From Candidatus Electrothrix rattekaaiensis (GTDB lineage: Bacteria > Desulfobacterota > Desulfobulbia > Desulfobulbales > Desulfobulbaceae): a DNA stretch of 64,000 nt. A program made the translations under genes and the position numbers. The notes below the pieces were generated by a model. The model saw only the letters and a program-made list of their open reading frames with translations, was not told the DNA's origin and made no database searches. Positions 1 to 64,000 of this stretch are shown in pieces; positions within the stretch are counted from its first letter, which is position 1; every line of letters starts with the position of its first letter. The stretch covers positions 62,001 to 126,000 of the forward strand of contig JAVQMD010000002.1 of assembly GCA_032595675.1 (NCBI GenBank), given 5' to 3'.

Positions 1-592
1 CCGTGTTACGCACATGGAGGAGATAAACAGGGGCACCGATGAGTCGGGCGATTTTTATTGCCCCCTTCTGCATGGAGCCAGCCTTTCCGTCGCGGCTCCG
101 TGTTCCTTCGGGAAAGACAAAGAGGTTGCCGCCTGCTCGCAGATATTCCGGCATACTGTCCATCTGGCGGACCATGAGTCGGGAGAATCGCCCTGCCCCT
201 TCACCGGGCAGATACCCTGATTTGGCAACGAGTTGGCCAAAGATCGGCATCATGAAAAAGCGGGGTTTGACAATGGTTCGTTGGCGGGGATAGAGGGAGA
301 TAAGCAGCAGAGGGTCCAGGTAGGAAAGGTGATTGCAGATAATCACCGAGGAGCGAATCTTCGCCACCTCATCATTAATCAGTATTTTTTGTCCTGGAGC
401 GGTTTGACGGATGATACTGAGAAGGATTTGAAAGAAACGGCTGTTCAGTCGCTGGAAGGCGATCTCGGGATCTGATCTGAACAGGGCGGCGGCATATCGC
501 CATGAAAACAAGAAAAAGAAGCCGAAGATAAACCAAGCCCAGTAAACAAGGGTTATGCAGAAGTCAATGCCTCGGCTCAACAGAGTCTCCAT
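1..592 (-). CDS. PlsC-like lysophospholipid acyltransferase, C-terminus cut by window edge
   Basis: Reverse-strand reading frame open from an ATG at 592 to the left edge, 197 codons, so the 3' end lies outside the window. A membrane helix lies near residues 10-38. The HX4D acyltransferase motif (NHLSYLD) and the acceptor-binding FPEGTRS motif are both present. The family moves acyl chains from acyl-ACP or acyl-CoA to a glycerolipid or related acceptor at the inner membrane. Its start overlaps the 3' end of the upstream ketosynthase by 29 bases, so it is the third gene of an ACP-ketosynthase-acyltransferase operon. The acceptor cannot be told; it may tailor a dedicated lipid or aryl-polyene-type product rather than bulk phospholipid. 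Confidence 0.85.
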   Translation of the reverse strand, partial: METLLSRGIDFCITLVYWAWFIFGFFFLFSWRYAAALFRSDPEIAFQRLNSRFFQILLSIIRQTAPGQKILINDEVAKIRSSVIICNHLSYLDPLLLISLYPRQRTIVKPRFFMMPIFGQLVAKSGYLPGEGAGRFSRLMVRQMDSMPEYLRAGGNLFVFPEGTRSRDGKAGSMQKGAIKIARLIGAPVYLLHVRNT

Positions 593-1817
593 TTTTTACC
601 AGCACACAGGTGTTCACTCCGCCGAAGGCGAAATTCTGAATAGCGGCTGTGCGTATTTTGGTTTCTGTGATTTCTTGGCAATGGCGGAGCATGGCGCAGC
701 GTTCGTCAACCTCTTCCAGATTTAGGGTGGGAGCGACAAATCCCTGTTCCATCATGTAGAGGGTCAGGATCAACTCAATGACTCCGCAGGTTGCCATGGT
801 ATGGCCCATGTAACTTTTCAGGCCACTGACAAGAGGTCTGTCGCCGTACACGGAATGCGTGGCCTGGGCCTCGATCACATCCCCCATCTTGGTTGCTGTG
901 GCATGGGCACTGATGAAATCCACCGCATCCGGGGTGATTGCTGCATTATCAAGGGCAAGGCGCAGGGTTGCCTCAATGCCTTTATGGTTGGGCAGAATAA
1001 GATCCCCCCCGTTATTATTGCAGGCAAAGCCGATGATTTCCCCCAGAATGGTTGCACCACGTTTTTTGGCAAACTCGTATTCTTCCAGCATCACGGCTCC
1101 ACCGCCCTCCCCGACAACCAAGCCGTCCCGTTTGCGGTCAAAAGGCCTTGGTGTACATTCCGGGGTGTCGTTATACTTGACTGAGCAGGCCAGCAGATTA
1201 TCAAACACTGCCACTGTGGTGGTGTCGTACTCATCCGCCCCGCCACAGAGCATGGCATCCTGCATACCGAATTTAATAGATTCGTAACCGAAGCCGATAG
1301 ATTGGCTGCTGGTGGTGCAGGCCGTAGATGAGGAGATAACCCGCCCGGTGATGCCAAACATCCGGGTGATGTTGACCGCTGTGGTATGCACCATAGAACG
1401 GAGGTAATCAACCGCACCGACGGAGGAGAGTTTTGTGTCGCATGTGCTGAAAAACGTCTTGTAGATATCCCGCTGAACCGTGGGGCTACCGTGGATGGAA
1501 CCGAAAGCGACACCGAGTCGACCGGAGGTGATAAATTCCTCGTCTAGTCCAGACTGCTCCAACACATCTTTGGCCACCTGACAGGCATAATAGGCCACAG
1601 GCCCCATGGTTTTCCGATAATAACGCGAAAAATTGTATTCTATAGGGTAATTCACGGTCCCAAAGACACGGGAGTGGATATGCTTGCTGAGTAAGCCGTC
1701 ATCACGAAGCGGAGCTACCCCGGATTTGCCCTGCCTGAGATTCTCTACAATTTCCTCTTTACCGTAGCCGATGGGGGTGATTGCGGAACAGGCGGTGATG
1801 ACGACGCGTCTTGTCAT
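564..1817 (-). CDS. FabF-like beta-ketoacyl-ACP synthase
   Basis: 417 residues, normal for KAS II/FabF. The thiolase-fold triad is visible: Cys167 in the STACTTSS context, His305 in SAHATAT and His339 in YMGH, so decarboxylative Claisen condensation is expected. It lies 29 bases downstream of an ACP gene and overlaps an acyltransferase gene. This dedicated ACP-KS-acyltransferase order is unlike a housekeeping fab operon (no fabD, fabG or fabH beside it) and suggests a specialised acyl chain, for example an aryl polyene or unusual lipid. That role is inferred from context only. Confidence 0.9.
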   Translation of the reverse strand: MTRRVVITACSAITPIGYGKEEIVENLRQGKSGVAPLRDDGLLSKHIHSRVFGTVNYPIEYNFSRYYRKTMGPVAYYACQVAKDVLEQSGLDEEFITSGRLGVAFGSIHGSPTVQRDIYKTFFSTCDTKLSSVGAVDYLRSMVHTTAVNITRMFGITGRVISSSTACTTSSQSIGFGYESIKFGMQDAMLCGGADEYDTTTVAVFDNLLACSVKYNDTPECTPRPFDRKRDGLVVGEGGGAVMLEEYEFAKKRGATILGEIIGFACNNNGGDLILPNHKGIEATLRLALDNAAITPDAVDFISAHATATKMGDVIEAQATHSVYGDRPLVSGLKSYMGHTMATCGVIELILTLYMMEQGFVAPTLNLEEVDERCAMLRHCQEITETKIRTAAIQNFAFGGVNTCVLVKNGDSVEPRH

Positions 1818-1846
1818 GAGGGTAAGATAGGTAAGAAAGGGGAGAG

Positions 1847-2104
1847 TTATTCGGCACGAGAACGGGTTATTTTTTCTATATAATCAAGAATATCATTAAT
1901 CGTCCTGATCTCCATAGCCTGTTCCTTTTCCTCTCTGGTGAGGGAGGTATCCAGGATATGTTCTATTTTTCCAAGTAACTCAATGGCGTCGATACTGTCA
2001 AAATTATGAACATCGCGAAGATTATCATCCAAGCCGGGATTTTCAAATTCAAAATCCTCAGTGAGAATCGTTAGGATACGTTCCTGTATTTCATCTCTGG
2101 TCAT
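1847..2104 (-). CDS. Acyl carrier protein
   Basis: 85-residue acidic protein with the phosphopantetheine attachment motif DSIDAIEL, Ser37 being the modification site. It would carry the growing acyl chain for the ketosynthase encoded 29 bases downstream. It is the first recognisable gene of the three-gene operon running to the left edge. The residues around the Ser (DSIDAIE rather than DSLDTVE) are typical of specialised-pathway ACPs, not of housekeeping AcpP. Confidence 0.9.
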   Translation of the reverse strand: MTRDEIQERILTILTEDFEFENPGLDDNLRDVHNFDSIDAIELLGKIEHILDTSLTREEKEQAMEIRTINDILDYIEKITRSRAE

Positions 2105-2244
2105 AATATGTCAGTTGCTCAAAAAAATTTATAAAATTATACAGCCCTTCGGGGTACAACGCGGTTTCCAATCTCGACCTTGAAAGACCGGGCTATTTTC
2201 GGCAGTCCCTTGGGGACGCTGTTGTAACGGTGGGCACCTTAGGC

Positions 2245-2766
2245 TTAGGCCGATGCCACATCTTCCTCGTCCCGTATATGAACCTTACTCAGCAGTTCTT
2301 TGGGATACTGTTTCATGATTCTGCGAAGAGCGGCATTGATCTGCTGCGTCGGAGCGGCAATTATTTCCCGCTCCTTCCCGTCGCTATACCCTGTCATAAA
2401 AAGGCATTTATCCTGAAGGGCAAAGTTATGGCTCCAGTCCACCACGATCCGCTCTTTATCTTCCGTCACCGGCGGTTTATGCGGTCGCCCTTGGGTTGCC
2501 ACCTGCACAGCATCACTGTCTGTAACCTCCAGCACCCAGGCATCTCCGTTTTTCATACTGAAAAAAATAAAAACACCAAGCTGATACACCCGTGCTTTGA
2601 ACTCGGCAGCATCCTGTTGAATTTTGGCGACCTCTCCCAATAAAGAGACCTTCATCTGCTGCATGGGAGAGGGGGTATGTCCGGCTTGGTGCAGGATCAA
2701 ACAACAATGTTTGTGTTTCTTCCCTGATCCGCAGGGGCAAGAGTGATTTCGCTGTATTTTTGCCAT
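2245..2766 (-). CDS. SEC-C zinc-motif protein
   Basis: 173 residues. The N-terminus holds a SEC-C motif (CPCGSGKKHKHCC, residues 11-23), a small zinc-binding module also found at the SecA C-terminus and in many standalone proteins. The remaining 145 residues show no domain I recognise. It lies 53 bases downstream of nrdJ on the same strand and could be cotranscribed. The molecular role is unknown; SEC-C modules usually mediate protein or nucleic-acid contacts. Confidence 0.75.
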   Translation of the reverse strand: MAKIQRNHSCPCGSGKKHKHCCLILHQAGHTPSPMQQMKVSLLGEVAKIQQDAAEFKARVYQLGVFIFFSMKNGDAWVLEVTDSDAVQVATQGRPHKPPVTEDKERIVVDWSHNFALQDKCLFMTGYSDGKEREIIAAPTQQINAALRRIMKQYPKELLSKVHIRDEEDVASA

Positions 2767-2819
2767 AGTTGCTCTGGTTACCTTTTGCCCCTGAAGAACT
2801 CGTCAATCGCACAGATCTA

Positions 2820-5800
2820 TCAGGAGCACTTGGAGTAGCCGCATTCCCGGCAGACCTCGCAGCCTTCTTCAAAGACTAAGGTACCGGGGCATTCGGGACA
2901 TGCGGACGAAAACCCGTTTCGGGTACCGGCCATAAACGATTTGAGCAGTTTACCCAATTGGGCGGGTAAGTCAAGCATATGTCCGCTGGAGCGATCAAGT
3001 TGTTTAATAATCTCCTCTATGGGAATCTGGTAACGCAAAGCCAGGGAGACTAGGCGGCAGGTGGTTGTCCACATCGTGGACTTGTCCTTCAGGTCAACCC
3101 TATTATCAAAGGGGAACTTGGCAAAGACCTCCATGGGTGTCTCATTTTCACCGAAACAAACAATGATATATATGGTATTCCCGTTGGCGTCTTTCAGGCG
3201 GTAGCGCTTTGCGCTGAGCACATCGGGCAGTTCCTTTTTATGGAGAAGACCTTGGCTGGAAACCGTGGCTGTTTTTTTCTCCTCAGAGCTGCCCGTATTG
3301 AGTACTTGGGAATCACGGGAGCCGTCCCGGTAGACTGTCAGTCCCTTGCAGCCCAATTCAAAACCGAGCATGTAGGATAAACGTACATCCTCTTTGCTGG
3401 CTGAACCGGGCAGATTGATAGTTTTGCTGATAGACGAGTCTATCCCGTTGGTCTGCAAGGCTCCCTGCATTCGGATATGCTCTTCCGGGGTGATATCCTG
3501 AGCAGCTCGGAAGATATTTTGCCAATGCTCAGGAATCTCATCATGGCCGACAACGGTTCCGGTGCGGGCAACTTTCTTCAACAGTGCATCTGAGAAAAAG
3601 CCCTCTTTGCGGGCCACAGCCTCAAAGTGCTTATTGACCATCAGGAAGCGGTCGCCGTCCATAACATTTTTTTCCATGACCACGGAAAAATACGGCTCAC
3701 AACCGGAGGCGCAATCAGCAATCATGGACACAGTCCCGGTGGGTTGGATCGAAGTCAGGGCAGCGTTACGACGAGCTGGATAATCATTGAGCTTTGGGTC
3801 GTAGGCAGGAAAGGCCCCTTTTTTTTCAGCAAGATCAATGGAAGCCATTTCAGCCTGCTCTCGAATAAAGCGGGTCACCTCGACTGATGCCTCTCGACCT
3901 TCTTCATCGCCGTAAGGAAGTCCCAGCTGGATGAGCATATCATGCATTCCCATGATTCCGAGACCTATCTTTCTGGTTTTATGTGTCATTTCGGCAATCT
4001 CAGGAATTGGAAAGCGATTACAGTCAATAACATTATCCAGAAAACGAACCGCTGTTTTTACAGTTTTGCCGAGGCGTTCAAAATCAACTTTGCCCTCGTT
4101 AACGTACCGCCCTAGGTTGATTGAGCCGAGATTGCAGGACTCGTAGGGAAGCAACCATTGTTCACCGCAGTTATGGACATAAAAACTATTGGCATCAAAG
4201 GCATTGATACCGGGAACCTGCACATCATAGACTTTTTCCATACCTGCCGTCTCGATAGATTCCACCCGGACGGTAAAGCGTTCGCGGTTGACTGAACGCT
4301 TGAAAGAGGCAAGTAGTACCTGAAGTTTTGCCTGCTTTTCCGTATCACTGAAGCCGATCCGATCCGCAAAAGTAAGCAGATTTTTCCGAGTAATGATCAG
4401 CTCAAACTGCTCTTTAACGGAATACTTTCTGCTGCCGCCCTTCCCGTCAGGTAGCTCTTTCATCCCTGCTTCCCGACGGCTGTACAAGACGGAGACAATG
4501 CCGAGCCGGTGCAGCATCCGTTGCACTGCTTCAAGAGTAGAGCGGCAGCTTTGAGCCAAGCGAACAGAAATACCTTTTTGCTGTGTCCCCTGCACAGAGC
4601 CGTCCGCATCAAACAAGCCCCGAAGGAAGCCCCGATAAAATGATGATGAGGTACGCTCAATTGTCGGAGTAATGTTTTTTTGCTGTGGAGCCATGCCCAT
4701 AGTCCGGGCTAAGTCACGCAGGGGTGCTGATTGGAGCCGCCATTCATTACGCCCGACTACTTCATGAAAACCCGTAAAGTCGCCACGATGTTTTAGAGCA
4801 ACAGCGCAACAGCGTTCAGCTTCCCGTATAACTGCAAAGGGGCCGGGCAGGCCGCCGCCGTTGACAGCCTCTGTACACCATGTGCTCAAGACCGCCGCTT
4901 CAGGCTTCAGAGTGCCGTCTCCCAAAAGAAGGCCGAGAAGATATCCTTCTTCTTCCGTCCCTTGACCGCCCCAGCCTTTGAGTTCACGATGATCATGCAG
5001 CAAAATTTCATCTCCGGGGGTCAGGCAACCGGCCTCAACCCAATCACTGTCTAAAATCCAGCGGGTTTTGCGCACGACTTTGCGTACCGGATGGTTGGCA
5101 GTCAATCGAAGGCTGTATCCCTCATGGGTTTTCAAGGTCAATATTTTTTTTGTACCTGTGCTAAAAAAACCCTCGCTACCGGACAACCAAGGCTTACCAT
5201 TGACCAGTACCTCGCATTGACGGTTGATAAGTTCGGTAACTTGACGCGGTCCTTGCTCGGTCAGAACCCAGGTATCTCCGGTGACGCAGGGATTGGTCGC
5301 CTCAAATTCTCCCAGCTGCGGGGTCGGATTACTTCGGTTGGCCGCATCAATGAACAGCACTCCGGGTTCACCGTTATGCCAAGCAAGATCAATTATTTTA
5401 TCAAAGACCTTGGCCGCATTTAAGGAGTCCACCACTTGGTTATCCGAAGGATCAATCAGGTCGTAATCACTGTTTGTTTTGACCGCTTCCATAAAAGCAT
5501 CGGTGATAGCAACGGAGAAATTAAAATTGGTAAATTTATTTTGATCTTCTTTGGCAGATATAAAACCCATGATATCAGGGTGGTCAACCCGCAAAACCCC
5601 CATATTAGCGCCCCGTCGTTTTCCACCTTGTTTGATGGTCTCTGTGGCGGCGTCAAAAACCGCTGCAAAACTGAGCGGACCAGAAGCGACTCCTTGCGTG
5701 GAGCGGACAGCAGAATTCTTCGGACGAAGCCGGGAAAAGGAATAGCCAGTCCCGCCTCCGGTTTTGTGGACCAAGGCACCGTTGCGGATAGAGGTGAAGA

Positions 5801-6122
5801 TGGCATCCATAGAGTCATCCACAGGGAGAACAAAGCATGCAGACAGCTGACCAAGATCTGTGCCCGCATTCATGAGGCAGGGAGAATTGGGCAGGAAGTC
5901 GAGGCAAGAGATCATATCGAAAAATTTTTTCCGAACAACCTCGTAATCGTCCAGATCGCTATCAACCGCCGCAACAGCGTCCGCGACTCGCCGACAGAGT
6001 GAATCCCAATTTTCCAGCACATTGCCGTTCCCGTCTTTCAGATAATAACGACGTGCTAAGACAGTTTCTGCAGTCTCTGTCAGAAGCTGTCGAGAGATAT
6101 TGCTGCTCATATCTTTTCCCAT
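2820..6122 (-). CDS. nrdJ: Adenosylcobalamin-dependent (class II) ribonucleotide reductase, intein-containing
   Basis: Converts ribonucleotides to deoxyribonucleotides with an AdoCbl-derived thiyl radical, so it works without oxygen. The precursor is 1100 residues from the ATG at 6122, chosen because AAGGG lies about 9 bases upstream; an earlier in-frame start at 6245 adds 41 poorly conserved residues. Removing the 373-residue intein leaves a 727-residue reductase. The NPCGE radical-cysteine loop is split directly before its Cys. The C-terminus has the Cys-rich tail ([13 protein letters not shown]) that regenerates the active-site disulfide in this class. Its cobalamin need fits the B12 riboswitches at 17.2-17.6 kb. 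Confidence 0.95.
4170..5288 (-). other. Class 1 intein with LAGLIDADG homing endonuclease inside NrdJ
   Basis: In-frame 373-residue insertion, residues 279-651 of the precursor. It begins with Cys (CVTGDTWV, block A) and has the TxxH block B motif (TANHP). Two dodecapeptide endonuclease motifs follow (LLGLLLGDG and LRGLFDADG). It ends with VHN directly before the +1 Cys of the host (block G His-Asn/Cys). All residues needed for self-splicing are visible and both endonuclease acidic motifs are kept, so it looks active. It sits just before the catalytic radical Cys, so the reductase is inactive until splicing. RIR-type inteins at this position are known. Confidence 0.93.
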
Positions 6123-6359
6123 GTATGTGTCCCTTGAGTGATAGTGGCGTTGATAATTTCCGCCAAGAATATTCTGGAATGTGCTCAAGAAGAAGAGCCT
6201 TCGAACATGAATTGCCATGAGCTTTATAGCACAATATATAGACAATCATCAATCGATAAATTCTATATATTGTATTTTTCGTATCTACGAGGGAATCCGT
6301 ATAAAAAGAATTGGTTGTGATTTGTAAAGGGAAAAATCACCTGAAAGGAGGGAAAAATG

Positions 6360-6641
6360 CAGGGCAATGTACAACGCGGTATTGCAGGCTTCACATGCGG
6401 TATATGAAGCCTGCAACATGACGTTGTACGCTTACAGTGGGTCATGTAAAACGTACATCAAGGCATTGCAAGCGTACAATGAGACGTTGCACGTTTACAA
6501 CGAGGCGTTGTAAACTTCATATGCGGCATGTGAAGCCTGCAACGTAACGTTGCAAGCTTACAATCAACCATGTTAAGCTTACATTGAGGCATTGTAAGTG
6601 TACAATGGGACGTTGCATGTTTGCAGCGAGGCATTGTAAAC
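6360..6641. repeat. Tandem array of 13 units of exactly 21 bp, each with an imperfect palindrome
   Basis: Units start at 6360 and every 21 bases to 6612, with a 9-base partial at 6633; no indels occur. The consensus core is the 14-bp palindrome TTGTAAGCTTACAA followed by about 7 bases ending GAGGC or similar. The outer bases covary: units that start G end C and units that start A end T (for example ATTGTA/TACAAT at 6591 and GTTGCA/TACAAC at 6486). Just upstream is a Shine-Dalgarno-like GGAGGG and an ATG at 6357. That frame gives 16 codons before a TGA, then seven-codon repeats broken by stops. It lies between nrdJ and the FN3 gene. Confidence 0.9.
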
Positions 6642-6678
6642 AAAGGAAAGAAGAATAAAAACAGTACAGGAGATTGTT

Positions 6679-7284
6679 ATGGCACGTTTCCCACGACGCG
6701 AAGCAGACATCAGGATTCTGGTACAGAACATTATCGCCGGGCTTACAGACAATCCGGACTTTCCCAATCCGCCGGTCACACCGGCGCAATTGCAGACCTT
6801 TCTGGATGATTCTATCGCTCTGGAGGAGGCCCAGGTCGCGGCACTGGCCGCATCGCAACAGGTCACCGAGGCCAAGCAGGCTGGAAATGACAAAATGATT
6901 TCAGCGGCAAAAAGCGTTCTCAACTATGCCGAGGACGCAGTGGACGGCAATGACGCCAAACTGGCGGCTCTGGGCTGGAGCGGCAGGGCAGAGCCGACCC
7001 CGCTCCAGGCTCCGGGACAGCCCAGGATGCTGGAGGCCCCCAAAGAAGGGCCGGGCTGGCTTTTTCTGGACTGGAAGAAATCCCCGGACGGCGGCAAGGT
7101 GGCCTTTTATCGGGTTGAACGGCGGAAACCGTCTGCCGAGGAATGGACAATGGTCGGCACGGCCCTGGAAACCGAGATCATCCTGAATAATCAGGAACGC
7201 GGCAAGGAGCGGGAGTATCGGGTGATCGCGGTGAACAAGGCCGGTGAGAGTGAACCGAGTAATACGGTGACTGCGGTGTTGTGA
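6679..7284 (+). CDS. Fibronectin type III domain protein
   Basis: 201 residues from an ATG preceded by CAGGAG. The C-terminal 85 residues (about 115-201) form a fibronectin type III domain: a WLFLDWK strand, YRVERR, and the terminal YRVIAVNKAGESEPSNTVTA, which is the classic FN3 end. The N-terminal 100 residues are helical and Ala/Asp-rich. No signal peptide or membrane segment is visible, so it is probably cytoplasmic or exported by a non-Sec route. It follows the 21-bp array directly. Function unknown. Confidence 0.8.
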   Translation: MARFPRREADIRILVQNIIAGLTDNPDFPNPPVTPAQLQTFLDDSIALEEAQVAALAASQQVTEAKQAGNDKMISAAKSVLNYAEDAVDGNDAKLAALGWSGRAEPTPLQAPGQPRMLEAPKEGPGWLFLDWKKSPDGGKVAFYRVERRKPSAEEWTMVGTALETEIILNNQERGKEREYRVIAVNKAGESEPSNTVTAVL

Positions 7285-7353
7285 TGGGCTGAATCATGGA
7301 GCCGGGATTGCCCGGCTCTGTTTGTTTTACATAACGTTACATTATGCGACATT

Positions 7354-7695
7354 CTATTTTAAATAACCTATTTCTTGTAGTTTTTCTTGTGTTTCCCAAA
7401 ATAATATTAAATCGGTAGAAAAATCGTTTGGTTTTATTTGTTTTAATGTTTTGCCTTGAAATTGATTATCACATTCGCCTAAAATATTGTCCACATTTGA
7501 TCCTACTTGAATAGTTACTGCTGTTTTGTCTGTAAAGTAAATATTGATAGTTTCGCATTGATGACAGTCTTTGGATATTTCTTGTTGTCCAAATTCAATT
7601 CTTTCAATTGTTTTTCCAACCATTTTCATAGCTTCATCCATTTTATATTCAGGACGTGCTGGGCCTGTAATGATAGGAAAATTTGTACCGTTCAT
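7354..7695 (-). CDS. Hypothetical protein, 113 residues
   Basis: I do not recognise this protein. It is soluble, with a CHQC pair near residue 45 and another Cys near residue 75, and no membrane segment. The DNA is visibly more AT-rich than the neighbouring genes, as is the next gene upstream (18 bases away, same strand), so the two probably form one transferred unit. A good Shine-Dalgarno (AAGGAG) precedes the ATG at 7695. Confidence 0.65.
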   Translation of the reverse strand: MNGTNFPIITGPARPEYKMDEAMKMVGKTIERIEFGQQEISKDCHQCETINIYFTDKTAVTIQVGSNVDNILGECDNQFQGKTLKQIKPNDFSTDLILFWETQEKLQEIGYLK

Positions 7696-7713
7696 ATTTG
7701 TCTCCTTAATATT

Positions 7714-8607
7714 TTATTTGTTATTATGGTCAGACTGTATTTTGTCAAATATATTATCAACAGGAACACCCATTGACAAGCATTGCTGAAGGTCGCTAAG
7801 AAATACATCTGGTTCTAATGATTTGGACTTAATCAATCTACGTGACTTTTCAAATGCTATGAAAAATTCTTCCGGCGGTACTGGTGTATTACGTATTTTT
7901 TCGTAAAGTTTATCAGTTAGTTGTTTTGCTTCATTCTCATCATTGATATGAAATGAAAGGAAAAAATCTGCCACGAAAATTGAAACTTTATCAATATCGC
8001 ATTTCGTAATAACCGACAAAACCTCGGTTGCAATAATTCCAGAAGTAAGCATATTAATTGAGATGCCGTGAAACACAAGAGTCCGAATAACTTCAGCGCG
8101 TTCAACAGGGCCAATTACTGATAAATCGGTTTTTTTCAAACCAATATCTTTAAGTTTTTTCATGGTTGATTTGAATTCATCCCCTGAGTCATTTAACCAA
8201 ATTGCTGCTTGACGATAAATGTCATCGTTTTTAGCAGCAAGTTTTAAGGATGATATTAAAAGGGCAAGCAACGTAAATCCAATCCAAGCAATAGAAAATG
8301 CAATATATAAGTCTGCTGTCCATGTGCGTGCGAATATTGCAAGTATTCCGCCAATAAGTGAAAGAAGTGCTTCACCAAGATTTTCACGAATTGCGTAGAT
8401 AGATAATGATACAATCAAAATCAGAAGGACTGCTGACCCTATCATGAATGGTGTCCATTGAATAATTAGCCATACGAGCAGGAAGCATACTATACCCATT
8501 ACAATTACTATAAACGGGACAAGTTCATATGAGCTTTTACAGACTGATTTTAAAGCATTTAATAAGTGAGTCAACGAATCATCGTTATATTGTTTGTTTC
8601 TGTTCAA
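7714..8607 (-). CDS. Multi-pass membrane protein of unknown function
   Basis: 297 residues. The N-terminal half has about four hydrophobic segments (roughly residues 25-48, 52-70, 75-95 and 103-125). A 170-residue charged cytoplasmic-type tail without recognised motifs follows. It is transcribed toward the 113-residue gene 18 bases away. The AT-rich composition contrasts with nadB and the FN3 gene on either side, which suggests horizontal acquisition. The two-gene membrane-plus-soluble arrangement could be a defence or conflict system, but nothing in the sequence proves it. Confidence 0.65.
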   Translation of the reverse strand: MNRNKQYNDDSLTHLLNALKSVCKSSYELVPFIVIVMGIVCFLLVWLIIQWTPFMIGSAVLLILIVSLSIYAIRENLGEALLSLIGGILAIFARTWTADLYIAFSIAWIGFTLLALLISSLKLAAKNDDIYRQAAIWLNDSGDEFKSTMKKLKDIGLKKTDLSVIGPVERAEVIRTLVFHGISINMLTSGIIATEVLSVITKCDIDKVSIFVADFFLSFHINDENEAKQLTDKLYEKIRNTPVPPEEFFIAFEKSRRLIKSKSLEPDVFLSDLQQCLSMGVPVDNIFDKIQSDHNNK

Positions 8608-8828
8608 TTGATTCTCTTTATTTTATTTCGGTTTGAGAAACCGAGAGCTAAATTCACTCGACTTCCTGTTATTCTTTCCTTGAAATATCCTTGATGTTTT
8701 TTCCACTGTATCCCCATATTAAGAATAAACATAGATCGTTACACAGCATGCTATATGAAACATGCAGAGCCGAAAAAGTAAACAAGAATCTGTCGTTATC
8801 AAAGGAAAAGGTAGTGATGCCGGTATCA

Positions 8829-8902
8829 CAGGGCAAAATCAAATCCCGCAGCCATGCGGGTTGTAGAGAGGAGTTGAAGGTTCGAATCCCGATTTTATCC
8901 TG
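8829..8902. other. Structured tRNA-like element in the 8608-8976 intergenic region
   Basis: The 369-base gap upstream of the membrane-protein gene has no convincing ORF. It contains a 12-bp closing stem with one mismatch and one G-T pair (8829-8840 with 8891-8902). That stem encloses a perfect 6-bp hairpin CCCGCA/TGCGGG (8844-8860) and a T-arm-like GGTTCGAATCC (8879-8889). It lacks a D-arm, an anticodon arm and CCA, so it is not a working tRNA. It may be a decayed tRNA or attachment-site remnant or an unknown RNA. Confidence 0.35.
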
Positions 8903-8976
8903 CCCCGAGAAAAGCCCCCGCACTCTTTCCCCTTGAACTTTCCGAAAACATACGATAGCTGTTTGTGGGAGAAGCT

Positions 8977-10575
8977 TCACTTTTCCAGCACCGTATCCTT
9001 GCTAAAAAAGACATCGTCCCTTTCAGGATAATCAATCATGTAATGCAGCCCACGGGACTCTCTGCGTAACGAGGCACTCTTAATAATCAGATCAGCCATA
9101 AGAACAATATTGCGAAGCTCAATCAAATCTGGAGTGAGCAGGTAATCGTAAAAATGCTCTTTGGTTTCAAGAAGGATAGGGCGCATGCGCCGTTCCACAA
9201 GCTGAAGCCGTTTTTTGCTGCGTACTATGCCGACATAATTCCACATCAGGCGACGCACCTGATCCCAGTTATGACTGATCAGGACATTCTCTTCAATAGA
9301 CTGCGCTCTTCCCGTCCGCCAGTCTTGGACATGACTGGTTTTCTGATGGCTTATTTCAAGCCAGTGCTTTTTGACCCATTGCGCAGCCCGGTGGGCAAAA
9401 ACCACCGCTTCTAGTAGCGAATTACTGGCTAGGCGATTCGCCCCGTGTAATCCCGTACAGGCAGTCTCTCCAAGAGCAAGCAGATTATTAACCGAACTGA
9501 CGCCCCATTTATCTGTCAGCACGCCACCGCACATATAATGTGCTGCTGGTACCACCGGAATAGGCTCCTGACTGATATCAACCCCGTATTTCTTACAGGT
9601 TCCGTAGATAGTCGGAAAACGATGTTCCAGAAAATCCCGCCCTTTATGCATAATATCCAGGTAGACACAGTCTGCACCGCTTTTTTTCATCTCCGTATCA
9701 ATGCCACGGGCAACAGCATCTCTTGTTGCTAAATCCCCTCGCTCGTCGTATTGGTGCATAAACGGCTGCCCTTTTTTATTAATCAGGACACCGCCCTCTC
9801 CTCGCACGGCTTCTGAAACGAGAAAATTTTTTACCTTTGCGTTAAAAAAACAGGTTGGATGAAATTGGACAAACTCTAAGTCAGCGACTTTTGCTCCGGC
9901 GCGGTACGCCATAGCAACACCATCGCCTGTGGCAATATCAGGATTTGTGGTGTAGAGGTAGACCTTGCCGCTGCCGCCTGTGCAGAGCACCGTCACCCCT
10001 GCCTGCCACGTCTCCACCTCACCGGTTGTCCGGTTCAGCACATAGGCCCCTAGGCAGCGGTCTTTATCTGTTCTATAATGCTTACCGGTCTTGGATTCCA
10101 ACAGAAGATCCACGGCCATATGATTTTCCAATATTTGTATCTGCTCATTGGCCTGCACTTGAGCCAGCAAAGCGCGTTCAATTTCTCTCCCGGTCATATC
10201 CTTAGCATGAGCAACCCGCCGGGCTGAATGCCCGCCTTCCATCCCGAGATCAAATTCTTCCCCTGCGTTGCCCTGTTGAAAACTTACCCCGAGATCGACC
10301 AATTCACGGACTCGACCCGCGCCCTCTTCTACGACTGTCTGGACAATTTTGCGATGACAGAGACCGTCTCCTGAAATGAGCGTGTCCTGGATATGATCCT
10401 CCAGCCGATCGTGTTTTGAGAGGACAGCCGCTATTCCGCCTTGAGCGAGATTGGTTGCTGTGTCCGCACTTTGTTTTTTGGTAACTAGAGTAACACGGGC
10501 AAAGTGAGATACTTTGAGGGCGAAGGATAATCCTGCTACGCCGCTACCGATAATGAGTATATCTGTCAAAAACAT
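8977..10575 (-). CDS. nadB: L-aspartate oxidase
   Basis: 532 residues, full length. It oxidises L-aspartate to iminoaspartate, the first step of de novo NAD synthesis; in anaerobes fumarate is the usual electron acceptor. The N-terminal FAD fold has the dinucleotide motif IGSGVAGLS. Also visible are the QGGIAAV loop, the GGSG...GDGVAMA FAD segment, the SEAVRGEGG active-site loop and HYMCGGV. The C-terminal helical domain of the succinate dehydrogenase/fumarate reductase flavoprotein family is complete. nadA and nadC are not adjacent. Confidence 0.95.
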   Translation of the reverse strand: MFLTDILIIGSGVAGLSFALKVSHFARVTLVTKKQSADTATNLAQGGIAAVLSKHDRLEDHIQDTLISGDGLCHRKIVQTVVEEGAGRVRELVDLGVSFQQGNAGEEFDLGMEGGHSARRVAHAKDMTGREIERALLAQVQANEQIQILENHMAVDLLLESKTGKHYRTDKDRCLGAYVLNRTTGEVETWQAGVTVLCTGGSGKVYLYTTNPDIATGDGVAMAYRAGAKVADLEFVQFHPTCFFNAKVKNFLVSEAVRGEGGVLINKKGQPFMHQYDERGDLATRDAVARGIDTEMKKSGADCVYLDIMHKGRDFLEHRFPTIYGTCKKYGVDISQEPIPVVPAAHYMCGGVLTDKWGVSSVNNLLALGETACTGLHGANRLASNSLLEAVVFAHRAAQWVKKHWLEISHQKTSHVQDWRTGRAQSIEENVLISHNWDQVRRLMWNYVGIVRSKKRLQLVERRMRPILLETKEHFYDYLLTPDLIELRNIVLMADLIIKSASLRRESRGLHYMIDYPERDDVFFSKDTVLEK

Positions 10576-10681
10576 AGCTTGTTTCTTTGAAAGAGATTCA
10601 ACTGACGTGGAGGAATAATTTACTTGTTCAACGAGTTTTTTGCGAGGTTAAAATTATTGCTACAGGGGATTAATGAGGAAA

Positions 10682-10697
10682 TGTTTCACGTGAAACA
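10682..10697. promoter_or_regulatory. parS: parS centromere site
   Basis: Perfect 16-bp palindrome TGTTTCACGTGAAACA, matching the bacterial parS consensus (TGTTNCACGTGAAACA). It lies 203 bases upstream of parA in the nadB-parA intergenic region, a 324-base gap that otherwise shows nothing else I can name. It is expected to load ParB and start spreading. parS clusters normally mark the origin-proximal part of the chromosome. Confidence 0.93.
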
Positions 10698-10899
10698 TAA
10701 AAAAATATTCACCACTCTCTCAGAGTGGTGTAGTATACTCGGAAAGGTGAAGATCAACAATCGACACTCTGTTCTTTTAAGCTGTTTTTTTTTACAAACC
10801 TGATCATGATATCTTGGTTTGTTGTTTCTGTAACGTGTGATTTTTTTTATATTGTACGAAGAATGTCGCAAGCCAAGAAAAAAGAGGGCTGTATTTCTG

Positions 10900-11676
10900 A
10901 TGAAGTCAAAAATAGTTGTACTTGCAAACCAGAAAGGTGGTGTAGGGAAAACGACCACAGCAATTAATCTTGCTGCCATCCTGTCAACAAAGGGAAAAAA
11001 GGTGTTGCTTGTTGATTCAGATCCTCAGGGAAATGCATCAAGCGGAGTTGGGTTGTTTAATGCCGACCCAGAAAAACATCTCTATAATTGCTATACGGGA
11101 TCCCCAAACACGATAGACTGTATTCAGGGGACCAGCCTCAAGAATCTCTCCATTCTTGCGGCATCCATAGATTTGGTCGGGGTTGAAATAGAACTTATTT
11201 CAAAAGAAAACCGGGAAAAGCAATTGCGAAGGATTCTTAAAGAAGTTCGAGATCTCTACGATTATATCATTATTGACTGCCCCCCTTCTCTCGGGCTCTT
11301 GACAATTAACGGCTTGACAGCAGCAGATTCTGTCCTTATACCGATGCAATGTGAATATTTTGCTATGGAGGGCTTAGCGCAGCTGATTGGTACTATTCGT
11401 AAGGTGAAAAAAAGTTTGAATCGGGGGCTTTATATTGAAGGCTTATTGATGAGTATGTTTGATCAACGCAACAGCTTGACCCATAAGGTCTCTGAAGAGA
11501 TAAAAAAACATTTCAAAGAACAGGTTTTCAAAACAATTATACCGAGGAATGTGCGATTGAGCGAAAGCCCTAGCCACGGTAAAACGATTATTGAGTACGA
11601 TAAGAATTGCGCCGGTGCCAAGGCATTTCATAAGCTTGGTAATGAGTTCTTACGAAGAAACAGGAAAAAACAATGA
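10900..11676 (+). CDS. parA: Chromosome partitioning ATPase ParA (Soj)
   Basis: 258 residues from the ATG at 10900; an upstream GTG at 10837 would add 21 residues ahead of the conserved KIVVLANQKGG start. It carries the deviant Walker A KGGVGKTT and the Walker B region IIIDCPPSLGLL. It drives chromosome origin segregation with ParB bound at parS. Its stop overlaps parB by 4 bases (ATGA), so the two are translationally coupled. A parS site lies directly upstream. Confidence 0.95.
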   Translation: MKSKIVVLANQKGGVGKTTTAINLAAILSTKGKKVLLVDSDPQGNASSGVGLFNADPEKHLYNCYTGSPNTIDCIQGTSLKNLSILAASIDLVGVEIELISKENREKQLRRILKEVRDLYDYIIIDCPPSLGLLTINGLTAADSVLIPMQCEYFAMEGLAQLIGTIRKVKKSLNRGLYIEGLLMSMFDQRNSLTHKVSEEIKKHFKEQVFKTIIPRNVRLSESPSHGKTIIEYDKNCAGAKAFHKLGNEFLRRNRKKQ

Positions 11677-12560
11677 GTTCAAAAAACGTGTTGGGCAGAG
11701 GAGTTTCCGCGCTTCTGCCAGATGATATGTCACTGGATGAGGAGTCAAGGTTTTTTCTTTGTGATATAGATAAGATAGAGGCTAATCCAAATCAGCCCCG
11801 AAGTAATTTTGACGAAGAAAAGCTCAAACAGCTCGCAGAATCTATTCGAGAAAGAGGTATCATTCAGCCCCTCTTGGTCAGCAGTAATGGCGGAAATCGG
11901 TATCAACTGATTGCAGGTGAGCGTCGCCTCAGAGCTGCCCGCCTGATAGGTGAAGAAGAAGTACCTGTCGTTATCATGGAGACCAGTAGTGGTGACGAGA
12001 TATTAGAGTTAGCTCTGATTGAAAACATTCAACGCCAAGATCTCAATCCTATTGAAGAGGCTATCGCCTACTCTCGTCTTATTGAAGAGTTTCGTTTGAC
12101 GCAGGAAGAAGTTGCCCGTAAGGTAGGGCGGAAACGTTCTACAGTGACCAACACGCTTAGGTTATTGAAACTTCCGTCGTCACTGCAAAACGACGTGGCA
12201 AGCGCATTGCTTACCGAAGGACATGCGAGGGTACTTCTTCGTTTGAAAGATGATCCTCTCCATATGCAGGAAATCAGGGATCGTATTTTGAACGAGGATC
12301 TTTCGGTTCGCCAGACCGAAAATCTCTGCCGTCAAGCGGTCCAGAAAAAAGAACAGCCTCCTGTAGAGAAGAAAAAGAAGCAGGATGGATTACCAGTTGC
12401 GTACTGTCGATCTTTGTCAACACAGTTAACGAATCATTTTCATACCAAAGTGAAAATTATCCAGAACGGGACACGCGGTAAACTTGAGATCGAGTATTAT
12501 TCTCCTGACGATCTTGAGCGTTTGATCAGTTTAGTGTCTGATAAAAAGATTGAGAAATAA
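11673..12560 (+). CDS. parB: Chromosome partitioning protein ParB (Spo0J)
   Basis: 295 residues. The N-terminal NPNQPR box and the CTP-binding GERRLRAA motif (about residues 87-94) mark the ParB CTPase clamp. ENIQRQDLNPIEEA follows, then a KorB-type helix-turn-helix (TQEEVARKVGRKRSTVTN). The C-terminus is the dimerisation domain. It binds parS (perfect site at 10682) and spreads. Overlap with parA by 4 bases shows coupled expression. Confidence 0.96.
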   Translation: MSSKNVLGRGVSALLPDDMSLDEESRFFLCDIDKIEANPNQPRSNFDEEKLKQLAESIRERGIIQPLLVSSNGGNRYQLIAGERRLRAARLIGEEEVPVVIMETSSGDEILELALIENIQRQDLNPIEEAIAYSRLIEEFRLTQEEVARKVGRKRSTVTNTLRLLKLPSSLQNDVASALLTEGHARVLLRLKDDPLHMQEIRDRILNEDLSVRQTENLCRQAVQKKEQPPVEKKKKQDGLPVAYCRSLSTQLTNHFHTKVKIIQNGTRGKLEIEYYSPDDLERLISLVSDKKIEK

Positions 12561-12675
12561 CCGGGAGAAGAAAGAGATAGTTTTGAGTATCTTGACAAAG
12601 AGGAAAATGATAAAAAAGGAAAAGATAGTCCGTAATCAAAAAAGTAAATCTCATAAAAAACAAATTTTGAATACC

Positions 12676-13137
12676 ATGAAAAAAAATATTTTTATCATTC
12701 TATTCATTTTTGTTCTTCTGAGCAGCTTGACCGGAGTACCGGTCATGGCCGGGATGGTTGCTGTTAAGAACGATAATGTAAATATGCGATCCGGCCCTAG
12801 CTTGAACAAAGACGTTATCTGGAAACTTGGTATCGGTTTTCCGCTCAAGGTAATGAAAAAATCCGGTGAATGGCTTCAGGTGAAGGACTTTGAAGGGGCT
12901 ATCGGTTGGGTGCATGAAGATGTTGTCAGTCGTTCCGGCCATATGGTCGTCAAGGCGCAAAAGAAAAACAAAGGAAAAATCAACATCCGCAGTAAACCCG
13001 ACACCAAAAGTAAGGTGATTGCTCAGGCTTATTATGGCGTGGTGTTTAAGACTCTGGACCAGAAAAAAGGATGGGTGAAAGTGAAGCACGGCGAAGTAAC
13101 CGGCTGGATCAAGCGTTCATTGCTCTGGGGATTTTAG
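12676..13137 (+). CDS. Exported protein with two bacterial SH3 domains
   Basis: 153 residues from the ATG at 12676, which opens directly into a signal peptide (MKKNIFIILFIFVLL...VMAG). Upstream in-frame starts at 12550 and 12607 would add a long charged stretch; 12607 has AGAGG close by, so the start is not settled. Two SH3b modules follow: VKNDNVNMRSGPSLNKDVIW and INIRSKPDTKSKVIA. Such modules bind peptidoglycan or peptide ligands in the periplasm. It lies just downstream of parB and before a strong terminator. Role unknown. Confidence 0.8.
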   Translation: MKKNIFIILFIFVLLSSLTGVPVMAGMVAVKNDNVNMRSGPSLNKDVIWKLGIGFPLKVMKKSGEWLQVKDFEGAIGWVHEDVVSRSGHMVVKAQKKNKGKINIRSKPDTKSKVIAQAYYGVVFKTLDQKKGWVKVKHGEVTGWIKRSLLWGF

Positions 13138-13183
13138 GATATTTTGTTATTGTGTTTATGGCCCGAAACGAAAAAAGAGCAAT

Positions 13184-13216
13184 AAAAAAAGCCGCTCCTG
13201 CAAGAAGAGCGGCTTT
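13184..13216. terminator. Bidirectional intrinsic terminator
   Basis: 7-bp GC stem GCCGCTC/GAGCGGC (13191-13197 with 13207-13213), flanked by A-run and T-run. It would end both the parAB-SH3 transcript and the convergent tRNA-Ser transcript. Confidence 0.85.
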
Positions 13217-13224
13217 TCAATTTT

Positions 13225-13317
13225 TGGCGGAGAGAGAGGGATTCGAACCCTCGGTGGAGTTTGACCCCCACACTCGCTTAGCAGGCGAGCACCATCGGCC
13301 AGCTCGGTCATCTCTCC
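13225..13317 (-). tRNA. tRNA-Ser (anticodon GCT)
   Basis: Complete tRNA on the reverse strand. Acceptor GGAGAGA pairs with TCTCTCC, discriminator G, encoded CCA. The anticodon stem CTCGC/GCGAG has loop CTGCTAA, giving GCT (reads AGY). The long variable arm of class II serine tRNAs and the T-arm GGTTCGAATCC are present. Confidence 0.96.
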
Positions 13318-13350
13318 TATGTCTTGCAGAACAAGAACGTAATGTCAAGG

Positions 13351-13436
13351 TGGCGGAGGAAGTAGGATTCGAACCCACGGTACTTTCGTACAACGGTTTT
13401 CAAGACCGCCGCCTTCAACCACTCGGCCATTCCTCC
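13351..13436 (-). tRNA. tRNA-Ser (anticodon TGA)
   Basis: Complete class II tRNA on the reverse strand. Acceptor GGAGGAA/TTCCTCC, discriminator G, encoded CCA. The anticodon loop CTTGAAA gives TGA (reads UCN). A long variable arm is present. It lies 33 bases from the tRNA-Ser(GCT), so the two are probably one transcript. Confidence 0.96.
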
Positions 13437-13513
13437 TGACTCTATAATAGAGTATTGAGCTTTTATACCACTTAAAATTTATTCTGTCAATATTCTCCTA
13501 ATGTTGATTTATT

Positions 13514-15142
13514 ATGATCACTGACTTACATACTTCTATAAAAAATCAAGAACTTGCGCATCAAGATCTTTCCTGTCTTTACGAGATCACAAAAATTCTT
13601 GCCGCCGGAACCGATCTTCAGGAGAGTCTGAACAGGGTGGTCCGAGTGCTGGCGGATATGAAAGAAATGGAAAACGGTACCGTGACGATCGTTAATCCAT
13701 TGACCAGAGAGCTAGAAATTGAGGTCGCTTGCGGGATTACGGCAACAGCTCAGAAAAAAGGAAAGTACAAGCTGGGGGAGGGGATTACCGGTCGGGTTGT
13801 TTCCACCGGCGAACCGGTTATTGTTCCCCGGATCGGGGAAGAACCGCTCTTTCTCAACAGAACCGGCATTCGGAATGACGAACAGAAAAAGAAAAGTTCC
13901 TTTATCTGTGTCCCTGTCAAGGTCACGTTTGAAAGTTCCGAACATAAGGTTTTAGCTCAGGATATCCATAATCGACCGGATAATCTGTCCATAGGAGCCT
14001 TGTCTGTTGATCGATATTATGCAAAAGAATTCGGCTCGCAATCAGAACAGGATCTCCGTTTTCTCACCATTGTCAGTGCGCTGATCGCCCAAGCTGTACA
14101 CAAGGTTCAAGTTATTAACCGAGAAAAAGAGGCTCTCCAGCAGGAAAATCAGCGTCTTCGTAGGGAGTTATCCGCAAAGAACCGCCTGAGTGATATTATC
14201 GGAAATTCTTCACGGATGCAGGAAGTCTTTGAAATGGTCCATAGGGTTGCGGATTCTAATGCTACTGTCCTGCTGCGAGGTGAATCCGGCACCGGTAAGT
14301 CCTTGGTTGCCAAGGCATTGCATCATAATTCCCGTCGGGCGGACAAACCCTTTTTGGTGGTCAACTGCTCCGCCCTGCCTGAGAATCTTCTGGAAAGCGA
14401 ACTGTTCGGGCATGAAAGAGGGGCGTTTACTGGGGCCGAACAACGGAAAAAAGGTCGATTTGAACAGGCTGAAGGAGGAACCCTTTTCCTCGATGAAATC
14501 GGTGAAATAAGCACCACTGTCCAGATAAAGTTACTCAATGTGATTCAGGAACGCTGCTTTCAGCGTCTCGGGGGAACTGAAATCATTAAAGCGGATATTC
14601 GTCTTGTTGCGGCCACCAATCGCAATCTTGAAGAAGCCGTGCTTGAAGGAGTCTTCCGGGAGGATTTGTATTACCGGCTCAATGTCTTTCCTGTGCATAT
14701 CCCTCCGCTCCGGGAGCGGCGAACAGATATTTTACTGCTGGCGGAATATTTTTTGGAGCAATATTGCAAAGAAAATAATAAGCGGATTGAACGGATCTCC
14801 ACCACAGCTATTGATTTGCTGATCAAGTATCACTGGCCGGGCAATGTCCGCGAATTGCAAAACTGCATGGAACGAGCTGTACTTATCTGTGATTCAAATA
14901 CAATAAGCTCGGTTCATCTCCCCCCTACTTTACAAAGCTCGGAAACGGTGAGCACCGACAGCCCACTTTCTTTATCCGGTGCGGTGGAGAGTTTTGAAAA
15001 GGAGTTGATTATTGATGCGCTCAAGCACACCAACGGTAATCAAACCAAGGCGGCAGCCCGTCTGGAGACAAGCCTGCGGATCATCAACTATAAAATTCAT
15101 AATTACGGGATTGATCCCAAGCAGTTCAAGGTGAAATCATGA
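13514..15142 (+). CDS. NifA-like sigma-54-dependent transcriptional activator (GAF-AAA+-Fis HTH)
   Basis: 542 residues. An N-terminal GAF sensor domain covers about residues 20-195. The AAA+ domain has Walker A GESGTGKS (256-263), the sigma-54-contacting GAFTGA loop (303-308) and Walker B LFLDEIG. A Fis-type helix-turn-helix lies at the C-terminus ([19 protein letters not shown]). The domain order and GAF sequence resemble NifA, the nitrogen-fixation activator, but no nif gene lies in the window, so the target is unproven. It overlaps queH by 4 bases. Confidence 0.88.
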
Positions 15143-15741
15143 GGATTCTGCTCCATGTCTGCTGCGGCCCCTGCACAGTATACCCGCTGGAAGTGCTGCG
15201 CAGACAAGGGCATGAGGTTGAAGGATATTTCTTTAATCCGAATATTCATCCCTTTCGTGAGTTTTTACGGCGGATTAAGGCGTTGGTTGAGTTTTCCGAA
15301 AAGAAAAATTTCAAGGTCTCCATTGACCGTAACTACGGCTTAACAGAATATCTCCGCCAAGTTGTTTTTCATGAAAACAGACGCTGCGCAATATGCTATG
15401 CTATGCGCCTTGAGGCCGTTGCAGAACGGGCTGCTGCTGAAGGCTTTGATGCCTTTACGACCACTCTGCTCTACTCAAAATATCAGCGTCATGCCATGAT
15501 TAAGGAGAAATCCGAGACCTTGGCGCAAAAATTCGCTGTCCCGTTTCTCTATCAGGACTTTCGTGAAGGTTGGCAAGAGGGGATTGATCAATCCATTGCA
15601 CTGGACCTGTACCGCCAGCCCTATTGCGGTTGCATCTATAGTGAGCAGGAACGTTATGATAAAAAGATGCGAAAAAAGAATTCCCATCCCGACCCGCCGG
15701 GCCGGAATAATCAAAAAGAACAAAAAAATAAAACGATATAA
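15139..15741 (+). CDS. queH: Epoxyqueuosine reductase QueH
   Basis: 200 residues. Cys motifs of the QueH (DUF208) family: N-terminal HVCCGPC, RRCAIC near residue 92 and the C-terminal [13 protein letters not shown], which bind an Fe-S cluster and an adjacent iron. It reduces epoxyqueuosine to queuosine in the tRNA wobble base and replaces the B12-dependent QueG. It starts within the stop of the upstream activator gene (ATGA overlap) and precedes rdgB by 36 bases. The last 20 residues are Lys-rich and extend beyond the usual end. Confidence 0.93.
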
Positions 15742-15777
15742 ACGATATCCTGACCCCTTTTTTATGGAGATAAACTG

Positions 15778-16461
15778 ATGAACAACATTATTGTTCTTGC
15801 CACCAATAATCAAAATAAGGTCAAAGAATTTCAAGCGTTGATAAAGGATTTTCCAATTGAGGTAAAATGCCTGAAAGACTACGGCCCCTTGCCAGAGGTA
15901 GTTGAGGATGGCGTGACTTTCGAGGAGAATGCCTATAAAAAGGCCTATCATTACGCTCGAATTCTTGGCGTACCAGCACTTGCCGATGATTCCGGTCTGG
16001 TGGTGGATGCCCTTGACGGGGCACCCGGTGTCTATTCTGCCCGCTATAGCGGTGAGAACGCCAATGACTGGGATAATTGCGAAAAATTGCTTCAGGAGAT
16101 GAAAGGAAAGACGGATCGCACGGCCCGTTTTCAATGTGTTCTCTCTTTAGCAACGCCCGGAGGCCCCGCCCTAACCTGGGAAGGCAGCTGTGAGGGAAAG
16201 ATTACAGAAGAACGGCAAGGAGAAGCAGGCTTTGGTTATGATCCGGTTTTCTATTACGAGGACTTCGGCAAGACCTTTGCCGAGGTCGGCATGGAGGAAA
16301 AGAGTGCTGTCAGCCATCGCGGCAAAGCCATGCAGGAGCTGAGTTCCGAGTTTGACAAGGTGATGGTCTGGCTGCGTCAGCGCATGGAAGAGATTAAACC
16401 CAAAAAGCCGGATCATGCTGAATTTGAGCATAATGACTGGTCACAGGAGAGGATGGTCTAA
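15778..16461 (+). CDS. rdgB: XTP/dITP diphosphatase (HAM1 family)
   Basis: 227 residues. Signature segments of the HAM1/RdgB family are the N-terminal ATNNQNKVKEF, the catalytic DDSGLVVDALDGAPGVYSAR and the FGYDPVF region. It removes non-canonical purine nucleotides (XTP, dITP) from the pool. A TATGGAG Shine-Dalgarno lies upstream. The last 25 residues (IKPKKPDHAEFEHND...) extend beyond the usual ~200-residue length and look like a disordered tail. Confidence 0.93.
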   Translation: MNNIIVLATNNQNKVKEFQALIKDFPIEVKCLKDYGPLPEVVEDGVTFEENAYKKAYHYARILGVPALADDSGLVVDALDGAPGVYSARYSGENANDWDNCEKLLQEMKGKTDRTARFQCVLSLATPGGPALTWEGSCEGKITEERQGEAGFGYDPVFYYEDFGKTFAEVGMEEKSAVSHRGKAMQELSSEFDKVMVWLRQRMEEIKPKKPDHAEFEHNDWSQERMV

Positions 16462-16655
16462 GAAGCTTGCAAGCAGTTTTGCAAGCAGTTACTGCTTCAT
16501 ATCGCCAGTATCGACCTCCGTCCTTTCCGCTACCGAAGCTGCTCTTCCATCCCTGCCCCACCTCTTCAAGGGGGGCAGCTTCCGGTTTCAAATACTGCGT
16601 CTGTCGTAATTTTGGTTCATCGCAGATTATTAGGAAAAAAGGCCTTTTTCTCTGT

Positions 16656-16761
16656 AAGTAGCCGATCAAATATAATCGACACTCAAATTTAACCTGCAAG
16701 AAGCTTCTTTTTCGGCATTCTTACTTTGCTAAAAGTGTCGATTATTCAAGGTGGACTACTT
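16656..16761. repeat. 106-bp interrupted inverted repeat
   Basis: The ends are AAGTAG (16656) and CTACTT (to 16761). An inner 12-bp inverted pair ATAATCGACACT/AGTGTCGATTAT is perfect, and the loop holds the palindrome AAGAAGCTTCTT. It abuts the stop of the 69-residue gene, so it could end that transcript, or it could be a small MITE-like element. The surrounding 16462-16755 gap has no convincing gene. Confidence 0.6.
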
Positions 16762-16965
16762 ATCAGCTTCCCAATTTTCAACGAACAGAGAGTCGGAAGC
16801 AATGCAATTGAGAAGGGTAATGCGTTTCTCTTTATTGGTTGCGCTCTGAGCAGTTTCTTTTCTCTCCATCCGGCGTAGACTGCCCCGCATGACCATCTGG
16901 AAGGAATCCCAATCCGTGAGAAGAAAAAGGGTAATTTTACAATAAGTCTGTTCGCTTGCAGTCAT
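16756..16965 (-). CDS. Small orphan protein under a cobalamin riboswitch
   Basis: 69 residues from the ATG at 16965, selected by a strong Shine-Dalgarno (AAGGAGG, 7 bases away). A longer in-frame reading to 17238 would run through the riboswitch and attenuator and is not believable. The protein is soluble, basic in the middle, with no motif I recognise. A complete cobalamin riboswitch and a terminator lie in its leader, and no other gene follows on this strand before rdgB. Its expression is thus expected to rise when B12 is scarce. Function unknown; a B12-related role is inferred only from regulation. Confidence 0.6.
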   Translation of the reverse strand: MTASEQTYCKITLFLLTDWDSFQMVMRGSLRRMERKETAQSATNKEKRITLLNCIASDSLFVENWEADK

Positions 16966-17009
16966 AGCAAATCCTCCTTGCATTGTATAAAGGGCTCGGA
17001 GATGCAGGC

Positions 17010-17047
17010 AAAAAAAATCCCCGAACCTGATTAACAGATTCGAGGAT
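17010..17047 (-). terminator. Attenuator terminator of the reverse-strand cobalamin riboswitch
   Basis: 13-bp hairpin containing G-T pairs (17017-17029 with 17035-17047) followed on the reverse strand by eight T. It lies between the riboswitch and the 69-residue gene, so ligand binding probably acts by premature termination. Confidence 0.8.
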
Positions 17048-17178
17048 GCCCTGTTCTTCCACGAATAAACTCTTTCTTCCGCCGCCCTCTTTTCCACGCC
17101 ACAGGAAAATACTCCTGAGTAAGAAAGGAAAAAGGACGGCTCACCTAGACGCACATATCCTCCGATGCGGCAGGTTTC

Positions 17179-17345
17179 TCTTTTTCCAGACAGGTCTTCT
17201 GACTCCCGGATCATCCTCCCGGCTGCGCCTTCCCGCATATGCAGTGGCTTTGTGCAGCGTTTGTCCCCGGTTACAGCGGCGGGCCCGTCCCGGATTCACA
17301 CCGGGTTCCCTATTAAGCTCGGTTAGGAGCATCTGAAAAGATGCT
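17179..17345 (-). promoter_or_regulatory. Cobalamin riboswitch (reverse strand)
   Basis: Read on the reverse strand it shows the conserved core in order: TAGGGAA, CCGGTGTGAATCCGGGAC, CGCTGTAA, AGCCACTG, CGGGAAGG and GGGAGTCAGAAGACCTG. Flanking segments can form the closing P1 helix. Adenosyl- or methylcobalamin binding would turn off the downstream 69-residue gene. Confidence 0.94.
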
Positions 17346-17499
17346 CAGAATTTACCTTCCCCCCTCTTTCCTGTCAATACTTGATTGATGGCGGGGATGT
17401 ACCATTTCGCACCAAATAAGTGAGTCAGCTTTCTTGTCACTGACGCAAAATGCGTTTATAATGCGCCGGTGCTGCAATAAGCACACATAACAAATATAC

Positions 17500-17650
17500 G
17501 ATGTTCAGTTAACGGAACACGGTGTGAATCCGTGGCATACCCAATGCTGTAACCCCTGCATACATCCTGCACATTCATAGTCACTGTTTCTCACCGGAAA
17601 CGGGAAGGCTGCTGCACGAGAGGGGAAGCCAGAAGACGAACTGAAGATCT
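17500..17650 (+). promoter_or_regulatory. Cobalamin riboswitch upstream of the ThiC-family gene
   Basis: Core elements in order: CACGGTGTGAATCCGTGG, ATGCTGTAA, AGTCACTG, CGGGAAGGC and GAAGCCAGAAGAC. A 7-bp P1 helix TTCAGTT/AACTGAA (17504-17510 with 17639-17645) closes it. No TPP riboswitch is visible upstream of the gene, which would be the expected control for a thiamine thiC. Confidence 0.92.
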
Positions 17651-17672
17651 TACGAATATGGAACACGATGGT

Positions 17673-17717
17673 AAAGGGTTCCGGAAGAGCAATTGCTCTG
17701 CCGGCACCCTTTTTTTA
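17673..17717 (+). terminator. Attenuator terminator in the leader of the ThiC-family gene
   Basis: Long hairpin with arms AAAGGGT/ACCCTTT and CCGG/CCGG plus GAGC/GCTC near the loop, followed by seven T. It sits between the cobalamin riboswitch and the coding start at 17751, so control by transcription termination is likely. Confidence 0.88.
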
Positions 17718-17750
17718 TTCCGGCAGGGCGATCAAACAATAAGGTACACA

Positions 17751-19079
17751 ATGCAGACCCAATCGACCCAACTGGAATTGGCCCGTGCAGGAAAAATAAC
17801 CGAGCAGATCAAAATCGTTGCTCAAAATGAGGGCCTTGCTCTGGAGCTCGTCAGAAGTCGAGTTGCAGCCGGAGAAATCGTTATCGCCAACCATCCCCTG
17901 CGCCCGCAAGAGAAGGTTGTTGGTATCGGCACAGGATTACGCACCAAGGTCAACGCCTCCATAGGCACCTCTTCCGATATCTGCGATATCGACATGGAGG
18001 TCCGTAAAGCGAAAATTGCTGAACAGGAAGGGGCCGATACCCTGATGGAGCTCTCGGCTGCTGGTGATTTTGATGCCATTCGGCAGGCTGTTCTGGCGGC
18101 CACCAACCTGCCTGTGGGTACGGTGCCCCTTTATCAGGCCTTTAAAGAGACCACGACCAAATATGCCAATCCGGGCAAAATGGACCCGGAATACCTCTTT
18201 GACCTGATTGAAAAACAGCTAGCCGATGGCATCAGCTTCATGGCCATCCACTGCGGAATCAATCAATACACGATTGAGCGACTGCGCAAGCAAGGCTACC
18301 GCTACGGTGGGCTGGTATCTAAGGGCGGCACTTTCATGGTGGCCTGGATGGATATCAACGGCAAAGAAAATCCGCTGTACGACCAGTTTGACCGAGTCTG
18401 CGGCCTGATGAAAAAATATGATGCCATCCTTTCTCTGGGCAACGGCATCCGGGCTGGGGCTATTCACGACAGCCATGATCGGGCCCAGATGGCGGAGATG
18501 ATCATCAACTGTGAACTGGCCGAGTTAGGTCGGGAAATGGGCTGTCAGATGATGGTGGAAGGACCGGGGCATGTGCCCTTGGATGAAATCGCAGGCAATA
18601 TCATGCTGGAAAAACGGATGAGCGGCAATGCGCCCTATTATGTGCTCGGTCCCCTGCCTTTGGACAGTGGCGCAGGCTATGACCATATTACGGCTGCCAT
18701 CGGTGCGGCCAACTCTTCCCGGCACGGCGCAGACCTGGTTTGCTATATCACTCCGGCGGAACATCTTGCCCTGCCCGATGAAAACGATGTGCGTGAAGGG
18801 GTTCGGGCCACCCGCTTGGCAGTCCGGGTTGGAGATGTTGCCAAGTATCCAGAGAGGCGGGATAACGAGAAGGCCGCTGCGATGGCTCGACGGGATATGC
18901 GCTGGGATGATCTGGAACAGCACCTGCTCTTCCCGGAAATTGCTCGAAAATTGCGCCAAGAGAGAATGCCGGAAAAAAGCGATACCTGCACCATGTGTGG
19001 CGATTTCTGTGCTATGAAAAAAGGTACCGAGGTGTTTAAAGATGATATCGCGGGAGACAAGCTTGCCCAGACAACCTAA
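17751..19079 (+). CDS. thiC: ThiC-family radical SAM enzyme, likely 5-hydroxybenzimidazole synthase BzaF
   Basis: 442 residues from the ATG at 17751; a start at 17658 would run through the attenuator hairpin and is rejected. An AAGG motif precedes the ATG. The fold is ThiC (KVNASIGTS, EGPGHVPLDEI) with a C-terminal CTMCGDFC cluster motif (CX2CX3C; the long E. coli-type ThiC has CX2CX4C). ThiC makes the thiamine pyrimidine from aminoimidazole ribotide. Its paralogue BzaF makes 5-hydroxybenzimidazole for the B12 lower ligand from the same substrate. The cobalamin riboswitch and attenuator in the leader, with no TPP riboswitch, favour BzaF. Sequence alone does not separate the two. Confidence 0.88.
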   Translation: MQTQSTQLELARAGKITEQIKIVAQNEGLALELVRSRVAAGEIVIANHPLRPQEKVVGIGTGLRTKVNASIGTSSDICDIDMEVRKAKIAEQEGADTLMELSAAGDFDAIRQAVLAATNLPVGTVPLYQAFKETTTKYANPGKMDPEYLFDLIEKQLADGISFMAIHCGINQYTIERLRKQGYRYGGLVSKGGTFMVAWMDINGKENPLYDQFDRVCGLMKKYDAILSLGNGIRAGAIHDSHDRAQMAEMIINCELAELGREMGCQMMVEGPGHVPLDEIAGNIMLEKRMSGNAPYYVLGPLPLDSGAGYDHITAAIGAANSSRHGADLVCYITPAEHLALPDENDVREGVRATRLAVRVGDVAKYPERRDNEKAAAMARRDMRWDDLEQHLLFPEIARKLRQERMPEKSDTCTMCGDFCAMKKGTEVFKDDIAGDKLAQTT

Positions 19080-19208
19080 GTCGCTGTAGTTCTCCGAAGG
19101 TAAGGAATAAATGATGCATTCTCTGCCATTTTCCGTTACCTTGGAAAAGGAGAGAATTTATTTGGGGTACTATAGCCGGAAAAAAAATCAATCAACAGGA
19201 GAACCGTT

Positions 19209-19679
19209 ATGAAATTCAAACTCTTGCTGTTAGGTTCAGTCGTGGTATGTTCAAGCTTGCTTGCCGTCAGCGGAGCATTTGCTCAGCAATGCAAAGCCCA
19301 ATTGATGAGCAGACGGGGTGGGATAATCATTGATATCTTTACCGGATCAAATTGCAGTGCAGTCAGTAACCGCTGTAACAGCAGATTACGCCAATTGCGA
19401 TACCAAGACCCTCATTTCTACCGAGATGCGTATTGCAATGTGGTACCTCCCCAGCAGTATACGCCTCCTTTTTCCGGTCATCACACACCTCAGCCCCAAC
19501 CTCGATCATATGTCACCCGTTCCTATGATCGTTGTCAGGCACCCGGTATTGTCCGCTGTACTCAGGAGTGGTCCAACGGAAGGGTTGTCACTGAAGACTA
19601 CCCCTGTTCGGGCTGTAGAGGCTATGGTAATCCCGCAGGCGATCCCTGTGGCTGGAGATGTTCCTTCCCGCAACAATAA
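19209..19679 (+). CDS. Secreted cysteine-rich hypothetical protein
   Basis: 156 residues with a clear signal peptide (MKFKLLLLGSVVVCSSLLAVSGAFAQ). The mature part has about a dozen Cys, a Pro/Gln-rich linker near residues 80-100 and a C-terminal cluster CSGCRG...GDPCGWRC. The Cys spacing suggests disulfides in the periplasm or outside the cell. No family recognised. It is monocistronic, with an AGGAG Shine-Dalgarno and its own terminator at 19705. Confidence 0.75.
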   Translation: MKFKLLLLGSVVVCSSLLAVSGAFAQQCKAQLMSRRGGIIIDIFTGSNCSAVSNRCNSRLRQLRYQDPHFYRDAYCNVVPPQQYTPPFSGHHTPQPQPRSYVTRSYDRCQAPGIVRCTQEWSNGRVVTEDYPCSGCRGYGNPAGDPCGWRCSFPQQ

Positions 19680-19704
19680 GCTTCAGAAAAAAAAATGATC
19701 TTCC

Positions 19705-19738
19705 TGCCGTATCCTTTCAGGGATGCGGCATTTTTTTT
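19705..19738 (+). terminator. Intrinsic terminator
   Basis: 10-bp stem TGCCGTATCC/GGATGCGGCA (one T-G pair) followed by eight T, 25 bases after the Cys-rich protein gene. Confidence 0.88.
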
Positions 19739-19899
19739 ATCCCGCCCCTATCATTTGCATTGAGGAAAGCGGGCAAAGGCTATAAAAAGAGATTTCCTCT
19801 TGATAGACCATCGGGAACTCACTATAGTGGCTTTTTAATAAACACTTTTTCATAGAGATAGACTCCCTTATCCCTTACCGACAAGAACGGACAACGACG

Positions 19900-20754
19900 A
19901 TGCAGACACCTGACTTCCCTGTTCCCTTTGTGAAGATGAGTGGCACAGGCAATGATTTTATTATTATTGATCACCGCAAACCACTCCTTGCTCCAGAGGC
20001 TATGGCCGAATTCGCCGCCAAGGTCTGCCGAAGAAAATTTTCCGCAGGCGCGGATGGCCTTATCCTTATTGAGGATTCTTCTGAAGCGGATTTTCAATGG
20101 AAATTCTTCAATGCAGATGGCTCTGTTGCCGAAATGTGCGGGAACGGGGCTCGTTGTGCAGCCCGCTTTGCCTTTCTCCAGGGGATTGCTCCGGCACAAA
20201 TGCGTTTTGCCACCTTGGCTGGCATTATTGAGGCCAGCGTTTCAGAAAAGGATGTTGCCGTTAAAATGACCGATCCGTTTGCTCTGAACATGCATCAGCG
20301 TATCACGGCGGGGGGGGAAGAATACACTGTCCACAGCATTGATACCGGCGTACCCCATGCCGTGCTCTTTGTCGATGCTATTGACCAGACAGATGTCCGT
20401 GCCTTGGGCAGTCGCATCCGCCACCATGAGGCCTTCATGCCTGCCGGGACCAATGTCAATTTTGCCCAACGCCAAGGCGATGCCATCAAGGTGAGAACCT
20501 ATGAACGAGGCGTGGAAGATGAAACCTTGGCCTGTGGTACCGGAGCTGCGGCCTCTGCCATCATTGCCGCCCTCCTGGATCAGGCTACCTCACCCGTGGA
20601 TATCATTACCTCTGGCAATGATCGTTTGACGATCCTGTTTGATCGCAAAGAGGACAAGGGAAGCGGACGCGATGATATTGTTTATAATGTTTTTCTCAAA
20701 GGACCGGCCCATACCATTTATTCGGGAGAACTCGACGCTGAGGCGTTGCTTTAA
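19900..20754 (+). CDS. dapF: Diaminopimelate epimerase
   Basis: 284 residues. Both catalytic cysteines of the pyridoxal-independent racemase are present in their motifs: AEMCGNGARC near residue 80 and ETLACGTGAAA near residue 215. It converts LL- to meso-diaminopimelate for lysine and peptidoglycan. It is 82 bases upstream of dapA in the same orientation, and dapB follows after an accessory island, so an ancestral dapF-dapA-dapB operon is likely. Confidence 0.96.
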   Translation: MQTPDFPVPFVKMSGTGNDFIIIDHRKPLLAPEAMAEFAAKVCRRKFSAGADGLILIEDSSEADFQWKFFNADGSVAEMCGNGARCAARFAFLQGIAPAQMRFATLAGIIEASVSEKDVAVKMTDPFALNMHQRITAGGEEYTVHSIDTGVPHAVLFVDAIDQTDVRALGSRIRHHEAFMPAGTNVNFAQRQGDAIKVRTYERGVEDETLACGTGAAASAIIAALLDQATSPVDIITSGNDRLTILFDRKEDKGSGRDDIVYNVFLKGPAHTIYSGELDAEALL

Positions 20755-20836
20755 ACTCCCATTCCGGTCCAGTGGGCCGGGACAACAAAATATGACAGCC
20801 GGTACTTTAATATAAAAATTACAAAGGAGAAGGTTG

Positions 20837-21730
20837 ATGACGACAACAGGAAAAAACCTCGAAGGTGCTTTTACCGCTATTGTCACCCCTATGCGGGATG
20901 GCAAGGTTGATGAACAAAGTCTGACCGATCTGATTAATTTCCAGATCGATAACGGCATCCACGGCCTAGTGCCCTGCGGAACCACAGGGGAATCCGCGAC
21001 CCTGGGCTTTGACGAGCATAAACGAGTCATTGATATCACTGTTAAGGTGGTTGACGGACGCGTACCGGTCGTTGCCGGAACCGGGGCCAACAGCACAGCA
21101 GAAGCCATTGAGCTGACCGAATCCGCTAAGGAAAGCGGTGCTGATGCAGTGCTCTCCGTGGTTCCTTATTATAATAAGCCGAGTCAGGAAGGTCTGTACC
21201 AGCATTTTAAAGCCATTATCAATGCTGTGGATATTCCTATGGTGCTCTATAATGTGCCTAGCCGCACTGTAACCAATATGGCCCCGGCCACAGTGGCTCG
21301 CTTGGCCCAGCTGTCCAATGTGATCGGTATTAAAGAGGCCTGCGGTTGCCTCAATCAGATTTCCGAGGTGATTCGTCTTTGCCCCAAGGATTTTGTTGTC
21401 CTGTCCGGTGACGATTTTACCTCCATGCCCACCGTGCTCATCGGCGGCAAAGGGGTTATCTCTGTTACCTCCAATGTTTATCCCAAGGCCATGTCCGAGC
21501 TGATGGAAGCGGCACTCAAGGGTGACCTGACCACGGCCAATGAGATCCATTACAAGCTCTTTGCTCTGATGGGAACCATGTTCTGCTATCCCAACCCGGC
21601 CCCGGCCAAAAAGGGACTGCATCTGATGGGTAAGATCGCCACCCCTGAGGTTCGCCTGCCCATGACGGAAATGGATGAGGCTTCGCTGAATAAGCTGATG
21701 ACCGAGATGAAAGCGGTCGGCTTGATCTAA
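20837..21730 (+). CDS. dapA: 4-hydroxy-tetrahydrodipicolinate synthase
   Basis: 297 residues from the ATG at 20837 (AAGGAGA seven bases upstream; the TTG at 20834 is an unlikely start). It condenses pyruvate with aspartate semialdehyde. The catalytic Tyr is in VLYNVPSRT and the Schiff-base Lys in VIGIKEA. It ends with its own hairpin terminator at 21740. The last 30 bases of this gene and the terminator recur in diverged form at 22962-23023 downstream of an inserted module. Confidence 0.96.
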   Translation: MTTTGKNLEGAFTAIVTPMRDGKVDEQSLTDLINFQIDNGIHGLVPCGTTGESATLGFDEHKRVIDITVKVVDGRVPVVAGTGANSTAEAIELTESAKESGADAVLSVVPYYNKPSQEGLYQHFKAIINAVDIPMVLYNVPSRTVTNMAPATVARLAQLSNVIGIKEACGCLNQISEVIRLCPKDFVVLSGDDFTSMPTVLIGGKGVISVTSNVYPKAMSELMEAALKGDLTTANEIHYKLFALMGTMFCYPNPAPAKKGLHLMGKIATPEVRLPMTEMDEASLNKLMTEMKAVGLI

Positions 21731-21739
21731 GTTGCGCAG

Positions 21740-21764
21740 GGGCGATCCTTGTGATCGCCCTTTT
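21740..21764 (+). terminator. dapA intrinsic terminator
   Basis: Perfect 8-bp stem GGGCGATC/GATCGCCC, 5-base loop, then TTTT. The copy at 22999-23023 has a broken stem. Confidence 0.85.
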
Positions 21765-21817
21765 AAGGCTGATAAGCTTTCCAATGATACTGTATTGACC
21801 GTAAGATAATCCAGATA

Positions 21818-22690
21818 ATGAAGTATCGAAAAATTGATTCACCTGAGATCCTCACTCTTGATGATTCGTTAATCATCGAAGGAGATGCTTTACACGCGCT
21901 TAGAATGCTTCCAGCGCAGTCAATTCAATGCGTTGTTACTTCTCCTCCATACTGGGGGCTTCGTGATTACGGGATTAACGGACAGATAGGACTGGAAAAC
22001 ACCTTGCCTCAATTTATCAATCATCTCGTTGCAATATTTAATGAAGTAAAGCGTGTTCTTCGTGACGACGGAACCCTGTGGCTCAATATCGGTGATGGGT
22101 ACACCAGCGGTAATCGTGGTTATCGTGCCAACGATAAAAAAAATCCTGCACGAGCAATGTCGGTACGACCTGATACCCCGGAAGGCTTAAAACCTAAAGA
22201 TCTTCAAGGGATTCCCTGGAGATTGGCTTTTGCTCTTCAGGATGATGGATGGTACTTGAGGAGTGATATTGTCTGGCATAAACCTAACGCAATGCCTGAA
22301 AGCGTCAAAGACAGACCGACACGGGCGCATGAATATCTCTTTATGCTGACCAAGTCTGAACGATATTATTACAACTATGAAGATGTAAAAGAAAAAGGAT
22401 TAAATGGAAAACTTCGTAACCGTAGAAGCGTTTGGAACGTCAATACAAAGGGATTTCCCGGAGCTCATTTCGCCACATTTCCGAGCCAATTAATTCTGCC
22501 CTGCATCTTGGCGTCTACTAAGCTGGATGATTATATTTTGGACCCCTTCTTTGGTTCTGGAACTGTAGGGGTTTCATGCGTGGAACAGCAAAGAAAATAT
22601 ATAGGCATAGAGCTGAATCCTGAATACGTCGAATTGGCGGCAGACAGACTGAGTGCCGCAGAAGATAGAATCATAAAGATTGCAGCGTAA
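21818..22690 (+). CDS. Site-specific DNA methyltransferase (permuted N4-cytosine/N6-adenine type)
   Basis: 290 residues. The catalytic motif TSPPYWGLRDYG (about residues 43-54) precedes the SAM-binding motif DPFFGSGTVG (about 237-246), which is the beta-class order. The S in SPPY is common in N4-cytosine enzymes but does not exclude adenine. No restriction endonuclease is adjacent, so it may be solitary or the remnant of a system. It is the first gene of the island between dapA and dapB and overlaps the next gene by one base (TAATG). Confidence 0.9.
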   Translation: MKYRKIDSPEILTLDDSLIIEGDALHALRMLPAQSIQCVVTSPPYWGLRDYGINGQIGLENTLPQFINHLVAIFNEVKRVLRDDGTLWLNIGDGYTSGNRGYRANDKKNPARAMSVRPDTPEGLKPKDLQGIPWRLAFALQDDGWYLRSDIVWHKPNAMPESVKDRPTRAHEYLFMLTKSERYYYNYEDVKEKGLNGKLRNRRSVWNVNTKGFPGAHFATFPSQLILPCILASTKLDDYILDPFFGSGTVGVSCVEQQRKYIGIELNPEYVELAADRLSAAEDRIIKIAA

Positions 22691-22878
22691 TGTCTGAGAT
22701 AAACATACGCAGAGACTTTGCTAGAATAGAACAGAGTCGGCAACTGGAAGCAAGAATCATTTCATGGCAGGGGCTTATGCGCCATGTTCAGGGCCTGCCG
22801 CAGTCCTCAGCTTTTTCTGATGAAGATATAGAAGCGGAAGTTGATAAGGTTCGGAGCACCCGTGAAAGTCGTCATTGA
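22690..22878 (+). CDS. Probable antitoxin of a broken type II toxin-antitoxin pair
   Basis: 62 residues, charged, with an N-terminal helix (RRDFARIEQSRQLEARI) and an acidic C-terminal half. I do not recognise the sequence itself. The call rests on the next reading frame, which overlaps it by 17 bases and begins exactly like a PIN-domain toxin before stopping. It follows the methyltransferase without a gap. Confidence 0.5.
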   Translation: MSEINIRRDFARIEQSRQLEARIISWQGLMRHVQGLPQSSAFSDEDIEAEVDKVRSTRESRH

Positions 22879-22900
22879 CACCAACATTCTTCCGCAGTGA
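22862..22900 (+). pseudogene. Truncated PIN-domain toxin remnant
   Basis: A GTG start overlapping the antitoxin gene opens VKVVIDTNIL, the first strand and first catalytic Asp of PIN-domain ribonucleases, then hits TGA after 12 codons. The rest of the domain is absent; about 60 bases later the sequence becomes a dapA tail copy. The toxin was probably lost by deletion or recombination. Confidence 0.6.
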
Positions 22901-22961
22901 TTCGGGATCGTCTTCCTGAGCGCGTCCTGTTATGGGTGCTTAGGGCAACCGAGTAAAAAGT

Positions 22962-23023
22962 CCGAGATGAAAGCAGTTGGGTTGATTTAATTTGCGCAGG
23001 GGCGATCCTTTTGAACGCCCTTT
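22962..23023 (+). repeat. Second, diverged copy of the dapA 3' end and terminator
   Basis: 62 bases matching 21702-21763 with seven mismatches by eye. It still encodes EMKAVGLI and a stop. All four differences inside the coding part are synonymous third-position changes (GCG/GCA, GTC/GTT, GGC/GGG, ATC/ATT). With the intact dapA end it brackets the methyltransferase and toxin-antitoxin genes. Confidence 0.85.
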
Positions 23024-23070
23024 ATTACCTATTACTCATTGAACAGATTATTTCATGGAGGACACAGCAA

Positions 23071-23985
23071 GTGCTACTTGATCTCTTCTCAAAAAGAAAA
23101 AAGCGAGAACGAGGAGAATTTTCTGATGTATATCAGTATGAGGACATACCTTACTCCTTTAGAGTCCAGGTTGTGCATATGCTGAAAGAAGCCTTTATGA
23201 TCGAAGGGAAATATTTCTCATCTGAAGCAGATGAGACAATAAAGGAGATCAACAAACTGCTCTGTCGCGAATACGGGGTATTCAGACTTTCCGAGGAATA
23301 CGATAAAGCATTTAGTGAGTTAGCTGATTTCCTGCTCCAGACAGAAAATCATGAGCAGGCTCTTGATGTTATCGAATTAACATTTCGAATTATTGATAAA
23401 TCAATCCGTACTAATACCTATAATTACAATCAATATCTTGATGTTGACTCACTTCTAGATGAACTAAATAAGAGGTTCAGGGAAGCTGGCGTTGGTTATC
23501 AATACGCATCAGGAGAATTAATACGGGTCGATTCTCAATTTATACACTCGGAGGCCGTTAAACCTGTTCTGAGTTTACTGAAAGCACAGCGTTACCACTC
23601 CGTAAATCAAGAGTTCCTTCAAGCGCATGAGCATTATCGGCACGGTCGATACGAGGAGTCAACCAACGAATGCCTGAAGGCTTTGGAAAGCCTGCTCAAG
23701 ACAATCTGCTCAGAACGTAATTGGCCTTATGATCAAAAAGATACGGCAAAGAAACTCATTGCCACAGTTTTAAAGAATGGACTAATTCCTTCTTTCATGC
23801 AGAATCAACTCAATATTATGCAAAACCTCTTAGACTCTGGAGTTCCTACAGTAAGGAATAAACTTGCAGGGCATGGTCAAGGTCCTACACAGAGAGAAAT
23901 GCCAGATTATATAGCCTCCTATGCCTTGCACCTGACAGCAACGACCATTTTACTTCTTGCTCAAGCTGATGCAGCACAGCCATAA
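23071..23985 (+). CDS. AbiJ-related / STM4504-CBY_0614 family protein
   Basis: 304 residues from the GTG at 23071, chosen because GGAGG lies 9 bases upstream; the longer reading begins in the dapA tail copy. The N-terminus (LLDLFSKRKKR...DVYQYEDIPYSFRVQVVH) resembles the AbiJ N-terminal/STM4504 family found with abortive-infection systems. The C-terminal half has an RYEESTNECLKALESLLKTIC helix region and RNKLAGHG, an Rx6H-like HEPN-type motif. A ribonuclease-type defence role is inference. It lies in the accessory island between dapA and dapB. Confidence 0.7.
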   Translation: MLLDLFSKRKKRERGEFSDVYQYEDIPYSFRVQVVHMLKEAFMIEGKYFSSEADETIKEINKLLCREYGVFRLSEEYDKAFSELADFLLQTENHEQALDVIELTFRIIDKSIRTNTYNYNQYLDVDSLLDELNKRFREAGVGYQYASGELIRVDSQFIHSEAVKPVLSLLKAQRYHSVNQEFLQAHEHYRHGRYEESTNECLKALESLLKTICSERNWPYDQKDTAKKLIATVLKNGLIPSFMQNQLNIMQNLLDSGVPTVRNKLAGHGQGPTQREMPDYIASYALHLTATTILLLAQADAAQP

Positions 23986-24096
23986 ACTCGGCCCATAAGA
24001 TTACAGCATAGTCCTGTTTTTTACTGCCAGAGAAATCATTTTTTTCTACATCTCCTCCTGAAAAGGCATTACCAGAAGGAGGGGAGGGAAGGACAG

Positions 24097-24474
24097 CCTC
24101 TCTTAACGAAAGGCAGCCTCCTATTGTAAAACGATGCGCTCCAATGAAAGACAGGAGACCTCCTGTTTTTCTGAGGGCCTCTGCTTTTTAAAAAAGTACG
24201 GCCCCATTTAAAGAATGGAAGACTCCTCTTTAAAAGAGGACAACCACTCTTTAAGAAAAGTATGACCTCTTTCGTAAAAAGGACGACCACATTTTTAAAG
24301 TGGAGCACTCCTCTTTAAAAAAGGATGACCACTTTCTTTAAGAGCACCGCCCCTTTTTTAAAATGGAGCAGTCCTTTTTAAGAATGAAGCGCTCCTGTGA
24401 AAGAAAGCACGAGACCTTTTCTTAAATGAAGAGGTACTTTCTTTGTGAGTGCCTCTTCTTTTTGAGAAAGGAGA
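24097..24474. repeat. Tandem array of 18 units of exactly 21 bp with covarying palindromes
   Basis: Phase is kept without indels from 24097 to 24474. The typical core is a pyrimidine arm, TTTAAA and a purine arm. Examples are CCTCTTTAAAAGAGG (24225), CCACATTTTTAAAGTGG (24287) and CCATTTAAAGAATGG (24204). The arms change together (CCTC/GAGG, CCAC/GTGG, CCATT/AATGG). A GGAGGGGAGGG run precedes it. It is unrelated in base sequence to the 6360-6641 array but has the same pitch. The reverse strand is open for 79 codons through it; I do not count that as a gene. Confidence 0.88.
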
Positions 24475-24530
24475 GGTTCTCAGCAACAAAGAGGAGCATC
24501 GAATAAAGCGTTCCTTCAGGGGAATATACT

Positions 24531-25097
24531 ATGAGCGGCCCAGATCTGACATCAAACCAACACTACACCGTTGATGACTACGCCTCATGGAATGACGGGC
24601 AGCGCTATGAACTCCTGCACGGCGATGTCCATGCAATGACCCCTGCACCGAGCTGGCAGCACCAAGTCGTTTCCGCCAATCTGGGCTTTGAAATCCAGGC
24701 CCGGTTGCGCTCAATAAAAAAATGCCACCTTGTCCATGCGCCCATTGATGTTTATCTCTTAAACGATACCGTGGTCCAGCCGGATATTATCGTTGTTTGC
24801 GACCCGAACAAGATCGAAAAAAAAGGCTGCGTCGGGGCACCTGATCTTGTTGTGGAAATTCTTTCCCCCTCCACAGCAAAAACAGATTGGAAGGATAAGT
24901 ACGTCCTTTATGAAGAAGCAGGAGTGCGAGAGTACTGGATCGTCAATCCAGAGGATACCCTTGTGCATGTCTTTCGCTTGCTCGACGGAACATTTAGCCT
25001 GGACGATACCTATTCTGTTGAAGATACTGTCTCTATCGGCATCTTTGAAGATGTGGTCATTGACCTGAGAAACGTCTTTGAACAGAGCAAGGACTGA
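24531..25097 (+). CDS. Uma2 family endonuclease (DUF820)
   Basis: 188 residues. Features of the Uma2 PD-(D/E)XK family are YELLHGDVHAMTPAPSWQHQ, VQPDIIVV, APDLVVEILSPST and the KYVLYEEAGVREYWIVNP helix-strand. These are predicted nucleases, abundant in multicellular and mat-forming bacteria, whose substrate is not established. It is the last gene of the island, 66 bases before dapB. Confidence 0.88.
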   Translation: MSGPDLTSNQHYTVDDYASWNDGQRYELLHGDVHAMTPAPSWQHQVVSANLGFEIQARLRSIKKCHLVHAPIDVYLLNDTVVQPDIIVVCDPNKIEKKGCVGAPDLVVEILSPSTAKTDWKDKYVLYEEAGVREYWIVNPEDTLVHVFRLLDGTFSLDDTYSVEDTVSIGIFEDVVIDLRNVFEQSKD

Positions 25098-25163
25098 GTG
25101 CCTCCTGAGACAGAGATAAGCGAATTGTAACAAATGAAAATTTAAACAAAATAAGAGAGAACC

Positions 25164-25976
25164 ATGACCAAAGTAATTGTAGCCGGAGCAACCGGTCGAA
25201 TGGGACAACGCATCTGTCATATGGTAGAGCAACACCCGGACCTTACCCTGGCAGGTGCCTTTGAACAGGCTAGCAACCCCAATGTGGGTAAGGATATCGG
25301 AGAAGTAGCAGGACTCGGCACCACAGGCGTCATTATTGCGGATGGCCTGGAGGCGGTAATTGATCAGGGTGAGGTCATCATTGACTTTACCTTTCACAAG
25401 GCCACCATGGAATTTGTAAAGATCGCAGCCAAACATGGGCGGGCTATGGTGATCGGAACCACCGGCCTTAGTGCCGAGGATCTGGTCATCTTACGGAATA
25501 CCGCTGCCGATCATTTTCCCTGCGTCCAGGCCCCGAATATGGCGGTGGGCGTGAATGTCCTGTTCAAGCTGGTGGAAAAAACCGCTGCCGTGCTCGGCGA
25601 TGCCTATGACGTGGAGATCGTTGAGGCCCATCACCGGATGAAGAAGGATGCGCCCTCTGGAACCGCCCTGAAGATCGGGGAAATGGCGGCCAAGGGCCTG
25701 GGAAGAGATCTGGCCGAGGTCGGTGTTTTTGAGCGCAACGGCATTATCGGTGAACGCACGGATAAGGAAATCGGCATCCAGACCATTCGCGCAGGAGATA
25801 TTGTTGGCGAACATACTGCCTATTTTGCCGGTCCGGGCGAGCGGATTGAAATCACTCATCGGGCCCACAGTCGGGACAACTTTGCCGGTGGTGCAGCCAA
25901 GGCTGCTGCCTGGGTGGCCAGCCAGCCCAAGGGTCTTTATACTATGTTCGATGTTTTGGGGCTTGCAGACTTCTGA
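25164..25976 (+). CDS. dapB: 4-hydroxy-tetrahydrodipicolinate reductase
   Basis: 270 residues. N-terminal NAD(P)-binding GATGRMGQRI and the substrate-binding segment EAHHRMKKDAPSGTAL (catalytic His-His and Lys). It reduces the DapA product in diaminopimelate synthesis. It is separated from dapA by the 3.4-kb island. A good Shine-Dalgarno (AAGAGAG) is present. A GC hairpin with a GAAA loop lies 39 bases after the stop. Confidence 0.96.
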   Translation: MTKVIVAGATGRMGQRICHMVEQHPDLTLAGAFEQASNPNVGKDIGEVAGLGTTGVIIADGLEAVIDQGEVIIDFTFHKATMEFVKIAAKHGRAMVIGTTGLSAEDLVILRNTAADHFPCVQAPNMAVGVNVLFKLVEKTAAVLGDAYDVEIVEAHHRMKKDAPSGTALKIGEMAAKGLGRDLAEVGVFERNGIIGERTDKEIGIQTIRAGDIVGEHTAYFAGPGERIEITHRAHSRDNFAGGAAKAAAWVASQPKGLYTMFDVLGLADF

Positions 25977-26014
25977 TTAATCATGCCACCTCTCCATAAA
26001 ACGCACAGATACTC

Positions 26015-26032
26015 CCGCCCCGAAAGGGGCGG
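26015..26032. terminator. GC hairpin with GAAA loop after dapB
   Basis: Perfect 7-bp stem CCGCCCC/GGGGCGG around GAAA. There is no T-run on the forward strand, so termination is uncertain. It would also hide any ribosome site for the ATG at 26033. Confidence 0.5.
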
Positions 26033-26074
26033 ATGGTCAATCAGGTTTCATATCATCAGATAAATAATAATCCA

Positions 26075-26401
26075 ATGGCAAAGAAAGCTATTCCAGACAA
26101 GATTAAAGAGCAGGTTAAGACGACTGTTGTAGCCTATAATCAAGAACTCAATAATGACAATCTCTATTTTGCCCATGAGTTTAGGGGGAGGTTTCTTTAT
26201 CTGAAGAGATATACATGGGGAATTCTTGAACCGATCTGTCGGCTAACGTTTTGTGGAGAAATGGATAACTGGGAGTTCGCAATCTATAAGCATAGTTCTG
26301 AAACGTATGATCCTGACGAGTGGTTTTTTCCAGGGAGCGAGCTGGTAGATGGCACAGTCAGAGGGGCTATGGAAGCAGGTATGACGGCCTATCAGCCATA
26401 A
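26075..26401 (+). CDS. Small hypothetical protein
   Basis: 108 residues from the ATG at 26075. An earlier ATG at 26033 adds 14 residues but falls directly against the dapB hairpin. Neither has a clear Shine-Dalgarno. The sequence is soluble with aromatic-rich segments (GRFLYLKRYTWGILEPICRLTF, EWFFPGSELVDGTVRGAMEAGMTAY). No family recognised. It ends 4 bases before folK, so the two are probably cotranscribed. Confidence 0.65.
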   Translation: MAKKAIPDKIKEQVKTTVVAYNQELNNDNLYFAHEFRGRFLYLKRYTWGILEPICRLTFCGEMDNWEFAIYKHSSETYDPDEWFFPGSELVDGTVRGAMEAGMTAYQP

Positions 26402-26405
26402 CAAC

Positions 26406-26966
26406 ATGCATATTTCTCCTTTGCACCCGGCCTATATAGGTCTGGGTTCCAATCTCGGGGAATCCCGTAGCCTGTTGCAGGAAGCCTGGCAAGCCTTAGG
26501 GCAACATCCAGACGTCAATCTCCATGCCCTTTCTTCTCCTTATCGCACCCAGCCCGTGGGCATGGAAAGCGACCATTGGTTTATTAATGCTGTCGGTCTG
26601 CTGCATACCACGCTGTCCCCGGAGGCTCTCCTTGACCTCCTTCTGGAAACAGAGCAGAAATTCGGCAGAGTTCGCAGGGTTCATCAGCCGGAGTCGGAAG
26701 GATATCAGGACAGAACCCTGGATCTTGATCTCCTCCTCTTTGATGACATGACCATACAGACAGACCGCCTTACGCTGCCCCATCCGGCATTGCATGAGCG
26801 GCTCTTTGTGCTGGTTCCTTTGGCGGAGATTGCAGCGCAATTAGCGCATCCTCTGTTACAGAAGACCGTTGCCGAGCTGTTGACGGAACAGAAGAGGAGG
26901 AGTGGGCAAAATGGACAAAAAGGGATTGAGCGGACAACGTGGCAGGAAGAACAAGAGGAGAATTAG
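26406..26966 (+). CDS. folK: 2-amino-4-hydroxy-6-hydroxymethyldihydropteridine pyrophosphokinase
   Basis: 186 residues. HPPK motifs are the N-terminal YIGLGSNLGES, SSPYRTQPVG with DHWFINAV, the catalytic RTLDLDLLLFDD and LPHPALHER. It transfers pyrophosphate from ATP to 6-hydroxymethyl-dihydropterin in folate synthesis. The C-terminal 25 residues (KRRSGQNGQKGIERTTWQ...) are an unusual charged tail. It overlaps the convergent PilZ gene by 4 bases. Confidence 0.94.
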   Translation: MHISPLHPAYIGLGSNLGESRSLLQEAWQALGQHPDVNLHALSSPYRTQPVGMESDHWFINAVGLLHTTLSPEALLDLLLETEQKFGRVRRVHQPESEGYQDRTLDLDLLLFDDMTIQTDRLTLPHPALHERLFVLVPLAEIAAQLAHPLLQKTVAELLTEQKRRSGQNGQKGIERTTWQEEQEEN

Positions 26967-27778
26967 AGGGTTGGTCTTTCACTCTTGTTGTTTTTGTCTT
27001 CCTGAAAACGAAAGGTGTTACATAAAACCAGATCGTCTTCGAGTTCAATGTTGATATTATTCACAAATTCCGTTCCTAGTGTCGCGGGATCATCGGCCTG
27101 ATAGAGCAGAACCGTTTGCAGATGACAAAAATCATCCAGCTTCATGGAAAGAAATTCAAGACCTATCCCCTGCGCGTTGCTTCGGACAACAGAACAGGCA
27201 GCGTGGATCTCAAGAATTTCATCAATTTCGGAATGATTCAGGCTGATAGTACAAATATCCCCCACCTGCTGATGAAACTCTCCGTTCACATAGAGACCAC
27301 CAAGACTGATATCCTCCACAGGATGTCTATAGTAACGCTGTGAACCGAAATCGAGATCAGCGTCTAACTGAATATGCAGCCGAGTGAATTGACGTTTATT
27401 CCTGCTTCCTATATTCACTAGGAGTTGTTGAATATTCTTTACCAGCAACTGCTGCACGTCTTCCGGTTTTACATTGTCCTGTTTCTGGATTTTCATCGGG
27501 GTGACAGCTTTTACGCGCGTCGTTGTTTTCTTTATGTTGTTCCGGTGAGTATTGTTGTGAGGGCCTCGCTCTTTCTCGCCGTTCGACGGATTTTTTAGTT
27601 CGATAAGTTCTTTTTTCAATTCGACAAGTTCTTTTTTCAGTCTGTTCTTTTCTTGTTCCGCATTCTCAAGACGCACCTTCTGCCAGTCAATAAACTTCAA
27701 TAATACATCAACGAAGGGTGTTCGTTCATCTTCTGGAATCGGGTAAAGTATACCGTTATTTGCATCCATAAGGCCCAA
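26963..27778 (-). CDS. PilZ domain protein with N-terminal coiled coil
   Basis: 271 residues. A Lys/Glu coiled coil lies near residues 35-65 (KNRLKKELVELKKELIELK). The PilZ domain is at about 135-240: the RX3R box (KRQFTRL) and EDISLGGLYV, the D/NXSXXG box, are both kept, so c-di-GMP binding is expected. The effector output is unknown. It is convergent with folK. Confidence 0.85.
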   Translation of the reverse strand: MGLMDANNGILYPIPEDERTPFVDVLLKFIDWQKVRLENAEQEKNRLKKELVELKKELIELKNPSNGEKERGPHNNTHRNNIKKTTTRVKAVTPMKIQKQDNVKPEDVQQLLVKNIQQLLVNIGSRNKRQFTRLHIQLDADLDFGSQRYYRHPVEDISLGGLYVNGEFHQQVGDICTISLNHSEIDEILEIHAACSVVRSNAQGIGLEFLSMKLDDFCHLQTVLLYQADDPATLGTEFVNNINIELEDDLVLCNTFRFQEDKNNKSERPTL

Positions 27779-28053
27779 GAATGGTTTTTAACAATTGTTT
27801 TTAACAATTAGAGAGCGTTCCCCCGGCCTGCGGTTTGCGGTCAGGACCAAATCTATAAATAACAGTGACGCACAACGTCCATGTTACTTAGAAAAGGAGT
27901 ATTTAAAAGGAAAAGAGTTTGTCGGACAAGCCTGCTCAGACGGAGTATTCGGTATGCTGCAAGCGTGTGTCCAGCCCGATACTTTGGATGAAAATAGACA
28001 ACGTTATCCTATTTGTAAAAAAAAAAAAAGAAAAAACAGGAAAGGACAATGGG

Positions 28054-28908
28054 TTACACGAGAATGAGGGCGGATTTTAATGTTGATTCAGGATCGAATA
28101 TAATAATACGGGTAAATTCTTCACCCGTAATTTTCGTATGCACTCGTTGATACCGAGGAGTTGGATGTTCCTCGGTCGTTGTAAAAACATCAATTATACT
28201 CAAATGATTTTCCTTGTAAGGGCAAAGCTTGAGATACAGAGCAGATGATTCTGTGGGACAGTAGGAGATTTCCGTTGACCGAGAGATAGTTGCTTTTTTA
28301 TAAGGATTTTCAAACCAATAGGTAACAGATTTTTGGCAATGTGATTCAAAGTCGATCGTAATGGTGGCAATGGGCAAGGGCTCCCTGTTTACCCGAACAC
28401 CGTGTTTTTTACAGCAAGATTTTGCTTCTTGTTCTAGGCGTAATGACGCAATAGCTGTGGGGGAATCCGTACCAGGAAGTGAGGTGACACTGGTAATGAA
28501 TTTCACCTGCGGTCCACAGATAAAATTTTCATCAACAACAAACTCTCCCGCTTGATCAGTCAAGGCTGTTACAGGCTTGCTCTGACCACTGTCTACAGAG
28601 TCATGAGAGTCATGGTCCAGCAGCTGATGCCCTTGAAAGGTCACCTGTACGGTAACACTAGGATGAGGCGGGATAATTCTGCCATAAACTAAGATATGCA
28701 CCCGTTGCGAATGATGATGCCCCCCAACTCTGACCATACTGACTGGCGCAACTATTGTATAGGAATCTGCTGAGCAGCAAACTTCCTTGGCACGAAGGAG
28801 GCGACACCGCGATAAGCAGGTGCGAAGAAACATGCCTATTTTTTTCAGAAAACGTTTCCTAGCGTCTAAAAGCATAAAAACGCCGTCATGCATCCTATCT
28901 GGCTTCAC
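28054..28908 (-). CDS. Hypothetical protein, 284 residues
   Basis: No family recognised. It is beta-rich by eye, with Cys pairs (VCCSADS, SCCKKHG) and a CGPQVKF segment, and no convincing signal peptide or membrane helix. It could be a carboxypeptidase-regulatory-like or Ig-like domain protein (HILVYGRIIPPHPSVTVQVTFQG...TDQAGEFVVD resembles such a fold). It stands alone between PilZ and the KAS III operon. The 275-base gap downstream (27779-28053) holds only a duplicated 13-bp motif and an A-run. Confidence 0.6.
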   Translation of the reverse strand: MKPDRMHDGVFMLLDARKRFLKKIGMFLRTCLSRCRLLRAKEVCCSADSYTIVAPVSMVRVGGHHHSQRVHILVYGRIIPPHPSVTVQVTFQGHQLLDHDSHDSVDSGQSKPVTALTDQAGEFVVDENFICGPQVKFITSVTSLPGTDSPTAIASLRLEQEAKSCCKKHGVRVNREPLPIATITIDFESHCQKSVTYWFENPYKKATISRSTEISYCPTESSALYLKLCPYKENHLSIIDVFTTTEEHPTPRYQRVHTKITGEEFTRIIIFDPESTLKSALILV

Positions 28909-29147
28909 AATTGGTTCTGGTTCATGTCTCCGGTTTTTTTGATGAAGGCTTTCCTCTTTGATACCTTAACGATTTATCTTGCAAAAATAATACCAAGCAT
29001 GAGCAACACTGTCTACAGTATAAGAGTTTTTCACCTTTTTTTATTAAGATACAAAGGAAAAATGTAAAAAATAAACTTGTAAAATCGAAATGCCCTCTCT
29101 GTTTTCTTCCTGATATGGATACTCTTTATCTACCACAGAGTTGTATC

Positions 29148-30299
29148 TCACACGACTGTCAGCAAGACCCAACCCACCGAGAACCTGCCGCTTTCTGGGA
29201 TCATCCCTAAGATACGATCCCCTTGCCGTAATCTCCCAGAAGAAAAAAGCTCTTCCAGCATAATATAAAACGAGGCTGATCCGGTATTTCCCTTGGTGCG
29301 GAGATTGGTAAACCATTTTTCATCAGGCAAAGGAAAACCGATTTTCCGAAGTCCCACCTTGAGAGGTTCTCGAAAAAAATCCGAAGAGTAATGGGGCAGA
29401 AACCAGTCAATATTTTTCGGTTTGAGAGCATACTTATCAATAACCAACGGAAGACTTTGCCCGACCATAGTTCGGATAATCTCTTTATTCAGCAGACGGG
29501 CATCTTGCTTAATGGTAAATACCCCCTCTTGCTTACCAGTTCTTATGCAATCCCGCCAACCCACGAGGCTGCCGTCTTCCTGTTTGAGGGCACCGGCGTA
29601 CATACAGGTTTCCAGCCTGTGTGCATGTGAAATCAATTCAATCCAGTTAATTTGCAGACTCAGCTTACCGGATGCAGGCTCGGGTTCGATGAGCACAGCC
29701 CCGGCTCCATCAGAAAGCATCCAACGAAGGAAATCTGCCTCAAAGGAAAAGGCCAGATGACGCTGCTTGCCCACGCCATTTTTTTTCTTTCTCTCAGCTG
29801 CGGCCAGAAAGAAGTCTTGCCTCATATAGGTGGAAGCCAACTCAGATCCGGTTGCCACTGCATTCTTGCTCATGCCGGAAGACACGGACATTGCAGCGTA
29901 CTTCATCGCAGTAATACCGCTCAGGCATATTCCGCTTGTGGAAATAACCTCACACGGTCCACCTCCCAGCTCACCATGCACCATCGAGGCATGGCCGGGC
30001 ATAATTTGATCCGCTGAAGAGGTGCCGCAGCAAAGGCATTCCAGTCGTTTTTCCTTGCTCTCTTCATCAAACCCTAACCTGCGCACAGCCGCTGCCGCCA
30101 AGCGGGCATTGGTAAAACTGGTTTTTCCCGTTGCTGGATCAATGGCATAATATCTGGTTTGGATGCCGTTGCCAGCAAGGATCATCTGTCGGGTTCTGGC
30201 TGATATCCTGCCTGTCTTTCCAAGATACTCATCCAGGGCGTCATTTTCAACCGCTTCACCGGGCAGAAAGGCAGAAATTGCTGTAATAAACGCATTCAT
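29148..30299 (-). CDS. FabH-like (KAS III) ketosynthase
   Basis: 383 residues, thiolase fold. The KAS III triad is present: Cys125 (STSGICLSG), His303 (LPHYSS) and Asn338 (TKGNTGSA). It is longer than housekeeping FabH (~320) and belongs with the DarB/secondary-metabolite-type enzymes. It is the last gene of an operon with a radical SAM protein, an ACP and an ABC exporter (3-base gap upstream), so it probably condenses or transfers an acyl group on the dedicated ACP. Product unknown. Confidence 0.85.
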   Translation of the reverse strand: MNAFITAISAFLPGEAVENDALDEYLGKTGRISARTRQMILAGNGIQTRYYAIDPATGKTSFTNARLAAAAVRRLGFDEESKEKRLECLCCGTSSADQIMPGHASMVHGELGGGPCEVISTSGICLSGITAMKYAAMSVSSGMSKNAVATGSELASTYMRQDFFLAAAERKKKNGVGKQRHLAFSFEADFLRWMLSDGAGAVLIEPEPASGKLSLQINWIELISHAHRLETCMYAGALKQEDGSLVGWRDCIRTGKQEGVFTIKQDARLLNKEIIRTMVGQSLPLVIDKYALKPKNIDWFLPHYSSDFFREPLKVGLRKIGFPLPDEKWFTNLRTKGNTGSASFYIMLEELFSSGRLRQGDRILGMIPESGRFSVGWVLLTVV

Positions 30300-30302
30300 C
30301 CT

Positions 30303-31607
30303 TTATATCTTCCCATGTTCATGACTTTTTCGGATAAGCTCCGCATAAAGTGTGTAAAATTCCTTTTCCGCAAGCTGCGTCTCAGTGACGGCATTGGTCA
30401 AGGTGTAATAATCAAGATCATGGTTGATGATTCGATCCTGCTGCTGTTGATAGAGTTCTGTGCCCGGCAAAGGGGTCATCACTGTGATCATGGGCAGATC
30501 AATCTCGACCTTCCTGAGATACTCGTCAAGGCGGAGGAAATCCTGTTCCTCGTACTGAGGATCAATGATGAAATCACCGACCACAGTGATGCCCAGCTCT
30601 TTGAGCACAGCAACCGCCTCGGTATTGATGTCGGCCCGGTTGGCCTTGTTCATGGCTGTCAACCGTTGATCATCTATCTCTTCAAAGCCTATGACCACGG
30701 CTCGCAGACCGGCCTCTTTCCAGCTTTTCAGCAGCTCAGGGTAGCGAACAACGGTGTCGGATCGGATATCAGCAAGGTACTGTTTTCCCAGATCGGAGGC
30801 TTTCAAAGCCTCAGCCAAGGCCTTGGCCCGATTAATATCACCGAAGGTATTGGCATCCACTAGGCGGATAACCGGGATATCGGGGAGGAGTCGGATTTCC
30901 TGCAAGACTGCATCAATGGATTTGGTCAGGTACCTGCCATTTGTCTGGCCCTTGATGGAGCAGAAGGAACAGCGATGGGGACAGCCATAGGCCGAGGCAA
31001 CAAAGCCCATCGTGACTTTGAGTTTTTCCAAAATATAATGGGAACGATACGGCTGCACCTTATCATAGGCTGGCGGTTTCTCCTCCACAATATCAGCAGC
31101 TGTGCAACGACGATCCGGCACCTGGATTGTCCCACCGGGATTGGTGGGAATGACACCGGGGATGACACCGGGACTGACAGCCTGTTCCTCACGAATCAAA
31201 GAGGCAATAAGCTCGGCAAAGATCTTCTTGCCCAGACCAACAATGATATAATCAACACTTGCCTGATTGAAAAAGGCCGGATCATTACTGGCGTGAATCC
31301 CGCCGACAACCACCAGCGGCTGCCCATGTTCCTTAACCTGTTGGGCAAGACCAAGCATGGTGTTTGCCTCGCAGGTCAACCCGGTAATCCCCACCAAATC
31401 AGGCCGAAAATCAGCCAGCATCGATTCTAATCCTTCCGGGTCCGCCTTTAAATCCAGGATACGCACATCGTACGCGAGCAGGTTACCAGCCAGCTCCTCC
31501 AGGGCAAGGGGCTCCCCTCGAAAAATCTGTTTGATGGAGGTGATCCCGTAGCGTTCTTCTGGGATGCTGCGGCCGCAATCGGGCGGGTTGATAAGCAGGA
31601 TCTTCAT
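30303..31607 (-). CDS. B12-binding-fold radical SAM protein
   Basis: 434 residues. The N-terminal Rossmann-like B12-binding domain is at about 1-140, but I see no DxHxxG cobalamin-ligand motif, so B12 binding may be base-on or lost. The radical SAM domain has the cluster motif CPHRCSFC (Cys209, Cys213, Cys216). It overlaps the upstream ACP gene by 4 bases and precedes the KAS III gene by 3, so an ACP-tethered or lipid substrate is plausible. The reaction (methylation, cyclisation or other) cannot be told. Confidence 0.88.
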   Translation of the reverse strand: MKILLINPPDCGRSIPEERYGITSIKQIFRGEPLALEELAGNLLAYDVRILDLKADPEGLESMLADFRPDLVGITGLTCEANTMLGLAQQVKEHGQPLVVVGGIHASNDPAFFNQASVDYIIVGLGKKIFAELIASLIREEQAVSPGVIPGVIPTNPGGTIQVPDRRCTAADIVEEKPPAYDKVQPYRSHYILEKLKVTMGFVASAYGCPHRCSFCSIKGQTNGRYLTKSIDAVLQEIRLLPDIPVIRLVDANTFGDINRAKALAEALKASDLGKQYLADIRSDTVVRYPELLKSWKEAGLRAVVIGFEEIDDQRLTAMNKANRADINTEAVAVLKELGITVVGDFIIDPQYEEQDFLRLDEYLRKVEIDLPMITVMTPLPGTELYQQQQDRIINHDLDYYTLTNAVTETQLAEKEFYTLYAELIRKSHEHGKI

Positions 31608-31882
31608 CGCACTCCTGCCCCATCATGCTGTCGAATATACTCTGCCAGCGTTGCCAAGGTCTGCAACACAGTCCTGCTGGTATTTTTCGAATCCATGCGC
31701 ACCCCGTATTCCTGTTGGACTGTCACCGCGACTTCAAGAGCATCAATAGAATCAATGCCCAAGGGTGATTCCGGCCCGATCAGAGGATCGGTGCTGGCAA
31801 CCGTGTTCGAGTCAATATCATCAAGCTTGCAGGTCCTGCAAATCAGATCAAGCAGTTCTTTTTCAAAAGCATCAGTTATCAT
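31604..31882 (-). CDS. Acyl carrier protein of the radical SAM/KAS III operon
   Basis: 92 residues with the phosphopantetheine site GIDSIDALE. It overlaps the radical SAM gene by 4 bases. It is divergent from the ACP at 1847 but shares the DSIDA context, typical of specialised pathways. It would present the acyl substrate to the radical SAM protein and the KAS III enzyme. Confidence 0.9.
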   Translation of the reverse strand: MITDAFEKELLDLICRTCKLDDIDSNTVASTDPLIGPESPLGIDSIDALEVAVTVQQEYGVRMDSKNTSRTVLQTLATLAEYIRQHDGAGVR

Positions 31883-31950
31883 ACTTCATTATACCGTTAA
31901 AATAAGTCCCTTGCCAAGCATGAGCTTCAAGTACAGGCCCAAATATAAGC

Positions 31951-33249
31951 TCAAGGACGGGTCAGTTTCCAGGAAAGCAGGACGGTCAGAAGGAAAAAAC
32001 ATCCCAGGCGAAGCAGATCATCCCCCACCGTGGCCAGCGAATCTCCCCGTAAGAGGATATCATGAAAAGCGGTCAGGCCCCAGTTTAAAGGAGAGAGAAT
32101 ACTGAGCCGCTGCATGATCTGCGGCATGGCGTATACCGGGACCATAACCCCGCCGATGGCTGCTGCTGCCACAATGGTGGTTGATCCTAGGGTGGAGGCC
32201 TGTTCATAGGTCCGGCAGGCGGTTCCGAGCAGAATGCCGTACCCGCAGGCGGCCAGACCGGTCAGCAGGACAATACTAAGGAGGGGCAGGATATGCTGGC
32301 CCAAAGAAAAGGCCGGAAGATCCAACAAGGGAAAAAGGTGGGCCCCAATCAGGGTGATCAAAAAAAACTGGCAGCAGCAGACCGCAAGATAGGCCAGAAC
32401 CTTAGCTGTGAGGAGGAGAAAAGGAGAAACCGGCAGGGTAGTCAGACGGAGCTGGATACCGCTTCGCCGCTCCTGCAAGAGCCCGCCTGCAATGGGGATG
32501 GCGGTAAAAAAAATACCGAACAAGGCCCAGGCCGGGACGTTCTGCTGCACCGGATTATAGTTCGAAGTATCTGAGCCTTCTTCCGAGGCGGCGGAAGAGA
32601 CCGGGGTACTGAGTTCGAATAATGATTGATCAAAGATGGTCGAAATACGCTCTCCTGAAAACCGGGCTGGAACCGGCCAAGGAAGCATGATGTCAGTCTG
32701 CCCTTCCAGTTTTTTTTGCAGCTGTTCGACCTTGGCCTGCATGGCGACCCTTTCCAAGGACATACGCAGCTGGGCTGTCAGGCCGGTCCGAAAACCGGGC
32801 ATTACCGCAGGATCAAAGAAGACAGCAATCGGGATTGAGGCGGACTTGACCTCCGGGGCATCCTGCCCGCTCTCGGTAAATATGGTGACAGCTTCTTCAT
32901 GCAGTCGCTTTGAAGAACCAGCGGGAATCACGATACCGACCTGAAAATCACCGTCGAGGATTGCGGCCCGGATATCCTCAAGACCTGTTTTTTCGTCATT
33001 GCGTCGGATAATTTCAATATGACCTTCCTTTAAAGAGGCAGATAAGTCCTTGCCCAAGGTACCGCCGTCCAGATCCGCCATAAGTAGCCGGGTCTTGCTC
33101 TGCCCGGTTAGCTCCATGACATTTTTCTGCACCAGGGTGATCGCCACTACCAGGATAACCGGCATGAGAAAGAGGACTGCTAGGCCTGCCCGATCCCGCT
33201 TGAGCAGCAGCAGTTCCTTAACAACAGCAGCAAAGAGCTTCACCATCAT
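31951..33249 (-). CDS. ABC-2 type transporter permease
   Basis: 432 residues. One N-terminal membrane helix (LAVLFLMPVILVVAITLV), a ~200-residue extracytoplasmic domain, then five or six helices from residue 245 with the ABC-2 pattern. It starts in the stop of the ATPase gene (ATGA overlap). It probably exports the product of the downstream ACP/radical SAM/KAS III genes; substrate not known. Confidence 0.9.
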   Translation of the reverse strand: MMVKLFAAVVKELLLLKRDRAGLAVLFLMPVILVVAITLVQKNVMELTGQSKTRLLMADLDGGTLGKDLSASLKEGHIEIIRRNDEKTGLEDIRAAILDGDFQVGIVIPAGSSKRLHEEAVTIFTESGQDAPEVKSASIPIAVFFDPAVMPGFRTGLTAQLRMSLERVAMQAKVEQLQKKLEGQTDIMLPWPVPARFSGERISTIFDQSLFELSTPVSSAASEEGSDTSNYNPVQQNVPAWALFGIFFTAIPIAGGLLQERRSGIQLRLTTLPVSPFLLLTAKVLAYLAVCCCQFFLITLIGAHLFPLLDLPAFSLGQHILPLLSIVLLTGLAACGYGILLGTACRTYEQASTLGSTTIVAAAAIGGVMVPVYAMPQIMQRLSILSPLNWGLTAFHDILLRGDSLATVGDDLLRLGCFFLLTVLLSWKLTRP

Positions 33250-34019
33250 GCGTCCCTCAGCTGCCTGCCCGTGAGATGAAGGAAGAGCTCTTCCAGATTA
33301 TTGAGGCCGCTCTCCGCAATCAGGCTTGCAGGTACACCCTGCCTGATAATGCTTCCCTGGTCGATAATGCCGATGCGGGTGCAAAGTTTTTGGGCCTCGT
33401 CCATAGAATGACTGGTGTAGATAATCGTTGTTCCGCCTTGGTTGGCCCCTTGCAACTGCTCATGGATCATGTTGCGTGATTGGGCATCAACACCGACAGT
33501 AGGTTCATCAAGAAAAAGGATTTGCGGTTCATGGATTAAGGCCGCTGCAATGTTCAGGCGGCGTTTCATGCCGCCGGAATAGGTGTTCACCAGCTGGGAT
33601 GCCCGATCAACCAAGCCAGCAATTTCCAGACAGTTGGCAACCCGCCTGCGCAGCCGTTCCTTGCTCAGGCCGTGCAGTCTGCCGAAAAAGATCAGATGCT
33701 CCTGCGCGGTCAAGTTATCATACAGGGCGATTTCCTGGGGCACAAGACCGAAAATCTGCTTGATTGCCTTGGCCTGCTTGCAAAATTGTTTACCTGCAAC
33801 CTGAAGGGTACCGCTGTCCGGGGGAAAGAGACCGCTGAAGATGGACAGGGCTGTTGTTTTTCCGGCTCCGTTGGGACCGAGCAGCCCGAAGAATTCTCCT
33901 TTTTCCACCTCCAGGTTGAGATCCTGCAAGGCTGGATATTCGGCTCCTTTATACTGCTTGCATAAGGAGCGGACCAGGAGGGCCGGGCTGTTGAGTTTTT
34001 TTTCTGTACTTATCTTCAT
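33246..34019 (-). CDS. ABC transporter ATP-binding protein
   Basis: 257 residues. Walker A GPNGAGKTT, signature YSGGMKRR and Walker B ILFLDEPTVGVD are present, in the arrangement of ABC-2 exporter subunits (CcmA/drug-export type). First gene of the five-gene operon; the next gene overlaps it by 4 bases. An octanucleotide tandem repeat lies 117 bases upstream of its start. Confidence 0.93.
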   Translation of the reverse strand: MKISTEKKLNSPALLVRSLCKQYKGAEYPALQDLNLEVEKGEFFGLLGPNGAGKTTALSIFSGLFPPDSGTLQVAGKQFCKQAKAIKQIFGLVPQEIALYDNLTAQEHLIFFGRLHGLSKERLRRRVANCLEIAGLVDRASQLVNTYSGGMKRRLNIAAALIHEPQILFLDEPTVGVDAQSRNMIHEQLQGANQGGTTIIYTSHSMDEAQKLCTRIGIIDQGSIIRQGVPASLIAESGLNNLEELFLHLTGRQLRDA

Positions 34020-34135
34020 GAATACATGGTCCTGCTGCCAAGAGGAGGGATTCTTGTTCCTGAAACAGGAACCTACACTTTCCTATCTCATGTTATCGGG
34101 TATTTCAATGGTTCTGTCTGCTTAACTAAGAAACA

Positions 34136-34175
34136 GTCGGAATGTCGGAATGTCGGAATGTCGGAATTCGAACCT
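34136..34175. repeat. Five tandem copies of GTCGGAAT
   Basis: Exact 8-bp microsatellite in the 308-base divergent gap between the exporter operon (start 34019) and the secreted-protein gene (34328). It could slip and alter promoter spacing. The rest of the gap shows only a TTGCA..CTTG direct-repeat pair near 34242 and 34262. Confidence 0.9.
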
Positions 34176-34327
34176 ATGATACCGGCTGGGTACTTTTCAT
34201 TCTGAGATTTGCTGTTTTCTATTTACTTTTATATTAAAGTGTTGCACCTTGTGATTATATTTTGCAACCTTGGGGTTGTTCGTACTGCTATACGGACTGT
34301 TTTTTTTCAACTGCGTAACTCCTGACC

Positions 34328-35095
34328 ATGACAAGAACATTCTATTGCACCATCAGCATACTTATCAGCTTGACTCTTTTTTCCCCAACCTTGCTCTTGG
34401 CAAAAAAAATTCTTCTTTATGACGCAACCGTTGGTCAGCTTCCTTCTGAACAGCCTTGGTTAACATACTTTGCCGATGGAACATTTAATCAACAGGTTGT
34501 GACTGATGGGGTATGGTTACAAACGAATCTTGGTAATCATGCAGGTTTCAGTAATTATTATGTATTAACGAAATTACTGGAAAATCCTTTTTTTCCGTCG
34601 CTCAATAAGGATCAAGGTGTTTCCCTACAATTTGAGCTGCAACTCTATTCTGAAAATCATAATACAGCAGACAGAGCTGGTTTTTCTGTTATTCTGCTCG
34701 ACAGCAATCGTCAAGGTGTGGAAATTAGCTTCTGGGAGGATGAGATATGGGCTCAAAGAGATGCCCCGCTCTTTACTCATGGAGAATCCGTTGATTTTGT
34801 GACAACAGGGAGTATGAAATCATATCGTCTTACTTTAAACACTGACAGCTATTCTCTTTACGAAGGGGGCAAACAGATATTGACCGGCACTATCAAAGAT
34901 TATACCAGCTTTAGCGGATCTCTTGATCCTTACGAGTTTCCCAATTTTCTTTTTTTGGGTGACAATACCACCAGTGCCATGGCAGAGGTAATATTGGGTA
35001 CAGTGTTGTTGCAAAGCGATACGCAACTGGAATCTGCATTTCCCTGGTCTCTCTTTTTGCCTTCCTTTACAGGTGCTGTTGATTTGAGTCCTTGA
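34328..35095 (+). CDS. Secreted beta-sandwich protein (choice-of-anchor Y-like)
   Basis: 255 residues with a signal peptide (MTRTFYCTISILISLTLFSPTLLLA). The mature domain has a laminin/lectin-like pattern (QLYSENHNTADRAGFSVILL, ISFWEDEIWAQ, FPNFLFLGDNTTSA) that I associate with choice-of-anchor Y domains. The usual C-terminal PEP-CTERM anchor is absent; the protein ends after a hydrophobic, Pro-containing stretch. Probably surface or extracellular. Function unknown. The 335-base gap after it holds no feature I can support. Confidence 0.7.
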   Translation: MTRTFYCTISILISLTLFSPTLLLAKKILLYDATVGQLPSEQPWLTYFADGTFNQQVVTDGVWLQTNLGNHAGFSNYYVLTKLLENPFFPSLNKDQGVSLQFELQLYSENHNTADRAGFSVILLDSNRQGVEISFWEDEIWAQRDAPLFTHGESVDFVTTGSMKSYRLTLNTDSYSLYEGGKQILTGTIKDYTSFSGSLDPYEFPNFLFLGDNTTSAMAEVILGTVLLQSDTQLESAFPWSLFLPSFTGAVDLSP

Positions 35096-35430
35096 TTGAC
35101 GCATTAACGTACCGATCAGTTGATGTATATTCAATTGCCCTGAAGGTCGCATGGTGGTTGTTATGTGAGATGCTCCAAATAAAAAAAGGGTAAGTTTGTC
35201 GGGTACGTGCGCAGCATATGACCCTGTTTTTATATTCCACCTCTCAATATCCTTCCTTTCCCCTCAACATCCCCCTTTTTTCCACCATAAGCAATTTCCT
35301 ATTTACTTTTCAGGCCCAGCATTTTAGTCTTTGAAGACCAATAGATGCGCAAGGCGTATCAACTTCTTTAAAAATATATCGGAAATATCCGAAACGTATG
35401 CTCACGGGAATCCACAACGGTGGGGCGTCA

Positions 35431-36291
35431 ATGAAATATTTAGTCGTTGTAGTTGATGATAGTAAATTCGTCCATAAACTTGTTGAAAAGCTTTTTGATT
35501 CAACGATCTTTAACGTTTATTTTTTTACTTCTGCTGAAGAAGCAAAAAAAACTATGGATACTTTTCCCTCGCAAGGAAGGGAAGTTGATCTTGTTTTACT
35601 CGACATCTACTTACAGGATGGCACCAAGGAGGAGAGCATTGGCCTGCTGGAATTTTTAACCAAGGAGAGAAAGCGAACGCAGGTTATCGTCATGTCAGGT
35701 CGTTTATCACCAGATGAATTCGGGGAATTCTACTCTAAAGGTGCTGACAGCTACCTGCTTAAACCTTTTCCCGAAGAAAAATTTCTCTCTTCAGTCAAAA
35801 GACATATCAATATTGCTCGGAATATCCCTGAGTACAATAATGCTCCGCTGGCGAAGATTAAAGTACAAGACAGAGATGTATTCATAAGTTCTGTATCTGT
35901 AAATGAAAAAGTAGCTTCGTTTTTTAGAGATGAGTTTATGAAAAATAATATAGGATCATATTGTGAAAACGCAGAGTTGCTCGAAGATGATATATGGCGT
36001 GCAGTCTTGCTCGAAGCAATCAATACCTGCACAATCTTTCTTTTGATACTCACGCATGATTCCCTGCGGTCCGCATATATGAAGCAGGAAATTATCCAGG
36101 CTTTTAACAGGAAAAAACGAGATGGAAAGAGGTTTGTCATTATCCCTGTGCTGTATAATATACAAGCAAATGAGATACCTCACCAGATCAGTTCCATGCA
36201 TTGTATAGATATTACGTCTGCAAATAATAGAGCTGAGCAAATTCGGTCGCTTATCTTTTCCATAAAGAAAATTTTAACATCGGCAAATTAA
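35431..36291 (+). CDS. Response regulator receiver - TIR domain fusion protein
   Basis: 286 residues from the ATG at 35431 (an in-frame ATG at 35398 adds 11 residues). The N-terminal REC domain has the acidic pair D9/D10, phospho-acceptor D58 (LLDIYLQDG) and K111 (LLKPF). A TIR domain follows from about 145: DVFISSVSVNEKVASFF, then SAYMKQEI with Glu220 at the position of the NADase Glu. No transmitter kinase is adjacent. Phosphorylation-gated TIR activity (NAD cleavage or protein scaffolding) is inference. Confidence 0.82.
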   Translation: MKYLVVVVDDSKFVHKLVEKLFDSTIFNVYFFTSAEEAKKTMDTFPSQGREVDLVLLDIYLQDGTKEESIGLLEFLTKERKRTQVIVMSGRLSPDEFGEFYSKGADSYLLKPFPEEKFLSSVKRHINIARNIPEYNNAPLAKIKVQDRDVFISSVSVNEKVASFFRDEFMKNNIGSYCENAELLEDDIWRAVLLEAINTCTIFLLILTHDSLRSAYMKQEIIQAFNRKKRDGKRFVIIPVLYNIQANEIPHQISSMHCIDITSANNRAEQIRSLIFSIKKILTSAN

Positions 36292-36336
36292 CTTGCCTCT
36301 CGCAAAACAACTCAATCTCAACCAAAGGTACTTTCG

Positions 36337-36567
36337 ATGGAAAATGAGCCTGCAAAACCCAAAATAGACTTTGAAATAGATGATAACGCCAACACGGCTC
36401 TTGTCATATCCTGCGGCAATTGTTCAACCGTGACAAAAATTCCGTCAGAGGAACTGACCCCGGACAGCCACATAAAATGCAGTGGCTGCAATTATGCCTT
36501 CGCAATAACGGCAGACGATATCACCACCATTAAAAAGTATCTGGATGACGCGAAGAAAATGCTCTGA
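36337..36567 (+). CDS. Small zinc-ribbon-like protein
   Basis: 76 residues with two CX2C knuckles (CGNC at 26-29 and CSGC at 48-51), an MJ0042-like or short zinc-ribbon pattern, and a C-terminal helix. It lies 45 bases downstream of the REC-TIR gene in the same direction, so it may be cotranscribed. Function unknown. Confidence 0.7.
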   Translation: MENEPAKPKIDFEIDDNANTALVISCGNCSTVTKIPSEELTPDSHIKCSGCNYAFAITADDITTIKKYLDDAKKML

Positions 36568-37009
36568 TTTTTATCTCCCCCCTGTTCTCTCTCTCTCTCT
36601 CTCTTCCCGAACAGAGCAGCGGTTTCGGCGAACCCGCTGTTCCGTTCAGTTCTTCGACACCAAACCTTCTGCTGATACGACCTTCAGTCCTCATCCATGA
36701 CACCAGTCATGGACCTATTGTGTTTTTTTCTTTTTCTCTCTTGACGACACCCCTTTTCATAATTATTTATTTAGCCAGAAAGGAAAGCAATCCTTTCCAT
36801 GCTATAAAAAATAAATATCGTATAGAAGTATGGCATAATACAAGCGAGAGGCCAAACTTTATTAACGAAAAAAAAGAAACAAGAACTCTTGACATAAAAA
36901 AGACTCGAACTTACTCTTTTATTAAACAAACGAATGTATCATCATAAAAGATGATCAATGAGACGAAAGACAATATTTTATTCTTCAAAAGATAAACAAG
37001 GAGGGTATT
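36568..37009. other. Leader region of the hsp20 pair
   Basis: 442 bases with a run of about ten CT dinucleotides (36586-36604) and AT-rich DNA. No convincing gene is seen; a 75-codon frame at 36720 has a Shine-Dalgarno-less start and low-complexity content. A promoter candidate is listed separately. Confidence 0.5.
36889..36917 (+). promoter_or_regulatory. Candidate promoter for hsp20
   Basis: TTGACA at 36889-36894 and TACTCT at 36912-36917 with 17-base spacing, 93 bases before the first hsp20 start. No CIRCE operator or clear sigma-32 site is visible. Confidence 0.4.
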
Positions 37010-37447
37010 ATGAACGTCAGTATTTGGGATCCTTTTCGAGAGATGGAGGCATTGTTGAATACCTACACCATGCCAGCACGAAGGAAAGCGACTGCGGAAG
37101 ACAACGGGTCGCTTGAAACAGGAGACTGGGCACCGGTCGTTGACATCCTTGAAACAGACAACGCGTTTGTTTTAAAGGTCGAACTTCCGGGTGTGGAAAA
37201 AGATGATGTAGATGTTTCTATCGACAACCGTATCCTGACCATCAAAGGGGAGAAGAGGCATGATGACAAGGATAAAAAAGTCCACAGAACCGAATGCAGA
37301 TACGGTTCTTTTGTCAGAAACTTCACTCTGCCCCAGGATGTGGATATGGATAAAGTGGAAGCGGCCTGCAAAAACGGTGTACTCAGCCTGACACTGACCA
37401 AAATGGAGCAGGCCAAACCGAAACAGATTGAGGTGAAAGTTCACTGA
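37010..37447 (+). CDS. Small heat-shock protein, Hsp20 family (cytoplasmic)
   Basis: 145 residues. It has the alpha-crystallin domain (WAPVVDILETDNAFVLKVELPGVEKDDVDVSI...ILTIKGEK...GSFVRNFTLP...GVLSLTL) and a short C-terminal tail. ATP-independent holdase for unfolded proteins. It is preceded by a strong AAGGAGGG Shine-Dalgarno. An exported Hsp20 paralogue follows after a terminator-like hairpin. Confidence 0.95.
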   Translation: MNVSIWDPFREMEALLNTYTMPARRKATAEDNGSLETGDWAPVVDILETDNAFVLKVELPGVEKDDVDVSIDNRILTIKGEKRHDDKDKKVHRTECRYGSFVRNFTLPQDVDMDKVEAACKNGVLSLTLTKMEQAKPKQIEVKVH

Positions 37448-37504
37448 AAACTCTGAAGTCTCTTACACCGTGCTCGCGCACAGGAGGGCATAGGAGGAAT
37501 ATGT

Positions 37505-37542
37505 AACGGATTCCGGCAGAAGGAATCCGTTACCCCTTTTTT
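37505..37542 (+). terminator. Intrinsic terminator between the hsp20 genes
   Basis: 10-bp stem AACGGATTCC/GGAATCCGTT, then ACCCCTTTTTT. It would reduce or end transcription before the exported Hsp20 gene. Confidence 0.8.
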
Positions 37543-37577
37543 ATTCTTTTCATTTTTTTTATTCTGGAGGTTCAGAA

Positions 37578-38255
37578 ATGAATGGCCAAATGCAAACAAA
37601 GGTATTGGTAGTTACAGGAATCATGGCACTTCTTTTCATCTTACCAATTACGCCGCTGAGTTATGCTGCAGGGTCGGCAAATTCTCCAGACGTGATCACC
37701 CAGAAATTAAAAAGTGCCGATCAGAACGGGGAGACAGAGGAGAAAAGCGGCGACAAGGTTCCGATACAACGGAATGCCACCAGAGAAGACCGGGAGGACT
37801 TTGCCGGTCCGCTGCGGGACTTTCATCGTGAGGTTAACCGGCTCTTTGATCGGACCTTTCACGATTTTGGATTTTCCTCTTTTGATTTTGACAGACCCTT
37901 TATGCACAGCGCAGGCAATATGCTCAGGCCTGTGACGGATCTCGCTGCAAGCGATAAGGAATATACTGTCACCGTAGAAGTACCCGGTGCGGAAAAGGAC
38001 GACATTAAGATCGAAGTCGCTAATAATGTCATGACCATTCGCGGCGAGAAGAAGCAGAAAAAGGAAGAAGAGGAAAAAGACTTTTACCGGCAGGAACGTT
38101 TTTACGGCTCTTTTCAGCGTGTGCTCTCACTCCCGGAAGACGCTAATCAGGATGCCATCAAAGCGACCTTTAACCAAGGTGTGCTCACAGTAACTATGCC
38201 CAGAAAAGACATGCCAAAACCGGCTGTGAAAGAGATCAAGATACATTCCAGCTAA
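37578..38255 (+). CDS. Exported/periplasmic Hsp20-family chaperone
   Basis: 225 residues. The N-terminus is a signal peptide or membrane anchor (VLVVTGIMALLFILPITPLSYA). An acidic linker and then a full alpha-crystallin domain follow (VTDLAASDKEYTVTVEVPGAEKDDIKIEV...MTIRGEK...GSFQRVLSLP...GVLTVTMPR). Export of an Hsp20 is unusual since most are cytoplasmic; a periplasmic holdase role is inferred. GGAGG Shine-Dalgarno. Tandem with the cytoplasmic paralogue. Confidence 0.9.
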   Translation: MNGQMQTKVLVVTGIMALLFILPITPLSYAAGSANSPDVITQKLKSADQNGETEEKSGDKVPIQRNATREDREDFAGPLRDFHREVNRLFDRTFHDFGFSSFDFDRPFMHSAGNMLRPVTDLAASDKEYTVTVEVPGAEKDDIKIEVANNVMTIRGEKKQKKEEEEKDFYRQERFYGSFQRVLSLPEDANQDAIKATFNQGVLTVTMPRKDMPKPAVKEIKIHSS

Positions 38256-38341
38256 GACTTTTATCTCTTTTCAAGGAGGTGACGAGTCATCCACGTTTTC
38301 TCCCTTTGGCAAATGTAACAAACAACTTAATCTCCTCAAAA

Positions 38342-38367
38342 CTCCCCGCCTCACACGAGGCGGGGAG
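38342..38367. terminator. Convergent-gene hairpin
   Basis: Perfect 11-bp stem CTCCCCGCCTC/GAGGCGGGGAG with ACAC loop between the convergent hsp20 and porin genes. On the reverse strand it is followed by TTTT, so it can terminate the porin transcript. Confidence 0.75.
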
Positions 38368-38406
38368 GGCACTGTCACGCCTTCCAGCCTCACACAATAT
38401 CAATCA

Positions 38407-39984
38407 TTAAAACGAATAGCGAAGCTCAGCAAACACCCGATCATTATCCCCGACCTCCTGCATGGTCAAAAGATCACCGGATTGGTACAGCACAGCCCCG
38501 CCGCGCACAGTAATGGTATCGGTCAGATCATAATCCAGAGCCAGCCGCTCAAAGGCACCGTCAGCGTCGGAAGGGCCGTAGATCATGACTAACAGGCTGA
38601 GACTCAATGTTTTATTAAGAAAGTCTCGATTATAACGAAAGGCCAGTTGATACATATCCTGCAACACACTATCTGGATATTTCTCCAGATAGGGCCTGTG
38701 ATTATTGATATGCCGATTGGCAAAATCCAGGGAAATGGTGGTCTCGTTAAACCCAGAATACTCTGCGCCCACAAGCACATCAAGGCGGGTATAGCCGGTG
38801 CCGGGCCGATTGCTGTAATGGACTCGGTTCAGCACGGCCCCTTCACTTTTCAACAACCAGTTGCCCAAGGCCTTATTATAGGCAAAGCCGAACATATGCA
38901 GACGCTCGTGCTTTTGCTGTATCTCTGTGGAATCGTCATCGAACAGCACATATTCCATATGGGGCGTATCATTAAAAATCCGTGCATAATAGAGGTCAAG
39001 ATCCCAGCCGGTAAAGATACCGCTGAGAGAAAGGGCCCATTCGGTATTTTCCAGAGAGTTATCCGGTTCATCTGCCGGGGGCATGGGCTCGTCAGCCGGG
39101 TAGAAGTCATACCCGTAAACAGGGGTCTTATTAAAACGGATCTCGTGGATGGCCATCCCAGACAACTCCCAGTTGCCGAAATAATAATCCAGCTTGGTCA
39201 TGGCGAGAGGGAGGCGAAGATCTTCTATATCGGTCAGGCCGGGCTCGCGCATATCCAGAGGATTGAGCACGTCCGTGACCCGGATGCTATCCGACTTGCC
39301 CCAAACCACGATCTGGCGGCCTGCCTTGAGGTCCAGCTTGTCCGTGAGCTTCCCCTGAACATAGGCTTCGCGCAATTCCAACTCATCCTCATACTCATCA
39401 AGGACAGAGCTGGTGTATTCATCCCGGCCTTGAAGCGAGTAGATCCCGTCGTAAAAACCTTTTGCGCCCAGCTTGGCTGACCAGGAATCGGAAAAGCGGG
39501 CATCAAGGTCGATCTGGAGATCAACGCGGGACTTGGAAAATCCGCGCCAGTCGGTTTCGCCCTCTGCTGGGGCGTCATGGGCGACAGTATAGGTGGTGCC
39601 GAACTGGAGCCAGCCGTCGATGCTGAGCCAGCCTGGGAGCCTGGAAGAGGTTGCTTCAGTTGCTTCAACTTCCACCTGCACACTAGCCTGCTCCTCGCCT
39701 GCAAAACCATCCAGCACAGCATCAAGGGCCTGATCCGATGAATCCTCAGCAGACTGGTCACCAGTTTCATCGTCAAAGCCATCCAGTACTGAATCCAGCT
39801 CATTCGCAGGGGCCTGCTCTGTTGCCTCCTCCTCAAAGCCTTCAAGGACGGCATCCAAATCACTGAGACTGCTGTCGGTTTGGGCGATAGCGGGTAATGG
39901 GGAGAGAAAGAGAGGGACAGCGAGCAGGGCAGCAAGGATTGCCGATTTTTTGGGAGACAGGTTGTTTTTTGTATCGTGCATCAT
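38407..39984 (-). CDS. DUF1302-type outer-membrane beta-barrel protein
   Basis: 525 residues with a signal peptide (AILAALLAVPLFLSPLPAIAQ) and C-terminal RYSF ending in Phe, the BAM recognition pattern. After export there is an acidic linker with three LDxVLDGF-type repeats (residues 43-50, 63-70, 87-94). A beta-rich barrel with GRQIVVWGKSDSIRVTDVLNPLD follows, typical of DUF1302 proteins. These often accompany LolA-like proteins and RND exporters; a LolA-like gene lies at 46184. Transport substrate unknown. Confidence 0.8.
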   Translation of the reverse strand: MMHDTKNNLSPKKSAILAALLAVPLFLSPLPAIAQTDSSLSDLDAVLEGFEEEATEQAPANELDSVLDGFDDETGDQSAEDSSDQALDAVLDGFAGEEQASVQVEVEATEATSSRLPGWLSIDGWLQFGTTYTVAHDAPAEGETDWRGFSKSRVDLQIDLDARFSDSWSAKLGAKGFYDGIYSLQGRDEYTSSVLDEYEDELELREAYVQGKLTDKLDLKAGRQIVVWGKSDSIRVTDVLNPLDMREPGLTDIEDLRLPLAMTKLDYYFGNWELSGMAIHEIRFNKTPVYGYDFYPADEPMPPADEPDNSLENTEWALSLSGIFTGWDLDLYYARIFNDTPHMEYVLFDDDSTEIQQKHERLHMFGFAYNKALGNWLLKSEGAVLNRVHYSNRPGTGYTRLDVLVGAEYSGFNETTISLDFANRHINNHRPYLEKYPDSVLQDMYQLAFRYNRDFLNKTLSLSLLVMIYGPSDADGAFERLALDYDLTDTITVRGGAVLYQSGDLLTMQEVGDNDRVFAELRYSF

Positions 39985-40095
39985 ACAATTATATTCAAAT
40001 TATTAAATAAATCATTTACGTAGGTCGGATTGCGTACAACGAAATCAGACAAAGGTTGTTGAATGATGAACGTTTGGCTGGGCGGAGATGGCAAG

Positions 40096-40908
40096 CTAAA
40101 ACTGGGGCTGTTCATCCGTTACCCCAAGAGGTTCTTCCACGGTGAAAAATTTACCCTCCTTGCTTGCATGCTCAATGACCATATTGGTCCACTCCCCAGT
40201 GCGGTCATTCAATTCATCTTGTAATTCCAACCAGTCTAAATTAACCAACGCGCCATTCAGCTGATCCGAAGCCCACATGAGATCCTCTATGCCGGAATGA
40301 AAACCATATTCCTGGATTCCGGCTAACCGCGTAAAAAACACATCCCAACCAGCCTCTTCGTGAAGATAGTCGCCGATGTCTTCACCTTCATCATTAAGAT
40401 CTGTATCGTTAAAAAACGGGCTGACTGAAAGTTCTTGGATAATCCCGAGAATGAAACGATATGAGCTTACCCATGTACCGCAGTTGTCCATATATCGCCT
40501 GACAACGGATGCATGGGCCAGACTGCGACGACCATCTATCCCGCCGGACATCGCTTGCAGAAAAATCCAGGTTGGTTTTGTTTTGTGGTACTGCGCCAGA
40601 CTTTGGTTGACTGGATCAAATTGTCGTCGTTCCCATGCAAACTTTTCACTATAGCGAAGGCGAGGAATCGGCTCATGGGTTATCAAATCAGCCATTGCCG
40701 AGAATCCAGCAAACTCACTTGCATGCTCCCGCAGCCCCTCGTCCACGACGAGATAAGGAAGGTCTTTTCTGTGGAGATACTTGCAGGTCGTTTGCGAAGG
40801 CTTAAATATAACGGAGTCATGCTTTATGCAAAAGCCATCACCCCTGCCGATCAATAAACTTTGTCCGCCATTGTGAATGCAATTTCGGCAGCTATAGAGT
40901 TTATCCAT
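40096..40908 (-). CDS. Hypothetical protein with N-terminal four-Cys motif
   Basis: 270 residues. Cys7, Cys10, Cys27 and Cys42 form a CX2C-X16-C-X14-C pattern that may bind zinc or an Fe-S cluster. The rest is soluble and aromatic-rich with an acidic stretch near residue 175 (NDTDLNDEGEDIGD). No family recognised. Its start lies 1 base after the stop of the 143-residue gene upstream, so they form a two-gene unit. Accessory context near a HEPN-like gene; defence is possible but unproven. Confidence 0.65.
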   Translation of the reverse strand: MDKLYSCRNCIHNGGQSLLIGRGDGFCIKHDSVIFKPSQTTCKYLHRKDLPYLVVDEGLREHASEFAGFSAMADLITHEPIPRLRYSEKFAWERRQFDPVNQSLAQYHKTKPTWIFLQAMSGGIDGRRSLAHASVVRRYMDNCGTWVSSYRFILGIIQELSVSPFFNDTDLNDEGEDIGDYLHEEAGWDVFFTRLAGIQEYGFHSGIEDLMWASDQLNGALVNLDWLELQDELNDRTGEWTNMVIEHASKEGKFFTVEEPLGVTDEQPQF

Positions 40909-40909
40909 T

Positions 40910-41341
40910 TTATGCCTTCCGAAAATATTTCTGAATATAGTTGAATGCCCAAGTAATAAGGCTCTTTTTCTCTATTTTATCAATTGAACAGTTCCAGTTT
41001 ACCAAGCATTCGAGGCGTCGCTTTGCATATCTCTGAGCTTGTATGGCTCTGGCTCGCTCTCCTTTCTCACTGGACAGTGCCGTTTCTCTCAGGCTCTTCA
41101 TGAGTTCTTCATGCTCTACAACTCCATGCCCGTCATCATCCACCGAATTTCTCAACAAAGAAAAGAGTTGCGGTCCGAAGTCGTCAATTTTACATTTATC
41201 AAGCGACACACTTGTAAATCGAGTTCGTTTTCCTCTTGCCCGCACAATATGTTCAGCATAGGTGCAATCCTTGGAAAGATCAGGGGCTGTTATCCCCTTT
41301 GCTTGATCACGTCGAAAATATTTCGTCTTTGAATCAGTCAT
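40910..41341 (-). CDS. Hypothetical protein, partner of the four-Cys protein
   Basis: 143 residues. Basic, helical, with an EF-hand-like stretch (SVDDDGHGVVEHEEL, about residues 66-80) that could bind Ca2+, and an arginine-rich middle (ERARAIQAQRYAKRRLE). The next gene starts one base after its stop. I do not recognise the family. The EF-hand reading is tentative; only one loop is seen. Confidence 0.6.
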   Translation of the reverse strand: MTDSKTKYFRRDQAKGITAPDLSKDCTYAEHIVRARGKRTRFTSVSLDKCKIDDFGPQLFSLLRNSVDDDGHGVVEHEELMKSLRETALSSEKGERARAIQAQRYAKRRLECLVNWNCSIDKIEKKSLITWAFNYIQKYFRKA

Positions 41342-41495
41342 ATTATTATTTGTCTTTCAACCAGGTTACTTTTAGCCGGATTCAGGCAAAGTACTGGAAT
41401 TACAACGAGAAATCGACCAACCAGCGCCCCTGATTATCTCGTATCTAGTAATCTGCATTGACATATATATCAGACAGTTCACACTGATTTTTTAT

Positions 41496-42563
41496 CTAAT
41501 TATCGTATAGTTCAGCATCTTCGGCAGCAGATAGAAGTTCGGTTAAGTTTGCCTCGTCGAAAGTAAGGTCAAGACCGCTTTCAGCGAATTTCCATACCTT
41601 GGGCAAAGCCGTATCTGACAGGTAGGTATCGAAACTATCAAACAAGGAGCAGACACTTTCAAACCCGTCTTTATCTATCGGGAAGAAGCTAAAGTGTACG
41701 CTGTCTCGCAGACCCGACATACTCGCTGGTATGGCACCAAATTTATCAAGGTGAAAATAGAACGACTGACCATTTTTTTCGAAGCCGCCGTGAGCGAACG
41801 TATTTCGATACTTCTCCTTAATACCTACCAATACATCGTAATGTTGTTGAACTTCCTTATTCTTGATTTCGAAAATCCTGCGGAACTTATCAGACCATAA
41901 GGAACCGATAAATTGAGACAAGTCATCACTGTCTCGTTTATAACCAACAAATGGAAGCGCCAACACCAGGAAATGCTCAAGCCTGCTGAAATAAGCGTCA
42001 ATCATCGCCAAAGCGTTGTAGCCACCATCCCTACTTGCACTAAATTTCCTGTTCAAACCCAAGAAGTCTTCGTTTTCTTTTGAATCGTTCTTTGGGAAAT
42101 AAGCTGAAGTTGCACACTGCCTGAAGTAGTCATACTGACCATTCAGCCTGTTAAATCTATTACATATAGTGACATTTCCTTTCTCAATTTGCTTAGTTGC
42201 AACACCACTTAGAATCTTTTTTTCAGCTGACTCAAGTGCCTTCTGGATTTTACCCAGAACTTCCTTCGATTTCGAATCGACATCTTTCTCTATATAAAAA
42301 CGCAGACCAAACTTCTCATGAGATAACGAATAATTAACACCCTTGTAAGTAAAAGGCACTATCCAATGCGTCTTGTCTCTGCGATCACCAAGAGGAAATT
42401 CACAAACTTCGCTAAGCAAGTACAACAGTAAGTTTGGTACTGGAAACTGCTTAGCATCGACTTTGTAGCATTCTCCTTTATTTTCCCAGGCTAAATCGGG
42501 TGCGTCGGGTCGCACTGGAGAAAAGTCCCTTAAGCGACGCTTTACGTGTTCAATCGGTGTCAT
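41496..42563 (-). CDS. HEPN-like hypothetical protein
   Basis: 355 residues, soluble. Near residues 250-265, KYRNTFAHGGFEKNG gives an RX4H motif as in HEPN ribonucleases, preceded by helices (YNALAMIDAYFSRLEHFLVLALPF) like those of HEPN domains. The N-terminal 130 residues are unknown. HEPN proteins with such layout are common in defence and toxin-antitoxin contexts. The assignment rests on this motif only. Confidence 0.55.
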   Translation of the reverse strand: MTPIEHVKRRLRDFSPVRPDAPDLAWENKGECYKVDAKQFPVPNLLLYLLSEVCEFPLGDRRDKTHWIVPFTYKGVNYSLSHEKFGLRFYIEKDVDSKSKEVLGKIQKALESAEKKILSGVATKQIEKGNVTICNRFNRLNGQYDYFRQCATSAYFPKNDSKENEDFLGLNRKFSASRDGGYNALAMIDAYFSRLEHFLVLALPFVGYKRDSDDLSQFIGSLWSDKFRRIFEIKNKEVQQHYDVLVGIKEKYRNTFAHGGFEKNGQSFYFHLDKFGAIPASMSGLRDSVHFSFFPIDKDGFESVCSLFDSFDTYLSDTALPKVWKFAESGLDLTFDEANLTELLSAAEDAELYDN

Positions 42564-42586
42564 AGTTCAAAATTACGATAAAAAGG

Positions 42587-42829
42587 CTAAGAAATTATTT
42601 TTAAAGCTGTTGCTTTTGCTCCGTATATGTCTTCTACAAATACATCGATTTTCTCCATCTGGCTCTCATTATACCAAGTCTCTTCACCGAGAGACTCAAG
42701 ATCTCCAGAAATAATATCTCCAATGTCAACATGGTGACCAAGAGATACAAATGTTGTGTATTCTTCGTTTACGGTAATTAGCGCGGCCATTCCTCGCTTG
42801 GGATTTATTAACGCCACTGTCCCTTTCAT
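42587..42829 (-). CDS. Small hypothetical protein
   Basis: 80 residues. The start MKGTVALINPKRGMAAL resembles the first strand of cold-shock/OB-fold proteins, and the C-terminus is acidic. It lies 23 bases upstream of the HEPN-like gene on the same strand, so they may be cotranscribed. An OB-fold nucleic-acid role is a weak inference. Confidence 0.6.
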   Translation of the reverse strand: MKGTVALINPKRGMAALITVNEEYTTFVSLGHHVDIGDIISGDLESLGEETWYNESQMEKIDVFVEDIYGAKATALKIIS

Positions 42830-42991
42830 AACATACCTTAATATAATGATTTTATATATCTTTCACAAATCTCCTCTTGCCCAGATATTGCGACGAAAAG
42901 CAGGTTTTCCGCTCACAACACCAAAACCCTACCACCACTCCCAAGAAAAAAGCAACTGAAAATCCACAACTTCCCGACACAATCTACCAAC

Positions 42992-43085
42992 TCACCCAAC
43001 CCGCAACTTCTTCTCCACCTCAATAATCAAAAACCCGATAGCCCCCCAAGCCAACACATCCGCGCCCAATGGAGATGCCTTGTTC
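42992..43085 (-). pseudogene. Duplicated 3' fragment of the P-type ATPase gene
   Basis: Reads ...GADVLAWGAIGFLIIEVEKKLRVG-stop, matching the end of the ATPase (...[23 protein letters not shown]-stop). The 56 bases from 42992 match those from 43260 at all but about eight positions. Similarity fades upstream of about 43047, where a shifted fragment is still traceable. The 79-codon frame that contains it is not a real gene. Confidence 0.75.
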
Positions 43086-43168
43086 AGTTGCCGAAAACAA
43101 CTGCACACCATGCCCGTCGGCTTTCCCGAAACAGCCTGTCCTCGTAATTGAAGCAGAACGAACATTTC

Positions 43169-43214
43169 TGGAGTGTACTCCAAAAATAATTGCTTATTTC
43201 TGGAATACATTCCA
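43169..43214. repeat. Pair of 14-bp palindromes
   Basis: TGGAGTGTACTCCA (43169-43182) and TGGAATACATTCCA (43201-43214), both preceded by TTTC, 32 bases apart, in the spacer between the ATPase gene and its tail fragment. They could be operator half-arrays or a dispersed repeat. Confidence 0.7.
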
Positions 43215-43259
43215 AGTTCATGCAAAATCATTCATTCCCCGCCTCTATTACCTCTCCGA

Positions 43260-45983
43260 TCACCCAGCCCGCAACTTCTTCTCCCCCTCCACAATCAAAA
43301 ACCCGATAACCCCGGCCAGTATAATCCGGGCCCAGGAGGCGATACCGATGGACGCACTTTGAAACAGCTGCTGCATGATCGGGACATAGGTGTAGACCAG
43401 CTGAAGAAGCAACATGGAGATCACCCCGAAAAATACCCAGGCATTGGTAAAAAAGCCGAGCTGGAAGACGTTCTTGGTCAATGAACGGCAATTGAAGAGA
43501 TAAAACAGTTCCATCATAACAAAGACGTTCACTGCAACGGTTCGTGCCTCCTCAAGGGAAGCACCCGCAGCCAGTTCCCATTGAAAAAGGCCAAAGGCAC
43601 CGATCAATAACAACGTGCCCACAAGGAAAATTCTGGCTATCAGCTCACCGGTCAGGATCGGGGTATCAGGGTCACGGGGCTTGCGCAGCATAATGCCGGG
43701 CTCTTTGGGTTCAAAGGCCAGCATCAGGCCCAGGAAACCGGCAGTGGTCATATTGATCCAGAGGATCTGCACCGGCAGAATGGGCAGGGTAAGGCCCAGA
43801 AATATAGCCGCCAGGATGACCAGCCCTTCCCCAAGATTGGTGGGCAGGGTCCAGACAATAAATTTGGTCAGATTCTCAAACACGCCCCGGCCCTCTTCCA
43901 CCGCCGCCTCAATGGAGCTGAAGTTATCATCGGTTAACACCATGTCTGCTGCCTCCTTGGAGACATCCGTACCGGTGATGCCCATTGCCACCCCGATATC
44001 AGCCTGCTTCAGGGCCGGGGCATCGTTGACCCCGTCACCGGTCATGGCCACCACATTACCTGTAGCCTGGAGTGCCCGCACCAGGCGGATCTTCTGTTCC
44101 GGCGTGGCCCGGGCAAAGACAGCTGTGTTCGCAGCAGCGGCAATCAGATCCTGATCCGATATCTTTTCCAGCTCAGAACCGGTCAGCACCGCTGGCTGTT
44201 CGCCGTCCTTGTAATCGTCTGCCAACCCTATCTGACCGGCAATGGCTGCTGCCGTGGCAGGATGATCGCCCGTAATCATCTTGATGCGAATCCCTGCCTG
44301 ACGACAAGTCTTAACCGCTGCCACGGCCTCGGCCCTGGGTGGATCAATCATACCCATCAACCCGAGGAAGGTGAATCCTTCTTGCACATCCCCTGAGGCA
44401 ATGTCTGTTTTGTTCTCTATTTTTTTCTCTGCAAAGGCCAACACCCGTAGCCCACGTGTCGCAAGTCGGGTAACGTCTTCATGGATCTGTTCCTTTTCCA
44501 GCGGAGCTGTCCCGCCTTCAGCCGTCAGAACATTCTCGCATTTGGCCAGAATCTGTTCCACCGCCCCCTTGATACAGACCAGAGAGCCTGTGGAATCTCC
44601 TGCGTCATCCGGGTGTTCCTCATGCAGGGTTGCCATGAACTGATGCTCAGATTCAAAGGGAATGCTGTCCAGTCGGGGATAGCGGGCCTGGAGTTCCTCT
44701 GTGGTATATCCCCCCTTGCCAGCAACGGTGAGCAAAGCACCGTCTGTGGGATCACCCTGAATCTGCCAACCTTCTTCCTTTTCCTGAAGAACACCGTCAT
44801 TGCACAGGGCAGATGCCCTAAGACAGTGGTGCAGGGCCGGGGCATCCTGCTCAGAAGGCGTTGCTGCCGAGTCAGTCTGTCGGGTGATCTCTCCCAGAGG
44901 TGCATAACCAGCCCCGCTGACCTCGTACTGCTCCTGACCAGCGATGATCGCCTGCACGGTCATCTGATTCTCGGTCAGGGTGCCAGTTTTATCTGAACAG
45001 ATCACGGTGGTGCTGCCCAGGGTCTCCACCGCAGGCAGCTTACGGATAATGGCCCGTCGTTTTGCCATTCGGGAAACACCGATAGCTAGGGTGATGGTGA
45101 CCGCTGCTGGTAGACCTTCAGGAATAGCCCCCACAGCCAAGGCAACCGCAGCCATGAACAGGTCAAATAACGGTTGACCGCGCAACAGGCCAACCGCCAC
45201 GGTCAGGGCGGCCAAGCCAAGGATGGCGTACAGGAGCACCTGACTGAACTGGGCAATCTTGCGGGTAAGAGGAGTGGCCAGATCCTGGGCCGTGGAGATC
45301 AGCTGGGAAATACGGCCCACTTCTGTCTGATCACCGGTCGCGGTAACAATCCCGCTTGCCTGCCCATAGGTGACCATTGTGGAGGCATAGGCCATATTGG
45401 TCCGTTCTGCCAGATCGGTCTCTTCAGGTAGCGGGGAAACATTTTTGGTCACGGGTACGGACTCGCCGGTTAGGGCCGATTCCGCCACCTGGAGATCCCG
45501 GCAATGAAGAAGACGCATATCCGCTGGAACCCGATCTCCAGCTGTAAGCAGCACCACATCTCCCGGCACCAGCTCAGTTGAAGGAATACGCTGTTTCCCG
45601 CCTGAACGCAGCACCGTAGCCTCGGCAACCATCGTTCGGGCCAGGGCCGCCAGACTGCCCTCGGCCTTGGCCTCCTGGATATAACCTATAATACCGTTGG
45701 CCAGCACCACCCCGAAAATAACCCCAGAGTCCACCCATTCCTGGAGCAAAGCCGTGATAACCCCCGAGGCAATCAGGATGTATATCAGGGGTTGATGAAA
45801 TTGGAGCAGGAAACGCATCAGCTTGCTTTTGCCTGCTTTGGTGGTCAGGACATTGGGACCAAAATGGCTGAACCGTTGCTCTGCCTCCTGCTGTTCAAGT
45901 CCTTTCTCCTCATTGCTCTCCAGAAGGGAAAGGATGTTTTCTCTTTTTAACAGGTGCCATTGTTCGTTAGGTATTTCTTTCAT
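43260..45983 (-). CDS. P-type cation-transporting ATPase, type IIA (Ca2+-like)
   Basis: 907 residues from the ATG at 45983 (AGGGGAG just upstream; a GTG at 46031 would add 16 residues). The cation ATPase N-domain comes first. TGES lies at 172-175 and the M4 PEGL motif at 288-291. The phosphorylated Asp331 is in [12 protein letters not shown], followed by [17 protein letters not shown] and a C-terminal six-helix domain. It pumps Ca2+ (or a related cation) out of the cytoplasm. Its 3' end is duplicated downstream at 42992. Confidence 0.92.
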
Positions 45984-46163
45984 GTCTCCCCTGTTTTTCG
46001 TATTATTGAACGTTATCTTCTCCTGCTCCACTTATTCACGTTAGTCAGAATGAGCTGGGACGTCAATCAGGATAAAATCCGCCAGCTCGTCTCCTGTGAT
46101 AACAAGCTGCTCAGGATTTTTAACCCGAATTTGATCCCTTGCTGAAATGAGTAAAGAAAAATA

Positions 46164-46179
46164 TGTTGCACGTGAAGCG
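46164..46179. promoter_or_regulatory. Degenerate parS-like site
   Basis: TGTTGCACGTGAAGCG agrees with the parS consensus at 13 of 16 positions; the right end differs. It is intergenic, just past the stop of the LolA-like gene. Weak candidate only. Confidence 0.3.
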
Positions 46180-46183
46180 GCCC

Positions 46184-47002
46184 TTACAACCCTTTTTCCA
46201 ACCGTCGTACTGTAAAGATCCCCTCATCCATTGCATCCTTAAACACAACATTATCCAGCTTCAAAACAGTCTTGTGCTCAGTCACCTTACCCTTTTTCTT
46301 GGTCACATGGGTTTCAGTACTAATCCAGATGCCGTTAATCTGCTCCAGCTTCTTCACATCAAAATACTTCAAGTAACCTCCGTCGCGCACCCAATGCACG
46401 GCCTTGACCACGAAATAATTATCCTGCCGAACAAAGACGATGGATTTCTCATACCCGGTCTCGTCAATGACCTCGGGTCTACGGGGCAACGCCTGAATCA
46501 GCCAAACCTTGTGGCCGTTATCTTTATCCTCTTTGAGCAAGGTAAAATCGTAATCATCCAGATCGCGGGAGGTCATGTCGGCATAGTTCAGATCCGAGCC
46601 CATAAAACTGGAGCTCTTGTCATCTGTGGCAATGCGCTTCGTCTTGCGCAGGGCGGGCAGATAGAGCCACTGGTCATCGTCCTTGGCCTCGTCATCATAA
46701 TCATAGGTGAGGAAACCGGTGTCTTTGACATCCGGTGGATGAAGAAAAAACATAATTCGATGGGTATCTTCTCCAAAGTCCTTGCTGAAAGAATGAATTT
46801 TTCTCACCCGCTCACGGTCGTTTTTATCAATAAGGATCATGGTCATATCATTTTCTTGATTATCGCCATCCTCTCGATTTTCGACCTTCTGCATGATTTC
46901 CCGTGCTTTTGGGTCGTCCTTGGGATCATCCTTGGCAAGGACCGGGTTGACAGCTGCCAGCAGGGAGCAGGACAGCAGGATAAAAAGAGTAAGGTGCTTC
47001 AT
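46184..47002 (-). CDS. Outer-membrane lipoprotein-sorting (LolA-like) protein
   Basis: 272 residues with a signal peptide (MKHLTLFILLSCSLLAAVNPVLA). The mature protein has the pattern of LolA-like sorting proteins linked to RND exporters: AREIMQKVENRE, MFFLHPPDVKDTGFLTYDYD, WLYLPALRKTKRI, SSFMGSDLNYADM. A periplasmic carrier of lipid or hydrophobic ligand is expected. A DUF1302 porin, its usual partner, lies 6 kb away; no RND pump is in the window. Confidence 0.85.
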   Translation of the reverse strand: MKHLTLFILLSCSLLAAVNPVLAKDDPKDDPKAREIMQKVENREDGDNQENDMTMILIDKNDRERVRKIHSFSKDFGEDTHRIMFFLHPPDVKDTGFLTYDYDDEAKDDDQWLYLPALRKTKRIATDDKSSSFMGSDLNYADMTSRDLDDYDFTLLKEDKDNGHKVWLIQALPRRPEVIDETGYEKSIVFVRQDNYFVVKAVHWVRDGGYLKYFDVKKLEQINGIWISTETHVTKKKGKVTEHKTVLKLDNVVFKDAMDEGIFTVRRLEKGL

Positions 47003-47038
47003 GATAAGTTTCCTTGTAGAAGGTTTTAGAGGAATTTC

Positions 47039-47058
47039 TTCGCCGTTAAAACGGCGAA
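47039..47058. terminator. Hairpin between mscS-like and LolA-like genes
   Basis: 8- to 9-bp stem TTCGCCGT/ACGGCGAA with a very short loop. There is no T-run on the reverse strand, so termination is uncertain. Confidence 0.4.
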
Positions 47059-47094
47059 TTATTAACGGTACGTCCCTTTCTGCTCACGCCGGAA

Positions 47095-48837
47095 CTATAC
47101 TTTTTCATCAAGAGCTGTTGGGCTCTCTGGCTTCTCTGGCTGACCTGCCTGATGTAGAGTAACCTGGGTAAAGGGAATACCCCAGCCGTATTCAGTGCAG
47201 GCATCAACAGCAGCCTGTTGAAGAAAGCGGGAAAGAGCAAAGTAATTTTCAGCCTGACTGCCGGGAAATTTGGCAAAAATCAGGAGATTCAATGAGGAAG
47301 CTGCTGCCTCCTTAAACTCCACCACAAGCTCAATCAGGTCTGAACCATACTCTTTTTCTTCCAGTGCCTTGATGATATACGCATAGAGAAGGTCGGGAAT
47401 GGTTCGAATGATATCCGGTTGGCAGGCGTAATCAATGCCGAAATCGGTAAAAACACCAAAGGTGTTGATGGAGCAGTTGATCGGGTTGAGCCCGAGAAAG
47501 GTCAGGGTTGCATAGGTCTTATGCCTTCCGCCCCGTGTGTCCAGCACCACCTGCTCCGGGGTTTGCAGAGCGATGGTGCCTATGGAGCCGTCAGAAAGCT
47601 CGACCAGATCACCGGTTTTGGTGGGGAACCATGGCTCGTCCGTATAAAATGGTCGGGATTCGAGTCCGACAAGGGCGGATAAGGGGAGACGTATCATGCC
47701 GCCCCGGAGGTCTGGATTATGGAGCCGGGTATAGAGGTTCAAGGCCATAATCCGCCAAGGAAGCCCTTTATAGATGATGCGCTCTCCCTCGCGAACTGTG
47801 CTCAGATTGAGCAAAAGTTTGGCCTGCTCCCAAAATTTGGGCAGGGTTTGTTTGCTGGTCCAAGCAACGCCGAACAGGAAAAGGAAGGCAAGGCCGAGGA
47901 GAACCCAATCGCCGGAAAGATACAGCACGAGAATAAAGGCGGTGATCGCGATCAGGAAGGTCAATAAATAATAGACGATGACAGCAAGACGTAAAAGAAA
48001 AGAGCGGTGCTCTCCCAGTCGCCCCAAGCGTGTTCTCTTATGGGCAAGCCGCTGGGTCTCTCGCATCAGGAGAAAAACAATAAAAAAGGCTGACAAGGCA
48101 AGGATGAAATTCAGTCCTCTGCTCTTGAAAAATTCCCGGAAAATCGTCCTGATAGAGTTTAAAATAGAAACTTTTTTCTGTTCTTTTTCAGTCAGTTGCT
48201 GCTGTGCAGCTGCCAAGCGGGCCTTGAGCTCATCGTGGCGCTGTTGCCGGGAGAGAATCAGGGGCGTCAACTCCTGTTTCATTGTCTCGGAATCAGCACG
48301 GTCAAGATGCTGTTGAATATTCTTTATCGCATTATTTGTCAGATTGATGCGTTGCTGATAAAGAGCCACCTGCTTACGCAGGGATTCCATCTCACGGGGG
48401 CGGGCCGTCATTCTTTTCATTTCTTCAAGAATCGGACTGAGCAGGTCCCGCAGCTCCTGCTGCCAGTCAACGTTTTCTGTGACCATGGAAAACTCTGCCG
48501 GATCCACCCCAGACACAATGCTTTCAAAATCACTGTCAAGATCCTGAATACGAGAGGTTATTTCCTGGATTTCCGTCCGGATAACCTCCTGTTGCGCTTC
48601 GGTTTTCTCTCGTTTAAGATTCTTCTCCTCTTCTGCAAGTTGCTTTTTCAGGGCCTGCTTGGACAGAAGAATCTTCTGTAATGTATCATTATTCGGAGAA
48701 GAAACGGGAGATTGCGACACAACCTCCGCCTCCGCCTGATGCCCGCTAAGCACAAGACTGGTGCTGGGGAAAAGAAGAAGAAAGCATGTGGTCGGGACAA
48801 TAGAGAAAAAAAAGATTTTATTGGTAATGCGAGCCAT
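47095..48837 (-). CDS. MscS-family mechanosensitive ion channel with coiled-coil periplasmic domain
   Basis: 580 residues. A signal-like N-terminus, a long coiled coil at about 45-235 (KQALKKQLAEEEKNLKREKTE and similar), then three membrane helices near 265-340. A cytoplasmic MscS-type beta domain follows (GDLVELSDGSIGTIALQTPEQVVLDT, residues ~425-460) and the C-terminal alpha/beta region. Gated by membrane tension under hypo-osmotic shock. The large extra N-terminal region resembles MscK-type channels. Confidence 0.87.
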   Translation of the reverse strand: MARITNKIFFFSIVPTTCFLLLFPSTSLVLSGHQAEAEVVSQSPVSSPNNDTLQKILLSKQALKKQLAEEEKNLKREKTEAQQEVIRTEIQEITSRIQDLDSDFESIVSGVDPAEFSMVTENVDWQQELRDLLSPILEEMKRMTARPREMESLRKQVALYQQRINLTNNAIKNIQQHLDRADSETMKQELTPLILSRQQRHDELKARLAAAQQQLTEKEQKKVSILNSIRTIFREFFKSRGLNFILALSAFFIVFLLMRETQRLAHKRTRLGRLGEHRSFLLRLAVIVYYLLTFLIAITAFILVLYLSGDWVLLGLAFLFLFGVAWTSKQTLPKFWEQAKLLLNLSTVREGERIIYKGLPWRIMALNLYTRLHNPDLRGGMIRLPLSALVGLESRPFYTDEPWFPTKTGDLVELSDGSIGTIALQTPEQVVLDTRGGRHKTYATLTFLGLNPINCSINTFGVFTDFGIDYACQPDIIRTIPDLLYAYIIKALEEKEYGSDLIELVVEFKEAAASSLNLLIFAKFPGSQAENYFALSRFLQQAAVDACTEYGWGIPFTQVTLHQAGQPEKPESPTALDEKV

Positions 48838-49401
48838 TCAGTATCTCTCAAAAAATATAGTATCGGTGATTGCTATAAAAAGGTGCGGATTTACATATAG
48901 ATTATAATTGAGGCACTCGACCTAACAAACGCGATAAATCACCGTATGTCATAAATCACCGTATGTCATAGATTATCGTATGCATACGTTGACAGTAAGA
49001 GTAATCAACCCGTCAACAGGAGAGCGTTGTCCACCTGTACCCCAGAAAGCAGGTCGGAACAATTTCTTCGGAGGCTGCAAAGCAAAAGAAAGCCATCATT
49101 ATGGCTACGGGGAACCCTTGGTAACTCAAAAAAAATTATTATTTTTCAAAACCCTTCATGAGATAGCGATCAGTATATATCAGTTTTTTTAAAAGCGCAC
49201 CTGCTCCATGCAGGTCCAACGATTACCGAATACCTCACAATCTATTTGCCAATTAGAAGTAATAGAGTATAATTAAAAAGTTTGTTATCGTCGAGATTGA
49301 GCGGCAATAAAAAGCATTTCCAGTGATTAAGACAGAAGATAGCCTGACCTTATTCATCCAGTTCCTCACGACCATTAAACGCTCTGTTTATTTTTGTCAG
49401 T
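48838..49401. other. Intergenic region between mscS-like and amidase genes
   Basis: 564 bases with a 17-bp tandem repeat near 48934 and an imperfect hairpin GCCAT/ATGGC near 49093. No ORF or RNA that I can support; a 70-codon frame at 48980 looks random. Confidence 0.5.
48934..48984. repeat. 17-bp tandem repeat, two exact copies plus one diverged
   Basis: ATAAATCACCGTATGTC at 48934-48950 and 48951-48967, then ATAGATTATCGTATGCA at 48968-48984. Confidence 0.85.
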
Positions 49402-51819
49402 ATGTTCCTTGTCGTTCGATCTCCGTATAATCTTCAGTGCGTCGGGCTTTTTTTCCGGTTTCTGATATTGCTCTTCCTGATAGGGCTCCCCGGTATCGCA
49501 ACGGCTGCGACCGGTGCGACGGTGTCCTCTACCTACAAAAATACAGTGGAGTGGCAATACAAGCAGGCCCGTGATTATTATTATAAGCTGCGGAACAATC
49601 CCCCTCTTGCCAGAAAGCGCGATAAATGGCTGATCGGTATCCACGAATTGCAGCGTATCTATCGGATAGATCCGAAAAGCAAGAGAGCTTCCTCGTGTTT
49701 GTATACCATAGCGCGTATGTATCGTACTATGTACAAACGCTTTGGTATGACTGCCGACCTTGATAAGGCTGTTTCTTTTTATACAGATATCCTCACCTTT
49801 TTCCCAAAGGGAAATAAGGCTGATAATGCGCTCTACGCCTTGGCCCAAATAGAGCAGGAGGAAAGAGGGAATTTTAAACAGGCTGTTCAGTATTACGACC
49901 GATTGATGCGTTCCTATCCGACCAGCAACAAGAAAAGGCTGGTTAAGGAACAGTTAGAAAAGTTAATAAAGGTTCTGGAAAAAAATCCTGATTATCAAGA
50001 AAAAACACCCAGCACGCCAGTCCCAAATTCTTCACCAACAAAAGCAATTCCCCGGCCCAAAACTCCTGAAGTTACCCCTTCCGTGGTTCCTCCTGTCCTC
50101 CAGAAACCGACGGTCAGTCAACCGCCAGCTGCAACGGTAACATCGACAGTAAAGCCGCCGCCGCTTCGAGCTCCGATAAGATCGGTAACGCCGGTACCTC
50201 CTGTAATACCTGAAGAAAAGGTAAAAAAGGTTTCTGCCGTCTTACCTGTGAAGAATGATGCTGTGAAAAATGTGAACAGCTCGGTTCCGCAAAAAAAAGC
50301 TCCGATTGCTCAGAAGGTGCTCCCCCCTGAGACTCCTGCAAAGAAGGACAACGCAGCTCCCCGAACAAAGATTGTTTTGTCCGCGTTAAAAAAAGTAGAG
50401 TCAACACAGAAGGGAAAAAAGGAAATTCTTGCGGGTAAAGATCAGGGAGAGGTAGAAAGAACGGAACAGGTTGATACAACAAAAAAATATTTGAAAAAAA
50501 TTCCCGGAACAGTTGATGTCCTTCCAGTTCAATACTGGTCCTCTGATAACTACAGTCGGGTGGTTATCAAATCCTCGGAACCAGTCGCCTATCATGCCAA
50601 CTTACTTGATCAACAAAACGGAGTGCCTCGACGCCTTTTTATTGATTTCCACAAGAGTTATATCCCGCTGAAATATCGCTCGCCGGTTTCTATTGAGGAT
50701 GGGCTCCTGAAGCGTATCCATACGAGCCAGCTTGATGCGACAACAGTGCGTGTGTTTCTTGATACCGAATCTATTGCCGATTATAAGGTCTTTAATCTCA
50801 AAGATCCGTTTCGGGTGGTTGTTGATGTTCGCGGGGGAAGAGGGAGTGCTCTGAGGATTCCAAAAAGAAAGATTGCCCCCCAGATTATAACTGATATTAA
50901 ACCGCTGGTTGTGCAGGCCAAGAAAGAGGAAGAAATTGAAGCTGAGGTAAAAACAGCGGCAAGTGAGATTATATCAGAAAAAACACCAGAGATAGAACCA
51001 GAAAAAATTATTACTCCCCGGAAGAGGAAAGCAGTTCCTGATGTCGCAAAAGCAGAAAAACCTCCAGAAGTAGAAAATCTTACCCTGGCCCAGCAACTCG
51101 GGCTTGGGGTGCGGCGGATCGTTATAGATCCAGGGCATGGCGGAAAAGACCCTGGAGCAGTAGGCTTCGGCCTGAAAGAGAAAGATATTGTTCTGAATGT
51201 GGCCAAAAAGATCAAGAAGATCCTTGAAGAGAAAAATGGTTACGAGGTGCTTCTGACAAGAGATGGCGATGTCTCTCTTGCTCTTGAAGAACGAACAGCC
51301 ATTGCCAATACCAAGGAGGCAGATCTTTTTCTTTCTATCCACGTTAATGCTCATCCAGAAGAGGCGATACGCGGGGTAGAAACATTTTATTTGAATTTGG
51401 CTACGCACACCGAAGCTATGCGGGTCGCTGCCCTGGAGAATGCCACCTCCACGCATAATATGAGTGAAATGCAGGATATTCTCTCTGAGCTGATGCAGAA
51501 TGAGAAGATCAATGAGTCTTCCCAACTCGCTGAATTTGTCCAGCTCAATATGATCAATGGCTTGAAAAAACAAAAATTCAAGGTCAAAGATCTCGGCGTG
51601 AAGCAAGCACCGTTCTATGTTCTTATCGGTGCGGAGATGCCAGCTATTCTCGCCGAAATTTCTTTTATCACCAATCCAGAGGAGGCAAAATCAATGAAAA
51701 GCGAGAAGTATCTACAAACCCTTGCTGAACAGATTGTTGCCGGAGTGCTTTCCTATGCTGAAAATCAGAGGACAGCAGTATTAAAGAGTGCCCCTTCATC
51801 TGAAATATCAGCGCAATAG
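49402..51819 (+). CDS. N-acetylmuramoyl-L-alanine amidase (TPR-AMIN-Amidase_3)
   Basis: 805 residues. Signal peptide (LFFRFLILLFLIGLPGIATA), TPR-like helices about 50-195, a Pro-rich linker, AMIN domain about 372-470 and Amidase_3 about 568-785. Zinc and catalytic residues are visible: DPGHGG, the Glu in LKEKDI, SIHVNA and ILAEISFITN. It cleaves the amide between MurNAc and the stem peptide during septal splitting. The TPR front end and long linker make it larger than E. coli AmiC (~417). Confidence 0.92.
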   Translation: MFLVVRSPYNLQCVGLFFRFLILLFLIGLPGIATAATGATVSSTYKNTVEWQYKQARDYYYKLRNNPPLARKRDKWLIGIHELQRIYRIDPKSKRASSCLYTIARMYRTMYKRFGMTADLDKAVSFYTDILTFFPKGNKADNALYALAQIEQEERGNFKQAVQYYDRLMRSYPTSNKKRLVKEQLEKLIKVLEKNPDYQEKTPSTPVPNSSPTKAIPRPKTPEVTPSVVPPVLQKPTVSQPPAATVTSTVKPPPLRAPIRSVTPVPPVIPEEKVKKVSAVLPVKNDAVKNVNSSVPQKKAPIAQKVLPPETPAKKDNAAPRTKIVLSALKKVESTQKGKKEILAGKDQGEVERTEQVDTTKKYLKKIPGTVDVLPVQYWSSDNYSRVVIKSSEPVAYHANLLDQQNGVPRRLFIDFHKSYIPLKYRSPVSIEDGLLKRIHTSQLDATTVRVFLDTESIADYKVFNLKDPFRVVVDVRGGRGSALRIPKRKIAPQIITDIKPLVVQAKKEEEIEAEVKTAASEIISEKTPEIEPEKIITPRKRKAVPDVAKAEKPPEVENLTLAQQLGLGVRRIVIDPGHGGKDPGAVGFGLKEKDIVLNVAKKIKKILEEKNGYEVLLTRDGDVSLALEERTAIANTKEADLFLSIHVNAHPEEAIRGVETFYLNLATHTEAMRVAALENATSTHNMSEMQDILSELMQNEKINESSQLAEFVQLNMINGLKKQKFKVKDLGVKQAPFYVLIGAEMPAILAEISFITNPEEAKSMKSEKYLQTLAEQIVAGVLSYAENQRTAVLKSAPSSEISAQ

Positions 51820-52040
51820 CCACTCCAAAGTTTTTGTTAAGCTGTAATGTACAAGTAAATTTTTCTGTTTTTCATCTACCTGCATTCTTCGAAAAGAGTA
51901 AGATTATCCTCTCAAGCCTTTTTCTGCTCGGAGTGTGCAAGACGTTGCTGTCTGCAATTTCATTGCACAAACACCGTTCGTGGTTATACACTATATGTAT
52001 AAGGTTGGATATTTCAACAGTGAGTACCACGGAGGATCAA

Positions 52041-52331
52041 ATGAAGAAAATAATGCTTTTTTGTTTTTGTACAGCACTTTGCATGTGGTTAACTTCGTGC
52101 GTTGGACCTGGAACAGGCCCTTATGGCGCATATACAGAAGCTGATCGTTATCGCGATACTGTTCATACAGCGGCAGCAGTCGGTGCTGTCGCTGTCGGTG
52201 CCTCTATTTTTGGGAATGTTTTTCATCATGGTGGACACTACGGTCATCACAGGGGATATACCCCGTATGTATACCGTGCTCACCGTGCTCCTGTAGTGCG
52301 TCCCGCACCGAGAGGCTATATCTACAGGTAA
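52041..52331 (+). CDS. Small exported lipoprotein
   Basis: 96 residues from the ATG at 52041, chosen by GGAGG upstream; the longer frame from 51834 is not credible. A lipobox (LTSC) ends the signal peptide. A Gly/Ala hydrophobic stretch (AAAVGAVAVGASIFG) and a His/Tyr/Arg-rich tail with several PAPRG-like turns follow. Probably an outer-membrane lipoprotein. Function unknown. The 221 bases before it hold no recognised feature. Confidence 0.8.
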   Translation: MKKIMLFCFCTALCMWLTSCVGPGTGPYGAYTEADRYRDTVHTAAAVGAVAVGASIFGNVFHHGGHYGHHRGYTPYVYRAHRAPVVRPAPRGYIYR

Positions 52332-52639
52332 CAGTCGAAGTCGTTGGAAAAAAAATCTCGCTTTATCGATACAGTGACCTCTGGTACCTTCTCCTGCAAG
52401 GATCTGTTTTTTTTGCAAGAACAGGTTCTTGCTCCTCTATTCTTACTTCTCTTTTTATCGTCCTCTATCACGTACTTGGGTGGAAAAAGTATTCTTTGAA
52501 AACCACAGGGCGTGGTTGTCAAACATTGTTGTTTGGAGTATGGTTGTCTCTTGTAAAAAGAAGAACGAAACCGGGACAGGAGCAGGCAGTTCCTTGCTTC
52601 CGTAAAGCCCAACTTGGCATATAAAGGATAGAGAGAGGT
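52332..52639. other. Intergenic region upstream of pyrG
   Basis: 308 bases. The only clear structure is a 7-bp hairpin GCAAGAA/TTCTTGC at 52415-52432 preceded by eight T, which does not form a terminator in either direction. No gene seen. Confidence 0.5.
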
Positions 52640-54286
52640 ATGGATACGCAACCGAGCAGAAAGACGAAATTTATTTTTATAACCGGCGGTGTGCTCTCGT
52701 CCTTGGGAAAGGGCCTTGCTGCGGCCTCCATCGGTGCCCTGCTGGAAAGCCGAGGAATGACCGTCACCTTTCAGAAACTTGATCCCTATATTAATGTTGA
52801 TCCCGGAACCATGAATCCCTTTCAGCATGGAGAGGTTTATGTCACCGACGACGGGGCAGAAACCGATTTGGATATGGGGCATTATGAACGGTACACCGAT
52901 GCCGTTATGGCGCAGATCAATAATTACACCTCCGGCAGAATCTACTACTCGGTGATTATGAAAGAGCGCCGAGGAGAATATCTTGGCGGAACGGTGCAGA
53001 TGATTCCGCATATCACCGATGAGATCAAACAGGCAGTAATGCAGCTTGACGGCACGGTGGATGTAGCCATCATTGAAATTGGCGGTACCGTCGGTGATAT
53101 TGAAGGGTTGCCTTTTATTGAGGCGATTCGACAGCTACGCGGTGATCTCGGGCGGGAATACTCCCTGTACATTCACTTGACCCTAGTTCCTTTTATCAAG
53201 ACTGCCGGAGAAATCAAGACCAAGCCGACCCAGCATTCAGTTAAGGAGCTACTGGCCTCGGGTATTCAGCCGGATATCCTGATCTGTCGGACCGAAGTGC
53301 CGCTGGAAGACTCGATCAAGAAAAAAATCGCTCTGTTCTGCAATATTGATGCTCCGTCAGTTATCACCGCCATTGATGTGGATACGATCTACGAACTCCC
53401 GCTTCGTTTGCACGAGGAAGGTGCTGATGATCGTATTTTGCAGAAATTGGGTATTTGGACAGGTGCGCCAAACACGAAACCTTGGCAGGATCTGGTCCAT
53501 AAAATAAAGAATCCTGTCCATACCGTCACCATCGGTATTACCGGAAAATATGTTGAGCTCAAAGAGGCGTATAAGAGTCTGCATGAATCGTTGATCCACG
53601 GCGGAATAGCCAATGATACCAAGGTGGATCTCAAATATATTGCTGCCGATGACTTGGAAGACGGTAATTCATCTGCTGAGCTTGAACAATGTGACGGCAT
53701 CCTCGTGCCGGGCGGCTTTGGCAGCCGAGGCACAGAAGGAAAAATTAAGGCCATTGCCTATGCCCGGGAGAATAAGGTGCCTTTCTTTGGTATCTGTTTG
53801 GGTATGCAGCTGGCTGTGGTGGAGTTCTCCCGTGCTGTTGCCGGAATCGTAGGAGCGGATTCCAAGGAACTGAATCCGACCACCAAAGATCCTGTCATTT
53901 ACCTGATGAAGGAATGGTATGATTTTCGCAGCGGCAAGACCGAGATTCGGGACGAAAATTCGAACATGGGCGGAACGCTTCGTCTCGGTGCGTATCCCTG
54001 CAAATTGCGGGAGGATACCCTGGCCCATGCAGCCTATCAGCAGGAAGAAATGAGCGAAAGACATCGTCACCGCTATGAGTTCAATAACCTGTATCGTGAA
54101 CGCTTGGAAAAGGCCGGTCTCGTTGTCAGTGGAACCTCACCGGATGATACGCTGGTAGAAATTGTCGAAATCGCTGATCATCCTTGGTTCCTCGGTTGTC
54201 AGTTTCATCCCGAATTTAAGTCTAGTCCTATGAAGCCGCATCCGTTGTTCCGGGATTTTATCAAAGCGGCCTTGAACAATAAATAG
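52640..54286 (+). CDS. pyrG: CTP synthase
   Basis: 548 residues. N-terminal synthetase domain begins [17 protein letters not shown] with the P-loop, and contains [17 protein letters not shown]. The C-terminal glutaminase has the nucleophile Cys in [10 protein letters not shown] and the His-Glu pair in CQFHPEF. Converts UTP to CTP with glutamine. First gene of an operon with kdsA, kdsC and lptC; the CTP it makes also feeds CMP-Kdo synthesis. Confidence 0.97.
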
Positions 54287-54339
54287 ATAGAAGCTGCACC
54301 GGCTTACAGAAAAAATATCTTTCCGGAGTTTGCGTTACG

Positions 54340-55188
54340 ATGAAATCCTTTGAGATAACTATGCTTCCAGGGGGAAAGACGGTTCCTGTTGGACCTGATC
54401 ATCCTCTTTTGCTGTTGGCTGGCCCATGTGCCTTGGAATCCGGTGAACTCGGGTGGCGGATTGCCAAGGAAATGAAGGAAATCTGTGAACGCTTGGGGAT
54501 TTCCTATGTGTTTAAGGCATCCTTTGATAAGGCGAACCGCACCTCATTGGATTCTTTTCGAGGACCGGGCCTGAGAAACGGGCTGCGTCAGCTTGATCGT
54601 ATCCGCCAGGAAGTGGGCGTCCCCGTGGTCTCGGATGTTCATGAAACCAGTCAGATGGATCTTGCCGCAGATGCCCTGGATATCATTCAGATCCCGTCCT
54701 TTCTCTGCCGTCAGACAGATCTTCTGGTCGCTGCTGCGAAAACCGGGAAAACCGTGAATCTGAAAAAAGGGCAGTTTATGTCCCCGTGGGATATGAAGCA
54801 TGCTGTGGACAAGCTACGCTCAGCCGGTTGCGATAAGATTCTTCTCACTGAACGCGGAGCAAGCTTCGGGTATAATAATCTCGTAGTGGACATGCGATCC
54901 CTGCCAGTGATGCGGTCTTTCGACTGCCCGGTCATTTTTGATGCCACCCATTCGGTGCAGCTGCCCGGCGGAATGGGAGGAAGTTCTGGCGGACAGCGGG
55001 AGTTTATTCCGACCTTGAGCAGAGCAGCTATGGCCGCCGGAATTGACGGCCTCTTTATGGAGGTGCATCCTGACCCGGATAAGGCCCTCTGCGACGGACC
55101 CAACAGTATCCCCTTGAATGAGGTAGAGGCCCTGCTGGAACAGCTGCTGGCTATCCGAGAAACTGTTCTGAAAGTGACTCATGGATAA
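54340..55188 (+). CDS. kdsA: 3-deoxy-8-phosphooctulonate (Kdo-8-P) synthase
   Basis: 282 residues. DAHP-synthase-I-like TIM barrel with [39 protein letters not shown] and [12 protein letters not shown]. Condenses phosphoenolpyruvate with arabinose 5-phosphate, the first committed step to Kdo of lipopolysaccharide. 53 bases after pyrG and 14 bases before kdsC. Confidence 0.97.
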
Positions 55189-55202
55189 GGATAAGGTGTA
55201 AG

Positions 55203-55832
55203 GTGTCGGATAACAACGGTACATACTCTGATTGCGCATTGACCCAATCCCTGCGTGAACGGGCCATGAAGCGGGAACAGCCGATTCCGCGCAGTGACGC
55301 CTGGAAGACCGCTATGATGCAAGCGAAAAAGGTTGAAGTGCTTTTATTGGATGTTGATGGTGTTTTGACCGATGGTACCCTCTTTTACTCAGGAGTATCT
55401 GAAGAAATCAAGGCGTTCAACACCTTGGACGGTTTTGGCCTGCGTCTTCTTTGCGATGCCGGAATTGCAGTGGGCTTAATCACTGCTCGCAGCTCTGAAG
55501 CTGTTTCCAGAAGAGCCAAGGAGCTCAAGCTGGAGCATGTGTATACTGACTGCCGCAACAAAAAAGAAGCCTATGCCGCTGTTCTTGAACAACATGGCTG
55601 GCAACCTGAGCAGACCGCGTATATGGGGGATGATTGGCTGGATCTGCCTGTCCTGATGCAGGTCGGGTGCAGCTTTGCCCCGGCCAATGCAGCTGCCGAA
55701 GTCCGCCGTCAAGTTGATTATGTCACGGAAAGGAGCGGGGGACATGGTGCTGTTCGTGAGGCCTGCGAGCTGATCCTGGAGGCAAAGGGGCTGCTTTCCC
55801 AGTTGCTGAAGAATTACACGCAAACGACCTGA
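55203..55832 (+). CDS. kdsC: Kdo-8-phosphate phosphatase (HAD family)
   Basis: 209 residues from a GTG at 55203 (AAGG nearby); an internal ATG at 55266 would give 188 residues, closer to the usual KdsC length, so the start is open. HAD motifs: LLLDVDGVLTDG with nucleophile Asp, ITARSS, and YMGDDWLDLPVL. Removes phosphate from Kdo-8-P. It overlaps lptC by one base (TGATG). Confidence 0.93.
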   Translation: MSDNNGTYSDCALTQSLRERAMKREQPIPRSDAWKTAMMQAKKVEVLLLDVDGVLTDGTLFYSGVSEEIKAFNTLDGFGLRLLCDAGIAVGLITARSSEAVSRRAKELKLEHVYTDCRNKKEAYAAVLEQHGWQPEQTAYMGDDWLDLPVLMQVGCSFAPANAAAEVRRQVDYVTERSGGHGAVREACELILEAKGLLSQLLKNYTQTT

Positions 55833-56398
55833 TGATAGGAAATTATCGGAATCTTCTCTGGCTAATCCCGGTCGGTATTATTGCCGCCAGCCCGTTATGG
55901 AAAGGATATGCGGCCCAATTCCTCAAGCCGAGAGGCGGCTACGATGAGGTTGCCGAGCGAGCCTATCAAGAGCAATCTCAGGATTTCGTTATGAATGATG
56001 TTATTATCACTTTCACCACCGAAGGCGTTCAGACATGGACCATTAAGGCCGAACAGGCGCAAACCGGTGAGACAGATAGGGAAATCTATATGATTGATGT
56101 TGACGCCCTGTATAACAAAAAGGGCGAATCACCTATCACTATAACCAGCAAGAACGGGAAATACCATATGGATGATCAGCATCTCACCTTGATTGATGAT
56201 GTTGTGATTATCAAACCGCTTCAGTATGAAGAGATGTACTCGGACCTGCTCCATTATTATGACACCGCCAAGATGTTGATCAGTCCCGGAGATGTTCAAA
56301 TCAAGGGACCTAAATTCAACCTCAAGGGCGGGAGAATGGACTATGATGTCTCTACCGGTGCCTATGATTTTAATGATCGGGTAGAGGTGGTGCTGTAG
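55832..56398 (+). CDS. lptC: LptC, LPS export periplasmic component
   Basis: 188 residues: one N-terminal membrane helix (LLWLIPVGIIAASPLW), then a periplasmic beta-jellyroll of the LptC/YrbK type (ITSKNGKYHMDDQHLTLIDDVVI...INLKGG-like repeats). It links the LptBFG transporter with the periplasmic bridge. Last gene of the Kdo operon, followed by a perfect terminator hairpin. Confidence 0.88.
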   Translation: MIGNYRNLLWLIPVGIIAASPLWKGYAAQFLKPRGGYDEVAERAYQEQSQDFVMNDVIITFTTEGVQTWTIKAEQAQTGETDREIYMIDVDALYNKKGESPITITSKNGKYHMDDQHLTLIDDVVIIKPLQYEEMYSDLLHYYDTAKMLISPGDVQIKGPKFNLKGGRMDYDVSTGAYDFNDRVEVVL

Positions 56399-56425
56399 GG
56401 GCTGACCTATGGTCTGCCCGGTTAA

Positions 56426-56454
56426 TTGCCCCTCCCCCACAGGGGGAGGGGCAA
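56426..56454. terminator. Bidirectional terminator hairpin
   Basis: Perfect 13-bp GC-rich stem (56426-56438 with 56442-56454) with a 3-base loop between convergent lptC and cytochrome genes. It has no long T-run, but the stem is very strong. Confidence 0.8.
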
Positions 56455-56464
56455 GTTAACTCAA

Positions 56465-58249
56465 TTATTTTTTTACTTTTTTCCCATGAGGAGTAATCGT
56501 AGGAGGATCTGTCGATTTAGGAGCAGCCGGTTCCGATGCTGTCGGCTGTGACGGCTTCTGCTCGTCCTTCTTTACCTGCTCTTCCTTTTGCTTTTCCTCG
56601 CCCTTTTCTTCCTGCTGCTTTGCTTTCGGCTTTACTTTCTCCTTTATTGGCGAACATCCCAGCCGCTTTACTTTTTCAGAAAAAATAAAATTATCGTCAT
56701 GCTCAGGGGTATGACATCCTAGGCAGACCTTCTCATCTGGCCGGGCAACAGGTACTTTTCCCTGACCTGCGCTATGTGCCGCTGCTGGACCGTGACAGGC
56801 CTCGCAGCCGACGTTTTTCAGTGACTTAGGAAGCATGAGCAGGAGATTGCTTGCCTTGACCTTGTCGGCATCATACAACGGCAACGTAACGTGACAGAGC
56901 ACACAGTCTTCGTTGAACTGCTGATTTTTCTTTTCTAAGGTGGTCCAAGCCTGAGCATGTTTGCTGTCCTGCCAAACAGTCATTTGGGCTGCATGGCATT
57001 CCTGGCATTTCTGTGAACCTGCTACATCCTGAAGGGTGATTGTCGGTTCATTCAGACCCAGTTGCGCAAGTCGTTTTTGGTTGATCTCATTTGCCTTTTT
57101 AATAGCCCGGTCAATAATTTTTTTGACCTTTGGATCTTCCGGCAACGAGGTCTCTAGAGGAAAAAAACGATTGGTATATTTGCACACACCTTCATCCTCC
57201 GGGTCGGAATCCCTGCTTTTCTTTAACGCCTTTATACTTTGAACAAGCTGTTTCTTTTCTGCGGATAATTTTTTATACCCTTTATCCTTTGCCAACGCCG
57301 CCTTCTTTTTTTGTTTTTCCAAGCGGGCAAGCTGCTGGCTCACACGCTTCAGGCGATCCTCCTCGGTTCGTATCCGACTAAAGGACTTATCTGTCCATTG
57401 GCCAGCTTTGTTCCAGTCAATCCGCATCATGCCCAGGTATTTTCCTCGTGTTCCGGTTTGGGCAATCAGCGTATTTTCAATTTTATAGGGCTCTGTGGTC
57501 GGAGCGGCATGGCTGGATCCAAGAATCATATGAAGGCCGTTAACAGTTTCAGCTATTTCTTTATTGATTTGGTAGGAATAGCTTGAAAGAAGAATGGTCA
57601 TATCGACCTTCTTACCAACCTCAGCAAGGGTCTTTGGTAGAGTATCCTGCCAAGGAAGGATGGTATAGCCTTTCTCTTTACCTGCTCCATTATGCTCAGC
57701 CTGATCATCGGTCAAGCCGAATAAAGCGATCTTTAAGTCACCGACTTTTGTAATAAGGTACGGTGTGAAGATGGGTTTCTTTTTTGCTGGATCAACCAAG
57801 TTCATGGAGAGCCAAACGGTTTTATGTCGCTCTTGAAGATCTTTTAATACGCTGAGACCACCGGCCAAGTCGTGGGCACCGATACCCACAGCCTGACAGT
57901 TCATCGCCTGCATGGCCGCAGCAAGACCATCAGCCTGGGCTTTTTCTGCGAGTTCTTTTTTTGCCTGTATTTTTTTATGCTTAAAAAGCAGAGAGCCGCT
58001 ATCAACAAACAAAAAAGGAAGTTTCTCCTGTTGAGCAAATTTTGTTATCTGTAATGCTTTTCTGGACAGACCGCCCAGTTGTTTTTTCTTTCAACCACAG
58101 GGTTGGAGCTCACCACGCACATCATTTCCGTAAAAAAGTAAAAATTCTTTTGCCCAAGATGACGGCGCCAAGGTCAGCAGTAAAATCAGCAGCAGAAAAA
58201 GATGGGGGAATATGCGTTTTCTTCGAGACAGCATCGCTATAAAATTCAT
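56465..58249 (-). CDS. Tetraheme cytochrome c with metallophosphatase-like N-domain and in-frame UGA (probable selenoprotein)
   Basis: Reading from the ATG at 58249 gives 594 residues if the single in-frame TGA at 58093-58091 is read as selenocysteine (residue 53). Signal peptide RRKRIFPHLFLLLILLLTLA. The motif GNDVRGELQPCG-U-KKKQLGGLSRK follows; homologues have Cys where the UGA stands (PCGC...GGL). A UshA-like metallophosphatase-type domain runs to about 290. Four heme motifs lie at about 415 (CQECH), 449 (CVLCH), 482 (CEACH) and 509 (CLGCH), then a Lys/Pro/Glu-rich tail. Periplasmic electron transfer is expected. No Shine-Dalgarno is clear at this start. Confidence 0.85.
58062..58093 (-). 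promoter_or_regulatory. Bacterial SECIS-like element after in-frame UGA
   Basis: Reverse strand: the UGA (58093-58091) is followed by 18 bases, then an apical loop GGUCU closed by the 6-bp stem CUGGGC/GUCCAG (one G-U pair). E. coli fdhF has the same GGUCU loop at the same 18-base distance from its UGA. Confidence 0.8.
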
Positions 58250-58365
58250 GATATCATAAAATATGTTTTTTGGTTTTGAGGTATGTTACGAGGTCTTATG
58301 GTATATCCGCCGGTTCGGGCCGTTTAGCGAGTTTATCTGTGATGAATAATCTCTCCTTCGTTGGA

Positions 58366-59727
58366 TTATCCCGGCTTTTTTGTCTTCTTCCGTTGTTGCT
58401 GTGCCCGTTGCTGAAGAATTTTTCGCCATTTACTCAAGCGATCATGGATAACAGCTTCAAATCCTCTTTCCGTGGGCTGATAAAAACGCTTTCCAGCGAG
58501 TTTATCTGGCAGATGTTCCTGAGCGACTAGGCCATCTTCAGCGTCATGGGCATACTGGTATCCTTTCCCGTACCCAATTTTTTTCATTAAACCTGTGGGG
58601 GCATTGCGGATATGGAGAGGAACTGGCAATGCTCCAGAACGACGTATTTCTTCTTTAATCTTTTTTTCTGTTAAATACAAGGCATTGCTTTTCGGTGCCG
58701 TGGCAAGATACACAGCTGCCTGATATAAGGCTAGTTCTCCCTCAGGAGAACCGAGCATGTCATAAGCTCGGCGGCAGCTGATTGCCACATCGAGTGCTCT
58801 GGGATCGCTGACGCCTACATCCTCGCTGGCAAAACGAATCAGGCGTCGGGCGATATAGAGTGGGTCTTCGCCACTGACAAGCATGCGCCCCAACCAATAG
58901 CAGGCTCCGTCTGGATCGCTATCACGCAGGCTTTTATGCAGGGCTGAAATCAGGTTGTAGTGCTCTTCTCCAGCTCGATCATAACGAAGTGTTTGCCCCT
59001 GCACTACCTCAAGAATGGTTTGGCGAGTGATAGCCAACCGGGTATCGCTCTCTTGTTTTACGATAAGGATTGCAGCGGTCTCAAGATAGTTAAGGGCTCG
59101 TCGACAATCGCCGTCAGCAGCTTGGGCGATCATTTCAGCAACCTCTCTTTCCATTTCAATGTTATAATCGCCTAATCCGGTGGTTTTGTCCAGCAAGGCC
59201 CGTTGAAGAATGCTTATGATGTCTTCAACGGTAAGTGGTTGTAAGAGCAGCATCTGGCAGCGAGAAAGCAAAGGCGCGATAACCTCAAAGGATGGGTTTT
59301 CTGTTGTTGCGCCGATCAAGGTGAGGAGACCGCTTTCCACATGGGGTAATAAGGCGTCCTGCTGACTCTTGTTAAATCGATGAATTTCATCAACAAAGAG
59401 AATGGTTGGCGTATCTTCTTTCTCCTTTTTTTCTTCCTTCTCCTGAACAATTTTCCTGATTTCTTTCACCCCAGATAACACGGCGGAGAAGAATATAAAA
59501 TCAGCCTGGATACTATGAGCTAAAATAGAGGCCAAGGTGGTTTTTCCAGAGCCCGGCGGACCCCAGAGAAGCAATGAGGGAATCTTGCCGTTACTTATTA
59601 ACTCATGGAGTAATCTTCCTCGACCGACAAGGTGTTCCTGGCCGAAAAAATCATCCAGTGAAACCGGACGCATACGTTCAGCTAGTGGTATCGAATGATG
59701 ATTTTCTATCTTCTTGTTTTTATTCAT
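58366..59727 (-). CDS. rarA: Replication-associated recombination protein A (RarA/MgsA)
   Basis: 453 residues. AAA+ clamp-loader-like ATPase with MRPVSLDDFFGQEHLVG, Walker A GPPGSGKTT, Walker B LFVDEIHRFNKSQQD, sensor TTENPSF, and the C-terminal tetramerisation region (ASEDVGVSDPRAL, LYQAAVYLATAPKSNA). It acts at stalled replication forks. An acidic Lys/Glu insert (VQEKEEKKEKEDTP) precedes Walker B. Confidence 0.95.
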   Translation of the reverse strand: MNKNKKIENHHSIPLAERMRPVSLDDFFGQEHLVGRGRLLHELISNGKIPSLLLWGPPGSGKTTLASILAHSIQADFIFFSAVLSGVKEIRKIVQEKEEKKEKEDTPTILFVDEIHRFNKSQQDALLPHVESGLLTLIGATTENPSFEVIAPLLSRCQMLLLQPLTVEDIISILQRALLDKTTGLGDYNIEMEREVAEMIAQAADGDCRRALNYLETAAILIVKQESDTRLAITRQTILEVVQGQTLRYDRAGEEHYNLISALHKSLRDSDPDGACYWLGRMLVSGEDPLYIARRLIRFASEDVGVSDPRALDVAISCRRAYDMLGSPEGELALYQAAVYLATAPKSNALYLTEKKIKEEIRRSGALPVPLHIRNAPTGLMKKIGYGKGYQYAHDAEDGLVAQEHLPDKLAGKRFYQPTERGFEAVIHDRLSKWRKILQQRAQQQRKKTKKPG

Positions 59728-60041
59728 AGATCAATATTATGGTCAGAAAATAAAGAGGCGTCAAGGTGATAACATATAAAAAGCACATTATGTCGATTTT
59801 TTTGTTTAACATTCTAGTATTAATTGGTTAAATCTTGCTTGTGGCTCTTTCGGGAAATAAATTCGGAATATTTTCTTGAAAAAGAATAAGTAATCTCCCT
59901 TGTTGCCTTGTCAGAAAGTGAATGGTAGAATGTTTGTAGAATCCTTTCGCCTGCGAAAGAACAAACAGAATCGTTTATCGTGTGGATCAGTTTCCACGAT
60001 TCCTTTTAATCCGCTAAAAAATTGCACAAAGAGTCTTTATA
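59728..60041. other. Intergenic region between rarA and cyclase genes
   Basis: 314 bases, divergent promoters expected. Two hairpins are visible: CTTTCGC/GCGAAAG near 59944 and GTGGA/TTCCAC flanked by GAATC/GATTC near 59971-60001. No gene seen. Confidence 0.5.
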
Positions 60042-61613
60042 ATGCTGCCGGATATCCTGTTGATTGCGGATGAGCCTGAACTGTGTCAACAGGTAACTGA
60101 CATATTGCACGAGTATGATGTCGACTGGTGCTTCGAGTACGAGGCCTTGAACATTTGTATTCATCAACCGGTCAGAGTAGTTCTTGTTGTTCAGGATCTG
60201 CCCGGGGCAAGCGGGATAGAGCTGTTTGACAACCTGCGTGCATCTCGGCCCAGTCTGCTCGGTTTTTTGATAGTGGACAGAGAAGCAGCTGGTAGTCTTT
60301 GTCCAGCAGCAATGGACAGCGGTTTTGCTGGCCTGTTCTCTCCTCCCCTTGATCCTGATCACGTGCGGGAGAGGATTGCTAAAGCAATGGAGTCCGCTGC
60401 CCTGCGGGAAGAAAATGCTCGACTTCGCACCCTGCTCCCTCTCTATGGCTTGGGAGAACATTTCATGTCCTCCACCAGTCAGCATGATGTCCTGGAAAGC
60501 CTGCTCAATGTTATCGGTGATCAGACGGCGGCAGACAGCCTGTCGGTCATGTTGTATGACAAGGAGGAAGGCGTTCTGCGCATTGCCGCTTCTCGGGGTA
60601 TTCCAGAGGAGATGATTGATCAAATCAAGATAAAGCCAGGCGATAAGATTGCAGGTCGGGTTTTTCAGGAGCGCAAGCCGGTCATCCTTAATCAGGAGAC
60701 ACAGAATGACTCAAGATTTGCTGATCTGCTGAAACGACCAGAAATCGTTTCTGCGGTTTCCTTTCCCATGATTGTTCGCGATAAAATTTTGGGTGTTCTT
60801 AATGTCAGTTATACAGACGGTGATATCCGATTTGCTGATTCTGATATCGAAATTCTCGGTATCTTCAGTACCCAGGCCGCCTTGGCCGTAGAAAATGTTC
60901 ATGCCTTTGAATCGGTGGCCCAGGAAGCCAGACTGCAAGCCCTGCTGGAACAATATGTTGCTCCAGAAGTAGCGGAGGTGCTCCTTGCCAGTGATGCCGC
61001 TCTCACTACTGGCCTTGGTGAAGTGAAGGAGGCAACAGTCCTTTTTGCGGATATTCGTAATTTTACCGGGATGGTCCAGGAAATTCCTTTGGCTGTTCTG
61101 CGCAATTTTCTCAATGAGTTTTTTCAGCTTTTTACCGAAACTATTTTTGAATACCGAGGCACAGTGGACAAGTTCATGGGGGATGCTGTCTTGGCGATTT
61201 TCGGGGCACTTATAGAGCTTGATAACCCATCCTTCACTGCTATAGAGACTGCTCTTGCTATCCGGGAACGCTTTGCTGACCTCAAAGAGGAGTGGCAGGC
61301 AAAGGATCCTTTTTTCAACACGATTGATTTGGGATTTGCCGTGACTCGAGGGGAAATGTTTCTTGGTAATGTCGGCTCGGCAAGACGCTTGGATTATACC
61401 GTTATCGGAACCGAGGTGAATATTGCTCAGCGCTTGGCTTCAAAAGCAACTTCTTCCCGAATATATATAACCGACAAGGTTCTTGAGGATCTGGAGCGAA
61501 AACAGCCTGCTCAGAAGGTGCTGGTAAAAGATATGGGCAAGATGGTCTTGAAAGGAGTACAGTATTCTGTCCAAACATACAGTGTGCTGGGATTAGAGAA
61601 AGAAACAAAGTAA
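60042..61613 (+). CDS. Class III adenylate/guanylate cyclase with REC-like and GAF domains
   Basis: 523 residues. The N-terminal 120 residues resemble a receiver domain, but the phospho-acceptor pocket is not clear (VVLVVQDLPG), so it may be a pseudo-receiver. A GAF domain follows at about 145-285. The class III catalytic domain is at about 320-510, with metal Asp residues in LFADIRNFTG and KFMGDAVLAIFGA. It makes cAMP or cGMP; base specificity is not decided here. It stands alone. Confidence 0.88.
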   Translation: MLPDILLIADEPELCQQVTDILHEYDVDWCFEYEALNICIHQPVRVVLVVQDLPGASGIELFDNLRASRPSLLGFLIVDREAAGSLCPAAMDSGFAGLFSPPLDPDHVRERIAKAMESAALREENARLRTLLPLYGLGEHFMSSTSQHDVLESLLNVIGDQTAADSLSVMLYDKEEGVLRIAASRGIPEEMIDQIKIKPGDKIAGRVFQERKPVILNQETQNDSRFADLLKRPEIVSAVSFPMIVRDKILGVLNVSYTDGDIRFADSDIEILGIFSTQAALAVENVHAFESVAQEARLQALLEQYVAPEVAEVLLASDAALTTGLGEVKEATVLFADIRNFTGMVQEIPLAVLRNFLNEFFQLFTETIFEYRGTVDKFMGDAVLAIFGALIELDNPSFTAIETALAIRERFADLKEEWQAKDPFFNTIDLGFAVTRGEMFLGNVGSARRLDYTVIGTEVNIAQRLASKATSSRIYITDKVLEDLERKQPAQKVLVKDMGKMVLKGVQYSVQTYSVLGLEKETK

Positions 61614-61674
61614 AGAGAGGTAGAAAAGGGGAAAGATAAAGGGGAAAGAGACTGAAGCGTGTTACGACATCCCT

Positions 61675-62094
61675 TTACGATATTCCTTTACGGTGCCGAG
61701 CTACGCCTGCTAGTAATTTTCTCACCGTTTTTTCTTCAATATTCCTAGTGAACTCAACACCCATGATAAAGTTCCGAATCTGTCCTTGCTGGAAAGTATT
61801 GAACCAAAGCGGGATGGCAGTCATCTTGAAGCACTCATTGAATTGCTCATCAGGGACTGAAGACAGATTGAAAAAAATATTCAGGAAGAGGAGGTTATCT
61901 TCCTGCGTAGAGTAAAAGAGGTGATATGTATCATCCATAATCTCACTCATCAGCAGGCAGGCATCGTTTTTTGAAAGATCGAAAAGTCTTCCTCGAAGGG
62001 GGCCAGCCATAATTTTTTCGGTGCCTGCATGTTGCGCTGTAATTTCTATCGGAAGATAGTTTCTGAGTATTTTTTTCTGTCCTGCTGAGATCAT
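61675..62094 (-). CDS. PilZ-like hypothetical protein
   Basis: 139 residues. LPIEITAQH...MAGPLRGRLFDLSKNDACLLM resembles a PilZ fold with a DXSXXX box lacking the Gly, and MGVEFTRN is like the last strand. The Arg box is not clear, so c-di-GMP binding is doubtful. Its start overlaps the stop of a small upstream frame by 4 bases. Confidence 0.6.
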   Translation of the reverse strand: MISAGQKKILRNYLPIEITAQHAGTEKIMAGPLRGRLFDLSKNDACLLMSEIMDDTYHLFYSTQEDNLLFLNIFFNLSSVPDEQFNECFKMTAIPLWFNTFQQGQIRNFIMGVEFTRNIEEKTVRKLLAGVARHRKGIS

Positions 62095-62297
62095 TTTTTT
62101 TCTGCTGGCAAGAAGCCCTGAACGAATCGCTGTTTTTTAATTGTTAGGGCAACGGGAACATTAACGGCTGAAAATTTATTCTGCCGCAAGGAAAACGCGT
62201 TGTTGAGAATACACTGCTTGTAAGAACCCCTCTTTGATTGTTTATCATAAATTTTCCTTTTTACCAGCAAAAAGCTCAAGCTTGCCGGGTCACACAT
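62091..62297 (-). CDS. Small hypothetical protein, possible upstream partner
   Basis: 68 residues from an ATG at 62297; the longer frame to 62441 would overlap the divergent dehydrogenase gene. The basic C-terminus (KIYDKQSKRGSYKQC...KKQRFVQGFLPAEKK) has no known motif. The only support is its ATGA-type overlap with the PilZ-like gene, which suggests translational coupling. Confidence 0.35.
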   Translation of the reverse strand: MCDPASLSFLLVKRKIYDKQSKRGSYKQCILNNAFSLRQNKFSAVNVPVALTIKKQRFVQGFLPAEKK

Positions 62298-62358
62298 TGT
62301 GGCGTCACTTCTGGAGTTTAAAAAATTATATTTCTTTTCATAAGTTGGAGTTGTTTCG

Positions 62359-63819
62359 ATGATTTTAAAAAATAAAGAGTTATTATGCAGCCGTTGTTTT
62401 ATCGGCGGGAATTGGGTATCCTCTGGAAATGAGAAAAGCATTGCCGTGCATAACCCGGCAAACGGTGAACTGGTAGGCTCTGTTCCTTACCTGGGACGTG
62501 AAGAAACGCTTCTGGCTATAAAGGTGGCCGAAGCGGCTTGGCCTGCATGGAGAAGCAAAACCGGCCATGAACGTTCTCGTCTCATTCGGCGTTGGTATGA
62601 TCTGATCATTGAGAACCAGGAAGATTTAGCGAGCATTATGACCGCTGAACAGGGCAAGCCGCTGGCAGAATCGCGGGGAGAGATCCTCTACGCGGCCAGC
62701 TTTGTGGAATGGTTTGCCGAGGAAGCGAAACGGGTATACGGTGACACCATTCCCATGGCCCAGCCGGGGAAACGGATCATTGTCTTAAAGCAACCAGTCG
62801 GTGTTTGTGCGGCTATCACACCGTGGAATTTTCCTTCCGCTATGATCACTCGCAAAGCAGCCCCAGCCTTGGCTGCGGGCTGTCCAGTGGTGGTAAAACC
62901 CGCTGCTCAGACCCCGTTGTCTGCTCTGGCTTTGGCCAAGCTTGCCGAGGAGGCAGGGATACCCCCAGGTATCTTTAACGTCCTGACCGGATCAGCTGCT
63001 GAAATCGGCGGGGCATTAACAGAAAGCTCGGCTGTCCGCAAGCTCAGTTTTACCGGTTCCACTGAAATAGGAAAGATGCTGATGCGCCAATGTGCAGATA
63101 CGGTCAAGAAGATTTCCCTGGAACTGGGCGGTCATGCCCCGTTTATCGTTTTTGACGATGCAGATCTGGATGAAGCCGTCACCAATGCCGTTGCTTCAAA
63201 GTATCGAAATTCCGGCCAGACTTGTGTTTGCGCTAACCGTTTTATAGTTCAAGAGGGAGTCTACGATGCCTTTGCGGAAAAGTTGGTTCAGGCCGTACAG
63301 GAGCAGCTCAAGGTCGGCAATGGCTTTGATGAAGGGGTGAACCAAGGGCCACTTATCGACCTGAATGCTATACAGAAAGTGGAGCAGCAGATCAAAGATG
63401 CCTTGGCGAAAGGAGCCCGCTTAGGATCCGGGGGGAAGAGAGTAGGGGAAACCGGTTTCTTTTTTGAACCGACCATCCTTCTTGATGTGACCACAGAAAT
63501 GCAGATCGCCTATGAGGAGACCTTTGGCCCGGTGGCCCCGCTCTTTTCCTTTTCCACGGAAGAAGAAGCTGTTGCCCTGGCCAACGATACCCCCTACGGA
63601 CTGGCCTCGTATTTTTTCAGCAAGGACATCGGTCGATGCTGGCGCGTGTCCGAGGCACTGGAATACGGCATGGTCGGTGTCAATACCGGTATCATGTCAA
63701 CTGAATCCGCTCCCTTTGGCGGCATTAAGGAGTCGGGTATCGGGCGTGAGGGTTCAAAATACGGTATTGACGAATACCTGGAACAGAAATATCTGTGCCT
63801 CGGCGGAATTGAAAAGTAA
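62359..63819 (+). CDS. gabD: NAD(P)-dependent aldehyde dehydrogenase, succinate-semialdehyde dehydrogenase type
   Basis: 486 residues. ALDH superfamily: ITPWNFP, the Glu in LELGGHAPFIVFDDAD and the catalytic Cys in SGQTCVCANR, plus FGPVAP and the GGIKESGIGREGSKYGIDEYLE C-terminus. The CVC active-site pair and RVYGDTIP are typical of GabD. Oxidises succinate semialdehyde to succinate; other short aldehydes are possible. It stands alone, with no gabT nearby. Confidence 0.9.
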   Translation: MILKNKELLCSRCFIGGNWVSSGNEKSIAVHNPANGELVGSVPYLGREETLLAIKVAEAAWPAWRSKTGHERSRLIRRWYDLIIENQEDLASIMTAEQGKPLAESRGEILYAASFVEWFAEEAKRVYGDTIPMAQPGKRIIVLKQPVGVCAAITPWNFPSAMITRKAAPALAAGCPVVVKPAAQTPLSALALAKLAEEAGIPPGIFNVLTGSAAEIGGALTESSAVRKLSFTGSTEIGKMLMRQCADTVKKISLELGGHAPFIVFDDADLDEAVTNAVASKYRNSGQTCVCANRFIVQEGVYDAFAEKLVQAVQEQLKVGNGFDEGVNQGPLIDLNAIQKVEQQIKDALAKGARLGSGGKRVGETGFFFEPTILLDVTTEMQIAYEETFGPVAPLFSFSTEEEAVALANDTPYGLASYFFSKDIGRCWRVSEALEYGMVGVNTGIMSTESAPFGGIKESGIGREGSKYGIDEYLEQKYLCLGGIEK

Positions 63820-63893
63820 ACAAGAAGGATACACGAAGTTGGCATAGAGGGGAATCCACTTTCCTCCTTTCCTTTGCCTCTCTTTTGTGCTTT

Positions 63894-64000
63894 TTAATCC
63901 TTGGTGAATTCTCGGTCCAAATCGGTGCTGTCTACATAAGCATAGGCACTGTGTTTGTGGATGGACTCAAAGCTCTCCACGCTGACTGAGAACCAGCCTA
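63894..64000 (-). CDS. folE2: C-terminal fragment, probably GTP cyclohydrolase FolE2
   Basis: Reverse-strand frame open from the right edge to a TAA at 63894; 34 residues are visible. WFSVSVESFESIHKHSAYAYVDST matches the ESIHxHxAxA end pattern of FolE2 (MptA-type GTP cyclohydrolase I), which makes dihydroneopterin triphosphate for folate and queuosine. That fits folK and queH elsewhere in the window. Most of the gene lies outside. Confidence 0.6.
   Translation of the reverse strand, partial: GWFSVSVESFESIHKHSAYAYVDSTDLDREFTKD

What the first reader, a model, noticed from the sequence alone, without database searches (positions are those of the whole stretch)
56465..58249. Probable new selenoprotein: Sec in the CGC motif of a phosphatase-cytochrome fusion
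Seen: the frame upstream of the apparent start at 58012 is open for 79 codons, encodes a signal peptide and has a single TGA at 58093-58091. The TGA falls exactly where relatives with the PCGC-x5-GGL pattern have their second Cys. Seen: 18 bases after the UGA there is a GGUCU apical loop on a 6-bp stem (CUGGGC/GUCCAG), the arrangement known from the E. coli fdhF SECIS. Known: sulfate reducers commonly use selenocysteine. Inference: the protein is a Sec-containing tetraheme cytochrome that standard gene calling would truncate, losing its signal peptide and redox motif. Sec next to hemes suggests redox or metalloid chemistry.
Basis: partly seen in the sequence, partly recalled or inferred. Interest (0 to 1): 0.92.

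Follow-up and report, generated by a model that had tools for sequence, protein, structure and literature searches.

The report
Selenocysteine-containing UshA-like tetraheme cytochrome
A cable-bacterium gene that looks cut in two by a stop codon almost certainly makes one whole exported protein carrying selenocysteine and four hemes; it belongs to a selenoprotein family already on record, whose function I found no test of.

Summary
Frame 58249-56465 (-) has one in-frame TGA (58093-58091) at the second residue of a PCG[C/U] motif, followed by a GGUCU hairpin. Of 98 distinct members read (window included), 85 have TGA there, 12 a Cys codon, 1 neither. The genome carries selA, selB, tRNA-Sec and selD. 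A stem of at least 5 bp follows the site in 80 of 85 Sec genes (about 12 expected from synonymous shuffling) and 2 of 12 Cys genes. In sister genus g10, all five genomes have Cys, no selA and no convincing tRNA-Sec. So the UGA is almost certainly read as selenocysteine.

It is not a new kind: 604.6 bits against NCBIfam NF041198 'UshA-like (seleno)protein' (cut-off 275); UshA-like CxU selenoproteins were reported in 2008 (PMC2398784). 'Phosphatase' misleads: most metal-ligand positions of 5'-nucleotidases are lost. Best reading: a periplasmic Sec/Cys redox protein wired to four c-type hemes, substrate unknown, perhaps a sulfur or selenium compound. Incorporation and activity are not shown experimentally. 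New member of a known family; interest moderate to low.

The parts
56465..58249 (-). whole gene with UGA read as Sec: 594-residue UshA-like (PCGU) tetraheme selenoprotein, stop codon included
   Evidence: translation; NF041198 604.6 bits against cut-off 275, residues 17-523, profile 5-518 of 519
58151..58249 (-). putative signal peptide, residues 1-33 (by eye)
   Evidence: sequence; not run through a predictor
58091..58093 (-). in-frame UGA, read as selenocysteine (residue 53 of P-C-G-U)
   Evidence: the codon is TGA in 85, Cys in 12 and CGA in 1 of 98 distinct members, window included
58097..58099 (-). Cys51 codon, partner of Sec53 in the CxU motif
   Evidence: Cys in 97 of 97 aligned members (L065 left out)
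58062..58078 (-). bSECIS-like hairpin, 6-bp stem CUGGGC/GUCCAG with GGUCU loop, starting 12 nt after the UGA
57350..58147 (-). 5'-nucleotidase/UshA-like domain with degenerate metal site, about residues 35-300
   Evidence: profile matches 5'-nucleotidases 3ivd, 2z1a, 1ush; ligand positions mostly lost
56993..57007 (-). heme motif 1 CQECH (415-419)
   Evidence: PF13435 48.2 bits
56891..56905 (-). heme motif 2 CVLCH (449-453)
56792..56806 (-). heme motif 3 CEACH (482-486)
56711..56725 (-). heme motif 4 CLGCH (509-513)

Best explanation
The gene encodes one exported protein of the NF041198 (UshA-like PCGU) family. UGA 58093-58091 is decoded as selenocysteine by SelB and tRNA-Sec, helped by the hairpin 12 nt downstream. 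Strongly supported by comparison: the Sec decoding (about 0.95). Inferred (about 0.45): in the periplasm the degenerate 5'-nucleotidase-like domain no longer hydrolyses phosphate; its Cys51/Sec53 pair, just after the old first metal-binding motif, acts as a thiol/selenol redox centre on a small substrate, and the C-terminal c554-like tetraheme domain takes or supplies the electrons. A sulfur or selenium compound is my first guess for the substrate; that guess is weak.
For: UGA aligns with Cys in relatives. Sec machinery: tRNA-Sec 74.8 bits, selB 375.9, selA 626, selD 343.8, itself with one in-frame TGA. Stem of 5 bp or more in 80 of 85 Sec genes (expected 11.7 under synonymous shuffling) but 2 of 12 Cys genes (expected 1.3), Fisher p 1.4e-8. 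GGC at the first Gly codon of the motif's GG in 84 of 85 Sec and 7 of 12 Cys genes. Outermost stem pair swaps C-G and U-A. All five genomes of sister genus g10 carry Cys; none has a tRNA-Sec match and none has selA. The tree forces three Sec/Cys changes, most simply three Sec-to-Cys conversions. C51 and residue 53 invariant in 97 of 97 (L065 left out), and two extra His (H431, H492) in all 94 heme-bearing rows. Metal-ligand positions mostly lost.
Against: No peptide or 75Se data. The window's hairpin alone is within chance. Folding energy does not mark the Sec genes: only 7 of 85 have p of 0.05 or less (2 of 12 Cys), and mean energies are alike. Only one of six stem pairs shows a two-sided change; the outermost pair is unpaired in 13 of 61 rows and is C/A in 20 of all 85. 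Two of 12 Cys genes keep a 6-bp stem and 5 of 85 Sec genes have fewer than 5 bp. L065 has neither Cys nor Sec. Three of 101 loci show no heme motif in the frame read (L067, L070, L075), so heme coupling is not universal. Several Sec-bearing genomes gave no tRNA-Sec match. Fisher tests ignore shared descent. Substrate and electron direction are untested; neighbours tell little.
Confidence: 0.7

Rival explanations
1. The TGA is a true stop: a sequencing error, a pseudogene, or a short leader ORF before a shorter cytosolic protein from TTG 58012.
For: The shorter ORF is what a standard list gives.
Against: The same TGA stands at the same place in 85 of 98 distinct members (window included) with the protein conserved on both sides. 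The shorter form would lose the export signal that four CXXCH hemes need.
Confidence: 0.03
2. The domain is still a metallo-hydrolase (5'-nucleotidase-like or SoxB-like) with a rearranged metal site in which Cys51/Sec53 serve as metal ligands.
For: Profile similarity to 5'-nucleotidases (E to 2e-25) and SoxB; best single-sequence score outside the UshA-like (seleno)protein models is SoxB (55.9 bits, below its cut-off of 550); four distant members keep 4 of 7 ligand-type residues; Pfam Metallophos matches 2 of 32 members.
Against: Bridging Asn kept in 0 of 97, Asp86 in 9, His223 in 5, His246 in 7, catalytic His in 12, the window included. Ligand identities are recalled and the mapping at 246/248 is uncertain. 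A metal role would not obviously favour Sec.
Confidence: 0.2
3. It acts in selenium handling itself, for example periplasmic reduction of selenium oxyanions feeding SelD.
For: In genus g30 the Cys copy lies directly after yedF in all 4 Cys-copy loci read, and in two of these selD precedes yedF.
Against: All four are one clade and probably one event. In the other 36 of 40 loci clustered, no member of that yedF cluster appears in the few kb read (not all neighbours were scanned). In the window's genome the one yedF found lies elsewhere (C2:509161). Genus g10 keeps the Cys gene although selA and yedF were not found there.
Confidence: 0.12

Closest known systems
NCBIfam NF041198 UshA_like_PCGU, 'UshA-like (seleno)protein'
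   Same: Near full-length match, PCG[C/U] motif, 604.6 bits against cut-off 275
   Different: Nothing essential found; the window protein and its close kin add a charged C-terminal tail (about residues 530-594)
COG0737 UshA-like CxU selenoproteins of the Global Ocean Sampling survey (PMC2398784)
   Same: UshA-like, CxU motif; 76 Sec and 92 Cys forms listed there (passages)
   Different: In the passages on this family that I read, neither hemes nor cable bacteria are mentioned
NCBIfam NF049981 UshA-like selenoprotein family 2
   Same: Related UshA-like domain (42.9 bits)
   Different: Below its cut-off of 140; listed motif CxxU, not CxU
5'-nucleotidase/UshA and SoxB
   Same: Same domain by profile
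   Different: Metal and catalytic positions mostly lost; PCG[C/U] just after the first motif
Cytochrome c554 (PF13435; 1bvb)
   Same: Tetraheme C-terminal domain
   Different: Here fused behind the UshA-like domain

Membership tests
NF041198 UshA-like (seleno)protein | score over the curated cut-off along nearly the whole profile | tested here: met
   604.6 bits, cut-off 275, profile 5-518 of 519
NF041198 UshA-like (seleno)protein | PCG[C/U] motif | tested here: met
bacterial selenoprotein gene | in-frame UGA aligned with Cys in homologues | tested here: met
   85 TGA (window included), 12 Cys, 1 neither among 98
bacterial selenoprotein gene | selA, selB, selC, selD in the genome | tested here: met
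bacterial selenoprotein gene | bSECIS-like hairpin just after the UGA | tested here: met
   80 of 85 Sec genes against 2 of 12 Cys genes; the window hairpin alone is within chance
bacterial selenoprotein gene | selenium in the protein | not testable with these tools
   needs mass spectrometry or 75Se
5'-nucleotidase / metallophosphatase | dinuclear metal ligands and catalytic His | tested here: not met
   window residues D, R, S, A, S, S, A for the 7 ligand positions (1 of 7 kept); the catalytic position is His (positions recalled, mapped)
cytochrome c554 domain PF13435 | score over gathering cut-off | tested here: met
   48.2 against 20.8 bits; 32 of 32 members of A1 match at E 0.01
SoxB TIGR04486 | score over curated cut-off | tested here: not met
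   55.9 against 550 bits

The most novel reading that the evidence does not exclude
A metallophosphatase fold was decommissioned as a hydrolase and turned into a selenium redox enzyme: a CxU pair planted next to the lost metal site and wired to a c554-like tetraheme, giving periplasmic multiheme-coupled selenol chemistry on a sulfur or selenium substrate in marine cable bacteria, their order and beyond.
Probability: 0.35. Interest if true: 0.65.

Novelty: new member of a known kind. Interest (0 to 1): 0.35.

Why it matters
It corrects a gene that plain ORF calling truncates, and it gives a natural experiment: neighbouring genera with Sec and with Cys in the same protein, one apparently without Sec machinery. 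The family reaches its cut-off in 160 of 195 relatives searched, and in 98 of the 101 loci read it carries four CXXCH motifs. A Sec residue fused to four hemes points to an untested periplasmic redox reaction in this group.

Tried and rejected
Structure prediction of P0001 without an alignment failed (mean pLDDT 40.5, pTM 0.26), so I ran no fold search and do not know whether C51/U53 lie at the old metal site.

Folding energy as a SECIS test failed: no difference between Sec (mean -8.52) and Cys (-8.65) genes; p = 0.40 for the window; p of 0.05 or less in 7 of 85 Sec and 2 of 12 Cys genes. I then used a test for a stem at the fixed place. That test was chosen after the energy test had failed, and its two stem registers came from looking at the sequences.

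The Rfam scan of the window found no SECIS family at gathering threshold; its four matches are two cobalamin riboswitches and two tRNAs.

Neighbours gave little: an AAA+ ATPase gene (resembles RarA/MgsA; name recalled, not scanned) lies upstream in 23 of 40 loci, and a DHH/DHHA2 protein downstream on the other strand in 15 of 40 (one example scanned).

A scan of the window for readthrough candidates with Cys near the TGA listed 13 sites, this one included; it has by far the longest frame downstream (542 codons). I did not test the other 12 against families.

A general recoding of UGA: set aside without a full test, because at least one scanned regulator gene here ends in TGA (13514-15142).

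Rows dropped: L036, L101, L098, identical over the compared stretch to L035, L047, L048; L065 (neither Cys nor Sec; placed by a looser pattern) from the SECIS tests, alignment and tree; L049 replaced by P0001, the same gene. In some searches I gave 61 of the 69 loci in the window's stem register; left out were L022, L048, L055, L060, L072, L075, L077 and L123. A1 holds 32 sequences. The tree is the quick method with long branches flagged. Match lists were cut by the tool. Papers: of PMC2398784, PMC9312934, PMC13188914, PMC10030654 and PMC12013277 I saw passages only; PMC10030654 gave nothing used here.

Full report
What is there. On the - strand, 58249-56465, one frame of 594 residues is broken only by TGA 58093-58091. 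It carries a hydrophobic N-terminus, the motif LQPCGU-KKKQL-GGL, a 5'-nucleotidase-like domain, four CXXCH motifs and a charged tail. ORF listing without readthrough starts at TTG 58012 and loses the signal and the motif. The two named relatives found, Candidatus Electrothrix marina and Ca. E. aarhusensis, are 90% identical in their best segments. Two genomes that one search places in the window's own genus (G005, G003) carry proteins identical to these over the stretch compared (L101 with L047, L098 with L048). So the window comes from a cable bacterium of that genus.

The family is known. The protein scores 604.6 bits against NCBIfam NF041198 UshA_like_PCGU, cut-off 275. The Global Ocean Sampling paper lists UshA-like (COG0737) with motif CxU, 76 selenoproteins and 92 Cys homologues (PMC2398784, passages). 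Reviews of 2022 and 2026 list it too (PMC9312934, PMC13188914, passages). No paper in the held library has both 'selenoprotein' and 'cable bacteria' or 'selenocysteine' and 'Electrothrix'; that is absence in those two searches only.

Sec or stop. Of 195 relatives, 160 genomes have a match over the cut-off; most of the near full-length matches listed have exactly one internal TGA (list cut). I read 101 loci: 88 TGA, 11 TGC, 1 TGT, 1 CGA at the aligned codon; three were duplicates, leaving 85 Sec (window included), 12 Cys, 1 neither (L065, PSGR). Cys copies were fetched on purpose. The window's genome has tRNA-Sec (74.8 bits), selB (375.9), selA (626) and selD (343.8, with its own internal TGA).

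The hairpin. It stands at 58078-58062. On its own it is within chance: z -0.97, energy p 0.40, P(6-bp stem) 0.050. Energy does not mark the family's Sec genes either (7 of 85 at p 0.05). The stem at that place does: at least 5 bp in 80 of 85 Sec genes (11.7 expected if synonymous codons are redrawn) and in 2 of 12 Cys genes (1.3 expected), Fisher p 1.4e-8. In 69 loci in the window's register the outermost pair is U-A in 30, C-G in 22, C/A in 11, U/G in 3, with A on the 5' side in 3. On 61 of these, 96.4% of cells pair against 25-60% when slid; 4 of 6 pairs never vary and so say nothing; one has two-sided changes in 18 rows and is unpaired in 13. These tests do not correct for descent.

Sec lost and replaced. 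A quick tree of 97 sequences needs three changes of the Sec/Cys label, with Cys in three clades. The clade beside the window's genus is g10: five genomes, all Cys at the site, none with tRNA-Sec at 1e-9, none with selA and none with yedF at 1e-25. Three of the five are over 90% complete. A looser tRNA-Sec search gave matches of 41.5-47.1 bits there, against 68-79 for the matches listed (a cut list; the weakest accepted had E 4e-10). Two of the loose ones just pass the 47-bit cut-off; I read them as ordinary tRNAs. The other two Cys clades lie in genomes that have tRNA-Sec; five of these hold a Sec copy as well as a Cys copy (G090, G120, G128, G143, G154). Some Sec-bearing genomes also lacked a tRNA-Sec match at 1e-9 (for example G005, G027, G043, G077). 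G077 has selA in two pieces, so assembly gaps are the likely reason there; the others I did not test for selA.

What the protein may do. A profile of 32 members matches 5'-nucleotidases (3ivd, E 2e-25), UshA, SoxB, cytochrome c554 and other multiheme proteins (best of all 6i5b, E 3e-29). But of seven metal-ligand positions (recalled from UshA, mapped) the family keeps, in 97 rows, Asp43 in 79, His45 in 17, Asp86 in 9, Asn125 in 0, His223 in 5, His246 in 7, His/Gln248 in 10; the catalytic His position is His in 12, the window included. No row keeps more than 4 of 7, and the four that keep 4 are distant members. By contrast C51, G52, residue 53 and G59-G60 are invariant in those 97, as are, in all 94 heme-bearing rows, the four heme motifs and two further His. 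I infer a redox role for C51/U53 with the hemes as partner. Three of 101 loci (L067, L070, L075) show no heme motif in the frame read, so the partner may be separate in those.

Neighbours give little. One exception: in genus g30 the Cys copy follows yedF in 4 loci, and selD-yedF in two of them; that is one clade.

Verdict. The function is open: I met no test of it in the passages I read.

Noticed in passing
17172-17351 (-) and 17489-17659 (+): Two divergent cobalamin riboswitches (118.6 and 70.4 bits). The + one ends at the start of a ThiC-like gene 17658-19079 (thiC 502.9 bits, over cut-off; BzaB-like 499.1, below cut-off 700), so the gene may serve the B12 lower ligand rather than thiamin.
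   Followed up: partly
window's genome, contig C1:1925405-1926334 and C1:1741955-1742899: Two selD genes, one with an in-frame TGA and one without.
   Followed up: no
genus g10 (G016, G026, G034, G040, G046): Clade beside the window's genus in the protein tree: selA and yedF not found, no convincing tRNA-Sec, Cys in this protein.
   Followed up: partly
L095, L096 (selD-yedF-gene) and L092, L094 (yedF-gene): Cys form of this gene directly after yedF, in two loci after selD and yedF.
   Followed up: partly
L067, L070, L075: Family members with the UshA-like domain and UGA but no heme motif in the frame read.
   Followed up: no
L065 (G302:C168): Member with PSGR in place of PCG[C/U], neither Cys nor Sec.
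   Followed up: no
G012: Contig length 3,596,428 equals the size given for Desulfolithobacter dissulfuricans GF1 in a table of PMC12013277, whose row lists 22 known selenoprotein genes as I read it (passage).
   Followed up: no
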